Positions 1-64,000 of a DNA stretch of 64,000 nucleotides are shown one piece after another. The position numbers were made by a program, and so were the translations under genes. The notes beneath the pieces are model-generated. The model saw only the letters and a list, made by a program, of their open reading frames with translations, was not told where the DNA came from and ran no database searches. Origin of the DNA: Rossellomorea marisflavi (GTDB taxonomy: Bacteria > Bacillota > Bacilli > Bacillales > Bacillaceae_B); assembly GCF_022170785.1 (NCBI RefSeq), contig NZ_CP081870.1, positions 2,840,001 through 2,904,000 of the forward strand. The letters run 5' to 3'. Position 1 is the stretch's first letter, and every line of letters starts with the position of its first letter.

Positions 1-264
1 TACGGTAAGAGGGAATTTCGAGATATCCGGAAGCTCGGAAGCTGCATCCGCCGGGTCGAGATCGATTTGACCTTTGATCGGCTTTTCTTTCGTCACGTCA
101 ATCTTACCGTATAGTTCATCCAGCTGTTTATCTGCACTTTCTGCCGTGATCTGCTTATCGGTTTTCCCGAGGTTGGAGGTGAGTTTGATCCCGAAGAAGA
201 CACCACCGAAGACCAACAGGACGATTAGACCGGAAACGAGCAGGAATTTTCCTTTTTTCATCAT
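1..264 (-). CDS. N-terminal part of a membrane-anchored protein (runs off the window)
   Basis: Only the first 88 codons are in the window. Reading leftwards from an ATG at 264 (a second ATG follows directly), the product begins with a short lysine-rich segment and one hydrophobic helix (about residues 6-24), then a polar extracellular-looking stretch rich in Asp, Lys and Glu. A ribosome site AAGGGG lies 7 bases upstream. It follows the 242-residue membrane protein with a 16-base gap, so the two are probably cotranscribed. The visible part suggests a signal-anchored or secreted protein. I cannot assign a family from the N-terminus alone. Confidence 0.6.
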   Translation of the reverse strand, partial: MMKKGKFLLVSGLIVLLVFGGVFFGIKLTSNLGKTDKQITAESADKQLDELYGKIDVTKEKPIKGQIDLDPADAASELPDISKFPLTV

Positions 265-280
265 GCGTTTCCCCTTTTCT

Positions 281-1009
281 TTATGTTTTATAGAGCTTTG
301 TCTGATTGATGAGGGAATGGATTTCCTTCATGCAGGCCATGTTGTCGATATCTTCGATGGTGACAGTATTGAGACGGGTGATTTCAAGCAGCAGCTTATC
401 GAGATCGAGAATGATTTCTTCATTGATCTCGATTGCCTGTTTGATGAAGAACAGATACTCCCTGTACAGGGATGTCTTCTCGGCTAGGAGGGTTTGACTG
501 AGGCGCGGATCCTTGGACCGGACGGATTTGTATTCCCGCTCATCGAAGGCACCCGCTTTGTTCAAGAGATTCCTTACGTTCTGGAAAAAGAGCTGTTCCA
601 CCTCAAGGACCGTGTGGCTGAATTTACGGTGACTCATTTCACCTTGCTGGAACCGGTCATTGATCGCCTGCTGAAGGGAGGCTTTTTTCTGTTCCAGGCG
701 GTCCACCTGCTCGATGGCATAGTGAAGATCTTCACGAAGCGACTTTTTCCCGAAGAATCTGGAGAGGGCTTCCTTGTAGTCTTCATCTGAGGCAAGAGAT
801 AGGATCTGGAGCGGTTCTTCTTCCTTGAAACGAAGCGCATACACTCCGTAAAGGACACCTATGGCGCTGGCCGTGAGGATCGATGCACCGAGCGCTGCTT
901 CAAGGGCACCCCCAGTCAGGGCCAAGCCGATAAAGCCGGGGGAAAATATCACGATGTTTGCCATCGTCACTCCAAGAATGAGGGCGCCGAGCTGAATCAT
1001 TTTCTTCAT
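281..1009 (-). CDS. Conserved membrane protein with coiled-coil C-terminal region, function unknown
   Basis: The 242-residue product starts at an ATG behind a strong ribosome site (AAGGAGGGGAG). Two hydrophobic helices fill residues 1-60 (one ending near 30, one at about 38-58). The remaining 180 residues are charged and helical, with heptad-like stretches that suggest a cytoplasmic coiled coil. It lies just upstream of the truncated membrane-anchored protein and probably forms an operon with it. I do not recognise the family with confidence. Proteins of this shape occur beside VWA-domain or tellurite-resistance-like genes in Bacillus, but nothing here proves that link. Confidence 0.65.
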   Translation of the reverse strand: MKKMIQLGALILGVTMANIVIFSPGFIGLALTGGALEAALGASILTASAIGVLYGVYALRFKEEEPLQILSLASDEDYKEALSRFFGKKSLREDLHYAIEQVDRLEQKKASLQQAINDRFQQGEMSHRKFSHTVLEVEQLFFQNVRNLLNKAGAFDEREYKSVRSKDPRLSQTLLAEKTSLYREYLFFIKQAIEINEEIILDLDKLLLEITRLNTVTIEDIDNMACMKEIHSLINQTKLYKT

Positions 1010-1182
1010 CTTTCTCCCCTCCTTCGGTTAACTTTTCGGAAAAATGAAAAAATAGTCCCTACTTACTATACTACTATTGGAAAATCCTTTCAATCACTTC
1101 ATGCAAAGTCCCTTTACGAGATGACAACAGATAGGACTTATCAGGAAGGATCTCCCTTATCAGTCTTACGTATGGTGGAGGC

Positions 1183-1620
1183 TTATGGTTTCAAAATCAT
1201 GAGCAGGATGATTGCGATATTGATGGCCTGTGTGAACCACACTTTCGGAAGGAACAGGGCCATGCGCTTCCGGTATTCCTCCATAAAATATGGGCCGCTT
1301 TCCTGATTGAGCATTTCCCACAATGATAGGGCGGCCTTCCTTGACAGGACAGCAGACGAAAAGCGCATGATGAAGAAGAGGATCAGGGAAGCGATGATCC
1401 AAGGCTCGAACGGATAGCCGAGGATCACCATGCCGATACCGCTACCCAACAGGATGAAATCACTGCATTTCGCTAGTGTCCCCATTCCCCCAAGGAGCCC
1501 GAGGACCGTCCTTGCTCCTTCTTCTGAACGAGGGAATTGTAGCAGAAAGGGGAATAAGAACGTCTGTCCGAAACCGATGAGAGCTGTGGATACATGGATG
1601 ATCACAACGATTGAATACAT
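1183..1620 (-). CDS. Integral membrane protein, DUF2269-like
   Basis: A 145-residue hydrophobic protein with about four membrane segments. The start is set at the ATG at 1620 because GGGGG lies just upstream and the product then begins directly with a membrane helix (MYSIVVIIHVSTAL). A longer reading frame to 1686 has no better ribosome site and adds a polar tail. The short N-terminal His-containing helix and four-helix layout resemble small predicted integral membrane proteins of the DUF2269 type. That family call is tentative, and no function can be stated. Confidence 0.6.
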   Translation of the reverse strand: MYSIVVIIHVSTALIGFGQTFLFPFLLQFPRSEEGARTVLGLLGGMGTLAKCSDFILLGSGIGMVILGYPFEPWIIASLILFFIMRFSSAVLSRKAALSLWEMLNQESGPYFMEEYRKRMALFLPKVWFTQAINIAIILLMILKP

Positions 1621-1687
1621 ACCTGCCCCCTTCCCACTTATGAATATAGACCTACTATATGCGGAGCTCTCTGTCCTTTTCACCACT

Positions 1688-1722
1688 TAAAAAAGGCGGC
1701 CCTTTCCAAAGGTGGCCGCTTA
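1688..1722 (-). terminator. Rho-independent terminator upstream of the DUF2269-like gene
   Basis: On the minus strand a GC-rich stem of AGCGGCCACCTTT against AAAGGGCCGCC is followed by a run of six T. It lies downstream of the small ORF at 1791-1868 and would insulate the gene at 1183-1620 from it. Confidence 0.6.
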
Positions 1723-1790
1723 CCATGTTTCATCTTTCATTTGTGGACTCTGCCACTTTTCCTCCATAAAAAAAGAGGGCATCCGCCCCC

Positions 1791-1868
1791 TTACTCTGCA
1801 CCGACTTCTGCCGTGATGATCAACCCGATCGCCACGGTCACCACCAGACCCATAATCATGGAAAACAT
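1791..1868 (-). CDS. 25-residue hydrophobic peptide
   Basis: A very short ORF, too small for usual gene callers. It starts at ATG 1868 with AAGGAG nine bases upstream and ends with TAA at 1791. The peptide is MFSMIMGLVVTVAIGLIITA followed by a short acidic tail (EVGAE), that is, one membrane helix. A hairpin with a T-run (about 1770-1790) follows the stop at once. An ORF with a good ribosome site and its own terminator is likely to be a real small membrane protein. No function is recognised. Confidence 0.55.
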   Translation of the reverse strand: MFSMIMGLVVTVAIGLIITAEVGAE

Positions 1869-2043
1869 GACGCAAAACTCCTTCCATTGCTACGTCCTTA
1901 CGGTCAGTATATCACCACAAGTGCCTCATGAATCCTTCCATTCATGAACACCCTGTTGCGATTCTTTGACAGATATGTGTCCTCTCCTCCAGTCATAATC
2001 AATAACTCCTGACAATATAGTGAGAGAGAAGAGAGGTGACGGT

Positions 2044-2802
2044 ATGTTCAAGAAGCGACGACCGAAACGATCTCCCCTACCTGCACGGCATGTCTTCATC
2101 ATATCGTTCATCGTGTTCGTGCTGATGACGGTACAGAGTCTGTACATGATCAATAGGGGCATCGAGCCCGCACTCATGGAAATCGCTGAAACAACGACCC
2201 GGCAGTTCGCCGCCCAGGCCATCAACGATTCCATTTCCAAAAACATCTCTGAAGAGGTGGATATCAATCAGTTGATCGTCAAACATGAAACCGGCGGAGA
2301 GCCCAGCTATAGCTTCGACCCGGGTATATACAACAAGCTGATCGCAGAATCGACCGAAAGGGTCCAGCAGTACCTTGATTATGTGGAGAAAGGCGACCTG
2401 GAAAAGCTCGAAGCCTTTACCTCTGAGACGGAAATCGATTTTGAGAAAAGCAAAGATGCAAAAGGCATTGTGTATTATGTGCCCCTCGGCCTTGCAGCGA
2501 ATAATACCCTCCTTGCCAATATGGGCCCGCAGATCCCCATCCAGTTCATGATCATCGGGGACGTGCAATCGAATGTAGAAACACAAACAAATGTGGTCGG
2601 GATCAATAACACCTATCTCGAAGTGTATATCAACATTTCGGTTGAAATGAATGTAATCATTCCGAGGCGGACCAAAACGATCAAGGTGGCCAACAAAGTC
2701 AAAATCGGCGATCTGTTCATACCAGGAAAAGTCCCGGACTTTTATAGCGGGAACGGCAGCGGCAGCTCCCCTGCCATCCAGCTTCCGAAAAAAAGCGAAT
2801 AG
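2044..2802 (+). CDS. yunB: Sporulation protein YunB
   Basis: The 252-residue product matches the YunB family, made in the mother cell under SigE control and needed for normal sporulation in B. subtilis. It begins with a basic segment, then one membrane helix (about residues 18-40, HVFIISFIVFVLMTVQSLYM), and a long domain resembling SpoIIR/YunB-type proteins. The start chosen is ATG 2044, preceded by GAGGTGACGG; the eight upstream codons carry the ribosome site itself. A strong terminator follows the stop at once, so it is monocistronic. It is convergent with the minus-strand small ORF cluster. Confidence 0.85.
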   Translation: MFKKRRPKRSPLPARHVFIISFIVFVLMTVQSLYMINRGIEPALMEIAETTTRQFAAQAINDSISKNISEEVDINQLIVKHETGGEPSYSFDPGIYNKLIAESTERVQQYLDYVEKGDLEKLEAFTSETEIDFEKSKDAKGIVYYVPLGLAANNTLLANMGPQIPIQFMIIGDVQSNVETQTNVVGINNTYLEVYINISVEMNVIIPRRTKTIKVANKVKIGDLFIPGKVPDFYSGNGSGSSPAIQLPKKSE

Positions 2803-2836
2803 AAAAAGCGGGTCCGGTAGCGGACCCGCTTTCTTC
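2803..2836. terminator. Bidirectional terminator between yunB and the small-ORF cluster
   Basis: A perfect 10-base-pair stem, AGCGGGTCCG against CGGACCCGCT, with a 4-base loop. It has a T-rich tract on one side and an A-run on the other, so it can stop yunB on the plus strand and the small ORFs on the minus strand. Confidence 0.85.
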
Positions 2837-2837
2837 A

Positions 2838-2909
2838 TTATTCCGGCATCCGCTTCTTCTTGAAGAACCTGCCGATCATCACTGTCCAAATCGAGATGGT
2901 CAAAAACAT
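2838..2909 (-). CDS. Possible 23-residue basic peptide
   Basis: The ORF starts at ATG 2909 and ends with TAA at 2838, two bases before the shared terminator. The peptide has a hydrophobic first half (MFLTISIWTVMIG) and a basic end (RFFKKKRMPE). GGTGACAGG precedes the ATG, but the spacing is short. It is the last of three closely spaced small ORFs on the minus strand. The position is suggestive, but translation is uncertain. Confidence 0.3.
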   Translation of the reverse strand: MFLTISIWTVMIGRFFKKKRMPE

Positions 2910-2933
2910 CCTGTCACCAACCCTTCACGTTCG

Positions 2934-2993
2934 TTAGGCTGTGTCCTTCTCCACCCAGAGCGCATTCAGCCTTTTCACTTGTATAAAAATCAT
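2934..2993 (-). CDS. Possible 19-residue peptide (21 from the upstream ATG)
   Basis: AGGGAGGAG lies about seven bases before ATG 2993. Another ATG at 2997-2999 sits too close to that ribosome site. The peptide is MIFIQVKRLNALWVEKDTA. It lies 36 bases downstream of the yrzI-type gene and upstream of the 23-residue ORF, with no terminator between them. The excellent ribosome site is the main support. Confidence 0.4.
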   Translation of the reverse strand: MIFIQVKRLNALWVEKDTA

Positions 2994-3029
2994 GTTCATT
3001 CTCCTCCCTATGGTTTGATCGTACAGGTA

Positions 3030-3173
3030 TTACAGCGTATGTGATGTGAAGTGCTGCTGTCTTGTCTTGGTCTCTTCGAAATGCTTCGAGACCGATTCAT
3101 TATGTGTAGCTTCTTCGAATGACGTACGCTTCTTTTTCAACGTAAGCGTCACGAATAGTAAGTTAAGAGTCAT
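3030..3173 (-). CDS. yrzI: YrzI-family small protein (possible sporulation role)
   Basis: A 47-residue product beginning MTLNLLFVTLTLKKK, followed by a charged region. This fits the Bacillus small YrzI family, whose members have a hydrophobic N-terminus, a basic turn and an acidic-basic tail. Some species carry several in tandem, and a sporulation role has been proposed. The start is ATG 3173 because AAAGGGGGGA lies just upstream; a reading frame to 3281 only adds shadow codons. It heads a small minus-strand cluster of three short ORFs that ends at the terminator at 2803-2836. Confidence 0.7.
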   Translation of the reverse strand: MTLNLLFVTLTLKKKRTSFEEATHNESVSKHFEETKTRQQHFTSHTL

Positions 3174-3243
3174 GGCGATCCCCCCTTTCCAGTATTGTTT
3201 TTTTGCATGAAAAAACCGCAGGGACTCCCTTCCCGGCGGCGCA

Positions 3244-3280
3244 CAAAAAAGCCGCAGGAAGATGCATTCTCCCCGCGGCA
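3244..3280 (-). terminator. Rho-independent terminator after the 25-residue ORF
   Basis: On the minus strand GCCGCGGGGA pairs with TTCCTGCGGC (two G-T pairs), followed by TTTTTT. It sits about 15 bases downstream of the stop of the ORF at 3297-3374 and upstream of the yrzI-type gene. Confidence 0.75.
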
Positions 3281-3296
3281 TTCATTCACATATTGG

Positions 3297-3374
3297 TCAG
3301 AACGAAAGATATCCCACTGTCGGTCGAATGGTAATATGAAGTTGTACGGCGTTGATTCCTTTGATCATCATCAT
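3297..3374 (-). CDS. Probable 25-residue small protein
   Basis: A GGAGG ribosome site lies nine bases before the first of three consecutive ATG codons (3374, 3371, 3368). The peptide reads MMMIKGINAVQLHITIRPTV followed by GYLSF, with TGA at 3297. A clear terminator follows within 20 bases. An ORF with a consensus ribosome site and a private terminator is probably a real gene. It resembles no family I know. Confidence 0.5.
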   Translation of the reverse strand: MMMIKGINAVQLHITIRPTVGYLSF

Positions 3375-3510
3375 GTTACTCGACCTCCGTTTCCGTGTGA
3401 TATTTTTCTTACATTGGTTAGTATATCCAATTATAATGGAAAAGTAAACCACTTTTTAGAAAATATTTTTTCATACGATCAGCTTAATCCTTTATACCGG
3501 TCATGTTCTC

Positions 3511-3605
3511 CGTCCAAGACTTCGCTTTCCGCGGGTAGCGCGTGAGCCTCCACAATAGGCCTACGGGGTCACTCTTCCCTCAGGAGTCTCCGTCTTGCAC
3601 TCCAA
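3511..3605 (-). repeat. Interspersed Bacillaceae repeat (uninterrupted copy)
   Basis: On the minus strand this reads as GACTCCTGAGGGAA, then GACCCCGTAGGC, then GTGGAGGCTCACGCGC and CCCGCGGAAAGCGA. Its blocks correspond in order to the two halves that flank the IS element at 28453-30278 (GACCCCGCAGGC, GAGGAG/GCTTGACC, CCCCGCAGGAAAGC). It belongs to a GC-rich intergenic repeat I know from many Bacillus-group genomes. It contains no convincing gene. The flanking bases 3375-3510 hold only AT-rich sequence with likely promoter character. Confidence 0.65.
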
Positions 3606-3644
3606 TCAACCGCTTGAAGCAATGAATTTTCATCTTAACAAATT

Positions 3645-3693
3645 AAAAAACCCGAATTCATTTGCCTGATCCTTGGCGAATGAATTCGGGTTT
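3645..3693. terminator. Long hairpin terminator after yrhC
   Basis: AAACCCGAATTCATT pairs perfectly with AATGAATTCGGGTTT around a 16-base loop. On the minus strand it is followed by a T-run and ends the cysteine operon. Confidence 0.8.
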
Positions 3694-3717
3694 GCTATAA
3701 AAGCTTTTATCTCAGCC

Positions 3718-3945
3718 TTATTCGTCTTCCATTATTCGTTTTTGATACTTGATTGCTTTTTTGAAAAAAGTAAAGGAAGCAATCAGTAAGACCATGGTCA
3801 TGCCCATGAGGCTGTACAATTTCACCGCGGTATCTGAAATGCCGGGGATCAATACGCCCAGATATAAGAATACGCTCAAATAGAGAAGGGTGAATCCAAA
3901 CCGTCTATAGTCGGATCGCTTCTGTTCAAAGATGTTCTTATCCAT
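3718..3945 (-). CDS. yrhC: YrhC-like membrane protein, last gene of the mcc operon
   Basis: A 75-residue protein with two membrane helices (about residues 19-37 and 43-62) separated by a short loop, and charged ends. It matches YrhC in size, layout and position downstream of mccB. The start is ATG 3945, with TAGGTG seven bases upstream; a GTG three codons earlier is possible but has a poorer site. The function is unknown. Position suggests it is expressed with the reverse-transsulfuration genes. Confidence 0.7.
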   Translation of the reverse strand: MDKNIFEQKRSDYRRFGFTLLYLSVFLYLGVLIPGISDTAVKLYSLMGMTMVLLIASFTFFKKAIKYQKRIMEDE

Positions 3946-4039
3946 CGTCGACACCTACTTTCGGACTAGTTGACTCACAATCTATGGTAACATATCCGGA
4001 GGTGTCGCCCCTCATGTAATTGATGCCATTCCTGCCAGC

Positions 4040-6102
<2,063 letters not shown>

Positions 6103-6147
6103 AGGTTGCTCCCCCTTACAGAGCTGTCACCGGGACAGCTTCTCTCT

Positions 6148-6840
6148 TTATACGGACTCTACAATATTCATGACCATATTGGCTGAATGCAGGGCCGCTT
6201 TTTCCAGGTATTGATCGAATGACAAATCGGATTCCTTCCCGGCAATATCAGATAGGGAACGGATGATGACGAACGGGGTGCCGAATTGATGGGCAACCTG
6301 TGCGATTGCCGCCGCTTCCATCTCTACTGCCTGCAGAGAATCGAACTTGTCACGGATTGCTTCTACCCGTGCAGGATCGCTCATGAATGAATCCCCTGTT
6401 GCGATCAAGCCGGAAACGACTTGTACGTCCCCCATCTTCTTCACCGACTGCACGGCGATTTCTTTCAACTTTTCATCCGCCGTGAAGGCAGCCGGTAGCT
6501 GTGGCACCTGACCGTACTCATAGCCGAATGCTGTCACGTCCACATCATGATGGCGGACCTCTGTGGAAATGACCACGTCCCCGACGTTCAGTGCAGGATC
6601 GAATCCGCCTGCTGATCCAGTATTGATGATGCTGTCTGGCTTGAAGTGCTGTAGTAGGACCGCTGTTGACATCGCGGCATTTACCTTTCCGATTCCGGAA
6701 CGTAGAAGAACGACTTCCTTCCCTTTCATTGTTCCACTTGTATATTCACACCCTGCGATGGTTTCGACCACAGGATTCGAAATGTTTTCCCTTAATAAAG
6801 TGACTTCTTCTTCCATTGCTCCAATGATGGCGATTTTCAT
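6148..6840 (-). CDS. mtnN: 5'-methylthioadenosine / S-adenosylhomocysteine nucleosidase
   Basis: A 230-residue nucleosidase that hydrolyses S-adenosylhomocysteine to S-ribosylhomocysteine and adenine, and methylthioadenosine likewise. It shows the family start [13 protein letters not shown], the STGSAGG-type loop ([10 protein letters not shown]), the METE-like motif [10 protein letters not shown] and the catalytic Asp in [10 protein letters not shown]. The start is ATG 6840; 18 upstream codons overlap yrrT and lack family similarity. It lies between yrrT and mccA and supplies the route from SAH to homocysteine. Confidence 0.93.
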
Positions 6841-6856
6841 AGTGTACGACCTCTTT

Positions 6857-7495
6857 CTACTGTTTAGTCGCCTCCATGATCCATACAAATGCATTCACCT
6901 GATCGAATGTGACTGTGAATCCTCTCGGTTCAAGGAGGGCTCTGAACACATCCAACGTGGTGTAGTATTCGCGTTTCAGGTCATCTGCTAGATTATGATA
7001 TCCTTTTTCGATGGCTGCGGATATGGCGGCTTGATAGTGCCGGTCACTCTCGAACATGGTGTCGGCCCATACTATTTTACCACCACGGGGCAGGTACTTG
7101 CCATAAATCTCAAAGGCTTTTCCTTTTTCCTCATCGGTGAGGTGGTGAAATGCGTAGGAACTGACGAACGAGTCCACCGTCCCAACAAGATCGAAATCAA
7201 GGAAGTCTCCATCCCTGAAGGTGACCTGGTCCCCGAGTTTCTGCATGCCGATCTCCCTCATCTCAGGGGATGGCTCGAACGGCAGAACCTCCAGCTTGTT
7301 CTCCAAGAGCTTCTTCGTCAAATTGCCCGTTCCTGGACCGAATTCGACGACCCTTCCTTTTGCACGGGCAGCCACTGCATCTAAAATGGCATCATAGTGT
7401 TCAAACACCGCCTGGTATTCGACATCATGACCCGTTACGGTATCATCGTATGAATCCGCCCAATCCTGGAATAAATCCAAAAACTCTCTACCCAT
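6857..7495 (-). CDS. yrrT: SAM-dependent methyltransferase YrrT
   Basis: A 212-residue class I methyltransferase, first gene of the methionine-to-cysteine operon. Motif I is [12 protein letters not shown], and a second acidic motif (DGDFLDF) and FHHLTDEEK follow. The substrate is unknown even in B. subtilis, where yrrT is cotranscribed with mtnN-mccA-mccB. The start is ATG 7495, with CAGGAGTGG upstream. The longer frame to 7594 runs back through the promoter region and is not used. Confidence 0.85.
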
Positions 7496-7522
7496 CGATC
7501 CCACTCCTGTTGGAAAGTTTAT

Positions 7523-7544
7523 AATTCCTATCCATATACTATGA
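7523..7544 (-). promoter_or_regulatory. Putative CymR operator upstream of yrrT
   Basis: On the minus strand this 22-base stretch reads TCATAGTATATGG then ATAGGAATT. The published CymR box, as I recall it, is TAAWNCNANWNNNATNGGAATT. All nine bases of the conserved 3' block match, and two of the conserved 5' positions differ. CymR represses the yrrT operon in B. subtilis when cysteine is plentiful, and a cymR gene is present at 25490-25909. The site ends 28 bases before the yrrT ATG. Confidence 0.55.
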
Positions 7545-7664
7545 TTTAATTTTAAAACTGTTATTAAATTATCATATCCACCCCCATTATTCAACTGTTA
7601 TCCATTGCCAAGGGGGCAAACAAGCCCTAAAATAAGGAGGCGAACCGATAAGAGGGGGAGAAAC

Positions 7665-7871
7665 ATGAGTATTTCATTTGAATTGATCAAGGATAAGGTC
7701 GAGTTCTTCGAGGCCGCAGATCTTTCCACACTAGAAAAGAAAATTACCGAGCAGATTGAATTGAATCAGTCGATCATGCTCAGGGTCCACCATGTACAGC
7801 ATCATGTGACGGTAGATGAAAACAGTCGCCGCCTCTATACGGCCGTTGTCCATTTCAAGCTGAATCAGTGA
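7665..7871 (+). CDS. yrzA: YrzA-type small protein (DUF2536)
   Basis: A 68-residue soluble protein beginning MSISFELIKDKVEFFEA, typical of the DUF2536/YrzA family. The start is ATG 7665, preceded by AGAGGGGGAG. It is divergent from yrrT and convergent with yrrS, as in B. subtilis. The function is unknown. A bidirectional terminator follows ten bases after the stop. Confidence 0.75.
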   Translation: MSISFELIKDKVEFFEAADLSTLEKKITEQIELNQSIMLRVHHVQHHVTVDENSRRLYTAVVHFKLNQ

Positions 7872-7880
7872 ATGCAGAAC

Positions 7881-7925
7881 AAAAAAATCCGCCGGGGTCC
7901 ACATGACCCTGGCGGATTTCTCTTT
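7881..7925. terminator. Bidirectional terminator between yrzA and yrrS
   Basis: AAATCCGCC-GGGGTC pairs with GACCCT-GGCGGATTT around a short loop, with A- and T-runs on both sides. It serves the convergent genes yrzA and yrrS. Confidence 0.8.
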
Positions 7926-8616
7926 AGTTTTTATCGTTTTCGATCAGTTCCTGAACCTTAGTCGGCTGCCAGCCCTCTCCATCGATCCACTGAAGATAGA
8001 CCCTGTATGCCTGGGAGTCATTCTTTGCGGATACTGTACCGATGGATTTCTGCGGACTACCGTTTCCTTCGATATACCATACCGTCATATTGTTTTCTGG
8101 TATTCCGGTAGCGTAGGATAGAGCTTTCACCTTTTCGTTCCAGTCAGGTGTTCCCAGATCATAGGAAGATACGTGCTCTCCAGATTGTGAAGTGCCCACC
8201 GGCTTCCAGTCTGGATGCACAACGGTTTTATCCACATTCGGTTCGTCGCCATCCTGAACTTTCAGCTTGCTGTCGTCTTCCGACTTCAGATCTTTTTCTT
8301 TATCATCGTCGGATTTTTTTTCATCTTCGTCTTTTTTGTCCTTGTCCTCTTTGTCGTCAGCAGCTTTTTTATCATTTGAATCCTCATTATCTTTTTTGGC
8401 AGTATCGCTTTTATTTTCTTCAGCAGAGGCTTTCTTGTTCCCTCCATTACCCGTAGAGGAAGAAGCCGTATCGGAGCTTTTGTCGTTCCCGCCTCCAATA
8501 AGGATCGAGCCGCCCACTACGAGGATCAATAGGACGACGACTGCAATCATGATATTCAGGATTTTATTGGTGTTCTTTTTTGATCGTTTATCTAATCGAG
8601 ATTGGTACTTCGCCAT
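7924..8616 (-). CDS. yrrS: YrrS-like membrane protein (DUF1510)
   Basis: A 230-residue protein with a basic cytoplasmic N-terminus (SRLDKRSKKNTNK), one membrane helix (about residues 20-42), a long low-complexity Lys/Asp/Glu/Ser linker (about 45-125), and a C-terminal YrrS domain. That domain contains VHPDWKPVGTSQ and VWYIEGNGSPQKSIGTVSAK. The family is paired with pbpI, directly upstream here, and is thought to act with it at the cell surface. GGGAGGGAAAG precedes the ATG. The function is not established. Confidence 0.82.
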   Translation of the reverse strand: MAKYQSRLDKRSKKNTNKILNIMIAVVVLLILVVGGSILIGGGNDKSSDTASSSTGNGGNKKASAEENKSDTAKKDNEDSNDKKAADDKEDKDKKDEDEKKSDDDKEKDLKSEDDSKLKVQDGDEPNVDKTVVHPDWKPVGTSQSGEHVSSYDLGTPDWNEKVKALSYATGIPENNMTVWYIEGNGSPQKSIGTVSAKNDSQAYRVYLQWIDGEGWQPTKVQELIENDKN

Positions 8617-8697
8617 GTCTTTCCCTCCCTATTATCCTCAATAGTTTAACAGACAGGGGAAAAAGAAGAAAGCGAAACATTATCCATTTCCTTCGAC

Positions 8698-10446
8698 TCA
8701 TTCCTGATCCAGACGGTAGAGGGCGTCGACGCTGTCCTTGAAGATCGGATAGATGCCACCTTCGTCCACTAGAACGTCCATATTCACCGCCACAAGGGCA
8801 TACTTCGGGTCGTGGAAGGGGAAGTAGCCGGCGAACCACTTGTTATAAAGCTCATTTGCCTTGGTTATCTCCCCCCTGTAGCTTCCGGTCTGGGCTGTGC
8901 CCGTCTTACCGGCGACTTCGTATGCCGCTTCCTGAAGATAAGGGGCCGTCCCTAGGGGAGAATTCACCACCCCGCGCAAGTACTGCTGCATTTTCATCGC
9001 TGTGAACGGGCTGATTCCTTCGCCGCCTTCCTGCATCGGGAATGTCACCATATCCGCTCCGTTCTGATATTCAACCATCGATACTGCACTCACTTCGTAC
9101 GCCTTTCCTCCCCTTGCGATCGTCGCCATCATATTGGCCATGCCGATGGGGGTCACCCTCACTTCATTCTGTCCGATTCCGGTCATGGCGATCTGGTTGC
9201 GATCCTCTTTTGCTGCATCTGACGCAAAGATCCTGGATTGTTCCAGCTTCAATTGGGAGAAATCCTCGTAGTGGAATACGTCCCCTTTCCAGGCGACATC
9301 ACCCGTTAGGCCGAGTTTATCTGCGTACTCTTCAATGAGATCCGGGTCTTTTTCTGTCAGTTCATTGGCGAGGTCTGCAAATGTACGATTGCAGCTTGCT
9401 GCCAGACTGTCCCTGATATTGATCGAGCCGTGTGGCTTCTGTGCTTCCCCTCCCCTGATATTCCGGTCACAGTCGAACATCCTTGTTTCATCCACCATGC
9501 CTTCCTCAAGGCTCGCCGCTGCAATGACCGTCTTGAAGACGGAACCGGGTATGAGGGCCTTTCTCATATAATCCGTCGCTCCTTCTCCGAACGGATCCCC
9601 CTGTTTCATCTTCGGTCGAGAGACGCTGGCCACGATCTCACTGCTTGCGATATCGAGTAGGAGAAGCCCCCCTTTTTTCATCTCGTATGTATCAGCAACC
9701 TCTTCAAGGGCTTCCTGCGCCCTTGAATCGATCGTCGTCTTCACGTTTAATGGATAGAATGGATTGGCCGAGGCGACATATTTCACGTCTGCTCCGAACA
9801 GCGGTCCTCCCGTTGCATCCACATGATACACAAGCTTCGCCTGCTCCTCGGCTATGAGCCATTCGTCAAATATGCCCTGAAGCCCAGAGACACCGACGGG
9901 CTGATTGGCCCCCTTGACCCTATCGGGATACCGCTCATGGAACAGGGTCGTGTTCTCACCCGTCACCCCGATCAGTTGCGCGGCAGGGATCACAGGCTTT
10001 TTCACTTTTTTCTTCACGGCAAAGACCCCTTGGACCTCCAGAGCGTTCACGCGGTCCATTTGAGACTGCGTAAGATCCACGCTGCCTTTCAGGACCACGG
10101 GTTCCTTTGCCCCGAGGAGATCCCGCTTGATGTCTGCTTCGTTCATCCCTAGGATGGATGCTACAGTGGCGCTCGGCCACTCGATCTTATTCAGGAACGG
10201 GAAGAGCACCACGACATTTTCTTCATCGAAGGTCAGGGGATTGCCTGCACGGTCAAGGAAAGCCCCTCTCCCTTCGTCTATGACGATCTGCTGCGTCCGC
10301 TGTTCCACGCTGCTCTCAATCAGGTTGATTTTGTGTTTGGAGAATGACTCGGTTTGGACCAGTTGCACCTGCATCAGCCTTCCGATCAGACCAAACAGGA
10401 TGGATAATAGGATGATACTTAAGAATAAGACCCGTTTCTTCTTCAT
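8698..10446 (-). CDS. pbpI: Class B penicillin-binding protein PbpI (PBP4b)
   Basis: A 582-residue transpeptidase for peptidoglycan cross-linking, anchored by one N-terminal helix (residues 4-25). After a dimerisation domain, the penicillin-binding domain shows SVFK with the acylated serine at 302, SCN at 351-353 and KTGT at 514-517. The start is ATG 10446 behind AGAGGTGAAAG; upstream codons to 10509 overlap the greA terminator. It precedes yrrS by 81 bases. In B. subtilis pbpI is SigF-dependent; I did not confirm such a promoter here. Confidence 0.9.
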   Translation of the reverse strand: MKKKRVLFLSIILLSILFGLIGRLMQVQLVQTESFSKHKINLIESSVEQRTQQIVIDEGRGAFLDRAGNPLTFDEENVVVLFPFLNKIEWPSATVASILGMNEADIKRDLLGAKEPVVLKGSVDLTQSQMDRVNALEVQGVFAVKKKVKKPVIPAAQLIGVTGENTTLFHERYPDRVKGANQPVGVSGLQGIFDEWLIAEEQAKLVYHVDATGGPLFGADVKYVASANPFYPLNVKTTIDSRAQEALEEVADTYEMKKGGLLLLDIASSEIVASVSRPKMKQGDPFGEGATDYMRKALIPGSVFKTVIAAASLEEGMVDETRMFDCDRNIRGGEAQKPHGSINIRDSLAASCNRTFADLANELTEKDPDLIEEYADKLGLTGDVAWKGDVFHYEDFSQLKLEQSRIFASDAAKEDRNQIAMTGIGQNEVRVTPIGMANMMATIARGGKAYEVSAVSMVEYQNGADMVTFPMQEGGEGISPFTAMKMQQYLRGVVNSPLGTAPYLQEAAYEVAGKTGTAQTGSYRGEITKANELYNKWFAGYFPFHDPKYALVAVNMDVLVDEGGIYPIFKDSVDALYRLDQE

Positions 10447-10508
10447 GCTTTCACCTCTACCATCATTGTTGACGGTTCCGAGATGAATTAGTCCTTTGAT
10501 TTTCCCCA

Positions 10509-10540
10509 TAAAAAAAGAGGCCCGGAGGCCCCTTCTTTTA
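10509..10540 (-). terminator. Terminator after greA
   Basis: Reading leftwards, AAGGGGCC-TCC-GGGCCTCTT is followed by a T-run and begins immediately after the greA stop codon. It separates greA from pbpI. Confidence 0.8.
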
Positions 10541-11017
10541 TCAGCTTACTTCTACGATCTTGACGCTCATTTCCCCGCCTGGAGTCTGAACCGTCACTTG
10601 TTCGCCTACTTTATGTCCAAGAAGACTTTTGGCGATCGGGGAGTCATTGGAGATTTTCCCTTCAAATGGATCGGCTTCAGCGCTTCCCACGATGGAATAT
10701 GTTTCTTTATCGCCATCAGGAAGTTCGATGAAGGTCACCTTCTTACCAAGCTGGACCGTATCGGAATTATGATCATCTTCTTGGATGATCTTTGCGTTGC
10801 GGATCATATTTTCAAGCGTCGAGATGCGTCCTTCTACGAATGCCTGCTCATCTTTGGCTGCATCGTACTCAGAGTTCTCGGATAGATCCCCGAAGCTCCT
10901 TGCGACTTTGATGCGCTCGACGACTTCTTTACGTTTAACCGTTTTCAGGTTCTCTAGTTCTTTTTCTAACTTTTCTTTCCCTTCGATCGTCATCGGGTAT
11001 ACTTTTTCTGTACTCAT
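10541..11017 (-). CDS. greA: Transcription elongation factor GreA
   Basis: A 158-residue factor that enters the RNA polymerase secondary channel and stimulates cleavage of backtracked RNA. It has the N-terminal coiled coil ([17 protein letters not shown] to about residue 75), with the acidic tip in [13 protein letters not shown], and the C-terminal FKBP-like domain ending in [13 protein letters not shown]. The start is ATG 11017, with AAGGAGTGA about ten bases upstream. The gene is downstream of udk, as in B. subtilis. Confidence 0.95.
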
Positions 11018-11093
11018 GACCCTCTTCACTCCTTCTCTATTTAGAGCATCCCCTGGCTCTTTATGTACCATATTGCTTCAGCATGTAAAGCGA

Positions 11094-11127
11094 GGGAATG
11101 GAGAAGATGAAACCCTTCTCCATTCCC
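11094..11127. other. Perfect 13-bp hairpin between udk and greA
   Basis: GGGAATGGAGAAG pairs perfectly with CTTCTCCATTCCC around an 8-base loop. No T-run follows on either strand, so it is not a standard intrinsic terminator. It lies 61 bases after the udk stop and 77 bases before the greA start. It may be a processing or stability element in the udk-greA transcript, or a weak terminator. Confidence 0.5.
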
Positions 11128-11187
11128 TGATGATGTTCAATTGTGGGGATTTGTAAATTTTGGACTTTATTTATCTATGCTATCGTA

Positions 11188-11823
11188 TTACAAAAATGAC
11201 TTTTGTTCAAGAATTGTTTGAATTTTTGTGACCATGAGGTCGATGGCCACATGATTATGGCCGCCTTCCGGGATGATCACATCGGCATATCGCTTCGTCG
11301 GTTCGATGAATTGATTATGCATCGGACGGACGACCGTGATGTATTGATCAATGACGGAATCAATGGAACGCCCTCGCTCCTTGATATCACGAAGCATCCT
11401 TCTGATGATGCGGAGATCGGCATCGGTATCCACGTATAGTTTAATATCCATTAAGTTGCGCAATCTCTCATCTTCTAATACAAGGATTCCTTCTAAGATG
11501 ATCACATCTTTCGGCTCAACAGGGATCGTTTCATCCGAACGCGTGTGCATTTTGTAATCGTAAACCGGTTTCTCCACGTGCTGATGATTCAGCAGGCCTT
11601 GGAGATGTTCAATCAAGAGGTCATTATCGAATGCCAGTGGATGGTCATAGTTCGTTTTCAGACGCTCCTCGAATGGTAGGTGGGATTGATCTTTATAATA
11701 ATAATCCTGCTGCAGCATGAGGATGGAATGGCCCTGGAATTGTTCGTAGATCGCTTTCGTTACGCTAGTCTTCCCTGACCCTGAACCTCCTGCTACACCA
11801 ATGACGACGGGTTTCTGCTTCAT
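11188..11823 (-). CDS. udk: Uridine kinase
   Basis: A 211-residue kinase that phosphorylates uridine and cytidine to UMP and CMP in pyrimidine salvage. The P-loop is [12 protein letters not shown] (residues 9-20), and [14 protein letters not shown] and the Lid-region [12 protein letters not shown] are typical of the family. Length is standard. The gene is followed by greA but is preceded by trmR rather than by the two U32-peptidase-like genes found here in B. subtilis. Confidence 0.95.
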
Positions 11824-12053
11824 AAGGTTACGATGTTCTCCTTTCGAATCATGCAGTGCTCCTGCTCTGCATGATCTTTCACAATTTATTATGGGTGGCG
11901 GACAACATCCTGCTCATTCCCTTTTTCATCCCTGGTTGTATGATGGTGTGAATGACCGGATCTGAACGATCCCTGTTTGACCACTCAGCACCCTTCTCCA
12001 GCCCCGCTCATTTTTTCATGCATGCATGAAAGACGGTCAGCTTCACCGGAGTA

Positions 12054-12707
12054 TCAGGCTTCTACACGGGTGCCCCTCTTTTTGCTGATTGCGACCCCGT
12101 CCCCGACCGGGAGGATCGACGTATCATATTCAGGATGACCCATCAGCCATTTGTTGTAGTCCTGCAGTTTTTTCACCATGTTACGGATCCGCTTCTGCTC
12201 AACCACTTCCTCTGCCACCAGTCCTTTGAACAGAACGTTGTCAGAGTATACGACACCTTCAGGGGTCAGCATCTCGGAATAACTGTCGAAGAATTTGCGA
12301 TATTGACCTTTGGCAGCATCGATGAAGACCGCATCATACGGACCATGTTGCTTTACATCTTCCTGCAGCTCGAGGGCATCACCGAACAGGGTGATGACCC
12401 TGTCACGTGCAGATGAACGGCCGAGGAACTCCTGTGCCTTCTCATACCTTTCTTCGTCCCTTTCAAGTGTGACGATGGTGGTATCGGGAAGCGCTTCGGC
12501 CATCCTGAGTGCAGAGTATCCGATTGCCGTACCCACTTCAAGGATCCGCTTCGGCTGTTGGATCCTGAGCATTCCGAGGAGCGCCTCGATGCCGACAAGC
12601 TCCATGATCGGCACCCCGTTCTCCTCAGCATATGCTTCCATTTCCTGAAGCAGATCGGAACGGTCCAGAACAATGGATTCTATATAATCGATTACTTTTT
12701 CGTCCAC
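12054..12707 (-). CDS. trmR: tRNA 5-hydroxyuridine methyltransferase TrmR (YrrM)
   Basis: A 217-residue class I methyltransferase of the O-methyltransferase 3 family. TrmR methylates 5-hydroxyuridine at tRNA position 34 to 5-methoxyuridine. Visible features are motif I ILEVGTAIGYSALRMA, the acidic TLERDEERY, GDALEL, and VFIDAAKGQYRKFF with metal-binding aspartates. In B. subtilis the next two genes (yrrN, yrrO, now trhP1/trhP2) make the hydroxyl group. They are absent here: only about 230 bases separate trmR from udk, with no ORF between. Confidence 0.85.
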   Translation of the reverse strand: MDEKVIDYIESIVLDRSDLLQEMEAYAEENGVPIMELVGIEALLGMLRIQQPKRILEVGTAIGYSALRMAEALPDTTIVTLERDEERYEKAQEFLGRSSARDRVITLFGDALELQEDVKQHGPYDAVFIDAAKGQYRKFFDSYSEMLTPEGVVYSDNVLFKGLVAEEVVEQKRIRNMVKKLQDYNKWLMGHPEYDTSILPVGDGVAISKKRGTRVEA

Positions 12708-12881
12708 GGAATCAACCTTCTATCGTTTATTTTCCGGCCCATTGAGCGTAATGAACATGAAAAGAAGAAAGCTACCTTGAGCTTTCTACTTAAAACGCCG
12801 GGCATCGGTATATGAAAATAACTTGTATCATTTTATCATATGAGGAGGAGGAAAGCGAATATTTCTTTCCTCCTCCATGGT

Positions 12882-14015
12882 TCAGTCCTTCTTATTCGTG
12901 ATGTATTTTTCTTTCTTCTCATTATGTTCATCCAAGGTTTCCGAATAGTAAACGGTCCCGTTCGATGAAGCAAGGAAGTAGTAGAAATCCGTGTCTTCCG
13001 GTTCCAATGCCGCTTCGATGGACGATACTCCTGCGTTTGAGATCGGTCCCGGCGGCAGTCCTTTATTCTTGTACGTATTGTAAGGAGAGTCCACTTCAAG
13101 ATCTTTGTAGGTGGTCCTTGCCTTATGTTTACCTAGTGAATACAGCACGGTTGGATCCGTTTGGAGAGGCATGTCCTCTTCGATGCGGTTATAGAAGACG
13201 CTTGAGATCTTCCCCCTGTCCGCTTTCTCCGTCGCTTCTTTCTCCACGAGGGAGGCAAAGGTCAGAAGTTCATGAGGGGACATTTTCTTCTCTTTCATGG
13301 CCGGCTCATATTGGGCCAGCACTTCGTTCGTCTGGTTGATCATTTCCTTCAGGATGCTTTCAAGCGATGGCTTCTTTTCATAGAACGAATAGGTTGCCGG
13401 ATACAGATAGCCTTCAAGCGGTCGTTTGATCTTTTTGTTTGAGACATCTTTCGTAATGAGATTCGGATATTCCTTCTTTAATTGCTCGATCCATTTCTTG
13501 TCTTCCAGCTTCTTTTCCACTTCCTGCTTCGAATACGGTGACTTCTCACCAATCAACCCGGCAATCTCATCAAGTTGCAGGCCTTCTGGAACGGTGATGG
13601 TGAACTCCGCATCGCGGATCACCCTACCGGTCTTCAGGCTTTTGATGATTTCATCCATGGTCATGGAAGGGGTGAGACCGTAGCTCCCTGCCTGGAAGCC
13701 TGATTCATTGTTGAACTTCACATAATACTTGAATACCGTCGCATTCTTCACGATCCCCTTGTCTGCAAGAAGATCGGCGATGGTGGAGACCCCGGAGCCG
13801 ATCGGCACCTCTACATTAACGGGCTTGGAGTCATCGGGGTCAACGGGCTTCAGGGCGGATTTGACATAGAAATAGCCGCCTACCGCCGTTCCCCCTATAA
13901 GGATGACCACGCATAGAAGAATGAGGCCGACGATCTTCCTGATGGATCTTGCTTCGGATTGTCGTTCGAGTAATTTTTTCATCAGCGTTTCCTTTATCTC
14001 TTTTTTATCTGTCAT
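12882..14015 (-). CDS. mltG: Endolytic murein transglycosylase MltG (YrrL)
   Basis: A 377-residue YceG-domain enzyme that cuts nascent glycan strands at the membrane. It has a cytoplasmic basic segment, one membrane helix (about residues 28-50) and a LysM-like part followed by the catalytic domain, with the family glutamate in FASLVEKEATEK. The motif PYNTYKNKGLPPGPISNAG near the C-terminus is diagnostic. The start is ATG 14015 behind AAAGGGGG; the longer frame is shadow sequence. It lies downstream of the ireB-ruvX-yrzB cluster, across a hairpin terminator. Confidence 0.92.
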   Translation of the reverse strand: MTDKKEIKETLMKKLLERQSEARSIRKIVGLILLCVVILIGGTAVGGYFYVKSALKPVDPDDSKPVNVEVPIGSGVSTIADLLADKGIVKNATVFKYYVKFNNESGFQAGSYGLTPSMTMDEIIKSLKTGRVIRDAEFTITVPEGLQLDEIAGLIGEKSPYSKQEVEKKLEDKKWIEQLKKEYPNLITKDVSNKKIKRPLEGYLYPATYSFYEKKPSLESILKEMINQTNEVLAQYEPAMKEKKMSPHELLTFASLVEKEATEKADRGKISSVFYNRIEEDMPLQTDPTVLYSLGKHKARTTYKDLEVDSPYNTYKNKGLPPGPISNAGVSSIEAALEPEDTDFYYFLASSNGTVYYSETLDEHNEKKEKYITNKKD

Positions 14016-14104
14016 AACCATTCCCCCTTTCGAGCAAAAAGCGGGATATCCGACATTGATTTCGACATCATCTCCACCATTATACAATATTTTGCACAAA
14101 GAAA

Positions 14105-14153
14105 AACAGGGACCGGTAAAAAGGAGAGAGTTTTCTCCCTTCACCGGCCCCTG
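14105..14153 (-). terminator. Hairpin terminator between yrzB and mltG
   Basis: An outer stem CAGGG/CCGGT against ACCGGTCCCTG encloses an inner GGGAGA/TCTCTCC hairpin. On the minus strand TTTTT follows. It ends the alaS-to-yrzB transcript or attenuates mltG. Confidence 0.7.
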
Positions 14154-14167
14154 CATGTAAGGAATCC

Positions 14168-14455
14168 TTATTCCATTTCTTCATCTTCAAGGAATGTGTT
14201 GAGCATTTCCTCGATCATGTCCCACTCATCTTCTGTTTCGATCGGCTGCAATTCGCCTTCTTCGCCTTCATTTCCAGGCAGGAATGCAGAAGCGTGGATT
14301 TCGATTTCTTCTTCGTCATCTTCGTCTGCTCCAAGTGGATAATACAGGACGTAGGATTTGTTGAATTTATCTGATTCGAATGTGAAGAGGACTTCACAAA
14401 GCTGTTCGTTTCCTTGTTCGTCTACTACTGTGATTTGTTTTTCGCCATGTTCCAT
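14168..14455 (-). CDS. yrzB: Acidic DUF1292 protein YrzB (UPF0473)
   Basis: A 95-residue, strongly acidic protein of the DUF1292 family, with the conserved core [21 protein letters not shown], then [11 protein letters not shown] and an acidic tail. The family is found next to ruvX and ireB throughout Firmicutes, as here. No biochemical role is known. Confidence 0.88.
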
Positions 14456-14470
14456 TTTAAATACACCTCA

Positions 14471-14887
14471 TTATTTTTGACTGTCCAAGAATCCCTGAAG
14501 GATCATGGAGGCAGCCATTTTGTCGATTACTTTCTTACGCTTCTTCCTGCTCACATCTGCCTCAAGGAGAACCCTTTCGGCAGCCATCGTACTGAGCCGT
14601 TCATCCCAAAAGACGACGGGTACACCAAGCTCGGTACGGACAAGCTCTCCGTAGGCTTGTGAAGCTTCACCTCGGGGACCGATGGTATTGTTCATATTCT
14701 TCGGCAGGCCGACGACGACCTTGCTCACTTCATATTCTTCTGCGAGCTCCTTGATCCTGTCGAGCCGGAACGTATTCTTCTCTTCGTCTATCTTGATGGT
14801 TTCGATTCCCTGGGCCGTCCAGCCAAAGGCATCGCTGATGGCGACACCCACGGTCTTCGAGCCGACATCCAATCCCATAGTGCGCAT
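14471..14887 (-). CDS. ruvX: RNase H-like nuclease RuvX/YqgF (YrrK)
   Basis: A 138-residue RNase H-fold protein of the YqgF family, implicated in 16S rRNA 5' end maturation and originally called a Holliday junction resolvase. The first acidic residue is in [32 protein letters not shown] and [15 protein letters not shown] (catalytic E and following D) complete the signature. It lies three bases after the ireB stop and 15 bases before yrzB, so it is part of a tight operon. Confidence 0.92.
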
Positions 14888-14890
14888 GTG

Positions 14891-15157
14891 TTATCCCTCT
14901 TTATGCTGTTTCAAATACGATTTGACTAATTCTTCGATGATTTCATCGCGCTCAAGGCGTCGGATGATATTCCTGGCATCTTGATGCCTTGGAATGTACG
15001 CGGGATCTCCGGATAGTAAATACCCTACGATTTGATTGATCGGGTTGTACCCTTTTTCCTGAAGCGCATTATGGACTTGAAGGAGGACTTCCTTCACATC
15101 ATGTTCAAATGGCTCCTCGGAGAAATCAAATCGCATCGTTTTGTCAAAAGAACTCAT
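14891..15157 (-). CDS. ireB: IreB family regulatory protein (YrzL)
   Basis: An 88-residue protein of the IreB (UPF0297) family. Enterococcal IreB is a target of the IreK Ser/Thr kinase and affects cephalosporin resistance. Conserved blocks [36 protein letters not shown] and [13 protein letters not shown] are all present. The start is the last of several ATG codons, matching the family N-terminus, with GAGAGGTG upstream. It precedes ruvX and follows alaS by 83 bases. Confidence 0.92.
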
Positions 15158-15240
15158 CATTGGCACCTCTCTTCAGGCTTGTCTTTTTGACAACCGAATT
15201 GTTAATCGCTACAACCATTGTACACCACTTTGACAGGGAG

Positions 15241-17865
15241 TTAAACGGATTTCACCCATTCTTCTACAAATTGAAGGGCATCATCCAGCTTCGACGCATC
15301 TTTTCCGCCTGCCTGAGCCATATCCGGACGTCCGCCGCCTCCTCCGCCGCAGCGTGTAGCAACTTCCTTCACAAGCTTGCCTGCGTGATACCCTTCTTTG
15401 ACGAGATCATTCGTCACACCTGCGATGATGTTGACTTTATCGCCACTGGCAGAAGCAAGGACGATCACACCGGAGGACAGCTTCTGCTTCAGGTCATCCA
15501 TCATGTTGCGCAGGTCGCCGCCACCGACTTTTGCTGTCAGGACATTGACTCCATCCACGACTTTGACTTGGTCGGTCAGGTTTCCTGCTTCTATGTTGGA
15601 CAATTTTGCCGCCAATGATTCATTCGCTTTCTGAAGTTCCTTCATTTCCTGCAGAAGGGATTCGACGCGGACCGAAACTTCTTTCGGATTGGTCTTCAGC
15701 TTCGCAGCCGCTTCTTTAAGGAGGGAGACCTGGTCATTCAGGACACGATATGCCCCTTCTCCTGTCACAGCCTCGATCCTTCTTGTGCCTGCTCCGATGC
15801 CGCCTTCTGATTGGATCTTGAAGAGGCCGATCTCAGAGGTATTGCCTACATGACAGCCACCGCATAGTTCCAGGGAATAGTCGCCGATGGAAACGACACG
15901 CACTTCATCCCCGTATTTCTCACCGAATAGTGCCATGGCACCCATCGCTTTTGCTTCCTGCAGGGTCTTTTGTTCGATGTTGACTTGAAGGGCCTGCCAT
16001 ACTTTTTCGTTGACGATCTGTTCGATCTTTTCCATTTCTTCTTCCGTGATGGAACCGAAGTGGGAGAAGTCAAATCGGAGTCTGTCCGGTTCAACGAGTG
16101 ACCCTGCTTGATTGACATGCTCCCCGAGTACATCCTTCAGTGCTTGATGAAGAAGATGCGTCGCCGTGTGATTCTTTTCGACTTTCTTGCGGGATTCCCT
16201 TGAAACGATGGCTTTCACTTCTGTGCCCTTGAGCAGAGATCCTTCTTCTACGATACCTGAGTGAAGGTTTTGTCCGTTTGGAGCCTTTTTGACGTCTCTT
16301 ACAAACACCTTTACCCCATCGGCAAAGAGATAACCCTTATCCCCGATCTGACCGCCGCTTTCAGCATAAAACGGGGTTTCATCCAGGATGAACTGCACTT
16401 CTTGCCCCTTGTCAGCCTTTGGCTGACGCTCATCTCCCACGATGACTTCGAGGACAGTAGCCGTTGCTTCAAGAGTCGAATAGCCCACAAATTCACTCTT
16501 CACGGTCACATCACTGAGAACACCGCCTTGGACCTGCATGCTTCCCACATCCTGACGGGCGGAGCGTGCACGTTCGCGCTGCGCTTCCATTTCCGACTCG
16601 AAGCCTGCTTGATCGAGGCTCAGTCCTTCTTCCTCTGCATACTCTTCAGTAAGCTCAACAGGGAAACCGTACGTATCATACAATCTGAAAACATCTTTAC
16701 CTGGGATGACGGTGCTGCCAGCTGCTTTTTGTTCTTTCATCACGCTGGAAAGGATGTGCAATCCTTCGTTCAGCGTTTCATGGAAGCGATCTTCCTCGTT
16801 CTTCACGACTTTCTGGATGAACTCGGTCTTTTCCTTCACTTCCGGATAGAAGTCGACCATCACTTCCGCTACAACCGGAACGAGCTCGAACATGAACGGA
16901 CGATTGATGCCGATCTGCTTCGCGAAGCGCACAGCCCTTCTGAGCAGACGTCTCAGTACATAACCGCGGCCTTCATTGGAAGGAAGGGCCCCGTCCCCGA
17001 TGGCAAATGCCACGGTCCGGATATGATCGGCAATGACTTTGAATGCTTTGTCGTCTTCTTTACGCTCGCCGTATTTGCTGCCCGACATGCCTTCTGTAGC
17101 CGAAATGATCGGCATAAAGAGGTCGGTATCGAAGTTCGTCGGCACGCCTTGGACCACGCACGCCATACGCTCTAGGCCCATACCGGTATCGATGTTTTTC
17201 TTCGGAAGCGGGGTGTACGTCCCGTCAGGATTATGGTTGAACTGCGAGAACACAAGATTCCACACCTCAAGATAACGGTCGTTTTCCCCTCCTGGATACA
17301 GTTCAGGATCATTTGGGTTCTCCCCATATTCCGGGCCGCGGTCATAGAAGATCTCCGTGTTCGGTCCGCTTGGTCCTTCCCCGATATCCCAGAAGTTCCC
17401 CTCGATTCGGATGATGCGTTCTGCCGGTACTCCGACTTTGGTATGCCAGATATCGAATGCTTCATGATCTTCAGGATGGATCGTTACGGAAAGCTTTTCA
17501 GGATCGAATCCGATCCATTCCTCTTTCGTCAGGAATTCCCATGCCCATTCGATGGCTTCCACCTTGAAGTAATCGCCGATGGAGAAGTTCCCGAGCATTT
17601 CAAAGAATGTATGGTGACGGGCCGTTTCCCCCACGTTTTCAATATCGTTCGTCCTGATCGATTTCTGTGCGTTCACGATCCTTGGATTTTCAGGGATCAC
17701 ACGTCCATCAAAATATTTTTTGAGTGTTGCGACTCCACTATTGATCCATAGAAGTGATGGATCCTCATGGGGGACCAGTGAAGCACTCGGCTCCACGCCA
17801 TGGTTCTTTTCCTGGAAGAAATCCAGGAACTTTTGCCGGATTTCGGCTCCTGTCAATGTTTTCAT
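15241..17865 (-). CDS. alaS: Alanyl-tRNA synthetase
   Basis: An 874-residue class II synthetase that charges tRNA-Ala. Visible parts are the aminoacylation domain (motif 1 around [35 protein letters not shown]), and the editing domain with its zinc motif (HTATHLLHQ and CGGCHVGNT). A C-terminal DHHA1-like domain with a Gly-rich stretch ([14 protein letters not shown]) completes it. The start is ATG 17865 with AAAGGAGGA upstream. Expression is controlled by the T-box leader at 17895-18147. Confidence 0.97.
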
Positions 17866-17894
17866 CGTCAGTTCCTCCTTTGAATATGTACATA

Positions 17895-18147
17895 AAAAAG
17901 AATACAAAAAAGCCCTCATCCCTGATCAGGGACGAGAGCTAACTCGCGGTACCACCCTGGTTATGGATAAAGATTCTTATCCATCCCTCAATACGCCTTA
18001 ACGCGGCCATACGGCAGGGTTCTTCCTGCACTCCGGATCAGCATTCCGTCATCCTTCATCCGGGTACCCTTTCAGCCTAGGGGTGCCCTCTCTTCTCGAT
18101 GGACTATGACGTACTCGTTCCTTCATCGTTTTACGTGTATAAATTGG
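17895..18147 (-). promoter_or_regulatory. Alanine T-box leader of alaS
   Basis: The minus strand carries the T-box core AGGGTGGTACCGCG (17945-17959) followed by a terminator, CTCTCGTCCCTGATCAGGGATGAGGGC with a T-run (17910-17940). In stem I, CGTCAT pairs with ATGACG. The loop beyond it carries the AGTA box on the 5' side (GAGTA) and GAAT-GCT-GA on the 3' side. GCT is an alanine codon at the expected specifier position. Uncharged tRNA-Ala should pair with it and prevent termination. Confidence 0.92.
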
Positions 18148-18176
18148 ATTATAAAAATAATCGAAGGGTTTGTCAA
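18148..18176 (-). promoter_or_regulatory. Consensus SigA promoter of alaS
   Basis: TTGACA (18171-18176) and TATAAT (18148-18153) on the minus strand, separated by exactly 17 bases. Both hexamers match the consensus fully. The -35 box overlaps the stop codon of the upstream gene yrrI. Confidence 0.9.
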
Positions 18177-19258
18177 TGTCCCTCCTTTTCTTTTTGACGG
18201 GAATGGATGAAATGCGTCCGGCCGTGCAATATGGCGACCTTGATGATGGCAAGGGCCGGTACTGCCACAATCATGCCAATCACACCTTGGACCTCACCGC
18301 CGATGATCAAAGCGCCCATGATGAATAGAGGGTGCATATGCAGCGTCTTCCCGACAATCAGGGGAGACAGGATATTCCCTTCGAGGAACTGCAGGATCAA
18401 GACGATGATTGCCACGTAAATGACCATGTGAAGGGAAATCGTGCTTGCCACAAGCACTGCCGGAATGGCCCCGATGATCGGTCCGAAATAGGGGATGACA
18501 TTGGTCACCCCGATGATCAGGCCAAGGATGAGGGGATATTTCATTCCGATGAGCCAAAGTGCCGACGTCGATACACCGAAAATGATCAAACAGACCAGGA
18601 GTTGCCCACGGATATAGCCTCCTAGAGAAGCATCCACGTCCCTTAGGAAACTTGCGCTGCTTTCTCTCCACTTGCGGGGAGTGAGCCGGATGAAGAACCT
18701 TTTGACCTTCACCACATCCTTCAGCAGATAAAAGGATACAAACGGGATGATGGCAATGATCAGAAGGGAATTCATGAACTTCATCAGGATGGCAAGGACG
18801 ACGGCTGCAAGGCCCGTCACCCATGCTTCCAGCCCATTGATCCGCTTATCGAGCATGGATTGGATGCCATCCGGCCACGCGGCGGTCTTATACTGGATAT
18901 AGGTGAGCCCGCGGTTGTATTGATCGGTCAGAACTGGAGCATTTTTAGATAAATCATCGATTTGGTGGATGATGGCCGGCGTCCCCTTATAAATCCCCCA
19001 CCCGATGCTTCCAAAAAAGAGCAGGTAAATAAGAAGGATGGCGATCCCCCGGTGAATCCCAAGTTCATGAAGTTTCTCCACCACGGGATGGAGCAGATAC
19101 GCGATGAACGCTCCGATGATAAACGGCAGTGCCGCAAAAAAGAATACGTCAAGGACGGGTTGCCATACCGGCTTCAACAGAAAAAGTACATATAAGAGCA
19201 ATGAAGCGACAAAGGCAATGGTTAATCGGTAAAGCCATTTCGCATAATTGGTAGCCAT
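18173..19258 (-). CDS. yrrI: AI-2E family transporter (YrrI)
   Basis: A 361-residue membrane protein of the AI-2E/PerM family with about eight helices. Paired hydrophobic segments near the N-terminus (residues 10-80), a soluble insert, and the conserved C-terminal core (GVTNVIPYFGPIIGAIPAV and EGNILSPLIVGK) are visible. Family members include exporters of autoinducer 2 and sodium/proton antiporters, so the substrate cannot be read from sequence. GGGAGGG precedes the ATG. It lies upstream of alaS on the same strand. Confidence 0.85.
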   Translation of the reverse strand: MATNYAKWLYRLTIAFVASLLLYVLFLLKPVWQPVLDVFFFAALPFIIGAFIAYLLHPVVEKLHELGIHRGIAILLIYLLFFGSIGWGIYKGTPAIIHQIDDLSKNAPVLTDQYNRGLTYIQYKTAAWPDGIQSMLDKRINGLEAWVTGLAAVVLAILMKFMNSLLIIAIIPFVSFYLLKDVVKVKRFFIRLTPRKWRESSASFLRDVDASLGGYIRGQLLVCLIIFGVSTSALWLIGMKYPLILGLIIGVTNVIPYFGPIIGAIPAVLVASTISLHMVIYVAIIVLILQFLEGNILSPLIVGKTLHMHPLFIMGALIIGGEVQGVIGMIVAVPALAIIKVAILHGRTHFIHSRQKEKEGH

Positions 19259-19310
19259 GAAAGGTCCCTCCCTTTTATGTAGTGTGCCGAAGCAGGGAGG
19301 TTTTAGTCAT

Positions 19311-19342
19311 GAGAAAAGGTCCGGCAATAGCCGGACCTTTGA
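19311..19342 (-). terminator. Terminator after the YrzQ-like gene
   Basis: AAAGGTCCGGC pairs perfectly with GCCGGACCTTT around a 4-base loop, followed by TTTTC on the minus strand. It separates yrzQ from yrrI. Confidence 0.8.
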
Positions 19343-19350
19343 GGTATTTT

Positions 19351-19482
19351 CTAGAAGAGCTTCTTCACTTGTTTGCGGAATCTCTTCATTTGCTTACGAT
19401 TCAACATATTGGACCTTTGGGAATAGATGGACGCGGCGATGCCTGCCCCGAACCCAACGATCGATGAAAACGTCCTGTTCAT
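19351..19482 (-). CDS. yrzQ: Small membrane protein, DUF3918/YrzQ-like
   Basis: A 43-residue ORF below usual size limits. It begins MNRTFSSIVGFGAGIAASIY and ends in a very basic tail (RKQMKRFRKQVKKLF). GAGAGGTG lies upstream of the ATG, and a terminator follows the stop. Length, N-terminal MNRT, glycine-rich helix and basic tail fit the DUF3918/YrzQ family found at this place in Bacillus genomes. Function unknown. Confidence 0.7.
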   Translation of the reverse strand: MNRTFSSIVGFGAGIAASIYSQRSNMLNRKQMKRFRKQVKKLF

Positions 19483-19497
19483 GAAAAACACCTCTCC

Positions 19498-19809
19498 CTA
19501 GCTAAGTTGGCGTTCTTCCTCGTCAAACAGATCATCAAGCGAACTCAGTGAGCCATCTTCCTCCACCTGATGGGTGTGGATGACTCCCTTGGACAGGGAT
19601 AATTCGATATAGCATCCCCAGCAATAAAACTGATTGATGCCGATTTTCCCTATATCTTTGCTTTGGCAGTTCGGACATTTCACGGCAGGATTCACCTCGT
19701 TCTTAGGTTTTATCCTTACCATCATGGCCCTGCGAGCAAAAAGATATACTTGAAAGGCGAAGAATGTTCGAACGCTCCTTCCTAGTTTGGACCGAATGAG
19801 ACGAATCAT
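19498..19809 (-). CDS. Zinc-ribbon protein
   Basis: Up to 103 residues. The recognisable part is a zinc ribbon, CPNC...FYCWGC (two CxxC pairs about 20 residues apart), followed by an acidic tail. The reading frame opens at ATG 19809, 22 bases after the recD2 stop, and gives an N-terminal basic amphipathic segment. An internal start at MMVRIKPKNE (19725 or 19722) is equally possible, and neither has a strong ribosome site. It probably shares the recD2 transcript. It may correspond to the B. subtilis small gene at this locus, but I cannot confirm the name. Confidence 0.65.
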   Translation of the reverse strand: MIRLIRSKLGRSVRTFFAFQVYLFARRAMMVRIKPKNEVNPAVKCPNCQSKDIGKIGINQFYCWGCYIELSLSKGVIHTHQVEEDGSLSSLDDLFDEEERQLS

Positions 19810-19830
19810 AAGCTGAAACCATTTCCAGTC

Positions 19831-22200
19831 TCACGTCATGAAGTCATACGGTGTGATGCCCTCCATCCCGATCATGGGGTCCACCTTCATCAAGTCGATC
19901 GGGGCATCGTCTTCCGGCACACTGTCTTCCATTGTTTGAAGCCTTTCCTTCAGGGTCGTCTTCCTTATGATATCCTCTTCCCGTTCGACCCCCATACGGA
20001 ACGCATCTTCTTCCCCGCACAGGATGAGGAACTGCTTGCTTCTGGTGATCGCCGTATATAGAAGATTTCTCCTCAGCATACGGTAATAACTTTTCACCAC
20101 CGGAAGGATGACGATGGGAAACTCACTTCCCTGGGATTTATGGATGGAGCAGCAGTACGCATGGGTGATCTGTCCGAGATCCTGACGGGTATAGGTGACC
20201 TCCGTTCCCTCGTAGGAAACGATGACCATATCCTGCTTTTCCGTGTTTTCCTTTGCGTAAAAGATGGACACCACTTCACCAATGTCCCCGTTGAAGACGT
20301 TGTTCTCGGGCTGGTTGACAAGCTGAAGCACTTTGTCCCCGATCCGGTACTTCACATCCCCGAAGGCGATTTCCTTCCGCGTTCCATCATTCTTATTGAA
20401 GATTTCCTGCAGAAGGACGTTCAACCGGTCGATTCCTGCTGGACCTCTGTACATCGGGGCCAGAACCTGAATATCCTTCGGTGTGAAGCCTTTCTTCTTC
20501 GCGTTTTCCACCACTTTCTGAACCACTTCGGTGATCTGATGGGTCCGGCAAGGGAAGAAAGAACGGTCCTTCTGCTGCTTCACAAGGTCATCCGGCAAAC
20601 GTCCTGCCTTCATTTGATGGGCAAGGTCAATGATGGAAGAGCCTTCTTCCTGGCGGTAAATATCCGTCAATCGCACCGTCGGCACCCTTCCCGATTCCAA
20701 TAGATCCTTCAGCACCTGTCCCGGTCCGACGGATGGAAGCTGATCTTCATCGCCCACAAAGATCACCTGAATATTTTCAGGCAGGGCCTTGAGGAGCTGA
20801 TGGGCAAGCCATGTATCCACCATCGATACTTCATCGACAATCAGCAGCTTTCCTTCGATGGCCCTTTCTTCGTCTGTCTGAAAACCCTCTTTTCCATTCC
20901 AGCCCAACAGTCGGTGGATGGTCATGGCAGGCAGTCCCGTCGATTCCGTCATCCGCTTGGCGGCCCTTCCCGTCGGGGCAGCAAGAAGCACCGGGAACGG
21001 TTCATCCTTATATTCCTTCGGGTCAAGCGAACAACCGTGAAGATCGGCATAGAGCTCGACAATCCCGTTGATGACGGTGGTTTTTCCCGTACCAGGTCCT
21101 CCCGTCAAGAGGAGCATCGGGCTCATGAGTGCCGTTTCGATGGCTTCACGCTGTGAAGGGGCATACTGCACGCCCAATCGGTCCTCCAATGCACCTAAGG
21201 AAAGGAGGAATTCCGATTGAGGGAACTGATCTTCATAATCGGTCTGGGCAAGGATCCTCTCGATATTCGTGACAATGCCTTTTTCGGAGAAATAAAGGGA
21301 AGGGGTGTAAATCTTCGTCCCCTCACCGGCCACTTTCCCTTCCTCTTCAAGCGCCACGACCTGGGCAGAGATCTCCTCGAATTCGATGCGTACGGACTGA
21401 CTCTTTTCCAGCAGGTCCTTCACGCTCACAATGAGTTCTTCCGCCTCAAGGTACACATGACCCTGTTTCACGCACATCTGTTCCAACGTATACAAACAGC
21501 CGGCCTTGATCCTGTCGGGATGACTGCCTGTGATCCCGATCTTCGAGCCTAGTTCGTCGGCACGGGTGAACCCGATACCTTCGATATCCTCCACCAGCTT
21601 ATAGGGATTGTTCTGGATGATCTCCAGTGCCTGTTCTTTATAGGCCTGGTAGATCTTCATGGAAATCTGCGGGCCGAAACCAAAATCGTTGAGCATGATC
21701 ATGACGCGCTCTAGTCCCTGATGCTCGGATAATGTATCAAAGATGGTCTTTGCCTTTTCCTTCGTAAGCTTCGGCACCTCGTCGAGGACCGATGGATTCT
21801 CAAGGATTTTGGTGATGGCATTTTCACCTACGTGTTCCACGATCTTTTCAGCCGTCTTCGTCCCGATCCCGCTGAACAGATCACTGGATAAATAGTGGAC
21901 GATCCCTTGTTTGGACTGGGGGATTTCCTTCTTGAAATGATCGGCATGAAACTGAGTGCCGAACTTCGGATGATCCTGAAAACGACCGAAAAAGGAGTAG
22001 GTTTCTTCTTCATGAAGCTTCGGAAAATGTCCCGTTACAACGGCTTCTTTATCACTGTAGCCCTCATCATTGGTCTCTTCCACCCTGATGCGCACGACAC
22101 TGTACATATTGTCTTCATTGTGGAAGATCGTAACGAGATGGCGCCCTTTGACGTACAGTTCTTCATCTCCAAATAATTGTAAAGAGTCTTGCTGGCTCAA
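19831..22200 (-). CDS. recD2: RecD2-type DNA helicase (YrrC)
   Basis: A 789-residue SF1 5'-3' helicase that acts without RecBC, linked to replication fork progression and repair in Bacillus. Order of domains: N-terminal OB-like region, helix-hairpin-helix motifs (about residues 90-220), then the helicase core. Walker A is LLTGGPGTGKTTVI, Walker B is LIVDEVSMVD, then VGDEDQLPSVGPG, and motif VI lies in HAYCCSIHKSQGSEFPIV / YTAITRSKQFLIL. Length is typical. It lies 17 bases downstream of yrrB. Confidence 0.93.
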   Translation of the reverse strand: MSQQDSLQLFGDEELYVKGRHLVTIFHNEDNMYSVVRIRVEETNDEGYSDKEAVVTGHFPKLHEEETYSFFGRFQDHPKFGTQFHADHFKKEIPQSKQGIVHYLSSDLFSGIGTKTAEKIVEHVGENAITKILENPSVLDEVPKLTKEKAKTIFDTLSEHQGLERVMIMLNDFGFGPQISMKIYQAYKEQALEIIQNNPYKLVEDIEGIGFTRADELGSKIGITGSHPDRIKAGCLYTLEQMCVKQGHVYLEAEELIVSVKDLLEKSQSVRIEFEEISAQVVALEEEGKVAGEGTKIYTPSLYFSEKGIVTNIERILAQTDYEDQFPQSEFLLSLGALEDRLGVQYAPSQREAIETALMSPMLLLTGGPGTGKTTVINGIVELYADLHGCSLDPKEYKDEPFPVLLAAPTGRAAKRMTESTGLPAMTIHRLLGWNGKEGFQTDEERAIEGKLLIVDEVSMVDTWLAHQLLKALPENIQVIFVGDEDQLPSVGPGQVLKDLLESGRVPTVRLTDIYRQEEGSSIIDLAHQMKAGRLPDDLVKQQKDRSFFPCRTHQITEVVQKVVENAKKKGFTPKDIQVLAPMYRGPAGIDRLNVLLQEIFNKNDGTRKEIAFGDVKYRIGDKVLQLVNQPENNVFNGDIGEVVSIFYAKENTEKQDMVIVSYEGTEVTYTRQDLGQITHAYCCSIHKSQGSEFPIVILPVVKSYYRMLRRNLLYTAITRSKQFLILCGEEDAFRMGVEREEDIIRKTTLKERLQTMEDSVPEDDAPIDLMKVDPMIGMEGITPYDFMT

Positions 22201-22217
22201 TTCAGCGAACCCCCCGG

Positions 22218-22889
22218 TTATTCACTCTCTTCTTTCTTGATCATTTCCACCGTCGCCACACCCATCTGGGCAAGCTCATGGTCAGGTTGAAGTTCGATGG
22301 CCTTATGGAAGAAGACAAGCGCTTGATCAGTGTTGCTCTCATGGACCAGATTGGCGACGCCGAGGTTGTAATAGGCATCCGCATGCTCCGGATCAAGTGA
22401 TAGCACTTTGTTGAAAACCTCAATCGCTTCCGTGTAAGCTTCTACTTTTGCAAGGGACAGACCCAATTGGAAGAAGGCTTCTACGTCCTGATCATTCAGT
22501 TCAACGCTGCGCTGGAAATAAGGCAGGGCAAGCTTCGGCTGATCGAGCTGCGAAAGGCTCATGCCCAGCATGAAGTGGACGTCCGCATTCTCCATCCCCT
22601 TTGTGATCGCACGTTCGAACTGGTCTTTCGCATGATCATACTCTCCCTGATTGAAGTGAAGCGTACCGAGTGAATAGTATGCTGCCCCCGCTTCGGGGTC
22701 GACTTCCATCGCACGCTCGAAAAAGCGCTTCGCTTTTTCCGGATCTCCAACAGACATAAGGACATTCCCGAAGTTGATGTAGCCTACCGGATCAGTCGGG
22801 TTCTCCTCGATTGCTTCAGTGAAGATCTGAACGGCATCTTCCACCTTCCCCTGTTGAAGAAGTTCAATTCCTTTTGCATTTTTATCCAT
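22218..22889 (-). CDS. yrrB: Tetratricopeptide repeat protein (YrrB)
   Basis: A 223-residue protein made almost entirely of TPR units, about six, each with the pattern A..Y.LG.......A...F..A....P. Such scaffolds bind other proteins, and YrrB has been proposed to link tRNA modification and recombination proteins because of its neighbours mnmA and recD2. No signal peptide or membrane helix is seen, so it is cytoplasmic. Confidence 0.88.
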   Translation of the reverse strand: MDKNAKGIELLQQGKVEDAVQIFTEAIEENPTDPVGYINFGNVLMSVGDPEKAKRFFERAMEVDPEAGAAYYSLGTLHFNQGEYDHAKDQFERAITKGMENADVHFMLGMSLSQLDQPKLALPYFQRSVELNDQDVEAFFQLGLSLAKVEAYTEAIEVFNKVLSLDPEHADAYYNLGVANLVHESNTDQALVFFHKAIELQPDHELAQMGVATVEMIKKEESE

Positions 22890-22974
22890 ATGAAAACACC
22901 TCTTAAAATTCGTCTAGTATGTAACTCATGATGGTAGTAGTATACCACATCGGCCTGGTCATTCTCTTCCCAAA

Positions 22975-23020
22975 CAAAAAATGGACTGACAGAAGAATGG
23001 CCTTCTTTTTCAGTCCATTA
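22975..23020 (-). terminator. Terminator between mnmA and yrrB
   Basis: On the minus strand ATGGACTGA pairs with TCAGTCCAT, with an inner AGAAGGCCATTCTTCT hairpin, followed by a run of T. It ends the mnmA transcript; yrrB starts 86 bases further on. Confidence 0.8.
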
Positions 23021-23044
23021 TTGTGGGAGGGCAAGTCCTTTGTT

Positions 23045-23191
23045 CTTGGCCCCCTCCGCTTTTCTTCTTGTCCAGCTCCGGGGGCTTGGGGCTCGAGGTC
23101 ATAAGCTGTGAAATCCATAAAGGCACAGATCGCCTTTCCGGTTTTCCCCTCTTATGCTTGTCGCCCCAGGGCGAGCCCCCTCCGCTTTTCT
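23045..23191 (+). repeat. Interspersed repeat, GTCCAGCTCCGG family, copy 1
   Basis: Blocks in order: CCTCCGCTTTTCTTCTTGTC, CAGCTCCGGGGGCTTG, GGCTCGAGGTCATAAG, a variable centre with CGCCTTTCC, CTTATGCTTGTCG and a final CCTCCGCTTTTCTTT. The two CTCCGCTTTTCTT ends are direct repeats, and CATAAG/CTTATG form an inverted pair. The same blocks recur near 60942-61155. It fills most of the gap between mnmA and yrrB and abuts the mnmA stop codon. Confidence 0.7.
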
Positions 23192-24307
<1,116 letters not shown>

Positions 24308-24335
24308 CTATGCCACCTCCCTTATCTTTCCTTCT

Positions 24336-25478
24336 TCATGTCGTGAGACGATGGATGATCTTCACCGCTTCATCTGAGGCCCGCACGATGTCTTCTTCCG
24401 TGTTCCCGAGTCCGAAGCTGAAGCGGATGGAGTTACGGATCTTCTCCGAGTCCCCTCCAAACATCGCCACCAGCACATGAGATGGTTCTATTGATCCAGC
24501 CGTACAAGCAGATCCGCTTGATACGGCGATTCCTGACATATCGAAATTCACCAGCATGGATTCGACATCCGTGCCGGCAAAGCTCAAGTTTAGCACATGA
24601 GGAAGCCCGTGCTCAAGCGATCCGTTTTCCTCATATGAAATACCGGATTCATCGAGCTTCCCCTTGAGGATCTCTTTGAATCCTGCATATCGTTTGCGCT
24701 TCTCTTCCATGGATGAAGAGGCTATTTCAATGGCTTTGGCCAGTCCGGCTATTCCAGGAACATTCTCCGTTCCTGCGCGGCGCTTCCTCTCTTGTTCACC
24801 GCCATATGCGAGGGGGAGGATGTCCACATCCTTCCTGCAATAGAGGAATCCCACCCCTTTGGGTCCGTTGATCTTATGTCCTGAAACGGAAAGAAGATCG
24901 ACTGCCAGTTCGCCGACATTCAGCTCATGGAGTCCATAGGCTTGCACCGCATCCGTATGGAAGAGGGCCTGGTGATCCTTCAAGAGATGTCCGATCTCGG
25001 AGATGGGCTGGATCGTCCCCACTTCGTTATTCCCGAACATGATGGTGACCAAGATGGTGTCTTCACGCAGGACGGCCTTCACGGCATCCACGCTGATCCT
25101 ACCTGTCTCATCTACGGGCAGATAGGTCACCTCAAACCCCTGTTGTTCAAGATGCTCACATGTATGGAGAACGGCGTGATGCTCGATTTCAGTGGTGATG
25201 ATATGATTCCCGAGCTTCCGATTCTTCATGGCAGCGCCGATGATGGCCATATTGTCGGCCTCCGTACCACCGCTAGTGAAGATGATCTCATTATGGTCTG
25301 CGTGAATCGATGCTGCAGCAATGGAACGGGAGCGGTCCACGATGGAGCGGGCTTCCCTTCCGAATGAATGGATGCTCGACGGATTACCGAACGTTCCCTG
25401 CATGACCGTCATCATCTCGTCGATCACCGCAGGGTGGACGGGAGATGTTGCCGCATGATCCAAGTAGATTCTGTTCAT
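24336..25478 (-). CDS. yrvO: Cysteine desulfurase (YrvO type)
   Basis: A 380-residue NifS/IscS-like PLP enzyme that takes sulfur from cysteine. It shows YLDHAATSP at the start, TSGGTEADN, the PLP lysine in SVSGHKINGPKG and the persulfide cysteine loop SSGSACTAGSIEPSHV. Its place between cymR and mnmA points to a dedicated role in tRNA 2-thiolation rather than general Fe-S assembly. It starts 12 bases after the cymR stop. Confidence 0.92.
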   Translation of the reverse strand: MNRIYLDHAATSPVHPAVIDEMMTVMQGTFGNPSSIHSFGREARSIVDRSRSIAAASIHADHNEIIFTSGGTEADNMAIIGAAMKNRKLGNHIITTEIEHHAVLHTCEHLEQQGFEVTYLPVDETGRISVDAVKAVLREDTILVTIMFGNNEVGTIQPISEIGHLLKDHQALFHTDAVQAYGLHELNVGELAVDLLSVSGHKINGPKGVGFLYCRKDVDILPLAYGGEQERKRRAGTENVPGIAGLAKAIEIASSSMEEKRKRYAGFKEILKGKLDESGISYEENGSLEHGLPHVLNLSFAGTDVESMLVNFDMSGIAVSSGSACTAGSIEPSHVLVAMFGGDSEKIRNSIRFSFGLGNTEEDIVRASDEAVKIIHRLTT

Positions 25479-25489
25479 TCACTTACCTC

Positions 25490-25909
25490 CTAGATGTAAA
25501 ACATGTATGCATCGGATTCTCCGTCATCTGTATGACTGGCGAGATCCTCGATCGTTGTATTATCAAGCACGTCCTTAACGGCATCTCGGATGCGGATCCA
25601 TAGCTCGCGCTTTGCAGGCTCCTCATCCTCGATCCCTTCCACTGGGCTGATCGGCCCCTCCAGGATCCGGATGATATCACCAGCGGTAATATCCTTAGGT
25701 TCGTGGCCGAGGACATATCCCCCATAAGCCCCCCGAATGCTCCTGACCAACCCGCCGTTGCGAAGCGGGGCGACCAGCTGTTCAAGATAGTGTTCTGATA
25801 AATCATGCTGTTGCGCGATTGTCTTGAGGGATGTCGGTCCCTCACCGTGGCGTTTGGCCAGTTCGATCATAATCGTCAAGCCGTACCGGCCCTTCGTGGA
25901 TATCTTCAT
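25490..25909 (-). CDS. cymR: Rrf2-family cysteine metabolism repressor CymR
   Basis: A 139-residue Rrf2-type regulator with an N-terminal winged helix (MKISTKGRYGLTIMIELAKR...SLKTIAQQHDLSEHYLEQLVAPLRNGGLV) and the wing RGAYGGYVLG. It has no trio of cysteines for an Fe-S cluster, as expected of CymR rather than IscR. CymR works with CysK to repress sulfur genes. The start is ATG 25909 with GAGGTG upstream. The likely target operon yrrT-mtnN-mccAB is in this window. Confidence 0.9.
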   Translation of the reverse strand: MKISTKGRYGLTIMIELAKRHGEGPTSLKTIAQQHDLSEHYLEQLVAPLRNGGLVRSIRGAYGGYVLGHEPKDITAGDIIRILEGPISPVEGIEDEEPAKRELWIRIRDAVKDVLDNTTIEDLASHTDDGESDAYMFYI

Positions 25910-26087
25910 TTCAAGCACCTCTGCTATATAGGGTAATTACATTAACTGTATGGTTTCATTCGCTCCTGCCATTATAGCATATTCCATGTCCCACTGTGAA
26001 AGGTGGCACATGCGCAGGTTATTTCCATAAAGGGTACCCCTGTGATAAAGTAAAAGGTATCAGAACGCCAGTTTGGAGAGATATACC

Positions 26088-27359
26088 ATGTCGATAAAAC
26101 CACTCGCTTTCAAAATGAGGCCGCGGACCATCGATGAGATCCTCGGTCAGCAGCATCTTGTCGGAGAAGGAAAGATCATCGATCGGATGGTCAAGGCGAA
26201 ACAGCTATCATCGATGATTCTGTATGGACCGCCCGGAATCGGGAAAACGTCTATCGCCAGTGCCATTGCAGGGAGCACCCAGTACCGGTTCAAAACATTG
26301 AATGCGGTCACCAATAATAAGAAGGACATCCAGATCGTAGTGGAGGAAGCCAAAATGTCAGGCAAGGTCATCCTCCTCCTCGATGAGGTCCATCGCCTTG
26401 ATAAAGGAAAACAAGACTTTCTCCTTCCTTATCTTGAAAATGGGATGATCACCATGATCGGTGCCACCACGAGCAACCCTTATCACGCCATCAACCCTGC
26501 CATCAGGAGCCGGTGTCAGATATTCGAGCTGAAGCCATTATCCACAGATGAAATGAAGCAGGCCATCCGCCGGGCCATCCAAGATGAAGAACGCGGACTT
26601 GGAACGTACAAGCTCGATGTCAGCGAAGAAGCGGTCGAGCATTTTGCCAGCAGCAGTTTCGGTGATGTCAGGAGCTCCCTGAACGCATTGGAGCTTGCCG
26701 TGCTCTCCACTTCCCCTGATGCAGAGGGAGTCATTCACATTACCCTTCCCATAGCCGAGGAGTGCTTACAGAAGAAAAGTTTCTCCCATGATAAAGACGG
26801 AGACGCCCATTATGATGTGATCAGCGCATTCCAGAAATCGATCAGGGGAAGCGATGCCAATGCCGCTCTCCACTATCTCGGAAGACTGGTGGAAGCAGGG
26901 GACCTGCCGAGCATCGCCAGAAGGTTGTTGGTCATCGCCTATGAAGACATCGGTCTTGCCAGTCCCCAGGCAGGGCCTCGCACCCTTGCCGCCGTGGAAA
27001 CGGCTGAGAAGATCGGATTCCCCGAAGCCCGGATCCCCCTTGCCAATGCCGTCATCGAGCTTTGCTTGTCACCGAAATCCAATTCGGCGATCTCGGCCAT
27101 CGATTCGGCCCTATCCGATATCAGGAAGGGGAAAAGCGGTGAAGTACCACCTCATCTCAAGGACGCCCACTACCAGGGCGCTGCAGAACTTGGCAGAGGA
27201 ATCGAATACAAGTACCCCCACGATCATGAATCGGGCTGGGTCAAACAGGACTATCTGCCTGACCGGATCAAAAATGCCAAATACTATCAACCAAAGAAAA
27301 CAGGCAAATTCGAGCAGGCCATCGGCCAAGTTTATGAAAATATCAATAAGCATAAGTAG
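26088..27359 (+). CDS. rarA: Replication-associated recombination protein RarA (YrvN)
   Basis: A 423-residue AAA+ ATPase of the RarA/MgsA/WRNIP family that acts at stalled replication forks. Walker A is ILYGPPGIGKTS, Walker B is LLLDEVHRLDK, then sensor 1 GATTSNPYHAINPAIRSRC. The C-terminal MgsA domain includes RRLLVIAYEDIGLASPQ. The start is ATG 26088 with GGAGAG upstream; an in-frame TTG 15 bases earlier overlaps that ribosome site. It is divergent from cymR and ends at a clear terminator. Confidence 0.94.
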   Translation: MSIKPLAFKMRPRTIDEILGQQHLVGEGKIIDRMVKAKQLSSMILYGPPGIGKTSIASAIAGSTQYRFKTLNAVTNNKKDIQIVVEEAKMSGKVILLLDEVHRLDKGKQDFLLPYLENGMITMIGATTSNPYHAINPAIRSRCQIFELKPLSTDEMKQAIRRAIQDEERGLGTYKLDVSEEAVEHFASSSFGDVRSSLNALELAVLSTSPDAEGVIHITLPIAEECLQKKSFSHDKDGDAHYDVISAFQKSIRGSDANAALHYLGRLVEAGDLPSIARRLLVIAYEDIGLASPQAGPRTLAAVETAEKIGFPEARIPLANAVIELCLSPKSNSAISAIDSALSDIRKGKSGEVPPHLKDAHYQGAAELGRGIEYKYPHDHESGWVKQDYLPDRIKNAKYYQPKKTGKFEQAIGQVYENINKHK

Positions 27360-27364
27360 TGACA

Positions 27365-27400
27365 GGTTAAGCCCGGGGCAAAGCGATCCGGGCTTTTTTC
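27365..27400 (+). terminator. Terminator after rarA
   Basis: AAGCCCGG pairs with CCGGGCTT around an 11-base loop and is followed by TTTTTTC. Confidence 0.8.
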
Positions 27401-27424
27401 ATGCTGTCTCTAGCCTTTCCGCTC

Positions 27425-27453
27425 TCACCCATGACCAAAATCTACATACCCTG
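27425..27453 (+). promoter_or_regulatory. Possible SigK promoter of tgl
   Basis: CATACCCTG at 27445-27453 resembles the SigK -10 pattern CATANNNTA except for the last base, with an ACC element about 16 bases upstream. The tgl gene is SigK-dependent in B. subtilis. The predicted 5' leader would be only about 20 bases long. Confidence 0.35.
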
Positions 27454-27477
27454 ATACTAACCAGGAGGTGATCTATC

Positions 27478-28197
27478 TTGATACATCTGAATGAAGGAAT
27501 GCCCATGGACCCGAAAAGCCTCCCCGACGAACAGCGCGCCATCTATGAAGCATTGAACAATTCCCCCATGGATTATAATTTCCCGTCAAAAGACCAGCTG
27601 AAGTTTGAAATCAATATGAGAACCCATATACTTCAAAACGCCAAAAAGATCGATGAAGGTGATTCGGAATTCTCCGCTTTCGCCGACTCCCGCTTCAATC
27701 CGGCTTTTTGGATCAAGACCCCATATGGGTATGAGCTCAGGCGGGGCCGACTTCCCTCCGACGCCATCCGGGACGTCTTCACCAACAGCGCCCTCTACAG
27801 CTTCGAGTGCGTGACCACGATCGTCCTGATCTACTATAAGAGCATCCTTGACTCCATTGAACCATCCATATTCAATGACCTCTATTCCCATTTGTTCATC
27901 TGGGGCTCCAATTACAATGAAAACCTATGGATGGAAACATACCGCGGCGTCGATCGCATCCCAGGAGACGTGTATTACTTCTACAACCCAGATTACGCCG
28001 ACCCCATCTGGATGGGAGAAAACTCCGTTTATATGGCAGACGATCTTTACTTCGGTCACGGAATCGGCATGGTTTCGCATAAAAAGATGATCGAAGCATT
28101 GGACACCCTGAGAATCGAAGGAGCAAAAAAATCCGCCTACCTACTCAATCAGGTGACCCGGTTGAACTCAGCAAGGTTCTACCCCTACAGGCGATAA
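27478..28197 (+). CDS. tgl: Spore coat protein-glutamine gamma-glutamyltransferase Tgl
   Basis: A 239-residue transglutaminase that cross-links spore coat proteins such as GerQ through epsilon-(gamma-glutamyl)lysine bonds. The catalytic cysteine is C111 in YSFECVTTIVLIYY. E181 (GENSVY) and H194 (YFGHGIG) stand at nearly the same spacing as C116, E187 and H200 of the B. subtilis enzyme. The C-terminus AYLLNQVTRLN is also conserved. The start is TTG 27478, seven bases behind AGGAGGTGA. It is a monocistronic gene between rarA and the IS element. Confidence 0.9.
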   Translation: MIHLNEGMPMDPKSLPDEQRAIYEALNNSPMDYNFPSKDQLKFEINMRTHILQNAKKIDEGDSEFSAFADSRFNPAFWIKTPYGYELRRGRLPSDAIRDVFTNSALYSFECVTTIVLIYYKSILDSIEPSIFNDLYSHLFIWGSNYNENLWMETYRGVDRIPGDVYYFYNPDYADPIWMGENSVYMADDLYFGHGIGMVSHKKMIEALDTLRIEGAKKSAYLLNQVTRLNSARFYPYRR

Positions 28198-28384
28198 AAA
28201 GGGCCGAAGAGTAACGCAACACTTCAGCATACACCCAACAGCAGGCACAGACCGTTCATTGCACTACCAACCCACTACCCATTGCAGCCACCGTACGATC
28301 GCCTACTAAACCTCCAGTTCGATCGTACACAATTACAAAAAGCACCCAATCTACGGCCACTCCCCAATACACAAGCACAGAGTG

Positions 28385-28452
28385 ATTGGAGCGGAGGGCG
28401 CTTGACTTCCAGCGGAATAGGAGGTCGGGCAAGACCCCGCAGGCACGAGGAG
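28385..28452 (+). repeat. Left part of an interspersed Bacillaceae repeat interrupted by the IS element
   Basis: Reads GATTGGAGCGGAGGGCGC, then CTTGACTTCCAGCGGAA, AGACCCCGCAGGC and ACGAGGAG, the standard 5' part of a GC-rich Bacillus intergenic repeat. Its 3' part resumes at 30279. The complete relative at 3511-3605 has the blocks joined. Bases 28198-28384 hold no recognisable gene. Confidence 0.7.
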
Positions 28453-28513
28453 CATTCCTGTTATAAAAGAATATGAGGATAAAGTGAGATTTTAGCGATG
28501 TGCATAAAAAAAG

Positions 28514-28572
28514 CTCCCTTGGTACGATAGAGAGTGTCATGCGCATGACCTCGAATTAAGTACCGAAGGGAG
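28514..28572 (+). promoter_or_regulatory. Hairpin that sequesters the transposase ribosome site
   Basis: CTCCCTTGGTAC (28514-28525) pairs with GTACCGAAGGGAG (28560-28572), with one bulge. The inside holds the perfect hairpin GTCATGCGCATGAC (28536-28549). The pairing buries AAGGGAG, the ribosome site nine bases before the transposase ATG. This should keep translation low, a common control in insertion sequences. Confidence 0.65.
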
Positions 28573-28581
28573 ACTTCAACT

Positions 28582-29865
28582 ATGGATTTTACACAAAATG
28601 AACGACTTAATCAAATTAATGAACAGACTTTAATCATCGGCATTGATATTGCCAAACACAAGCACGTCGCCAGGGCCATTGATGATCGAGGAATCGACTT
28701 ATCGAAGCGTCTGGTTTTTCCGAATTCGTTAGAAGGATTCCAATTGTTACTAGAGTGGGCTCGACAATTAAGTGCGGACACATCCCGTCCGAACTTAATG
28801 TTGGGGATGGAGCCTACGGGACATTATTGGATGAATCTAGCTTACTTCTTGAAATCCCAGGGCGAGCGCCCTGTGGTGGTAAACCCGATGAAGGTCAAGA
28901 AATCAAAAGAACTGGATGATGACTCGCCTACCAAAAATGATACAAAGGATGCGAAGGTCATCGCTCAAGTCATGCGAGCAGGGCGGTATCATGAGCCTAC
29001 CTTGCCGGAAGGCATCTATGCCGAGTTACGTGAAGGCGTGAAACTCTTTGATATCATTCAAGAAGATCTCTCTTCCATCAAAGCACAAATCCATAACGTT
29101 CTGGATCGGTATTTCCCTGAATTCTTGACGGTGTTTAAGAAGTGGAATGGAAAGATGGCGATGGCGCTTCTGAAGTTAGGCTATCTTCCAACAGATATTC
29201 GACAGAAGACAGAAGAGGAACTTCTATACGACGTAAAGGCATTAGGGACCAAAAATGTAGGGGTGGCGCGTATGCGCCACTTAAAGAAAGTAGCTGACTC
29301 CAGTGTTGGGATGACCGTAGGTCTCCGCATGGCTCGTGAAGAGCTTCGCTATCTCGTTGATCAGTATGAGGCCTTAAACGAACGTCTGGACAATCTGAAA
29401 GAAGAACTTGAAGAACTGGTTCTTACGGTTCCTGGCGCAGATCTTATGATGGCGATCAATGGCGTGGGAGCGATGACCATTGTTGGGTTCTTCGCCGAGA
29501 TTGGTGACTTATCAAATTATAAAGATCCACGACAGATTATTAAATTAGCAGGACTGAATCTGATGATGAACCAATCCGGCACACATCGAGGGAAAACAAC
29601 CATTACTAAGCGTGGGCGACGAAGGTTGCGTTCCATTCTGTATCAAGTCGCCCGCCCTTTAACTTTTCATAATGACGCCTTTAAAGCTCTTCATCAGTAT
29701 TATAAACACAGACGAACGAATCCTCTTAAAGGGAAACAGTCTTTTGTCGCACTAGGACGTAAACTGATTAAGGTCTTATTTGTCATAGGCACACGAAAGT
29801 GTGCGTTTAGTGAGGAACGCATGCTTCGCGATATCCCTCATATGAGAGATGTGCAGGCAGCTTAA
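28582..29865 (+). CDS. IS110-family transposase (DEDD recombinase)
   Basis: A 427-residue recombinase with an N-terminal RuvC-like DEDD domain and a C-terminal Tnp_IS116/110/902 domain. Acidic residues are D22 (IGIDIAKHK), E77 (GMEPTGHYW) and D120/D123 (NDTKDAKVI). The C-terminal serine that attacks DNA is S332 in NQSGTHRGKTT, followed by the basic KRGRRRLR. It is full length with no frameshift, so it is probably active. ATG 28582 lies behind AAGGGAG. IS110-family recombinases use a bispecific bridge RNA encoded in the element's noncoding end. Confidence 0.92.
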   Translation: MDFTQNERLNQINEQTLIIGIDIAKHKHVARAIDDRGIDLSKRLVFPNSLEGFQLLLEWARQLSADTSRPNLMLGMEPTGHYWMNLAYFLKSQGERPVVVNPMKVKKSKELDDDSPTKNDTKDAKVIAQVMRAGRYHEPTLPEGIYAELREGVKLFDIIQEDLSSIKAQIHNVLDRYFPEFLTVFKKWNGKMAMALLKLGYLPTDIRQKTEEELLYDVKALGTKNVGVARMRHLKKVADSSVGMTVGLRMAREELRYLVDQYEALNERLDNLKEELEELVLTVPGADLMMAINGVGAMTIVGFFAEIGDLSNYKDPRQIIKLAGLNLMMNQSGTHRGKTTITKRGRRRLRSILYQVARPLTFHNDAFKALHQYYKHRRTNPLKGKQSFVALGRKLIKVLFVIGTRKCAFSEERMLRDIPHMRDVQAA

Positions 29866-29939
29866 CGTATGATGTCCAGCAGTCAATATCCCTTAGTTTT
29901 TTGATGGTTTCTTAGGTAATCAAAAGAAGCACGGATAAG

Positions 29940-30100
29940 CCGGTCACTATTCCAAGCATTAGGGCATAGACCCACCCGAGGAGCATTTCCGGCAACCACA
30001 CATGGTCAGGTCGAACGAAGGAATTTACGCGCATAGACGCTGAGAGAAATGGGAGGGTCCACCGCCATGTCGTATGTGGAGATCCAATAGTGCGATCATA
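29940..30100 (+). ncRNA. Candidate bridge RNA of the IS110-family element
   Basis: This noncoding stretch downstream of the transposase is closed by CACTATT (29945) pairing with AATAGTG (30086). Inside are two short hairpins with the identical loop CATAGA: GGG-CATAGA-CCC (29962) and GCG-CATAGA-CGC (30029). After the first come CGAGGAG (29977-29983) and GGTCAGGT (30004-30011). CGAGGAG is identical to the left target plus core. GGTCAGGT pairs over eight bases, two of them G-T, with the right target GCTTGACC. That is the order expected of left and right target guides. Donor guides are not clearly resolved. Ends are approximate. Confidence 0.6.
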
Positions 30101-30278
30101 AATTAGTACCTATTAATGGAAAAAAGACGCCAGGTTTCTTCAGACGCTTAGTGCGTTTCCATATATATTTAAATATGGATGAATTTATTCAAATGTGCCA
30201 TGTCGCCTCTTTTGAACGCCTACGAAAACCTGAGAAAAACCTAGGAATACTAAGAACTACTGAATTTTCATGAGGGAG

Positions 30279-30335
30279 GCTTGACCACCTCCCCGCAGGA
30301 AAGCAAGCGCCCGCAGCGGAAAGGAACGAACCTTT
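30279..30335 (+). repeat. Right part of the repeat interrupted by the IS element
   Basis: Begins GCTTGACCACCTCCCCGCAG and continues GAAAGCAAGCGCCCGCAGCG, matching the 3' half of the Bacillus repeat (GGAGGCT, CCGCGGAAAGCG). It continues the left part that ends at 28452. Confidence 0.65.
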
Positions 30336-30357
30336 CCAAAAGCAAAAAGACGCGACA

Positions 30358-30392
30358 AAAAAAGGATACCGAAACCGGCATCCTTTTTTTGA
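30358..30392. terminator. Terminator at the end of the ABC transporter operon
   Basis: AAAAAAAGGAT-A-CCG pairs with CGG-C-ATCCTTTTTTT around a short loop. It is symmetrical, and ends the minus-strand operon six bases after the permease stop codon. Confidence 0.8.
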
Positions 30393-30398
30393 ATCTGC

Positions 30399-31343
30399 TT
30401 ATGAAGCCACATCACGCTTCGTAAAGAAGACGAAAGCAAGCACTTGGAAAATCACAAAGTAAATCAGGATCATCGTGATGGAAAAGCCCATCGTCATCCC
30501 CTTCACAAGCGGAGGCTGGAATCCTGTGTACTGCGTGAGATCCGTATTCGCGAACAAACTGAACTTCGCCCAGTCGAATTTCATCGCAATCAGGCTGGTA
30601 AGATTCGACCCCATAAACAATAGGAACACTGAGATTCCGATTGCCAAAGAGCTGCTTCTGAACACAGCCGATATCATGAAGGCCATTGTGGCCATCATGG
30701 CGACATCGATCGTTTTCAATAGATACGTCTTGATGAGGTACCATACCATGTTTTGTTCCACGACAGCTCCATCAACGTAGGCAAGATGCGCCGATTCCCC
30801 GATTCCACCGAAAAGGATGAGACCCAGGAGGAATGAAACCACAAACAGGACGACAAGCTGGCTCAAACCATACAATAAGACCGTGATATATTTCGAGATC
30901 AGTATTTTACTTCTTGAAATCGGACGGATCAACAGGAGCTTGATCGTGCCCCATGTGAACTCACTCGCCACGATCCCGGCAGAGACGATGATGGTGAACA
31001 ATCCGACAAACATCACAAGGTAGGCATTGTCTTCTACATATGACCACACATTTGCTTTTTCATAAGGTTTCAAATCATTTTCAAGACGGTACTCATTGAT
31101 GGCAATACCCTTTTCTGTTTCTTCTTTCATATAGCCAGGCATGTTCCCTTTGAGCATTTCCTTATCGTCAGCAATCTGAGTCTGGACGTTTTTCTTCCAA
31201 TCATCCGAAACTTCATTCTGGCTGTCCAGATACTTACTTGTTGCTCCCGTGATCCCAATGATGGCCACGAGGAGGCCCAGCATGACGTATGTACCGACAC
31301 GCTTGAAAATCTTCATCCATTCATTTCTGATCAAATTAAACAT
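30399..31343 (-). CDS. ABC transporter permease (ABC-2 type)
   Basis: A 314-residue membrane protein with an N-terminal amphipathic segment (MFNLIRNEWMKIFKR), one helix, a large extracytoplasmic loop (about residues 40-110), and five more helices. This is the layout of ABC-2 permeases for lantibiotic-immunity or bacitracin-type transporters. The start is ATG 31343 behind AAAGGAGAGA, overlapping the end of the upstream ATPase gene by eight bases. It works with the ATPase at 31336-32262. The substrate is not known. Confidence 0.82.
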   Translation of the reverse strand: MFNLIRNEWMKIFKRVGTYVMLGLLVAIIGITGATSKYLDSQNEVSDDWKKNVQTQIADDKEMLKGNMPGYMKEETEKGIAINEYRLENDLKPYEKANVWSYVEDNAYLVMFVGLFTIIVSAGIVASEFTWGTIKLLLIRPISRSKILISKYITVLLYGLSQLVVLFVVSFLLGLILFGGIGESAHLAYVDGAVVEQNMVWYLIKTYLLKTIDVAMMATMAFMISAVFRSSSLAIGISVFLLFMGSNLTSLIAMKFDWAKFSLFANTDLTQYTGFQPPLVKGMTMGFSITMILIYFVIFQVLAFVFFTKRDVAS

Positions 31344-32262
31344 TGACTGTCTCTCCTTTATCGTTGGTGATTTCCAGGAAGCGATCTTCAAGGGTTTTCG
31401 AAATCGGCATGACTCCGAAAATATCCAGTCCATCTTCCACCAGTGCTTTGACCAGTGCAGGGATCCGTTCTTTTTCGATAGCCAGCTGCACCTGATTGTC
31501 TTTCACTTCGAATTGGATTGCAGGATCGAACGTCTTGATCGAGGCTTTGATCAGGGATGCATCAGCGACATCGATCTGATAAATCTGTTCGGTTCCACCG
31601 ACGAAGGCGCGTATATCCTGGACGTCTACCAGTTTTCCAGATTGCAGGATGGCGATGCGGTCACACATCATTTCCATTTCAGAAAGAAGATGGGATGAAA
31701 CGATGACGGCCATTCCTTCCTCAGCCGCTAGCTTGCGGATATACGCACGGATCTCACGGATTCCTGCAGGATCGAGTCCGTTGGTCGGCTCATCCAAGAT
31801 AAGGAGCTTCGGCTTATGGAGAAGACATTGGGCGATACCTAGGCGCTGGCGCATCCCGAGTGAATAGGTTTTGACCTTATCCTTGATCCGGCTCGTCAAT
31901 CCGACGAGTTCCACTACTTCCTTGATTCGCTCTTCCGTGATGCCTTTATGCATGCGGGAAAAGTGCTTCAGATTTTGGTAGCCTGAAAGGAATTTATAGA
32001 GCTCGGGATTTTCCACGATGGCCCCGACTTCACTGATGGCTTCAGCGAAGTCCTTCTGGATGCTCTTACCTGAGATAAGGACATCCCCTTCTGTGATCTT
32101 CATCAGTCCGACGATCATCCGGATCGTCGTGGTCTTTCCGGCACCGTTCGGCCCGAGGAATCCGAAGACCTCCCCTTCATTCACTTCGAATGATAGTGAA
32201 TCGATGATTTTCTTGCCTTTGATGACTTTCGTGACATTTTGCAATTGAGCAATCGTCTTCAT
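31336..32262 (-). CDS. ABC transporter ATPase paired with the ABC-2 permease
   Basis: A 308-residue ATPase of the BcrA/drug-export type. Walker A is FGFLGPNGAGKTTTIRM, the signature is YSLGMRQRLGIAQ, and Walker B is KLLILDEPTNGLDP. A C-terminal regulatory extension follows the ATPase core. It starts in a four-base ATGA overlap with the preceding ATPase. The combination with the adjacent ABC-2 permease suggests export or self-protection against a membrane-active compound. Confidence 0.85.
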   Translation of the reverse strand: MKTIAQLQNVTKVIKGKKIIDSLSFEVNEGEVFGFLGPNGAGKTTTIRMIVGLMKITEGDVLISGKSIQKDFAEAISEVGAIVENPELYKFLSGYQNLKHFSRMHKGITEERIKEVVELVGLTSRIKDKVKTYSLGMRQRLGIAQCLLHKPKLLILDEPTNGLDPAGIREIRAYIRKLAAEEGMAVIVSSHLLSEMEMMCDRIAILQSGKLVDVQDIRAFVGGTEQIYQIDVADASLIKASIKTFDPAIQFEVKDNQVQLAIEKERIPALVKALVEDGLDIFGVMPISKTLEDRFLEITNDKGETVNV

Positions 32263-32975
32263 TCCAGTTCCATCCCTTCTATTTGAGTCGTGCGCTTCAA
32301 CCATTGAAGGACCGACAGTCCTTGTTCTTCCCGTAATTGTTCAACGTTGCAGTGACCTTTCACTTCTCCGTTATGGATGATGTAGGCTTCATCGAGGATG
32401 GCCTCGATTTCATCGATTTCATGAGTGGCGATGAGGACCGTCTGCTCTCCCCAGTCGATATAGGAAAGGAGCCCCTTCACAATAGTGTCCCTCACCATCG
32501 GATCTAGACCTGAGAATGGTTCGTCGAGTAGGATGACTCTAGCCTGCCTGGATAGTGTGAGGACAAGCTTCAGCCTTCCACGCGTCCCTTTGGAAAGGTG
32601 CTTGATCTTTTTCGACCCATCCAGCTGCATGAACGAGACAAGCTCTTCTGCCCGTTCCATATCGAAGTCGCTGAACTGTGAGTTGTAAAATTTGAGCATC
32701 CCTTTCACCGTAAACGTCTCATAGAACATATCAAGCTCCGTCAGGTAGGCCACTTCTTCCGCCACCTTACGATTGATCGGTTCATCATCGAGCATCACCT
32801 TGCCTGCACTGGGGAGTACAAGGCCGGCGATCATTTTCAGCGTTGTGGATTTCCCGCTACCATTCGGTCCGAGGAGTCCGTAGATCTTTCCTTTTTCAAA
32901 TTGCAAGGAGGTGTTCCGAAGAGCAAGTCCGCTGCCGTATTTCTTCGTGACATTCTCAAACCGGATCACGATCAT
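32259..32975 (-). CDS. ABC transporter ATPase (YtrB-like)
   Basis: A 238-residue ATPase. Walker A is YGLLGPNGSGKSTTLKM. The signature is degenerate, HLSKGTRGRLKLVLTLS, and Walker B is VILLDEPFSGLDP. This variant signature is seen in YtrB-type proteins, which pair with YtrA-type GntR repressors. GGAGAGGAGA precedes ATG 32975. The gene starts 20 bases before the regulator gene ends, so the two are translationally coupled. Its likely membrane partner is the permease at 33340-34110. Confidence 0.82.
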   Translation of the reverse strand: MIVIRFENVTKKYGSGLALRNTSLQFEKGKIYGLLGPNGSGKSTTLKMIAGLVLPSAGKVMLDDEPINRKVAEEVAYLTELDMFYETFTVKGMLKFYNSQFSDFDMERAEELVSFMQLDGSKKIKHLSKGTRGRLKLVLTLSRQARVILLDEPFSGLDPMVRDTIVKGLLSYIDWGEQTVLIATHEIDEIEAILDEAYIIHNGEVKGHCNVEQLREEQGLSVLQWLKRTTQIEGMELE

Positions 32976-33336
32976 TCTCCTCTCCGTACCGTTTGATGCT
33001 TTCAATCATTTCTTCTTTACTGAGACCGAGCTCCTTCATATTTTTAATGAAGATTTCGATTACTTCTCGCTGCACTTTTTGATTTAACACAGATAGCACG
33101 TCATCTTCCTCCGTCACAAACGTTCCCTGTCCTCGTTTCGTTTCCACAATGGTCATCCTTTCCAACTCACTGTATGTCCGCTGTATGGTGTTCGGATTCA
33201 CCCCGGCTTGCAAAGCCATCTCTCTGACTGAGGGAAGCTTATCGCCAGGGTGTCGTTCCCTCCTGACGATTTCACGGATGATCCGATCGGCGATTTGCAG
33301 GTATATGGGTTTGGACGCTGAGTATTCTTCTACCAT
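32956..33336 (-). CDS. GntR-family repressor, YtrA subfamily
   Basis: A 126-residue regulator with a GntR winged helix (IYLQIADRIIREIVRRERHPGDKLPSVREMALQAGVNPNTIQRTYSELERM in outline, residues 10-60) and the wing KRGQGTFV. The short 50-residue helical tail is typical of the YtrA subfamily, which senses cell-envelope stress or antibiotics and represses linked ABC transporters. A palindromic AGTGTA-N12-TACACT lies at the operon promoter. It starts three bases after the permease stop. Confidence 0.85.
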   Translation of the reverse strand: MVEEYSASKPIYLQIADRIIREIVRRERHPGDKLPSVREMALQAGVNPNTIQRTYSELERMTIVETKRGQGTFVTEEDDVLSVLNQKVQREVIEIFIKNMKELGLSKEEMIESIKRYGEENDRDPV

Positions 33337-33339
33337 GAT

Positions 33340-34110
33340 CTACACCTCAATCCTGCGATCTAATAGTCTACATGAAATGATGAATAATATGAGCCACATG
33401 ACCCCTTCCCAGATGAATGGGAGAAGCGGCAGGGGAATGATATCGATATTGAATCCACTGTCTTCTCCTCCTGAGCCGATGGTGAAAAAGAAACTGGCTG
33501 GAAGGTCGACTACCCATGTGTTGTTAACGAAGGTTTCCACAGGTTTCAGACTGGTAACGAATGTTGTCACCGATGTGTACAAGATCCATAATCCGGCGAG
33601 GATGAGCCAGCGAATGTTCTTGATTGCCGGGAATTTCCCCATGGAGTGATAGACCGTCCAGAAAAAGATCAGCCATCCCGACATGTTGAGGCCGAGCAAG
33701 AGAACACCGATGTTGAAATACACGCCCTCCTTGACCGGCCAGTATCCGATATCAGGAAGCCTGCTGAAGCTGATGAATCCAAGAAGATCTACGAGAAGCA
33801 AGGAAATGATCAAGTAAACCATTGCGACGAGTAGTTTTGATGAAAGCAGTGTAAATCCGCTGAGCGGGGTATGCAACCAAAGCTGTGTCTTCCCTTCCAG
33901 CCGGAGCATGGAGTAGACGATGACCGGTAGAAAAGCAAAGTGGAAGACGCCGAGCATGATAGCGAATCCAACAGGGATCCCTTTCTCATCGAAGTATCCC
34001 CCTGCGCCGAGACCCAGGGAATAAACGACGATGATAATCGCCAACCACCCTATGAACCACACCTTAGATGTATGGAAATCCTTCCAAAGAAGGCCTCTGA
34101 ATGCATTCAT
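33340..34110 (-). CDS. ABC transporter membrane protein, first gene of the GntR-regulated operon
   Basis: A 256-residue membrane protein with about six helices, beginning MNAFRGLLWKDFHTSKVWFIG. The N-terminal amphipathic turn and helix pattern resemble ABC-2 type permeases. An extracytoplasmic Gly/Glu/Asp-rich loop lies near residues 205-220. It heads the five-gene operon permease-gntR-ATPase-ATPase-permease. The promoter and operator lie about 40-70 bases upstream. Confidence 0.75.
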   Translation of the reverse strand: MNAFRGLLWKDFHTSKVWFIGWLAIIIVVYSLGLGAGGYFDEKGIPVGFAIMLGVFHFAFLPVIVYSMLRLEGKTQLWLHTPLSGFTLLSSKLLVAMVYLIISLLLVDLLGFISFSRLPDIGYWPVKEGVYFNIGVLLLGLNMSGWLIFFWTVYHSMGKFPAIKNIRWLILAGLWILYTSVTTFVTSLKPVETFVNNTWVVDLPASFFFTIGSGGEDSGFNIDIIPLPLLPFIWEGVMWLILFIISCRLLDRRIEV

Positions 34111-34137
34111 TTTTTCACTCCTTTCTGTTTGTGTTCC

Positions 34138-34181
34138 AGTGTACTAGTTAGATAATACACTAAGACACAAGTAGTAGTCAA
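34138..34181 (-). promoter_or_regulatory. Promoter and GntR (YtrA-type) operator of the ABC operon
   Basis: On the minus strand TTGACT (34176-34181) and TATTAT (34152-34157) are 18 bases apart. A perfect palindrome, AGTGTA-N12-TACACT (34138-34161), covers the -10 box and start site. YtrA-type repressors bind AGTGTA-containing inverted repeats. The repressor gene is the second gene of the operon, so autoregulation is expected. Confidence 0.7.
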
Positions 34182-34234
34182 TAGGGTATTTGCCTAAAAT
34201 TTGTATGCATTCCAAAGGAATGTTAAAACTGCAC

Positions 34235-34275
34235 GCAAAAAGGCCCGTGCCTCAAGGGAGGTACGGGCCTTTCAA
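34235..34275 (-). terminator. Terminator after tcdA
   Basis: AAAGGCCCGTACCT pairs with AGGCACGGGCCTTT, followed by TTG and a T-rich tract on the minus strand, directly after the tcdA stop. Confidence 0.8.
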
Positions 34276-34279
34276 TTTG

Positions 34280-35044
34280 TTATTTATCTTTCACACGTAT
34301 GATTTCAATTTCTTTTAAGAGCTGATTGATGACATGGCTGGCAGCGATGAGGCCGGCAACAGACGGAACGAATGCATTCGATGAAGGCGGAAGCTGTGCC
34401 TTTCGGATTTTGGCATCATCCTTCCCGACTTCCTTCCGTACTTCTTCACGGATGACGATCGGACTCTCGTCGGAGAAGACGACCGTAACCCCTTTTTTGA
34501 TCCCTTCTTTTTTCAGACGGGTGCGGATGACCTTGGCGATGGGATCCGTATGGGTCTTGGAGATATCCGCAATCTGGAAGCGGGTCGGGTCATTCTTGTT
34601 CGCAGCACCCATGGAGGCGATAAGCGGAATGTCACGCGTCAAGCACTCTTTCATCAGATGGATCTTGTACGAAATCGTATCGGATGCATCCACTACGAAG
34701 TCCAGCCCGTAATGGAAGAACTCCTCATACGTTTCTTCGGTATAGAACATCTTAAGGGCGATGACTTCACAGTCTGGATTGATATCCTTGATCCTGTCCC
34801 GCATCAGGTCGACCTTCGGCTGGCCAACGGTAGAAAGCAGGGCATGCACCTGACGATTCACATTTGTGATATCCACGTCATCCTTATCAACAAGGACAAG
34901 GCGGCCAACTCCGGAACGGGCGAGTGCTTCGGCTGCGAACGAACCGACACCGCCGATCCCGAGAACGGCCACTGTACTATTTTTAAGGGTCTGAAGACCT
35001 TCTTTCCCGATAGCTAACTCATTACGTGAGAACTGGTGAAGCAA
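34280..35044 (-). CDS. tcdA: tRNA threonylcarbamoyladenosine dehydratase TcdA (YrvM)
   Basis: A 254-residue E1-like enzyme that cyclises t6A37 to ct6A in tRNAs decoding ANN. The nucleotide-binding motif is VLGIGGVGSFAAEALARSG, then VLVDKDDVDITNVNRQ and VVDASDTISYK. The start is TTG 35044, with GGAG nine bases upstream, giving the family N-terminus LHQFSRNELAIG and the same length as B. subtilis YrvM. An ATG five codons earlier lacks a ribosome site. It normally sits close to aspS; here an antiporter and an intron intervene. Confidence 0.9.
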   Translation of the reverse strand: MLHQFSRNELAIGKEGLQTLKNSTVAVLGIGGVGSFAAEALARSGVGRLVLVDKDDVDITNVNRQVHALLSTVGQPKVDLMRDRIKDINPDCEVIALKMFYTEETYEEFFHYGLDFVVDASDTISYKIHLMKECLTRDIPLIASMGAANKNDPTRFQIADISKTHTDPIAKVIRTRLKKEGIKKGVTVVFSDESPIVIREEVRKEVGKDDAKIRKAQLPPSSNAFVPSVAGLIAASHVINQLLKEIEIIRVKDK

Positions 35045-35090
35045 TATGATCAACTCCATTGTAAGTATTCAACTAGGTTTATTCTGAATT

Positions 35091-35119
35091 AGAATAAAGG
35101 ATTGAGCACTGAAAATCAA
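35091..35119 (-). promoter_or_regulatory. Probable SigA promoter of tcdA
   Basis: TTGATT (35114-35119) and TATTCT (35091-35096), 17 bases apart on the minus strand, about 45 bases before the tcdA start. Confidence 0.55.
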
Positions 35120-35154
35120 TATATTGCGTTCATTCTCCATGGAGTTTTGCTTCT

Positions 35155-36675
35155 TCAAGAGTTTAATTCCTGTGAGTGTTGAAGCTTTGAAGCTTTTCGC
35201 TTCCCAAGGAACAGCATCAATGCGACCAAGCCTGCAAGGAGGATGATGATGGTATACGGGTTCCCGGTCAGGCCGGCGATGACAAAACCGACGAGTGCGA
35301 TGCTTGCATTCACTGCTGCATACGGGAATTGCGTTTTCACGTGATCGATATGATCCGCACCGGCACCTGTTGACGACAATAGCGTCGTATCCGAAATCGG
35401 AGAACTGTGATCTCCGAAGATCCCCCCGGATAGAACCGCTCCGATGCACACGAGAAGCTCGGCATCAAGTGAGACCGCCATTGGGATGGCAATCGGGAGC
35501 ATGATGGCAAATGTCCCCCAGGAGGAACCGGATGCAAGGGACATGCCTGCTCCTACCAGGAAGAGGATCGCCGGGATGATGAAGGCGGGGATATTCCCTT
35601 TCACCAGTTCAACGATGTAAGAAGCTGTCCCCATTTCGCTGATCACCTTGCTGAGCGACCAGGCAAGCACAAGGGTCACGGCGACATACACCATCTTTTG
35701 CATGCCCCCCGTATAGATTTCGAAGATTTCATTGAATGTCTTCAATTTGTACGAAATCATCAAGATGATCAGGGAGATGGCCGCAAAAAGATAGGCGGTA
35801 CTCAGTGCCACCCTGAAAGCACTGCCTTCCACGGGTTTGAACGGGAAGCCCTTTGACGCCAGGAGACCGAAGAGCGTGACGAATAGGATCAAAAGGGGAA
35901 GCCAGATCAAGACCGGTTTACTCGGCTTCAGTCCCCCATCCTCTGCTTTTCTCAGAGGCTTTGATGTTTTCCAGTAGAGCTCACCCTTGCTTGCCCTATC
36001 CTCAGCCGACTTCATCGGTCCGAAGTCAAGCTTCAGAAGTGCAACCAGTGGCACCATGGATACGGCAAGGAGGGCATAAAATTGAAACGGGATCACATGA
36101 ATCAGCGTGCTGAATTCAGAAGTGGTGATATCGAGATGATCAAACTCCTTCTTGATCAGTCCCATGATGTAGACGCCCCATCCGATAAATGGAATCAGGA
36201 CCGCCACCGGCGAAGAGGTGGAGTCAATGATCCATGCAAGCTTCTCACGGGAGACTTTCACTTTATCGAATATCTTCTCAAAAACGGGCCCTACGATCAA
36301 AGGGGTGCCGAGATCGGAGAAGAAGATGATGATGCCGCCAATCCAGGCTGATACTTGGGCTTTCGCTTTTGAATTGATTAAGTTGGTGGCACTATTGGCC
36401 AGGGCCGCTCCTCCTCCTGACTTCTCCATGAGGGCGACGAATCCCCCGATGAAAAAGAGAAGGACAAGCACGGCGGCATTATAGCTGTCTGCCACCTGCG
36501 GGAACATGAATTCCCCGATGGTTTGCATTGTAGCCTCAAGTGGCCTTCCGCCTACAAGCATGAGGACACCGACATATACGCCGGAGAATAAAGAAATAAT
36601 GACATTTTTCGTGATGACCGCCAGTAGCACGGCGATGATCGGCGGCAGTAGGGATAACCAGCCCATATGTTCCAT
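35155..36675 (-). CDS. NhaC-family Na+/H+ antiporter-like transporter
   Basis: A 506-residue membrane protein with about 11-13 helices, of the NhaC superfamily (sodium/proton antiporters and malate-lactate antiporters). Family motifs are the acidic-polar helix SDLGTPLIVGPVFE, DSTSSPVAVLIPFIGWG and the C-terminal GAVLSGGIFGDHSSPISDTTLLSS. The start is ATG 36675 with AGGAGTGG upstream. The substrate is uncertain. It lies between tcdA and the group II intron, where B. subtilis has no such gene, so it is an insertion relative to that order. Confidence 0.85.
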   Translation of the reverse strand: MEHMGWLSLLPPIIAVLLAVITKNVIISLFSGVYVGVLMLVGGRPLEATMQTIGEFMFPQVADSYNAAVLVLLFFIGGFVALMEKSGGGAALANSATNLINSKAKAQVSAWIGGIIIFFSDLGTPLIVGPVFEKIFDKVKVSREKLAWIIDSTSSPVAVLIPFIGWGVYIMGLIKKEFDHLDITTSEFSTLIHVIPFQFYALLAVSMVPLVALLKLDFGPMKSAEDRASKGELYWKTSKPLRKAEDGGLKPSKPVLIWLPLLILFVTLFGLLASKGFPFKPVEGSAFRVALSTAYLFAAISLIILMISYKLKTFNEIFEIYTGGMQKMVYVAVTLVLAWSLSKVISEMGTASYIVELVKGNIPAFIIPAILFLVGAGMSLASGSSWGTFAIMLPIAIPMAVSLDAELLVCIGAVLSGGIFGDHSSPISDTTLLSSTGAGADHIDHVKTQFPYAAVNASIALVGFVIAGLTGNPYTIIILLAGLVALMLFLGKRKASKLQHSQELNS

Positions 36676-36721
36676 GTTGACCACTCCTATGATGTAAAGT
36701 TAGCAAAGATTACCTTTAAAA

Positions 36722-36750
36722 AGTATAGGGCTTGTCGACAGTTTCCGCAA
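36722..36750 (-). promoter_or_regulatory. Possible promoter of the NhaC-like gene
   Basis: TTGCGG (36745-36750) and TATACT (36722-36727) with a 17-base spacer on the minus strand, about 50 bases before the start codon. It is separate from the intron, whose 3' end lies at 36818. Confidence 0.5.
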
Positions 36751-36817
36751 TGGTTTTTTGATATTTATTCATTTTTATGTATTTTTAACCACGCTAACGA
36801 GGCACCTCTTATAACTA

Positions 36818-38704
36818 ATCGAGTAGGAGGGGATGATTAATCCCCGACCTCTCACACCACCGTACGTACCGATCGGTATACGGCGGTTCAATTAAGATAC
36901 TTGACGAAGCTTTTCGTAACGATGTGATAGGCTTAGAAGCCCTTGATACTTCCAAAAGGAAGTATCAAGGGTTTTGTGCAATACAGGGCTATGGGCAATT
37001 CTCCAATATCCCTTGCGGGAAAGACCCCACTCATATGCTTTCCACCTTGGGACTCCAAGTGCTGTAAGTTTCCTTATTCTTGTTTTGGGTCGTTTCCATT
37101 GCTTCCACAGACACATACGCAGTCTTCTTCTAATCCAAGAGTCCATCCTCTTTAAGACGCTTGGTGTGTCTGCGAGTTGGAAATATCCTACCCATCCCAT
37201 GATGTATTGGTTCAGTCTCCTAATTCGTGTTTCCATCGACCAACCCGAGGATCTGGAGGTGAGAGAACGGATCTTCTGCTTAAATCGCTTGATGCTTTTT
37301 AACGCGATTCTTACTTTCGGCTCCCTGCTTGCTATAAAACTGAACCCGAGAAAGGTTCTCTTCCATGAAGGCGCTACCGCAGATTTCTCCCGGTTGACCT
37401 TGAGCTTCAGTTTCTTTTCGAGAAAGCTGGTGACCGATTCCATCACTCTCTTTCCGGCTTTTGGCGTGCGCACATAGATTTGACAGTCATCTGCGTATCG
37501 TACGAAACGCAGACCTCGTCTTTCCAATTCCTTATCCAGTTCGTTCAACACAATATTCGAGAGAAGGGGACTGAGGGGACCGCCTTGAGGTGTTCCTTCC
37601 TCACTTTTGACCTTCACCCCTTGTATCATGATACCGGCATTCAGATAAGAACGGATCAACCTAAGGAGCACCTTATCCTCTATAGTCTTCGCAAGAAGAC
37701 CCATGAGCTTGTCGTGATTTACACGATCAAAGAACTTTTCCAAGTCCAAATCAACGACCCATGTGTATCCGTCCCGTATATATCCCTTTGCTTTCTTAAT
37801 CGCATCATGGGCACTTCGATTGGGTCGAAATCCGTAGCTGTGATTAGAAAAAGTGGGATCATATATGAGAGAGAGTACTTGGGTTATGGATTGTTGAATC
37901 ATACGATCCATAACCGTCGGGATCCCTAACAATCGAACGCCGCCGTCTGATTTCGGGATTTCAATCCGACGTACCGGGTCCGGTTTGTAGGTTCCCTGAA
38001 GGAGATTCTCCCGAATCACTTGCCATTCGTGTAAGATATGCCTTCGTAGGTTTTGTACGGGCATTAGGTCCACACCATGACTTCCCTTATTACGCTCCAC
38101 ACGTTTTAGCGCGTTAAGCATGTTCGGTTTTGACAGGATCGTGTTCATCAACATCCATCATCGTTCCTTTCTTCGTGTGTTTCGTTTCCTTATTCGATGG
38201 CACTGCCTCACACTTCCGTAAGCCCTCACGAGATTCATCGCTACTTCTTAACGGATAGCTCTTTCGATTGTCTGTGAGTTTCTCAGCTACCATGAGCCAG
38301 GGCGTAACACTCTCTTATTTGTTCAGTCCTTCCCGGCGTCCTCGATAACACCGGTACTATGACCTCTGCTGACTTCTGGCGGTTCAGCGGGGAATCACTT
38401 CCCCGGTTACCAAGTATTCAAGGCGTACCCGCCAGATCTCCCCGGGTAAGAATGCAGTCTTTCCCTCCATCTATCCGCCTCATTTACTTCCTACACCTTT
38501 GGCAGTTTGGACTTTGCCTTGTTAAGCAGACTCATCCAATGCAGAAAGCCTTCTATGAGATTCGTGTTCCTCGGACCGGAGGTTTGCCGCTCGCTTCCTT
38601 CAGATTCCGGGTCACCCCGGACACCCTTGCGTTAAGCTAACCGTTACAACTGCCTTCACGGCTCGGGACTTCCACCCTATAGACTACACCCATGCCGGGC
38701 GCAC
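36818..38704 (-). mobile_element. Class C group II intron
   Basis: About 1.89 kb on the minus strand. The 5' end is GTGCGCCCGGCATGG (38704), matching the GUGYG consensus. Near the 3' end a domain V-like hairpin (ACCGCCGTATACCGATCG over GTACGTACGGTGGT, about 36854-36890) is followed by a domain VI-like stem GGGGATTAATCATCCCC. The intron ends CTCGAT, a YAY-type end, at 36818. It sits seven bases behind the 6S RNA terminator hairpin, the preferred site of class C introns. It encodes one maturase and no endonuclease. Boundaries are inferred by eye. Confidence 0.85.
36892..38154 (-). CDS. ltrA: Group II intron reverse transcriptase/maturase
   Basis: A 420-residue protein with the reverse transcriptase domain first: RRIEIPKSDGGVRLLGIPTV, YGFRPNRSAHDAI, VDLDLEKFFDRVNHDKL, TPQGGPLSPLLSNI and the catalytic FVRYADDCQIYV. 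A maturase (X) domain ends the protein (YIMGWVGYFQLADTP). No HNH endonuclease follows, as in class C introns. The frame is intact, so the intron is potentially mobile. The start lies about 550 bases inside the intron, in domain IV. Confidence 0.93.
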   Translation of the reverse strand: MLMNTILSKPNMLNALKRVERNKGSHGVDLMPVQNLRRHILHEWQVIRENLLQGTYKPDPVRRIEIPKSDGGVRLLGIPTVMDRMIQQSITQVLSLIYDPTFSNHSYGFRPNRSAHDAIKKAKGYIRDGYTWVVDLDLEKFFDRVNHDKLMGLLAKTIEDKVLLRLIRSYLNAGIMIQGVKVKSEEGTPQGGPLSPLLSNIVLNELDKELERRGLRFVRYADDCQIYVRTPKAGKRVMESVTSFLEKKLKLKVNREKSAVAPSWKRTFLGFSFIASREPKVRIALKSIKRFKQKIRSLTSRSSGWSMETRIRRLNQYIMGWVGYFQLADTPSVLKRMDSWIRRRLRMCLWKQWKRPKTRIRKLTALGVPRWKAYEWGLSRKGYWRIAHSPVLHKTLDTSFWKYQGLLSLSHRYEKLRQVS

Positions 38705-38743
38705 TTAAAAAGAGCCGAATCTCGAAAGATTCGGCTCTTGTGC
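38705..38743 (-). terminator. Terminator of the 6S RNA gene, insertion site of the intron
   Basis: AAGAGCCGAATCT pairs perfectly with AGATTCGGCTCTT around the TTCG-type loop, followed by TTTAA. The next base on the minus strand is the first base of the group II intron. Confidence 0.85.
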
Positions 38744-38759
38744 ATTACGTATCCATTTG

Positions 38760-38962
38760 TGAAACGAGTCCCAATCGTGCCGTCGCTGCGTTTCCTTTGT
38801 TTTGAACCCGCTCTCGGCAGGTGGGTGCTTTATTCCACTACTTGTTAGTCCTCTTGAAGCGAGGCATGAACGCCTAGCGAAAAGTCAAGCTCCCAAGGTT
38901 TGAAGTGTTCGGTCAAAACTGATAGGTTAAAACGTCGGACACATCAGGACTCGTCTGTTATT
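38760..38962 (-). ncRNA. bsrA: 6S RNA (BsrA-type regulator of RNA polymerase)
   Basis: A 200-base noncoding stretch next to aspS, where B. subtilis has 6S-1 RNA (bsrA). GAGTCC (38947-38952) pairs with GGGACTC (38766-38772) to close a long, mostly double-stranded hairpin. Family-like segments include GTCCTGATGTG, GGAGCTTGACTTTTCGCTAG, GGCGTTCATGCC and CTGCCGAGAGCGGGTTC. 6S RNA binds the SigA holoenzyme active site in stationary phase. A promoter precedes it and a terminator follows it. Ends are estimated from these. Confidence 0.82.
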
Positions 38963-38968
38963 GACATC

Positions 38969-38998
38969 ATCATAGCATAGGAGCGGCATGATTTGCAA
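38969..38998 (-). promoter_or_regulatory. Promoter of the 6S RNA gene
   Basis: TTGCAA (38993-38998) and TATGAT (38969-38974), with an 18-base spacer and a TGC extension just upstream of the -10. Transcription should start near 38962. Confidence 0.65.
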
Positions 38999-39025
38999 TT
39001 CACAACCGCTGGAGAATTTCCGACA

Positions 39026-40792
39026 TCATTCAACATCCAGTGATAGTGACAGTTCTTTCAGTTGGGCTTCGCTAACGCCTCCAGGTGCATCGGTGAGGAC
39101 ACAGCTTGCACTGGCCGTTTTAGGGAATGCAATGGTATCGCGAAGGTTCGAACGACCTGCAAGGAGCATCACCAAACGATCAAGGCCAAGGGCGATCCCG
39201 CCGTGTGGAGGAGTACCGTACTCAAATGCTTCCAGAAGGAATCCGAACTGCTCATTCGCTTCTTCTTTAGAGAATCCGAGGACACTGAACATTTTTTCCT
39301 GGATGTCACGCTCATAGATCCTGAGTGATCCACCGCCAAGCTCATATCCGTTCAATACAAGGTCATAGGCCTGAGCCCTTACTTCACCCGGGTTGGTCTC
39401 AAGAAGCTCGAGATCTTCCCTCACAGGCATGGTGAAAGGATGGTGTGCTGCATAATAGCGATTGTCTCCTTCATCGAACTCAAGAAGCGGCCAGTCCGTC
39501 ACCCATAGGAAGTTGAACACGGACTCATCAATCAGGCCGAGCTCTTTACCAAGCTTGAGGCGAAGCGCCCCAAGGGCATCGGCCACGACGGATTTTTTGT
39601 CGGCGACGAATAGGAGAAGGTCCCCTGTTTCTGCTTCTGAAGCAGCAGACAGGCTGGATGCATCCTCTTCCGATACGAACTTGGAAATCGGGCCTTTAAG
39701 ACCTTCTTCCTCTACCTTCAGCCATGCGAGCCCTTTTGCTCCATAGCGGGATACGAATTCTGTGAGACCATCGATATCTTTCCTTGAGTAATTGGAAGCG
39801 GCCCCTTTCACATTGATCAATTTCACTTGACCACCGCCTGCTACAGCACCCGAGAACACCTTGAATCCAGAATCCTTCACGATTTCGGATACATCGATCA
39901 GTTCCATGGCAAAACGGGTATCAGGCTTATCCGATCCATAGCGGCTCATGGCTTCATCATATGTCATGCGCGGGAAGACCGATTCGATATCCAGGCCTTT
40001 CACGTCCTTCATGAGCTTCGCCATCATTTCTTCGACCAACAGGATGATTTCTTCCTGTTCCATGAAGCTCATTTCCATATCGATCTGGGTGAATTCAGGC
40101 TGACGGTCTGCACGAAGATCCTCATCACGGAAGCAGCGGGCAATTTGGTAATAACGGTCGAATCCGGACACCATCAGAAGCTGTTTGAAAATCTGCGGCG
40201 ATTGAGGAAGGGCGTAGAATTCTCCTGGATGAACCCGGCTCGGTACAAGATAGTCACGTGCTCCTTCAGGCGTGCTCTTCGTCAGGATCGGGGTTTCCAC
40301 ATCAAGAAACCCATTCTCATTCAGGAAGCTGCGGAATGACGTGGTGACATTATGGCGCATCCTGAACGTCTCGGCCATCGCCGGGCGGCGGAGATCCACA
40401 TAGCGGTATTTCAAGCGCACGTCTTCTGATACTTCCATTTGATCGTCGATCATGAATGGTGGGGTCTTCGCTTCATTGATGATCTGTACATCTTCTGCAT
40501 GAATTTCAATTTTTCCGGTTTTCAGGTTCGGGTTGACCGTTCCTTCTCCCCGTGCAACGACCGATCCCGTTACGGAAATGACATACTCGTTTCGGATTCT
40601 TTCCGCCAGTTCGAGTGCTTCCTGAGAAAGATCGGGATTGAATACGACCTGAACGATCCCTTCACGGTCGCGGAGGTCGATGAAGATCAGACCCCCAAGG
40701 TCACGTCGTTTTTGCACCCATCCTTTGATGGTAATCGTTTCACCGATGAATGATTCCGTTACGTTTCCACAATAGGTTGTTCGTTTTGGCAT
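39026..40792 (-). CDS. aspS: Aspartyl-tRNA synthetase
   Basis: A 588-residue class IIb synthetase of the bacterial type. It has an N-terminal OB anticodon-binding domain ([22 protein letters not shown]), catalytic motif 2 ([29 protein letters not shown]), the GAD insertion domain (about residues 290-415) and motif 3 ([23 protein letters not shown]). It follows hisS by 24 bases and should share the hisS T-box leader. The 6S RNA gene lies just downstream. Confidence 0.96.
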
Positions 40793-40816
40793 TTTTTTCT
40801 CCTCCTGGCGATTATG

Positions 40817-42088
40817 TTAGACAAGCTTGCTCTTGATGTGGTCAACGAATGAGTCAATGGCGACTTCCTCTTGCTCACCTGTTGCCATATCCTTCACGTT
40901 CACTTTGTTTTCCTGAAGTTCATTTTCACCGATCACAGCTACGTATTTGGCCTGATGACGGTCAGCGCTCTTGAACTGGGCCTTCACTTTTCGGTCAAGA
41001 TAATCTTTCTCGGATGAGATCCCCGCTTCCCTCAGCTGATGAAGCAGCCTAACGCCATATGCTTTGGCCTCTTCCCCCATGGCGACGATATAGCAATCGA
41101 CGCCTTGTTGGATCGGGAGCTCCACTTTTTCGGCTTCAAGGGCCGCGATGAGCCTTTCGATGCTGAACGCAAATCCGATACCCGGTGTTTCGGGTCCGCC
41201 GATTTCCTGGACGAGTCCGTTGTAGCGACCACCTCCGCAAAGGGTGGTGATGGCACCGAAGCCCTCTGCCTCACTCATGATTTCAAACGCTGTATGGTTA
41301 TAGTAGTCCAGGCCACGAACAAGAGTCGGGTCTACGACGAACTCAACGTCCATGCTGGTGAGATACGATTGCACCTTTTCGAAATAGGCCTTGGATTCTT
41401 CATTCAGGTAGTCGAGGATGGACGGAGCCGTTGCCATCAATTCATGGTCGCGGTCCTTCTTACAGTCCAGGATCCTAAGTGGATTCTTCTCTAGTCGATT
41501 CTGACAATCGGAGCAGAACTCACCGATCCTTGGCTTGAAGTGATTGATCAGCGCTTCACGATGCGCTTGACGGCTGTCTCCATCACCCAGGCTGTTGACG
41601 ACAAGTTTCAACTTGCGGAGTCCAAGCTTTTTGTAAATGCCCATAGCGAGCGAGAGGACCTCTGCGTCAATGGCCGGGTCTTCACTTCCAAGTGCTTCCA
41701 CACCGAACTGCACGAACTGGCGGTAGCGGCCAGCTTGTGGACGCTCGTAGCGGAACATCGGTCCACTATAAAACAGTTTGGTCGGCTGATTCGCATTACC
41801 GAACAGCTTATTTCCTACGAATGAACGTACGACGGATGCCGTACCTTCAGGGCGGAGTGCAAGGCTCCTTCCTCCGCGGTCTTCAAACATATACATTTCC
41901 TTTTGTACAATATCGGTCGTGTCACCGACACCGCGCGTGAAAAGTTCACTCGATTCGAAGATCGGCGTACGGATTTCATTGTATTGATAAGCGCGACAAA
42001 GATCGGTCGCCACCTTTTCGATATATTGCCACTTCTCTACTTCTCCGGGCAGAATGTCCTGTGTTCCTCTTGGTATTTGAATAGACAA
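40817..42088 (-). CDS. hisS: Histidyl-tRNA synthetase
   Basis: A 423-residue class II synthetase. It starts [16 protein letters not shown]; motif 2 is [20 protein letters not shown], and histidine-binding blocks are [14 protein letters not shown] and [12 protein letters not shown]. The C-terminal anticodon-binding domain begins near residue 330. A ribosome site AGGAGG precedes the ATG. It is the first gene of the hisS-aspS operon and is controlled by the T-box leader at 42145-42418. Confidence 0.96.
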
Positions 42089-42144
42089 GGGGATTCCTCC
42101 TTTTCATAAAGCCTTGATATGTATGGCCCCGTAAATCGAGGCAA

Positions 42145-42418
42145 TAAAAAAAGCCCTCGATCCCTTGTAATAAATACAAGGGACGAGAGCTGTTATTCCC
42201 GTGGTGCCACCCTAATTGGAGTCCTATAGACTCCCACTTCACCAGTTAACGCCTGGTACGTCCATCCCCTACTCTGGTTTCAGGGCGGAGCCTCCCGAGT
42301 GTTCATTCACTGATGTACCTTGCAGAAATGCTTGCAGCCCAGGGCATTTCCTCTCTTGGCAGGTGGAGACCAGCTACTATTCTCGATCGTCGGTTTTTGA
42401 AAGCTATATTATTTCTAT
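42145..42418 (-). promoter_or_regulatory. T-box leader of the hisS-aspS operon
   Basis: The minus strand shows the T-box core AGGGTGGCACCACGGG (about 42198-42213) followed by a terminator stem, CTCTCGTCCCTTGTA against TACAAGGGATCGAGGGC with a T-run (42148-42190). Stem I has an AATAGTA strand and, opposite it, GAATGAACACTCGG. CAC (His) lies in this loop, but its register relative to the alaS leader is shifted, so the specifier is not certain. Control by uncharged tRNA-His, and perhaps tRNA-Asp, is expected. Confidence 0.88.
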
Positions 42419-42419
42419 A

Positions 42420-42448
42420 ATAATACGGATGAGGCAGGTTCATGTCAA
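42420..42448 (-). promoter_or_regulatory. SigA promoter of hisS-aspS
   Basis: TTGACA (42443-42448) and TATTAT (42420-42425) on the minus strand with a 17-base spacer, just upstream of the T-box leader and just downstream of the yrzK-like gene. Confidence 0.8.
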
Positions 42449-42457
42449 GGGGTTTCG

Positions 42458-42634
42458 TCAGGACCTCTCCATTTTCTTTTTCAATAGGCGGACATCCTTC
42501 AGCGTCAGACCGAACTCAGATGCAAGCTCCATGTTCAACGCGCCTTTTTCCATTTCCATGAAATGGTGAAAATCCGTCTGAAATAGTGCTTTTTCACTAG
42601 TCATATTCAGAAAAGATTTATCGCTTGATCGCAT
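42458..42634 (-). CDS. yrzK: Small helix-turn-helix protein, YrzK-like
   Basis: A 58-residue protein starting at ATG 42634 behind AAAGGGAGGG. The second half (GALNMELASEFGLTLKDVRLLKKKME) looks like a sigma-factor-type helix-turn-helix. It occupies the position of yrzK, between hisS and the amidase gene. The function is unknown. The name rests on position and size more than on a remembered sequence. Confidence 0.6.
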   Translation of the reverse strand: MRSSDKSFLNMTSEKALFQTDFHHFMEMEKGALNMELASEFGLTLKDVRLLKKKMERS

Positions 42635-42833
42635 AGTACCCTCCCTTTCACTATTCCTACCATCTATCCTTTCCAAATGACTAAATTTCTATCGTAATAA
42701 AGGAATTTTATTTTTTATCTCGTATTTATGTGGGTATGGGTCATTTTTGAAGTTGTTTTCTTCAAAATGAGTTCAGAATACGTGTGACAGTCCGATATTA
42801 CTAATGATGTCCATGAAGAGAGAGGAGGTTGTC

Positions 42834-44366
42834 AACATCAAGAAAATCTACATATCCTTCCTGATCGTCTGTCTCCTGGTCCCCCTTCTTACCTCTATGA
42901 AGGCAAGTGCATCCGGGGAACAGGTGAGTATCGGGGTTCCTACCCTCAATGTGAGGACGGGGCCAGGACTCAGCTATCCAGTCCTCATGCAGGCAGCCAA
43001 AGGGGAAGAGTATACAGTCACCGGGAATGATGGGGACTGGTACAAAATCGATACGCCCCAAGGAGAAGGCTGGGTAGCCGAGTGGCTCGTTACCCAAGCT
43101 GATTCTGCAGGGACAGCGCAGGCTTCTGCATCCTCCGGTCTTAAAGGGACGACGACAGAAGATTCGATCAATATAAGGAAAGCCCCTTCTACGGATAGTG
43201 AGCGCCTCGGCACCCTATCAAGCGGGGAAGAAGTATCAATCACCGGAAGTGTACAGGGCTGGTATGAAATCTCTTATGAGGGGGGCACAGCCTGGATCAA
43301 TCAAGATTATCTGTCCCTTTCCGGTATAGAATCCGGCGCAGAAGAAGAACCCGGTTCTCCTTCTGCTACCGCCACCGTCAATGTGGAATCGCTGCTAGTG
43401 CGCGATGAGGCCTCCCTGAATGGCAGTATCGTCGGGAAAGTCACCCGAGGAGAATCCTATTCCATCCTTGAAGAATCAAATGAATGGTATCGGATCCAGC
43501 TCTCGAACGGCGGGGATGGATGGGTGGCAGGCTGGTTCATGAAAGTGGCCGGTGATGACAAAGAGGAACAAACTGAAGGCACGTCCATGTCAGAAGGCGC
43601 TCCTGATTCCATCACAATCCTGTATGATGGCACCAATCTCAGAAGCAGTCCAAACAGCCAGGCAAGCGTCGTGGAAAGGGCCGGCAGCGGTTCGACCTTC
43701 GATGTGGTGGGAACATCGGGTGACTGGTACGAAATCCGACTCTCCGACGGTGCCAGTGCGTTTGTAGCCAACTGGATTGTATCGAGCAAAAAAGGCGGTA
43801 CGTCCCCGGCTCCTGAAACGTCCGGCGGACTTGAAGGTAAGACCATCGTGCTCGATCCGGGGCACGGCGGACGTGACGGAGGGACGACAGGTGTCAACGG
43901 CACACATGAAAAAAACCTGACCCTGAAGACTGCCCAGCTCGTGGCAGACAAATTAAGGAGTGCAGGTGCGGAAGTGATTCTGACGAGAAGGAACGATGAA
44001 TTCATCTCCCTTCCATCCAGGGTATCATTATCTCATTATTATATGGCCGATGCGTTTGTCAGTCTTCACTTCGACAGCATCTACGATTCGTCCATCACAG
44101 GACATACCACCTATTATAACGGGGCACAGCAAAAGGATTTGGCGGAATCGGTCCATTCTGCCCTTTCCGGAAGAATGCCTAATGCCGATCGCGGCGTCCG
44201 GAACGGCGACTACCATGTGATCCGTGAAAACATGAGGCCGGCCGTCCTGGTGGAGCTTGGATTCCTAAGCAATGCATCCGAAGAGGCAAATGTGAATACG
44301 GCCTACTTCCAGGATACTGCGGCCACCAGCATCTATTACGGATTGAGCGAATACTTTACAGATTGA
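42834..44366 (+). CDS. yrvJ: Secreted N-acetylmuramoyl-L-alanine amidase with four SH3 domains (YrvJ)
   Basis: Cuts the bond between muramic acid and the stem peptide in the cell wall. After a signal peptide (KKIYISFLIVCLLVPLL, cleavage near ASASG) come four bacterial SH3 domains, each with the pattern LNVR..PS....V.....G......W..I, and then an Amidase_3 domain. Its zinc ligands are seen in DPGHGGRDGG, THEKNLT, SLHFDS and VELGFLSN. The frame extends back to ATG 42804, but AGGAGG lies eight bases before an ATC at 42834, where the signal peptide naturally begins. I give that as the probable start (510 residues). Confidence 0.82.
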   Translation, partial: NIKKIYISFLIVCLLVPLLTSMKASASGEQVSIGVPTLNVRTGPGLSYPVLMQAAKGEEYTVTGNDGDWYKIDTPQGEGWVAEWLVTQADSAGTAQASASSGLKGTTTEDSINIRKAPSTDSERLGTLSSGEEVSITGSVQGWYEISYEGGTAWINQDYLSLSGIESGAEEEPGSPSATATVNVESLLVRDEASLNGSIVGKVTRGESYSILEESNEWYRIQLSNGGDGWVAGWFMKVAGDDKEEQTEGTSMSEGAPDSITILYDGTNLRSSPNSQASVVERAGSGSTFDVVGTSGDWYEIRLSDGASAFVANWIVSSKKGGTSPAPETSGGLEGKTIVLDPGHGGRDGGTTGVNGTHEKNLTLKTAQLVADKLRSAGAEVILTRRNDEFISLPSRVSLSHYYMADAFVSLHFDSIYDSSITGHTTYYNGAQQKDLAESVHSALSGRMPNADRGVRNGDYHVIRENMRPAVLVELGFLSNASEEANVNTAYFQDTAATSIYYGLSEYFTD

Positions 44367-44368
44367 CG

Positions 44369-44402
44369 AAAAGCCAGGGAGGCTCGCCTCCCTGGCTTTT
44401 CT
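44369..44402. terminator. Bidirectional terminator between yrvJ and dtd
   Basis: AAAAGCCAGGGAGGC pairs with GCCTCCCTGGCTTTT around a 2-4 base loop, with A- and T-runs on both flanks, between convergent genes. Confidence 0.85.
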
Positions 44403-44410
44403 CATTGCGT

Positions 44411-44848
44411 TCATTTCTCTACAATCAAGGTCACAGGGCCATCATTGATGAGTTGTACGTCCATCATGGCACCGAAAACCCCGGTTTCTACCTGAATGCC
44501 CTTCTCCCTGAGGAGTGCATTGAAACGGTCATATATGGCTTCTGCCTCTTCAGGTTTAGCAGCATCCATGAAGTTGGGTCTCCTGCCCTTCCGGGTGTCC
44601 CCATAGAGGGTGAATTGTGAAATGGAGAGAATCTCTCCTCCCCGGTCTAGAAGGGAATCATTCATCTTTCCATCTCCGTCTTCGAAGATCCTGAGGTTTA
44701 CGACCTTATCGGCAATATAGGCCGCTTCCGCCTCCGTATCCCCGTGAGTGATCCCGACAAGGAGGACGAGTCCAGACTGAATACGGCCCTTCACTTCGCC
44801 GTCCACCGTCACGGATGCTTGTTTGCTCCGTTGCAGTACAACTTTCAT
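44411..44848 (-). CDS. dtd: D-aminoacyl-tRNA deacylase
   Basis: A 145-residue enzyme that removes D-amino acids from mischarged tRNAs. Conserved active-site blocks are [18 protein letters not shown] and the C-terminal NDGPVTLI with the Gly-x-Pro motif, plus [14 protein letters not shown]. It is 14 bases downstream of relA, the standard relA-dtd pair of Firmicutes. Confidence 0.94.
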
Positions 44849-44862
44849 TACCTAAAACCCCT

Positions 44863-47055
44863 TTAGTTCATAATTCTTCGCACAGCATAAATATCAGAAA
44901 TCTGCTTGATCCGCTCCACAACTTTATGGAGATGGGAAATATTATGAATGGAAATCGACATATTGATGGTTGCCACTTTATTCCGATCTGACTTCCCACT
45001 GACAGCCGATATATTCGTTTTGGTTTCGTTGACCGCTTGGAGCACTTCGTTCAGAAGACCGCGACGGTCATAACCTGAGATCTCGATATCCACGTTGTAC
45101 TCTTTCTGGTCATAGCGGTCGCTTTCCCACGAAACGGGTATGAGGCGTTGTTCCACCCCTTCCGCCAAGACATTCGTACAGTCGGAGCGGTGGACGGACA
45201 CACCACGGCCCTTCGTAATGAAGCCGACGATCTCATCGCCAGGTACAGGTGAACAGCAGCGGGACAGACGGATCAGAAGGTTATCGATCCCTTCCACATG
45301 CACACCTGCATCCTTCTTCTTCCGCTTCTGAGGCTGGGCGTTCAGTTCTTTCACGGTTTCTTCAAGAATATCTTCCTGTTCCCGTTTCCTTCGTTCCTTC
45401 TCCGTGAGGCGGTTGGCGATTTGCGCTGCGGTGATGCCGTTATAGCCGACAGCCGCGTACATATCATCTTCATTGGAGAAATTGAACTTCTCGAACACCC
45501 GCTTGATGTTTTCAGACGTGAGAATTTCCTTCACATCGAAATCCTGGGCCTTGATCTCTTTCTCGACCATTTCCCGGCCCTTCTCGATGTTTTCTTCTCT
45601 TCTCTGCTTTTTGAAGAACTGTCGGATCTTATTTTTCGCCTGAGACGTCTGGGCAAGCTTCAGCCAGTCCTGACTCGGTCCATAGGAGTGCTTGGACGTA
45701 AGGATTTCAATGATATCCCCGGTTTTTAATTTATAATCGAGGGTGACCATCTTCCCGTTGACCTTGGCCCCGATCGTTTTATTCCCGATTTCCGAATGGA
45801 TCCGGTATGAAAAATCAATCGGTACCGATCCGGACGGAAGCTCCAGGACATCCCCTTTCGGAGTGAAGACAAAGACCATGTCGGAAAATAGGTCGATCTT
45901 AAGGGACTCCATGAACTCCTCGGCGTTTGCCGATTCATTCTGGAACTCAAGGATCTCCCTGAACCATGAGAGTTTCTTATCGAAGGAAACCGGTTCATTG
46001 GCTTCCTTGCCTTCTTTATATGCCCAATGGGCTGCAACACCGTACTCCGCGATCTCATGCATTTCAAGCGTCCTGATCTGCACTTCAAGGGGATCCCCTT
46101 TCGGTCCGATCACGGTCGTATGGAGGGACTGGTACATATTCGGTTTTGGCATGGCGATGTAATCCTTGAAACGGCCCGGCATCGGTTTCCATCTCGTATG
46201 GATGATCCCGAGGACGGCATAGCAATCCTTGATGCTGTCCACGACGATCCTCACGGCAAGAAGGTCATAAATTTCATTGAATTGTTTATTTTGCAGGGCC
46301 ATCTTCCGGTAGATGCTGTAAATATGCTTCGGACGGCCGGAAATGTCAGCAATGATCTTTACATCACTTAGGTGATCCTTCACATCGTCGACGACTTCCT
46401 CCAAATACTCTTCCCGCTCTGCCCGCTTTTTCTTCATCAAGTTGACGATGCGGTAATACTGCTGTGGATTCAAGTACCGGAGACTGGTGTCCTCTAGCTC
46501 CCATTTGATCTTGGATATACCAAGGCGATGGGCAAGAGGGGCGAAGATTTCCAAAGTCTCGTTCGCGATCCTGCGCTGTTTTTCCTGAGGAAGATGCTTG
46601 AGCGTCCTCATATTATGGAGGCGGTCGGCGAGCTTGATCAAGATGACACGGATATCCCTTGCCATGGCCACGAACATCTTCCGGTGGTTTTCTGCCTGTT
46701 GCTCTTCCTGGGACTTGTACTTGATCTTCCCGAGCTTTGTCACCCCGTCGACTAGCATGGCCACTTCAGAGTTGAAATCTTCTTCGATCTGCTGCAGGGA
46801 TATCCCTGTATCCTCTACGACATCATGAAGAAAACCGGCAGCCACAGTTGCCGGATCCATCTCGAGATCTGCCAGGATCCCAGCCACCTGAATCGGGTGG
46901 ATGATATAGGGTTCACCCGACTTTCGGTACTGTTCGCTATGGGCTTCCCGCGCATACTCGTATGCCTTTTCCACCAATCCTACATGCTCGTCATTCAAAT
47001 ATTCTCTTGTTTTATCTATAACCTGTTCAGGGGTTAATACTTGATCCTTCGCCAT
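44863..47055 (-). CDS. relA: Bifunctional (p)ppGpp synthetase/hydrolase RelA (Rel)
   Basis: A 730-residue stringent-response enzyme. The N-terminal HD hydrolase domain contains [12 protein letters not shown] and FLHDVVEDT. The synthetase domain contains [26 protein letters not shown]. Then come TGS ([26 protein letters not shown]), a zinc-finger/helical region ([28 protein letters not shown]) and a C-terminal ACT domain. Length is typical of a Bacillus Rel. The start is ATG 47055 with AAAGGTGA upstream. It lies between apt and dtd. Confidence 0.96.
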
Positions 47056-47166
47056 GATCAAAATCACCTTTATATATAAATTTGGTTCAGCGCCTGATGA
47101 AAGGCACCGACATACTCTATCTATTCGAACGCTCTGACGCATTTTGAAAATAAAACGATTGTTACC

Positions 47167-47195
47167 ATTATCAAAAAAAAAAGCGATTATGTAAA
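47167..47195 (-). promoter_or_regulatory. Probable promoter of relA
   Basis: TTTACA (47190-47195) and GATAAT (47167-47172) on the minus strand, exactly 17 bases apart, with ten consecutive T in the spacer. It lies about 110 bases before the relA start. The rest of the gap 47196-47310 shows no gene. Confidence 0.6.
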
Positions 47196-47310
47196 GGGTT
47201 TGGGCTAAAATTCTCAGATTTCATCTGGTTTTGTCGAATGGTGACGATTACATAGAAAGATAACTTACCTGTCATGGAGGGAACTTCCGACATGGATCGT
47301 GAACGGCTAT

Positions 47311-47353
47311 AAAAAAATAAGGGCCGGCATCTTTCTATGATGTCGGTCCCTTA
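47311..47353 (-). terminator. Terminator after apt
   Basis: ATAAGGGACCGACATC pairs with GATGCCGGCCCTTAT (G-T pairs tolerated), followed by a T-run on the minus strand. Confidence 0.8.
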
Positions 47354-47360
47354 TGTATGA

Positions 47361-47873
47361 TCAGTATTGCATCAAAGTCATGATATCGTAGCCTTCAAGC
47401 TTATCACGACCGTCAAGATAGGTCAGTTCGATCAAGAAGGCTGTACCGGCAACGATCCCGCCGAGCTCTTCTACAAGCTTGATTGTCGCATCGATCGTAC
47501 CGCCTGTAGCGAGTAGATCGTCTGTGATCAATACGCGCTGTCCCGGTTTGATGGCATCCTTATGGATGGTCAGGGCATCTTTTCCGTACTCAAGCCCGTA
47601 TTGCTGTTGGATCGTCTCACGTGGGAGCTTGCCAGGTTTCCTGACAGGAGCGAATCCTACCCCAAGAGCATACGCCACCGGGCAGCCGATGATGAAGCCC
47701 CTTGCTTCCGGTCCGACAACCAGATCGATCTGTTTTTCTTTTGCGTATTCCACGATCTGATCCGTTGCGTATCTATATGCATCACCGTTGTCCATTAGAG
47801 TGGTGATGTCTTTAAACTTAATGCCTTCTTTAGGCCAGTTATCAACGATCGTGACATATTGTTTCAAGTCCAT
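47361..47873 (-). CDS. apt: Adenine phosphoribosyltransferase
   Basis: A 170-residue purine salvage enzyme that makes AMP from adenine and PRPP. It has the start [54 protein letters not shown] and the PRPP motif [13 protein letters not shown]. Its start overlaps the end of recJ by ten bases, indicating translational coupling. A terminator separates it from relA. Confidence 0.96.
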
Positions 47874-50224
47874 GCTTCTACTTCCTCCTCAACTATAGCG
47901 GACTCTTTCATCCTTTCGCTGAACCATGTCTTCAGTTCCTGATATGACGAATACAGGAGCTCATTTTCAAGCTCGTACTGATGCTGCTTCCTCATGTAGG
48001 CAGGAGATTCGGACAGGTCTTTCTTCACTTTGACAGGATGAAGAGAAATCAAACCATCTTCTATTGTAACAAACTTCAATTCAAAAAACACCTTTGACAT
48101 GAAATCGATTGTTTCCATGGACCACCCCTTGTACTTGGCAAGGTCATTTCCGTGTTTCTTCAGATCGAATGAACCCCTCTTATGAAGGAAGGCATAATAC
48201 CATTTGAAATGATCACGGGTGGGCATCGTACTGAAGAAATGGTCTTCATGCTGGTGGAAATGGGCGTAGATGCGATGCGGCCTGCCGAGTTCAAGAAGCT
48301 GCTCCATCAGTCGACGGTCCCCAGGGAGATCGAGGAGTACGAGATTGCATCCATCCACCACGAACCCTTCAAGATCGGATTCACTCTGGATATACCGGAC
48401 TTCCCCTTTGAATAGCGTTGTATCCGCCGATTTCGGATGGAAGCATACGATCACCCTGTCACCATCAGGGATGAGAGGGGCCCATTTCGTCACCTGCTTG
48501 ATCCCCCTCATATCGAAAAGCTGCCAGGACGAAATCTGGATATCCTGCAGGAAGATCTGAGGCTTCTTGCGATTATTCCATTCATTGATCGACAGTTCTC
48601 CGATAACGGAAGCTTTTACATAAGGCGTCATGTGATCGGCAAGTTCACCGAGGCCGAACCCAACCCCATCCACTTGTACACCGTTTTCGGCTAGGACAAG
48701 CTTAAGGTGATTCTGAGCAGAACCGATCTTTTTATAATGATCGATCGATACATCCCGTATGACCCACTTCGGCTTCGGGTTGTTCATCCCGAATGGCGCA
48801 AGGAGGTGCATTTTCTCGATGGATTCAACAGTGATCTCGTCCACGGCGACTTCGGCATCGAGCTCTGTAACCGGGATGAAGTCGTCTTCGCTCAGGACTT
48901 CTTTTGCCTGTTCATTCAATCTTGAACGGAGCTCATCGACATCGGATAGGGCAAGGGTCATTCCCGCAGCCATCGGATGCCCCCCGAAATGGGGAAGGAG
49001 TTCACGATTCATGGAGAGATTCTTGAACAGATCGAACCCGGCAATGCTTCTTGCCGAACCTTTCGCTTTATTCGAATCAGAATCGAAACTAAGGACAATG
49101 GTCGGACGGTAAAACCTGTCGACGAGACGGGAAGCAACGATTCCCACTACCCCAGGGTTCCAGCCTTCCTTCCCGATGACAAGAACACCGTTTTCAGATG
49201 GAGGGAATTCCTTCTCCACCATCTCTACAGCTTCTTCCGTCATTTTCGCTACGATGGATTGGCGCTCTTTGTTCAAGCCGTCAATCTCTTCTGCGAGTGC
49301 CTTTGCTTCTTCCGGATCACGGGAAAGCATGAGATCCACTGCGGGATCGGCATCACCCAGCCTGCCGACGGCATTGATCCTCGGTGCAATCATGAATCCA
49401 ACGGTCTCTTCATTCATCTCATTTTGCTGGGCATTCGCCACACGGCACAGGGCCTTGATCCCAAGGCGGTCCGTTACCTTCAGCCTGGCGATCCCCTTCT
49501 TGGCAATCAGCCGGTTCTCCCCATGGAGGGGAACCAGATCGGCGATCGTACCGATTGCGGCCAAATCCAGCAGATGGTCGGGAAACTCCCCGTAGAGAGC
49601 GTGAGCCAGCTTCAAAGCCACCCCGACCCCTGCCAGTTCCTTGAATGGATAGGAGCATCCTTCCACTTTCGGGTGGATCATCGCGAAGACCGGCGGCAAT
49701 TCGGGACCCGGTTCATGGTGATCCGTTAAGATCAAGTCGATACCAAGTTCTTTGGCAAGCTTGGCTTCTCCCACTGCGGATATACCGGTATCCACCGTAA
49801 TGATAACGGCGAACCCTTCATCAGCAGCCCATCTGAAGGCGTCTTCGTTCGGTCCATATCCTTCGGTAAACCGGTTGGGGATATAAAATTCCGCTTGTGC
49901 CCCAAGGTCTGTCAGTACCGTCATCAGGACTGATGTGGAACTTACTCCGTCGGCATCATAGTCACCATACACAAGGATGCGCTCCTCATGCTCGATTGCC
50001 AGCATGATGCGCTCTTTCGCTTTTTGCATATCATCAAAAAGAAATGGATCATGAAACGATCCGCCTGTATCAAATAAAAAGTCCCGGGCATCATCGGCAT
50101 CTGCCAGATCCCGATTTATCAATAATTTCGCAACAAGCGGGGGAACCTTCAACTCTTCTGCCAATTCTGCTATCTTGTGCTGGTCAGAATCTTTCATTTT
50201 CCAGCGTGTTTTTGCATTTAACAT
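47864..50224 (-). CDS. recJ: Single-stranded-DNA exonuclease RecJ
   Basis: A 786-residue 5'-3' exonuclease for recombination and mismatch repair. DHH-family motifs are [22 protein letters not shown] and LTDHHEPG, followed by the DHHA1 domain ([11 protein letters not shown]) and an OB domain. The extra C-terminal region of about 200 residues is characteristic of Bacillus RecJ. Its length equals that of B. subtilis RecJ. It is cotranscribed with apt. Confidence 0.95.
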
Positions 50225-50296
50225 ATTTTCACCCCTCAGCCTTTCTCATTATACAAAAACAGTAAGGGGGTTTCAATCTACATCAAAGTCGAACAA

Positions 50297-50325
50297 AAGA
50301 AAAAGACACCCTGTATGGGTGCCTT
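50297..50325 (-). terminator. Terminator after the LapA-like gene
   Basis: GGCACCC pairs with GGGTGTC around ATACA, followed by TTTTTCTTTT on the minus strand. Confidence 0.75.
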
Positions 50326-50333
50326 CATTCCGG

Positions 50334-50678
50334 TCATTCAGATGTTTCTTGTATGGAATCGGGTGCCTGCTTCTTTAATGAGGTATCCTGTGAATCGAGG
50401 CGCTGTTGATCCCGGGTCTTCTCAATCTGTTCTCTTAAAATAATGTTTTCCTTTTCAAGGGCCTTCACCCTCCGCTGGACGACGAAAAGCCTGAAAAGCC
50501 CCACCGAGCCGATGATGATTCCACCCATGAAAACAGATCCAAGAATAACTAATATAAGAGGCCAGTCTGCTTCACCAAAAAGGTAGTTCACTGTTACCGG
50601 GTCGACATTGATGACGGCGAAAATTGATACGATCAGGGCGAATACGATCCCCAAAAGCAACGTCCATTGAAACTTCAT
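50334..50678 (-). CDS. yrvD: LapA-domain membrane protein (YrvD)
   Basis: A 114-residue protein with two membrane helices (residues 5-25 and about 40-64) and a charged, coiled-coil-like cytoplasmic tail. The central VDPVTVNYLFGEADWPLILVILGSVFMGGI is typical of LipA/LapA (DUF1049) domains. These proteins are linked to envelope assembly in other bacteria; the role in Bacillus is unknown. It lies between secDF and recJ, as in B. subtilis. Confidence 0.85.
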   Translation of the reverse strand: MKFQWTLLLGIVFALIVSIFAVINVDPVTVNYLFGEADWPLILVILGSVFMGGIIIGSVGLFRLFVVQRRVKALEKENIILREQIEKTRDQQRLDSQDTSLKKQAPDSIQETSE

Positions 50679-50825
50679 TGTATTCCCTCCTCACAACTGC
50701 ATTGTCTCTCTCCATCAGGAATGATGGATGATACCCATTTACCCTTTTTATTAGCGCAATGAAACCATCCGGATTCATTTAGTACCTTATCCCTATAGTA
50801 TAACCCGACGGTCACCGTTCCATTA

Positions 50826-50856
50826 AAAATGGGACAGGGGGCTTTCCCTGTCCCAT
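50826..50856 (-). terminator. Terminator after secDF
   Basis: AATGGGACAGGG pairs with CCCTGTCCCATT around a 6-7 base loop, with TTTTTA following on the minus strand. Confidence 0.8.
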
Positions 50857-50861
50857 TTCTA

Positions 50862-53123
50862 TTATACTTGTGGTTCGTCGCTCCATTTCTTCTTCTCTTT
50901 GACGGTTTTGATCGGTCCGTGTTTCTTCAGCTGTCTGATCTTCAATGACAGATAGATCTGAGCAGCGATGTAAATGGAAGAGAACACCCCTGAGATCAAC
51001 CCGACTAGAAGGGCGATGGAGAAGTTGCGGATCGATTCACTACCGAAGATCAGGATGGCGATGACCGTGATAACCACTGTCAAGACGGTATTCACCGAAC
51101 GGCCCAAAGTCTGACGAAGACTCTTGTTGACCGCTTCTTCCAGTTCTTCCGGATGCTTGATGCGCTTCATTTTGTGAAGGTTTTCCCTCAATCGGTCAAA
51201 GGTAACGATCGTATCATTGATGGAGTACCCGACGATCGTCAGGACGGCCGCAATGAACGTGATATCCACTTCGAGGCGCGTCACGCTGAAGAAGAAAATA
51301 ATCAGCAGGGCATCGAATAAAAGGGAAATGATGGCTCCGAGGGCCATGCGCCATTCAAATCGGATCGTCACATACAGGATGATGAAGATCGATGCAATGG
51401 CTACTGCATAGAGGGCACTCTTCGCAAGTTCTTTTCCGACTACCGGCGAAACGGTACTGATGCTAGGATCCTTCCCATACAAATCCTTAAAGTGATCTTT
51501 CAACTTCGCGATTTCCTCTTTGGAGAGATCGTCAGAATAACGGACGACCGCCGTGTTACTCTTTTCACCTGAAACAACGATGTTATCACTTGGGAGCTTG
51601 ATGTCATCAAGTTCTTTCTTAAGGGTTTCCGTTTGGATCGGTTGATCGGAAACGAGGTCCACCCGTGAACCACTGACAAAGTCGATGCCCAGGTTCAATC
51701 TGAATACGGAAAGCAGAATGACTCCCGCAATCATGATGACCGCCGAGATCGCGAAGAACTTTCTGCGGTTCTTAGCGAACTCCACGCGATCGAACTTCGT
51801 CGGCAGGTCCAGTGTATCCAAATTCTCCGAAAGGGAATGGACGTCTTTTTTGTTGACACCGAACCAACCTGGCCTTTTGTTAAAGAGCTTGCTGTTCACC
51901 CATAGACCAAGAAGGACCCTGGATCCCCAAACCGCCGTGATGAAGCTGACGAGGATAGAGATGATGAGCATGGTCGCAAACCCTTTGACAGAGCTTGTAC
52001 CGAAATAGAACAGTACCCCCGCTGCGATGAGGGTCGTCAGGTTGGCATCAAGGATGGTGAGGAATGAGGTTTTGTTCCCTGCCTGGAAGGCCGATTTGAT
52101 CGGCTTTCCGACCCGGATTTCCTCCTTGATCCTCTCATACGTGATGATATTCGCATCGACGGCCATCCCGACTCCGAGTATGATCGCTGCGATCCCCGGC
52201 AGTGTCAGCACTCCGTTCATCAGCTCGAATAGGAGCAGGACGAGGTAGAGATACACGGAAAGGGTAACCGAAGCGATGAAGCCCGGCAGGCGGTAATACA
52301 CAATCATGAACAGGAAGATGAGTGCGATCCCAATGATTCCTGCCGTAACGGTTTTATCAAGTGCCTGCTGTCCGAATTGAGCTCCGACAGATGTGGAATA
52401 TTTTTCTTCCAGTTTGACAGGAAGAGCACCTGCATCAAGAAGCTTCGCAAGATTTTGCGCTTCTTCCACGGTGAAGTTCCCTTCGATGATGACTTCGTCC
52501 GAATTGATCGGCTTGTTTACATTCGGCGCAGAAAGGAATTTAGGATCTTCCTTGCCTGCTTCCTTCTCGTAGGAATCTTTCCCTTCCTCGAAGTCAAGCC
52601 AGATGACCAATTGATTCTGAGGAGCCATTTGGTAGATATTTTGCGTCAGTTCATAAAACTTTTTGCGATCCTTCAGTTTCAAAGAGACGATCGGCTGATT
52701 CTGATCGTTGAATGTCTGTTTTGCCGATCCAGAAACCAGGTCCGATCCGTCCAGTCGAACCTTATCGTTCACATCGCGGAAGGACAAATTCGCCTGTGTG
52801 GACAGGATCTCCCGTGCCTGGTTCTGATCCTCGATACCTGCAAGCTGAACGCGGATCCGGTTGTTGTCCTCGATCTGGATGCTTGGTTCGCTTACACCCA
52901 GGACGTTGATCCGCTCATCGAGAGCTTCTGCCGTATTGGCGACTGTCTGTTTCGTGATCTTTTCTCCATTGACTGGCTGTACTTCATACAGCACTTCGAA
53001 TCCACCTTGGAGGTCAAGACCGAGTTTGATATCATTGATGATCGATTTTGCCGTTCCCCCGACCGTTCCTGCCAGCAGGACGAGCAGGACGAAAAAGGCA
53101 ACGATGCGGCCACGCTTTACCAT
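50862..53123 (-). CDS. secDF: Fused protein translocase subunit SecDF
   Basis: A 753-residue fusion of SecD and SecF, which uses the proton gradient to aid Sec-dependent export. Twelve membrane helices are expected. The SecD half holds KLGLDLQGGFEVLYEV, the P1 domain (about residues 40-240) and GVGMAVDANIITYERIKEE. The SecF half holds LGIDFVSGSRVDL and TIVGYSINDTIVTFDRLREN. Fusion is the normal state in Bacillus. The start is ATG 53123 behind AAGGAGGA. It follows comN. Confidence 0.95.
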   Translation of the reverse strand: MVKRGRIVAFFVLLVLLAGTVGGTAKSIINDIKLGLDLQGGFEVLYEVQPVNGEKITKQTVANTAEALDERINVLGVSEPSIQIEDNNRIRVQLAGIEDQNQAREILSTQANLSFRDVNDKVRLDGSDLVSGSAKQTFNDQNQPIVSLKLKDRKKFYELTQNIYQMAPQNQLVIWLDFEEGKDSYEKEAGKEDPKFLSAPNVNKPINSDEVIIEGNFTVEEAQNLAKLLDAGALPVKLEEKYSTSVGAQFGQQALDKTVTAGIIGIALIFLFMIVYYRLPGFIASVTLSVYLYLVLLLFELMNGVLTLPGIAAIILGVGMAVDANIITYERIKEEIRVGKPIKSAFQAGNKTSFLTILDANLTTLIAAGVLFYFGTSSVKGFATMLIISILVSFITAVWGSRVLLGLWVNSKLFNKRPGWFGVNKKDVHSLSENLDTLDLPTKFDRVEFAKNRRKFFAISAVIMIAGVILLSVFRLNLGIDFVSGSRVDLVSDQPIQTETLKKELDDIKLPSDNIVVSGEKSNTAVVRYSDDLSKEEIAKLKDHFKDLYGKDPSISTVSPVVGKELAKSALYAVAIASIFIILYVTIRFEWRMALGAIISLLFDALLIIFFFSVTRLEVDITFIAAVLTIVGYSINDTIVTFDRLRENLHKMKRIKHPEELEEAVNKSLRQTLGRSVNTVLTVVITVIAILIFGSESIRNFSIALLVGLISGVFSSIYIAAQIYLSLKIRQLKKHGPIKTVKEKKKWSDEPQV

Positions 53124-53294
53124 TATGTACAGTTCCTCCTTGAAAACCATCCCAAATATGATCTTTTCGTATTGACTGATCCCGGGGCTGTCTGAGATAT
53201 CCCCTTCGATCGCCTGTGATATTCAATCCATTCCTTTATCTTTCAACATTCCCATTATGGCGGAGAACGAATTCCATGTCAATTTGTTCCCGTG

Positions 53295-53615
53295 CTATTT
53301 CTCTTCCCTGGAAGGATGCAGAAGTTCCTTCAATTCATCCTCATTCACATCGGCGAACCAATTCGGCGAGCGATATGCCTGAACCGTCTCGAAGGTCATA
53401 TATTCCCCTGCTTTTGCCGAGAGGATATCGCTGACCAGCTCGTACACTTTCACATCCACTTCGGGCTTTTTCCATTTCTTCTTGGTCAGGTATAACCATA
53501 GTCTTTCCAGAGTTGCTTCCTCGTACCCGAATAGTTGGAATTCCTCCACCTTGCTTAACAGTGCAGGTTCCAGTGAATCATAAAATCGATCGTAAGGATG
53601 CTGATTAGGTTTCAT
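53295..53615 (-). CDS. comN: Post-transcriptional regulator ComN (YrzD)
   Basis: A 106-residue soluble protein of the YrzD/ComN family. In B. subtilis it binds the leader of comE mRNA and helps localise it. Characteristic segments are YDRFYDSLEPALLSKVEEFQLFGYEEAT, LWLYLTKKKW and AYRSPNWF. The start is ATG 53615 with GGAGTGGGG upstream. It lies between spoVB (divergent) and secDF, the standard place. Confidence 0.82.
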   Translation of the reverse strand: MKPNQHPYDRFYDSLEPALLSKVEEFQLFGYEEATLERLWLYLTKKKWKKPEVDVKVYELVSDILSAKAGEYMTFETVQAYRSPNWFADVNEDELKELLHPSREEK

Positions 53616-53749
53616 TCCATTCCCCACTCCATTTTGGAAGATCGGCAATATACGGCCGTATTTATTCCCAACTTGTCATGCTTGGACCATTGGGATGCAT
53701 ATATATCATTGTATACGATTATACCAATTTTGAGAAGGCAGGGAAGTAT

Positions 53750-55300
53750 ATGTCAAAATTTCTGAAAGGCACGGTCATCCTCATGCTCGCTTCCTTGATC
53801 ACGAGGGTCCTGGGGTTCGTCAACCGCATCGTGGTGGCCCGGTTCATCGGGGCAGAGGGTGTCGGTCTCTTCATGATGGCCTTCCCTACGCTGCTCCTTG
53901 TCATCACCATCACCCAATTCGGGCTTCCTATCGCCATTTCCAAAACGGTATCGGAAGCAGAGAGCAACGGGGACCGGCAAAAGGTAAAAAAGATCCTGGT
54001 CGTCTCCCTCTCCATCACCCTTGGGCTATCCCTGATCTTCACACCTGCCCTCATCCTCCTGGCCCCTTATTTATCCCAGACGCTGTTTACGGATCCGCGT
54101 ACATATTATCCGTTGGTCGCCATCGCACCGATCATCCCGGTCGTCGCCATTTCCTCCGTGCTGAGGGGCTATTTCCAAGGGAGGCAGCAGATGAAGCCCC
54201 CTGCCTATTCCCAAGTCATCGAGCAGGTGGTAAGGATCACACTTATCGCTGTCCTGACCAAGACCTTCCTCCCATACGGCATCGAATATGCTGCAGCGGC
54301 GGCCATGGTGGCTTCCGTCCTCGGGGAGCTTGCATCTTTGGCTTTCCTTTTCACCTACTTTAAACGAAAAAAGACATTCCGGGTGCGGAAGCAATTCTTT
54401 TCATCCATCCATAAGGGGAAAGAAACCCTGCGGGAACTCATGGAAGTGGCACTCCCGTCAACAGGGAGCAGGATGATCGGATCGGTTTCATTATTCTTCG
54501 AACCGATCGTAGTCGCCCACAGCCTAGCCCTTGCCGGTGTGACAGCTTCCATGGCCACGGCCCAATACGGTTCACTGACCGGTTATGCCATGCCGCTCCT
54601 GTTTCTCCCTTCCTTCATCACCGTATCGCTATCTCAATCCCTCGTGCCGGCAATCAGCGAAGCGAACGCCGGGAAAAATTACAAATTGATTGAGCATCGG
54701 CTTCAACAGGCTCTGAGGATCTGCCTGATCACGGGTGGTTTATCCATCGTGATCCTTTATATCTACGCTAAGCCTCTCATGCAGCTTATGTATGGAAGCG
54801 AAAGTGGAGCAATGTTCATCATGATCATGGCGCCTTTCCTTCTGTTCTATTACTACCAAGGCCCGTTGCAGGCAGTCCTTCAGGCATTGAACCTCGCAAG
54901 GGCAGCCATGATCAACAGCCTGATCGGGGCCGTCGTGAAGACCGGGGTGATCTTCGTCCTTGCGTCTCAGGCGGGGTTCGGTATCAACGGCGCGGCCCTA
55001 GGCATGGTAGTCGGTTTCGTCCTTGTTACCATCCTGCACTTCATGACCATTTTAAAAGCCGTCCCCATCATGATCTATATCAGAGACTATGCAGTGGTGG
55101 CAGCCGTCATCGTGATCTCGGGACTGTGGGGTCATTACTCCTGGCTCACTTTCCTTCCATCTGAGCCCGTTTCCATCCGCCTGGTCATCGGGATTATCAC
55201 GACGTGCATCGTCTATGTCTTCTGTTCAGTTCTTCTACGCTTGATTACAAAGGAAGACATGAAGAAAATCCCCGTAATCAAACGGTTTGTCCGACCATAG
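53750..55300 (+). CDS. spoVB: Stage V sporulation protein B (MOP-family flippase-like)
   Basis: A 516-residue polytopic protein with about 14 helices, of the MurJ/MATE-like MOP superfamily. SpoVB is needed for spore cortex synthesis, probably by moving lipid-linked precursors across the outer forespore membrane. Family blocks are KGTVILMLASLITRVLGFVNRI, GLPIAISKTVSEAES and LRGYFQGRQQMKP. The start is ATG 53750 with GGCAGGGAAG upstream; the 24 upstream codons read through promoter sequence. It is monocistronic. Confidence 0.93.
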   Translation: MSKFLKGTVILMLASLITRVLGFVNRIVVARFIGAEGVGLFMMAFPTLLLVITITQFGLPIAISKTVSEAESNGDRQKVKKILVVSLSITLGLSLIFTPALILLAPYLSQTLFTDPRTYYPLVAIAPIIPVVAISSVLRGYFQGRQQMKPPAYSQVIEQVVRITLIAVLTKTFLPYGIEYAAAAAMVASVLGELASLAFLFTYFKRKKTFRVRKQFFSSIHKGKETLRELMEVALPSTGSRMIGSVSLFFEPIVVAHSLALAGVTASMATAQYGSLTGYAMPLLFLPSFITVSLSQSLVPAISEANAGKNYKLIEHRLQQALRICLITGGLSIVILYIYAKPLMQLMYGSESGAMFIMIMAPFLLFYYYQGPLQAVLQALNLARAAMINSLIGAVVKTGVIFVLASQAGFGINGAALGMVVGFVLVTILHFMTILKAVPIMIYIRDYAVVAAVIVISGLWGHYSWLTFLPSEPVSIRLVIGIITTCIVYVFCSVLLRLITKEDMKKIPVIKRFVRP

Positions 55301-55301
55301 A

Positions 55302-55336
55302 AAAATGATCCGGACCTCGCCACGGATCATTTTTCA
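55302..55336. terminator. Bidirectional terminator between spoVB and yrbG
   Basis: AAAAATGATCCG pairs with CGGATCATTTTT (loop includes GACCTCGCCA) between the convergent genes. It overlaps the yrbG stop region. Confidence 0.8.
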
Positions 55337-55962
55337 TCTATATAGAATTCTCCGTTGTCATAGCTGCAGAAGGCAATATCCCTGATCGCAGGATAGCCCC
55401 TCTTTTTCATCTCGCCCCGCAGCCAGAATGGGGATTTACCGAGCTGCTGGAGATGTTCGGTCTGGATGACGCCGTCGAGTATGATGGGAAGAGCATATGT
55501 GTCGGCGCTCCCCTGCTTCTTCAGTACCGACAGCTTTCCCGATGTTTCAAGGATCGCAAATTCGACATCCGCCACGTTAAATACATCCTTTTCCCTCAGC
55601 TGGAGAAGGAGATCGTCGAAGTTGTATCGCTGTTTCTTCATGACTGCTTCGTCGATCTTCCCATTATGAATGACGACAGCCGGTTTCCCGTCAATCATCT
55701 CCCGGAAGGATTTTGAACGGAGGGATATCATGGCGAATAGCAGCTGTAGAACGACCATTACAACCATGGGAATCAAGGAATGGGCAAGTGGATCTTTCGG
55801 CTTTTCAATCGCCATGACCGCAATTTCGGCGAGCATGATGAACACCACAAGATCCAGGATGCTCAGTTCGCCTATCTCCCGTTTCCCCATGATCCGGAAG
55901 ATCAATACAATTAAAAAGTAAAGAATAAGCGTCCGGGCCACGATGACGATATATTCCTCCAT
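55327..55962 (-). CDS. yrbG: DUF421/YetF-family membrane protein (YrbG)
   Basis: A 211-residue protein with three N-terminal helices (to about residue 85) and two small DUF421 cytoplasmic domains. Marker segments are FRIMGKREIGELSILDLVVFIMLAEIA, RYNFDDLLLQLREKDVFNVADVEFAILE and NGEFYIDEK. The start is ATG 55962 with GGAGGTGAA upstream. The family includes YetF and YdfS, some linked to spore germination membranes. The role of this member is unknown. Confidence 0.87.
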   Translation of the reverse strand: MEEYIVIVARTLILYFLIVLIFRIMGKREIGELSILDLVVFIMLAEIAVMAIEKPKDPLAHSLIPMVVMVVLQLLFAMISLRSKSFREMIDGKPAVVIHNGKIDEAVMKKQRYNFDDLLLQLREKDVFNVADVEFAILETSGKLSVLKKQGSADTYALPIILDGVIQTEHLQQLGKSPFWLRGEMKKRGYPAIRDIAFCSYDNGEFYIDEK

Positions 55963-56118
55963 ACACTTCACCTCCATCAGCTCATCCTTCATAGTATCGT
56001 CTCGAGAGAATCATTCATGAGAGGGATATTTGCCCAAAAGCCAGTCTTTTTTCCGATGGTGCTGAATATGCTTGTACTAGAGCTCATCAAATGAAGAATT
56101 GGAAGGGAGAGATCGATC

Positions 56119-56508
56119 ATAGAAGCCAAAAAATTAGGGGGCGCAGTACTCTTCGGCACGGTCACCATCTTTGTGATTGCCATCGCTGCAAGCTTGATCT
56201 TTTCATTGCTGTTGCGGTTCACCAGTCTGACGGAGAGTTCCATTTCCTTATTCATCACCATCGTTTCGTTCCTGGCGCTGTTCATCGGGGGATTCATGTC
56301 TGGGGGAAAAGGCAAGACCAAGGGATGGATGCTCGGAGGTTCCACGGGAATACTTTATACCCTTTTCGTCTTCCTTTTTCAATATCTCGGGCTGGACTCA
56401 TCCCCGTCTTCAGAGCAGCTCATCTATCATGGTTGCTATATCCTGACGGCGATGATGGGTGGCGTACTCGGGGTCAATCTGAGCGGAGGCAACCCTCAGG
56501 AAAACTGA
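56119..56508 (+). CDS. yrzE: TIGR04086-type membrane protein (YrzE)
   Basis: A protein of about 129 residues with four membrane helices, ending in GVLGVNLSGG, a family-specific tail. Central FTSLTES and FIGGFMSGGKGKTKGWMLGG also fit. The only standard start codon in frame is GTG 56173, which would cut into the first helix and has no ribosome site. GGAAGGGAGAG lies about nine bases before an ATA at 56119, which gives the family-like N-terminus EAKKLGGAVLFG. I place the start there, as a non-canonical codon. The in-frame stop upstream is at 56092. Confidence 0.7.
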   Translation: MEAKKLGGAVLFGTVTIFVIAIAASLIFSLLLRFTSLTESSISLFITIVSFLALFIGGFMSGGKGKTKGWMLGGSTGILYTLFVFLFQYLGLDSSPSSEQLIYHGCYILTAMMGGVLGVNLSGGNPQEN

Positions 56509-56514
56509 ATCACA

Positions 56515-56575
56515 CAAAAAAGGCCTGCACCCGTCCACGCTTGACAGCATGGAAGAGCACAGGCTTTTTTTATAC
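56515..56575. terminator. Terminator between yrzE and yajC
   Basis: AAAAAAGGCCTG pairs with CAGGCTTTTTTT across a larger loop containing a secondary CACGCTTGACAGCATGG hairpin. It can serve both convergent genes. Confidence 0.65.
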
Positions 56576-56845
56576 TTATACTTCTGTCTTAACAATCTCC
56601 CTGATCGCATTCCGATCATATGTAAGACGGCTTCCATCACCGCATTTGATGATGACTTTTCCTTCTTCGATGGCATCGATGAAGCCGTGAAGTCCGCCGA
56701 TTGTTATTACCTTATCCCCTTTAGCCAGCTCGCTTTGCATTTGTGAAACGGCTTTTTGACGTTTCTGCTGCGGACGGATAAGCAGGAAATAAAACAATAC
56801 GAACATCAAGACGAGCATGATGATTGAACCTAGTCCTCCTTGCAT
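56576..56845 (-). CDS. yajC: Preprotein translocase subunit YajC
   Basis: An 89-residue protein with one N-terminal helix (MLVLMFVLFYFLLIRPQQKRQK) and the conserved LAKGDKVITIGGLHGFI domain. YajC associates with SecDF. It is 20 bases downstream of tgt, the usual arrangement, and lies apart from secDF, as in B. subtilis. Confidence 0.93.
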   Translation of the reverse strand: MQGGLGSIIMLVLMFVLFYFLLIRPQQKRQKAVSQMQSELAKGDKVITIGGLHGFIDAIEEGKVIIKCGDGSRLTYDRNAIREIVKTEV

Positions 56846-56865
56846 GTGTTTCCCCTCCTTTCAAA

Positions 56866-58038
<1,173 letters not shown>

Positions 58039-59064
58039 TTATTTTAAGAACATGGCGTCGCCGAAGCTGAAGAAGCGATACTTCTCTTGAACGGCTGTTT
58101 CATAGGCTTTCAAGACATGCTCTTGACTTGCGAAGGCACTTACGAGCATGATGAGGGTCGATTTCGGCAGATGGAAGTTTGTAATCAAGCCATCGATGCC
58201 TTTGAACTCATACCCCGGGTAGATGAAGATATTCGTCCATCCGTTCTCTTCCACAAAACGATCATGCTTGGAGGCAATTGTCTCCAACGTCCGAGTCGAT
58301 GTGGTACCGACGGTGATGATGCGCCCGCCCTTATCCCTGACATCATTCAAGAGGCGTGCAGTGCCTTCAGAGATTTGATAGAATTCCGAATGCATATCAT
58401 GATCCTCGATGGAATCCACCGACACCGGGCGGAATGTTCCGAGGCCGACATGAAGCGTGATGAAGGCAATATGAACACCCTTTTGCTTTAGCTCTTCCAG
58501 TAGCTCCTCGGTGAAGTGGAGTCCGGCAGTAGGGGCTGCGGCAGATCCGCGCTCCTTGGCATAGACGGTCTGATAGCGGTCCTGCTCTTCGAGTCGCTCC
58601 CTGATGTATGGAGGCAGAGGCATTTCACCAAGCTCCTCAAGTACCTCATAGAAAATGCCATCGTACGCAAATTCCATGATCCTCCCGCCATGGTCCTTCG
58701 TCCCGACACAGGTTGCTTTCAGCTTCCCGTCCCCGAAGACGACCTCCGTACCCACCTTCACGCGCTTGGCGGGTTTGACGAGGGTCTCCCATTGATCCCC
58801 TTCTTCCTGTTTGAGGAGAAGGACTTCGATGTTGGCCCCCGTCTCTTCTTTTTGCCCAAAAAGCCGGGCCGGTAATACACGTGTATCATTCAGTACGAGG
58901 CAATCGCCTTCATCCAGTAGATCTACAATATTTTTAAATCGAAGATGATCTATGGATCCATCTTCTTTATCCAGTACCATCAGTCTGCTTTCAGAACGAT
59001 TCTCAAGCGGGGTCTGAGCGATCAGTTCCTCCGGCAGATGGAAATCAAAATCTTCAACTTTCAC
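58039..59064 (-). CDS. queA: S-adenosylmethionine:tRNA ribosyltransferase-isomerase QueA
   Basis: A 341-residue enzyme that moves the ribosyl part of SAM to preQ1-tRNA, giving epoxyqueuosine. Typical segments are [57 protein letters not shown] and [16 protein letters not shown]. It lies between yrzS and tgt in the ruvAB-queA-tgt-yajC order shared by many Firmicutes. Confidence 0.97.
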
Positions 59065-59085
59065 TTTAGGTCACCTGACTTATCA

Positions 59086-59292
59086 TTATTTGAATCGGCC
59101 GATAAAATAAAAGACCAACGACAGTATAACACTTAACAGGACAGAAGTCATAAGCGGGAAATAAAAAGTTGCATTCTCCTTCTTCACGACGATATCACCC
59201 GGCAGTTTCCCGAGTTTCGTGAATTGAAGGAGCAAGCCGGCCACGAGAAGGACGGCTCCCGCGATCATCAAAAGTTTCGGTAGGCCGCTCAA
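59086..59292 (-). CDS. yrzS: DUF2905 small membrane protein (YrzS)
   Basis: A 68-residue protein with two helices and the family linker [20 protein letters not shown]. It starts with TTG at 59292, overlapping the ruvB stop; GGAGGTG lies about ten bases upstream, inside ruvB. This coupling is common for DUF2905 genes next to ruvB. Function unknown. Confidence 0.87.
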
Positions 59293-60290
59293 TTGGCCGG
59301 CACCTCCAGTTGGAAATGCTCATACACAAGATGCGTCACGATCCTGCCCCTGGGGGTCCGTTGCAGAAATCCGATCTGCAGGAGATAAGGTTCATACACA
59401 TCTTCGATCGTATGGGATTCCTCCCCTATGCTTGCTGCAATGGTATCGAGCCCCACGGGACCACCCCTGAAGCGTTCGATGATGCCCCTGAGAAGCTTAT
59501 GATCGATGTGGTCGAGTCCGAGCTGATCTACTTGTAGAAGATCCAGCGCTTCCTTCGATAGCGTCGATGAAATGTTCCCGTCCGATTTGACCTGGGCAAA
59601 ATCCCTTACGCGCCTCAGGAGTCGGTTGGCGATTCGGGGCGTACCCCTGGATCTCCTTGCGAGCTCCCTTGCGGCCACGGGGTCGATCTCGGTCCTGAGG
59701 ATCGCGGCGGTCCGCTTCACGATCTCATTCAGCTGATCTTCATTATAGTACTCCAGCCTGCAGAGGACACCGAAGCGGTCCCTGAGGGGAGCGGAGAGTG
59801 CGCCGGCGCGCGTCGTGGCCCCCACGAGGGTGAACGGCGGAAGATCCAGCCTGACAGAACGTGCACTCGGACCGGTGCCGATGACAATATCCAGGCAGAA
59901 GTCTTCCATGGCTGGATAAAGGACCTCCTCGATGGCACGTGGCAGACGGTGGATCTCATCAATGAACAGCACGTCTCCGGGCTCAAGGGCCGTCAGTACG
60001 GCAGCAAGATCCCCCGGTCTTTCAATGGCAGGACCCGATGTCGTTTTCATGTTGACTCCCATCTCATTGGCGATGACTGCTGCAAGGGTCGTCTTTCCGA
60101 GACCAGGCGGCCCGTACAAGAGTACGTGATCAAGGGTTTCCTCCCGCATCTTCGCCGCTTCGATGAATACTTCAAGATTGTGTTTGACCTTGTCCTGACC
60201 GATATATTGTTTGATGGTCTGTGGTCTTAAGGAGAACTCGAAACGATCCTCATTCTGTTCCGATTCGCCTGATACCAATCGATCGTCCAT
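59289..60290 (-). CDS. ruvB: Holliday junction branch migration ATPase RuvB
   Basis: A 333-residue AAA+ motor. [20 protein letters not shown] is the family start, Walker A is [14 protein letters not shown], Walker B is [10 protein letters not shown], and sensor 1 is [20 protein letters not shown]-terminal winged helix ([15 protein letters not shown]) binds DNA. It follows ruvA by 18 bases, with AAAGGAG upstream of its ATG. No ruvC is expected; Bacillus uses RecU. Confidence 0.97.
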
Positions 60291-60308
60291 CTCATCTGCT
60301 CCTTTCCA

Positions 60309-60917
60309 TTATGATTTCAGAAGAAGCTGGAGGCCCTTCCTGATATATTCATCCGAAGAGAGCTCCTGCCCTTTGAGCTTCGGTTTGATTTTCTTGACCT
60401 CTCGATCGGAATACCCAAGCGCCTTCAGGGCAAGGAGGGCTTCCTCAAATGCTTCATCCCCGGAATCAAAGACCGTTTCTTCAGGATTGAAGAGGCTTGG
60501 GAAGTAGTCCGGAACAACATCCTGCAGTTTCCCTTTCAGGTCAAGGATCATTTGCCTCGCCGTCTTTTTCCCTACGCCGGGGAATTTCGTCAGGAATGTA
60601 TCATTCTCTTCCTCAATGGCGGTAATCACCTGCTGAGGCGCACCCGATGCAAGGATGGCAAGAGCCCCTTTCGGCCCGATGCCTGATACATTAAGGAGCT
60701 TCATGAACAATAGTTTCTCTTCCAAAGCAAGGAACCCATAGAGGGCAATGATGTCTTCCCTCACATGCTGATATGTAAAAATCTGAATTTCCTGACCCTG
60801 ATATTTCGAATATGCAAACGGATTGGCTGCAAACAATTGATACCCAATCCCTCCATTTTCAACAACCACATACTCGGGACTCACCATCTGTACAGTACCT
60901 CGAATATATTCATACAT
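60309..60917 (-). CDS. ruvA: Holliday junction DNA helicase subunit RuvA
   Basis: A 202-residue junction-binding protein with an OB fold ([27 protein letters not shown]), tandem helix-hairpin-helix motifs ([13 protein letters not shown] and [13 protein letters not shown]) and a C-terminal domain that contacts RuvB. It starts 24 bases from an interspersed repeat that fills the upstream intergenic region. Confidence 0.97.
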
Positions 60918-60941
60918 AGTATCACTTCACTTTCTGACAAG

Positions 60942-61070
60942 AAATGCGGAGGAGGGTCGGTCTGGCCCGACAAGCTTAAGGCGGGGCGGGCTGAAAGGCG
61001 TCCTTTGCCTTTTGGTCCGGCTTGACTTAAGACCTCGAGGTCCAACCCTCCGGAGCTGGACAATAGAAAT
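60942..61070 (-). repeat. Interspersed repeat, GTCCAGCTCCGG family, copy 2
   Basis: On the minus strand: TTGTCCAGCTCCGGAGGG, CCTCGAGGTCTTAAG, a centre with GGACGCCTTTCAGC, CTTAAGCTTGTCGGG and CCTCCGCATTTCTTGTC. Block order and sequence correspond to 23045-23191. CTTAAG at both sides forms an inverted pair, so the RNA would fold into a long hairpin. It lies directly upstream of ruvA and may carry or disturb its 5' leader. Confidence 0.7.
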
Positions 61071-61155
61071 GCGGAGGGGCTTTGATAGGGGTGACAAGCA
61101 TAAGATGGGCTGAGCGGAAAGGCGTCTTTTGACTTTTGGTCCGGTTCCACTTATA
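61068..61155 (-). repeat. Partial tandem copy of the GTCCAGCTCCGG-family repeat
   Basis: On the minus strand it shows GGAACCGGACCAAAAGTC, ACGCCTTTCCGCTCAGCCC, CTTATGCTTGTCACC and CCCTCCGCATTTCTATTGTC, the 3' part of the repeat, joined head to tail to copy 2. The region 61156-61337 beyond it holds no recognisable gene. Confidence 0.6.
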
Positions 61156-61337
61156 CTCTCAATCCCCTTGTGCATCTCCTCACGGGAGCCTTCCGTACTG
61201 GCCATCGCCGCCTCGCATATTAAATCTATTGTATCATATCACTTATTGATTTTATGGAAAAGCACCGATAAAAAGAAACGTTTGTTCTTGTTTTTCGGTT
61301 TTTGTCCGACACAAGCTTCCTCTGAAATGCGCGCATG

Positions 61338-61372
61338 AAAAAACAGCCGGTCAAATGACCGGCTGTTCACTG
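61338..61372 (-). terminator. Terminator after bofC
   Basis: GAACAGCCGGTCA pairs with TGACCGGCTGTT, followed by TTTTTTC on the minus strand, overlapping the last bofC codons. Confidence 0.8.
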
Positions 61373-61903
61373 TGGCAGGGAGTAAGGTTTCAATTGTTCA
61401 AGAACGTCTACATACGCTTCCTTGGATGTAATGGGGATCCCATTTACCAGATCATCATGCCGATTGCTTTCCAGCTTATCAAGATCGATTTGGAAAAAGG
61501 ATTGGATGATTTCCGCTTGACCTGGCTTGCCGTTAAAAATGGATAATACGCCTTTTTCGGTCAGGCCGAAGTAACCATTCGTTTTGAGCAGAGGTGAAAT
61601 ATCATCCATCTGCTTCTGGAAGACGATTTGTTCTTCGCTCATATCAATCAGTTGCCACTCTTCGTAGGCAGCCCAGAAATCTTCCATGCTCCAGATGGTT
61701 TCCTGTACGATTTCTTCACTTACTTCACCATCCAGATAAACCCTTTCCAGGATCAGCGTGACGGTATGCGCGGATGTCTCCTCTACGGGTACTTCTTGAA
61801 CCGGCCCGTCCGCCGCCTGCTTTTCATCTGTATAGAAGAAAGTAAAATATGTGGCTCCAGTCAACAACATCACCATAAACACGATTCGAACGTTCATCGT
61901 CAT
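61367..61903 (-). CDS. bofC: Intercompartmental signalling factor BofC
   Basis: A 178-residue protein made in the forespore that, in B. subtilis, restrains SpoIVB signalling to pro-SigK processing. An N-terminal signal-like helix (VRIVFMVMLLTGATYFTFFY) is followed by the BofC domains, with LILERVYLDGEVSEEIVQETIWSMEDFW and GYFGLTEKGVLSIFNGKP. The start is ATG 61903 with GAGGTGA upstream; an ATG seven codons earlier is possible. The gene follows coxA across a terminator. Confidence 0.87.
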   Translation of the reverse strand: MTMNVRIVFMVMLLTGATYFTFFYTDEKQAADGPVQEVPVEETSAHTVTLILERVYLDGEVSEEIVQETIWSMEDFWAAYEEWQLIDMSEEQIVFQKQMDDISPLLKTNGYFGLTEKGVLSIFNGKPGQAEIIQSFFQIDLDKLESNRHDDLVNGIPITSKEAYVDVLEQLKPYSLPQ

Positions 61904-61984
61904 CGTGATCACCTCGGGATTCATTATGTATTGCTATCCCTAGTCTTACCATCCGTGGGACGATTTATCCCGATCGTTGAAAAA

Positions 61985-62020
61985 AGACTGTACAAAGGAG
62001 CACCCCTTCGTACAGTCAAG
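61985..62020 (-). terminator. Terminator after coxA
   Basis: GACTGTACGAAGGGG pairs with CTCCTTTGTACAGTC, followed by TTTTTTC on the minus strand. Confidence 0.8.
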
Positions 62021-62023
62021 CTT

Positions 62024-62752
62024 CTACGGATTGCGGATTGTATTGAACATATCATGAAGGTCCAGATTGATTCCATCCAGCGGTCCGCCGCCCCTCAGGT
62101 CATTATCGATATTTCGGACCCGGCTGAATGTGCCTTCATCTGTCACGACGGAAACCGTCCTGCCTTCGAGGTATGGCTGTACTGCTTTTTCTACGCGTTG
62201 CTTTGTTTCTTCTTCTTTCGAATGGTCCCTGACCTCGATGGCGATCAGCACGTCGGTTCCGTACGATACGGCGCGAACGTCACTGACGTTCTTCACATGC
62301 CCCGTGACATCGCCGATCTTTTCGGCAAGATCTCCCTCATAGGCAGTATAGTACGAATTCCGTGCTTTGCGCGTATTATCATCCAAATGGCCATGATAAT
62401 TGGCATCGCCGTGACTTCCACGGTTATCCTGGGCAAAGAAACCTGCGTCATATGGCGCCAGGGGGGTGGTGGGATTCTGGGGATTGCCGTCATCATCCCT
62501 CACCTGCAGAAATTTCTGTTTCTGACTGCGGATGTCTTGACCTTCCATGCCTACGGAGTGATCAAACATTTCGGTCAAAGGACCATCATGGCGGTCATTT
62601 TTATCTCCACCGTGACCTTCATTCGAATAATAGCCCAGTGGTTCATAAGAATTGGTGTATTGCTGACCGGATTCCTTCTCCCCACTGCTGCAGGCAGCAA
62701 GGTTAAGCGACATGAATGCTGTCATACCAAGAAATGCATAGCGCCTCTTCAA
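62024..62752 (-). CDS. coxA: YhcN/YlaJ-family sporulation lipoprotein, CoxA-like
   Basis: A 242-residue lipoprotein. A signal peptide (KRRYAFLGMTAFMSLNLAAC) ends in a LAAC lipobox, followed by a polar, Gly/His/Asp-rich region and a C-terminal YhcN/YlaJ domain (about residues 120-205). The start is taken as TTG 62752, ten bases behind AGGGGG; an ATG three codons earlier lies too close to that site. Position next to safA matches coxA (yrbB), a cortex-associated spore protein of B. subtilis. The family call is firmer than the exact name. Confidence 0.75.
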   Translation of the reverse strand: MKRRYAFLGMTAFMSLNLAACSSGEKESGQQYTNSYEPLGYYSNEGHGGDKNDRHDGPLTEMFDHSVGMEGQDIRSQKQKFLQVRDDDGNPQNPTTPLAPYDAGFFAQDNRGSHGDANYHGHLDDNTRKARNSYYTAYEGDLAEKIGDVTGHVKNVSDVRAVSYGTDVLIAIEVRDHSKEEETKQRVEKAVQPYLEGRTVSVVTDEGTFSRVRNIDNDLRGGGPLDGINLDLHDMFNTIRNP

Positions 62753-62849
62753 CGTAGTCATTCCCCCTCACCGCTATTTGAGCATAGTGCTCGTTTATAG
62801 GGTGCGGAGGAACGGACCCAATCATTCCATCAATAGTTGGGACAACCTC

Positions 62850-63836
62850 CTACAAATGGGTGATGATCCTCCTTAATTCACTGTGCAGCTCTTGAACGAA
62901 ACGCATCCGCTGGTGAAACTGTCCCAATGTGATCTGTACCAGATATGGCCACACATGCTCCCTGTATGACTGTCCTTCCCGGATGAACCGGTTCCATTCC
63001 CTGAAAATATCACTAGGATACATCAGTCCAAGAAAGAATGCGGCATCATGTCGATACTTCCTTATAGAAGGTATGGCCATTACATCCGCCAAAGACCAAT
63101 CCAAATACGGAAGGACCCGGTTCGCCATCTGGATATCATCTGTGATGGCAGGAGACCTTGATAACAAATCAAAGTCGATGAGGTATACACGGCCGTCTGT
63201 TCCTCTCAAAAAATTGTGATGGGCCACATCCCCGTGGACCATGCATCTTCTCCCTTTATAAGGACCAAGTGCATCAAGCTCCTTCAATGCCCACCTTCCC
63301 CATTCATGATAGGTGGACAGATAATACGGGGCGATAAAGTGTTGAAGATAAGGCAGGTGATAATCAAATAACGTCATCCGTTTCTTCCACTTGTCAATCC
63401 ACCTGAATTCAGGCACATCTTCGACCCATGAGCTCTGAATCCTCCTTGAGGCACGGTGGAATCCTTTTAATACACGCCATGCTTCCTGTCTGTCTGAAGC
63501 ATCTGCGTAATCGATGTCAGAAGCTGTCTCAAGCCAGTATGAAATCCCGATCACACTACCCTCGAACGAGATGACTCCGGTCTGATGCAGTGGATGCATC
63601 GGGATGACATGGTCAAAGTCTCCTTGCAGAAGCTCCTTGATCAGCATTTCTTGGAGAAGAAACCGTTTCTCCGAGGAGTAACGTTTGACAAACCACTTCC
63701 TGCCTCCGGACCGCAATACCCATTTCCCGTCTTTCAGGGGTTCAATCGACGCTCCGACTTCCCCCAACTTCCATTGCAAAAAAGAAAGGAGACGAACTGT
63801 GTAGTCGTCTCCTCCATGCTCCCATCTATCCTTCAT
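62850..63836 (-). CDS. Spore coat CotS/YutH-like phosphotransferase-fold protein
   Basis: A 328-residue protein of the aminoglycoside phosphotransferase/CotS-like fold. The catalytic-loop region is MVHGDVAHHNFL and the metal-binding aspartate lies in VYLIDFDLLSRSP. An N-lobe lysine candidate is in RKWFVKRYSSEKR. Bacillus relatives include coat proteins CotS, CotI and YutH. It overlaps the 3' end of safA by 11 bases or more, depending on the start (ATG 63836 chosen; 63848 possible; neither has a strong ribosome site). This suggests coupling to safA, so a coat role is likely. The substrate is unknown. Confidence 0.72.
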   Translation of the reverse strand: MKDRWEHGGDDYTVRLLSFLQWKLGEVGASIEPLKDGKWVLRSGGRKWFVKRYSSEKRFLLQEMLIKELLQGDFDHVIPMHPLHQTGVISFEGSVIGISYWLETASDIDYADASDRQEAWRVLKGFHRASRRIQSSWVEDVPEFRWIDKWKKRMTLFDYHLPYLQHFIAPYYLSTYHEWGRWALKELDALGPYKGRRCMVHGDVAHHNFLRGTDGRVYLIDFDLLSRSPAITDDIQMANRVLPYLDWSLADVMAIPSIRKYRHDAAFFLGLMYPSDIFREWNRFIREGQSYREHVWPYLVQITLGQFHQRMRFVQELHSELRRIITHL

Positions 63837-64000
63837 TGTCTTCGTCATAAAAGTTCGGCATGGAGAATGCTCTTTGGGCACCCATTTGCATACCTTGAGG
63901 CAAACCCTGCCCCATCATTCCCGGCCCGAAACCTTGTGGCTGAGGCATTCCATATGGCATCGGCTGATTCCATTGGGGAGCCTGCTGCTGCCATTGTGGC
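63826..64000 (-). CDS. safA: C-terminal end of spore coat assembly protein SafA (runs off the window)
   Basis: Only the last 58 codons are present. They encode a Gln/Pro/Met/Gly-rich tail (PQWQQQAPQWNQPMPYGM, GFGPGMMGQGLPQGMQMG) ending FYDEDNEG. Such low-complexity tails are typical of SafA, the LysM protein that organises the inner spore coat. The neighbours coxA and a coat-type phosphotransferase agree. The LysM domain would lie beyond 64000, so the name is inferred. Confidence 0.65.
   Translation of the reverse strand, partial: PQWQQQAPQWNQPMPYGMPQPQGFGPGMMGQGLPQGMQMGAQRAFSMPNFYDEDNEG

Follow-up and report, generated by a model that had tools for sequence, protein, structure and literature searches.

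Class C group II introns, the class to which GsI-IIC of Geobacillus stearothermophilus belongs, are said to sit behind intrinsic terminators, as Robart 2007 and Toor 2006 reportedly described. The sections of two published surveys that bear on this point likewise place class C introns behind terminators (PMC8919778; PMC4424553), and for the bacterial-C introns treated in PMC8919778 those sections do not state which RNAs own the terminators. The relevant passages of PMC7923331 give the class C ends as 5' GUGYG and 3' AY, and the pairing between IBS1 and EBS1 as 3-4 bp.

The element described here lies in a window of 64,000 nucleotides from Rossellomorea marisflavi (contig NZ_CP081870.1, positions 2,840,001 to 2,904,000). 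It shares with these introns the place directly behind a terminator hairpin, the short IBS1-EBS1 pairing and an intron-encoded protein (IEP) in which Pfam and NCBIfam revealed no endonuclease domain; it differs in that its terminator belongs to a 6S RNA gene. A title and abstract search of the open-licence literature returned no 6S RNA with a group II intron. We read the element as a class C group II intron retroelement that is intact and was recently mobile, at an ordinary 6S terminator address, and give this reading a probability of about 95%. Coordinates are collected in Table 1.

Table 1. Features of the intron locus in the window, and of the riboswitch locus L261 discussed below.
Feature	Position	Strand	Basis or remark
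Class C group II intron, 1887 nt, 5' GTGCG ... CTCGAT 3'	36818..38704	-	three genome copies with identical ends; Rfam domains
Domain I region (RF02001)	38450..38621	-	143.3 bits
D1-D4 segment (RF01998)	38326..38409	-	74.1 bits
Domains V and VI (RF00029)	36818..36888	-	45.5 bits, gathering score 40; permissive run and fold
Bulged branch-point A of domain VI, 7th base from 3' end	36824	-	fold
Sole base differing from sister copies, C here, T there	36875	-	C-G vs U.G next to D5 loop
EBS1 (UUAA), domain I loop	38522..38525	-	covaries with IBS1 in other lineages
IBS1 (UUAA), last four 5'-exon bases	38705..38708	-	pairs with EBS1
IEP, reverse transcriptase/maturase, 420 aa	36892..38154	-	RVT_1 and GIIM; YADD motif by eye
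6S terminator hairpin, 13 bp, 4-nt loop	38710..38739	-	presumed recognition stem for insertion
6S RNA gene (RF00013)	38764..38953	-	Rfam; 94.8 bits vs gathering score 46.4
6S promoter-like site TTGCAA-18-TATGAT, TG before -10	38969..38998	-	consensus promoter scan
aspS	39026..40792	-	5' of 6S
NhaC-like transporter ORF	35155..36684	-	3' of intron; all NCBIfam hits below curated cut-offs
Putative promoter of NhaC-like gene, TTGCGG-17-TATACT	36722..36750	-	read by eye; intact
Guanidine-I riboswitch	L261 1791-1894 (G277:C5:76500-84500)		its terminator up to 1922
Class C intron behind guanidine-I riboswitch	L261 1923-3792		IEP split into two overlapping ORFs
APC-type permease ORF	L261 3827-5194		NCBIfam hits below cut-off

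Three Rfam models matched within the intron. The RF00029 match was absent from a first, faster Rfam scan and appeared in the permissive run; it ends exactly at 36818, the last base of the intron. Rfam and folds of the D5-D6 region show a domain V with a 2-nt bulge and a tetraloop, followed by a domain VI with a bulged A. The ends of all three genome copies (GTGCG ... GAT) match the class C consensus. Among proteins of known structure, the IEP is closest to the reverse transcriptase (RT) of GsI-IIC, itself class C (structure 6ar1; 557.8 bits over residues 2-418), with the next relative at 392 bits and LtrA at 148. GsI-IIC is an intron of high copy number, whereas the present element has three copies. 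Taken together, the IEP as compared by best hits rather than by a tree, the RNA domains, the hairpin and the 4-nt IBS1 confirm class C at the level of sequence; a different intron class was rejected, as IEP and RNA both indicate class C. The original prediction was thus right about the class, the domains and the ends. The range that it gave, 36818-38760, has the correct lower boundary and runs on through the terminator, well past the upper end of the intron.

The three copies in the host genome share their first and last bases. The window copy agrees with each of the other two at 1886 of 1887 bases, and it is the same single base that differs in both comparisons. We rejected damage to domain V as an interpretation of this difference, since it turns a U.G into a C-G pair; the window's version folds more strongly (-18.2 vs -15.8 kcal/mol). 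The 5' exons of the three copies are three different hairpins from unrelated terminators, each ending in TTTAA, and the 3' exons have only their first base, a T, in common. Owing to the exon bases common to the copies, the ends could formally be shifted by a few bases; the GTGCG at the start and the limit of domain VI in Rfam fix them.

An empty site is present in the relative G034; its 6S stretch shows 99% identity over 254 bases. With the intron removed, the window aligns to this site through the predicted junction without a gap on the 5' side, and on the 3' side runs ungapped for about 20 columns up to a 6-nt gap, which bears out the empty-site comparison that had been proposed. Because the base before the junction is A in the window and T in G034, the site in G034 is to be taken as that of a relative, not as the donor allele itself. 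The spliced exon junction would be expected to read TTTTTAA-TAGTTATAAG. With its exact ends, sister copies and empty site, the window intron is a clean textbook example.

Read along the minus strand, aspS comes first, followed by the 6S RNA gene, the terminator hairpin, the intron and the NhaC-like transporter ORF. The 6S RNA is full length: RF00013 model positions 1-187 were matched with a score over the gathering threshold, and interruption of the 6S RNA was rejected on this ground. We call the gene 6S-1 from its place 3' of aspS, where bsrA of Bacillus subtilis also lies. The 61 genomes searched have 116 6S genes, with at least one found in 60 of them, the present genome included. The 6S promoter-like site is the only such match on the minus strand between 36000 and 40000 in a consensus scan, which misses real promoters; the scan also gave no score to the putative promoter of the NhaC-like gene. 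That promoter has the same sequence in G034. Folded as DNA, the terminator hairpin reaches -14.4 kcal/mol (z = -7.9), and none of 200 shuffled sequences folds as well. The tail remaining after the full stem is short, TTTAA, and a terminator scan did not list the occupied 6S site. This suggests that termination at 6S could be weakened.

Several particulars of the original prediction need rewording in this light. It had named the 6S RNA as the host; the gene is indeed a 6S RNA, and what hosts the intron is its terminator, the RNA itself being uninterrupted. The spacing of seven bases between stem and intron holds if the terminal A-T pairs are left out of the stem, and becomes 5 nt for the full 13-bp stem. 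The label NhaC-like should be taken loosely, as every NCBIfam hit stayed below its cut-off. The terminator and the downstream promoter are intact, as had been stated.

Judging from what is described for the class, the intron RNA and the IEP would recognise a stem-loop formed in single-stranded DNA by the hairpin of the 6S terminator, EBS1 would pair with the four bases that end the 5' exon behind this hairpin, and reverse splicing would follow. The reverse transcriptase of the IEP would then copy the intron, probably primed from the replication fork, a mode of priming treated in part of PMC4424553. The insertion lies outside the mature 6S RNA and keeps promoter, gene and hairpin, so that it is probably near-neutral. 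No promoter-like match other than that of 6S occurs on this strand between 36000 and 40000, so read-through of the 6S terminator is probably the main source of intron transcription.

The pairing of EBS1 with IBS1 is further evidence for a class C intron at this site. The pair is UUAA/UUAA in the three copies of the window genome, AAUA/UAUU in G003, G012 and most of the G023 copies looked at, AACA/UGUU in two of three G028 copies and CAAA/UUUG in G001. In the loci L212 and L216 (see below) EBS1 and IBS1 fit over 3 bp. Exceptions by one base are a G023 copy with UGUU, which leaves a G.U pair, and a G028 copy with GGUU. By sequence comparison, then, the EBS1 loop and the end of the 5' exon change together across lineages.

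The preference for terminator hairpins is general. In a survey of class C introns elsewhere, a hairpin ended within 12 nt of the intron in 88 of 98 5' flanks, compared with 15-28 of 97-98 at control positions shifted 100-400 nt upstream of the intron. A hairpin together with at least five T in the last 12 nt was present in 85/98 flanks and in 5-8 at the shifted positions. Ten introns had no hairpin by the criterion used, although visual inspection shows an imperfect hairpin at several of them. The survey comprised 100 other class C 5' flanks taken by place, 98 of them usable: L145 was left out for want of a recognisable 5' end, and L177, with a flank of 3 nt, was not included in the hairpin count. 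Twenty flanks came from the genus; the other 80 (L108-L187) were hand-chosen, not drawn at random, from the best-scoring matches listed in a search of 397 genomes. That search scored at most six candidates per genome and the genus search about eight. The position of the window intron directly behind a hairpin, as predicted, is therefore matched by its sister copies and by most of these introns. Separately, we noted two class C introns in G012, one following a tRNA gene's terminator (L189 582-701) and one on the same strand as a 16S rRNA gene and about 0.5 kb 5' of it (L265, G012:C1:96500-102500).

Introns behind 6S RNA genes were found in five cases in all: the window and G401 (both 6S-1), the congener G003 (6S-2), Cytobacillus gottheilii and Oceanobacillus oncorhynchi. 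The G003 intron is 80% identical in DNA and lies 46 nt after 6S-2. In C. gottheilii (L216), hisS-like and aspS-like ORFs, named by eye, are followed by 6S and an intron with IEP and domains V-VI. In O. oncorhynchi (L212), a 6S-2-like RNA precedes a class C intron with an IEP, in which no domain V match was obtained at the Rfam threshold. The G401 contig carries an aspS-like ORF, 6S, a terminator and, at its very end, the opening bases of a class C intron; this intron has a different 5' end and no readable IEP. As the readable IEPs of G003, L216 and L212 are 82%, 67% and 48% identical to that of the window, we regard these three introns as separate arrivals. The locus thus adds the 6S RNA gene as a class C host site that recurs in several lineages. 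Within the genus, 40 fetched stretches with 41 6S copies (of 76 listed in 36 genomes) gave no blastn match to the window's intron, and a hairpin terminator, judged by eye, follows 6S in all but one of these stretches (L060). Among the matches listed in the 36 genomes, an intron lies immediately after 6S only in the window genome (G000, 6S-1) and in G003 (6S-2).

Such recurrence raises the question of whether 6S terminators are a preferred class C target, for example through heavy 6S transcription and strong hairpins. The five cases lend this some colour, as their elements differ where the IEP is readable, their EBS1 sequences differ too, and two of them fall within one genus of 36 genomes. The patterns used for counting are also strict and miss some true cases, which makes the counts lower bounds. 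These counts nevertheless speak against a preference. In 338 genomes of the order, with 402 class C 5' ends counted (G312 being counted double for 2 sites), only two were found behind 6S, one of them being the window that led us here; the 6S-plus-intron pattern matched 11 places in these genomes, 2 of them with 6S. The reversed-pattern control gave 4 matches, and the denominator pattern recovered 72 of the 80 loci L108-L187. A 6S profile that finds both controls detected 6S in 0 of 99 surveyed flanks. A collection of 84,980 species gave 2 real cases among 28 pattern matches; the other 26 were rejected as chance, having no 6S by nhmmer at E 1e-3. A broader pattern, which misses the window itself because the spacer is longer than allowed, matched 6 places in 397 genomes of the order, two of them 6S (G003 and G401), and 3 places, none of them 6S, in 398 genomes of the class. 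Including G401, this makes two cases beyond the window in 397 genomes, a number that chance could also yield. With roughly 1,500-3,700 terminators per genome, the lower a general figure and the upper derived from an excess of 17 per 20 kb, and about 1.9 6S genes per genome, chance alone predicts approximately 0.2-0.5 introns behind 6S. The 6S site is thus occupied about as frequently as would be expected of an ordinary terminator, and the numbers are compatible with a mild preference as well as with none. As they give no sign of a preference, we rejected it and consider it very unlikely.

An intron tied to 6S function, in which the element is driven by transcription reading through from the 6S promoter, or 6S 3'-end formation is altered by splicing or by the mere presence of the intron, appears highly improbable. 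It would fit the lone promoter-like match on the strand, the short tail left after the full stem, and the use of an upstream stem-loop as 5'-exon mark in class C splicing, described in the pertinent part of PMC7161350, by which one hairpin would serve both purposes. However, the 6S gene and its hairpin are intact, the sister copies lie behind unrelated terminators, and the other 6S copies fetched from the genus have no intron. A decayed, immobile remnant is scarcely credible. We rejected this reading because the IEP is intact and full length, with YADD and a maturase domain; the near-identical genome copies and a single difference that strengthens the domain V fold likewise speak against it. 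An intact and recently mobile element at an ordinary terminator, which happens to be that of 6S, accounts for the same observations, and the address is recurrent and tidy, not special.

The locus also has value as a pointer, in that terminator-seeking introns land in regulatory terminators too. An Rfam scan covered 53 class C 5' flanks (13 + 20 + 20). One (L095) lies behind 6S, as was known beforehand; the other 52 yielded one each of tRNA (L189), SAM riboswitch (L104), guanidine-I riboswitch (L119) and T-box (L123). The clearest cases of conditional terminators lie outside the window, in L261 and G023. In G277, the whole arrangement of guanidine-I riboswitch, intron and permease ORF (L261, Table 1) is contained in one 99-kb contig, and the permease ORF is followed by a second guanidine-I riboswitch and UAAP1/UAAP2 genes. 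In G023, a SAM riboswitch and its terminator are directly followed by a class C intron (L104 1337-1740). The riboswitch side and the metN side lie at intron ends on two contigs, C21 and C22 (L104 and L258), and joining across them probably gives the order SAM riboswitch, intron, metN; the MetN model scored 399.8 bits on the metN side, below its cut-off of 499.7. All seven relatives compared (L266-L272, the strongest matches from 21 genomes searched) have riboswitch, terminator and metN without an intron. The two flanks join directly in L267 and L269 and are separated by a single additional base in L271; in the remaining four, the sequence differs immediately beyond the junction. Finally, a T-box leader and its terminator precede a class C intron at a contig start (L123 / L263, G266:C6).

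These cases suggest that class C introns might exploit conditional terminators too, namely 6S terminators and riboswitch and T-box attenuators, with transcription and splicing of the retroelement following the host regulator. One hairpin would then act as the host's on/off switch and would mark both the landing place in DNA and the 5' exon to be spliced, and the retroelement would follow 6S promoter activity, SAM, guanidine or tRNA charging. On the whole we consider this unlikely. Three such leaders among 52 flanks may simply reflect how large a fraction of terminators are attenuators. As an interesting lead, and not a demonstrated function, the introns behind riboswitches and T-boxes merit more attention than the one at 6S. 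With an intron behind a riboswitch attenuator, the mRNA of the gene would have to include the intron and splice it out, so that these loci would offer a natural setting in which to test whether ligand sensing and splicing are coupled. Titles and abstracts in the open-licence literature gave no riboswitch with a group II intron, and the relevant part of PMC6064168 describes none.

Other arrangements were noted around 6S genes. In the near relative G027 (L060), an IS110-type transposase gene (426 aa; 784-2064 and around) lies between 6S-1 and the NhaC-like gene, and the native 6S terminator sequence is replaced. We rejected this insert as another group II intron, given its IS110-type transposase and lack of an Rfam intron match. 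Two 6S copies on the same strand, about 0.3-1.2 kb apart, occur in G008:C44, G009:C186, G011:C33, G028:C12 and G033:C6, with L041 among these stretches. The window itself contains two T-box leaders, at 17925-18135 and 42176-42399 (minus strand), the latter directly 5' of a hisS-like ORF, named by eye, which itself precedes aspS.
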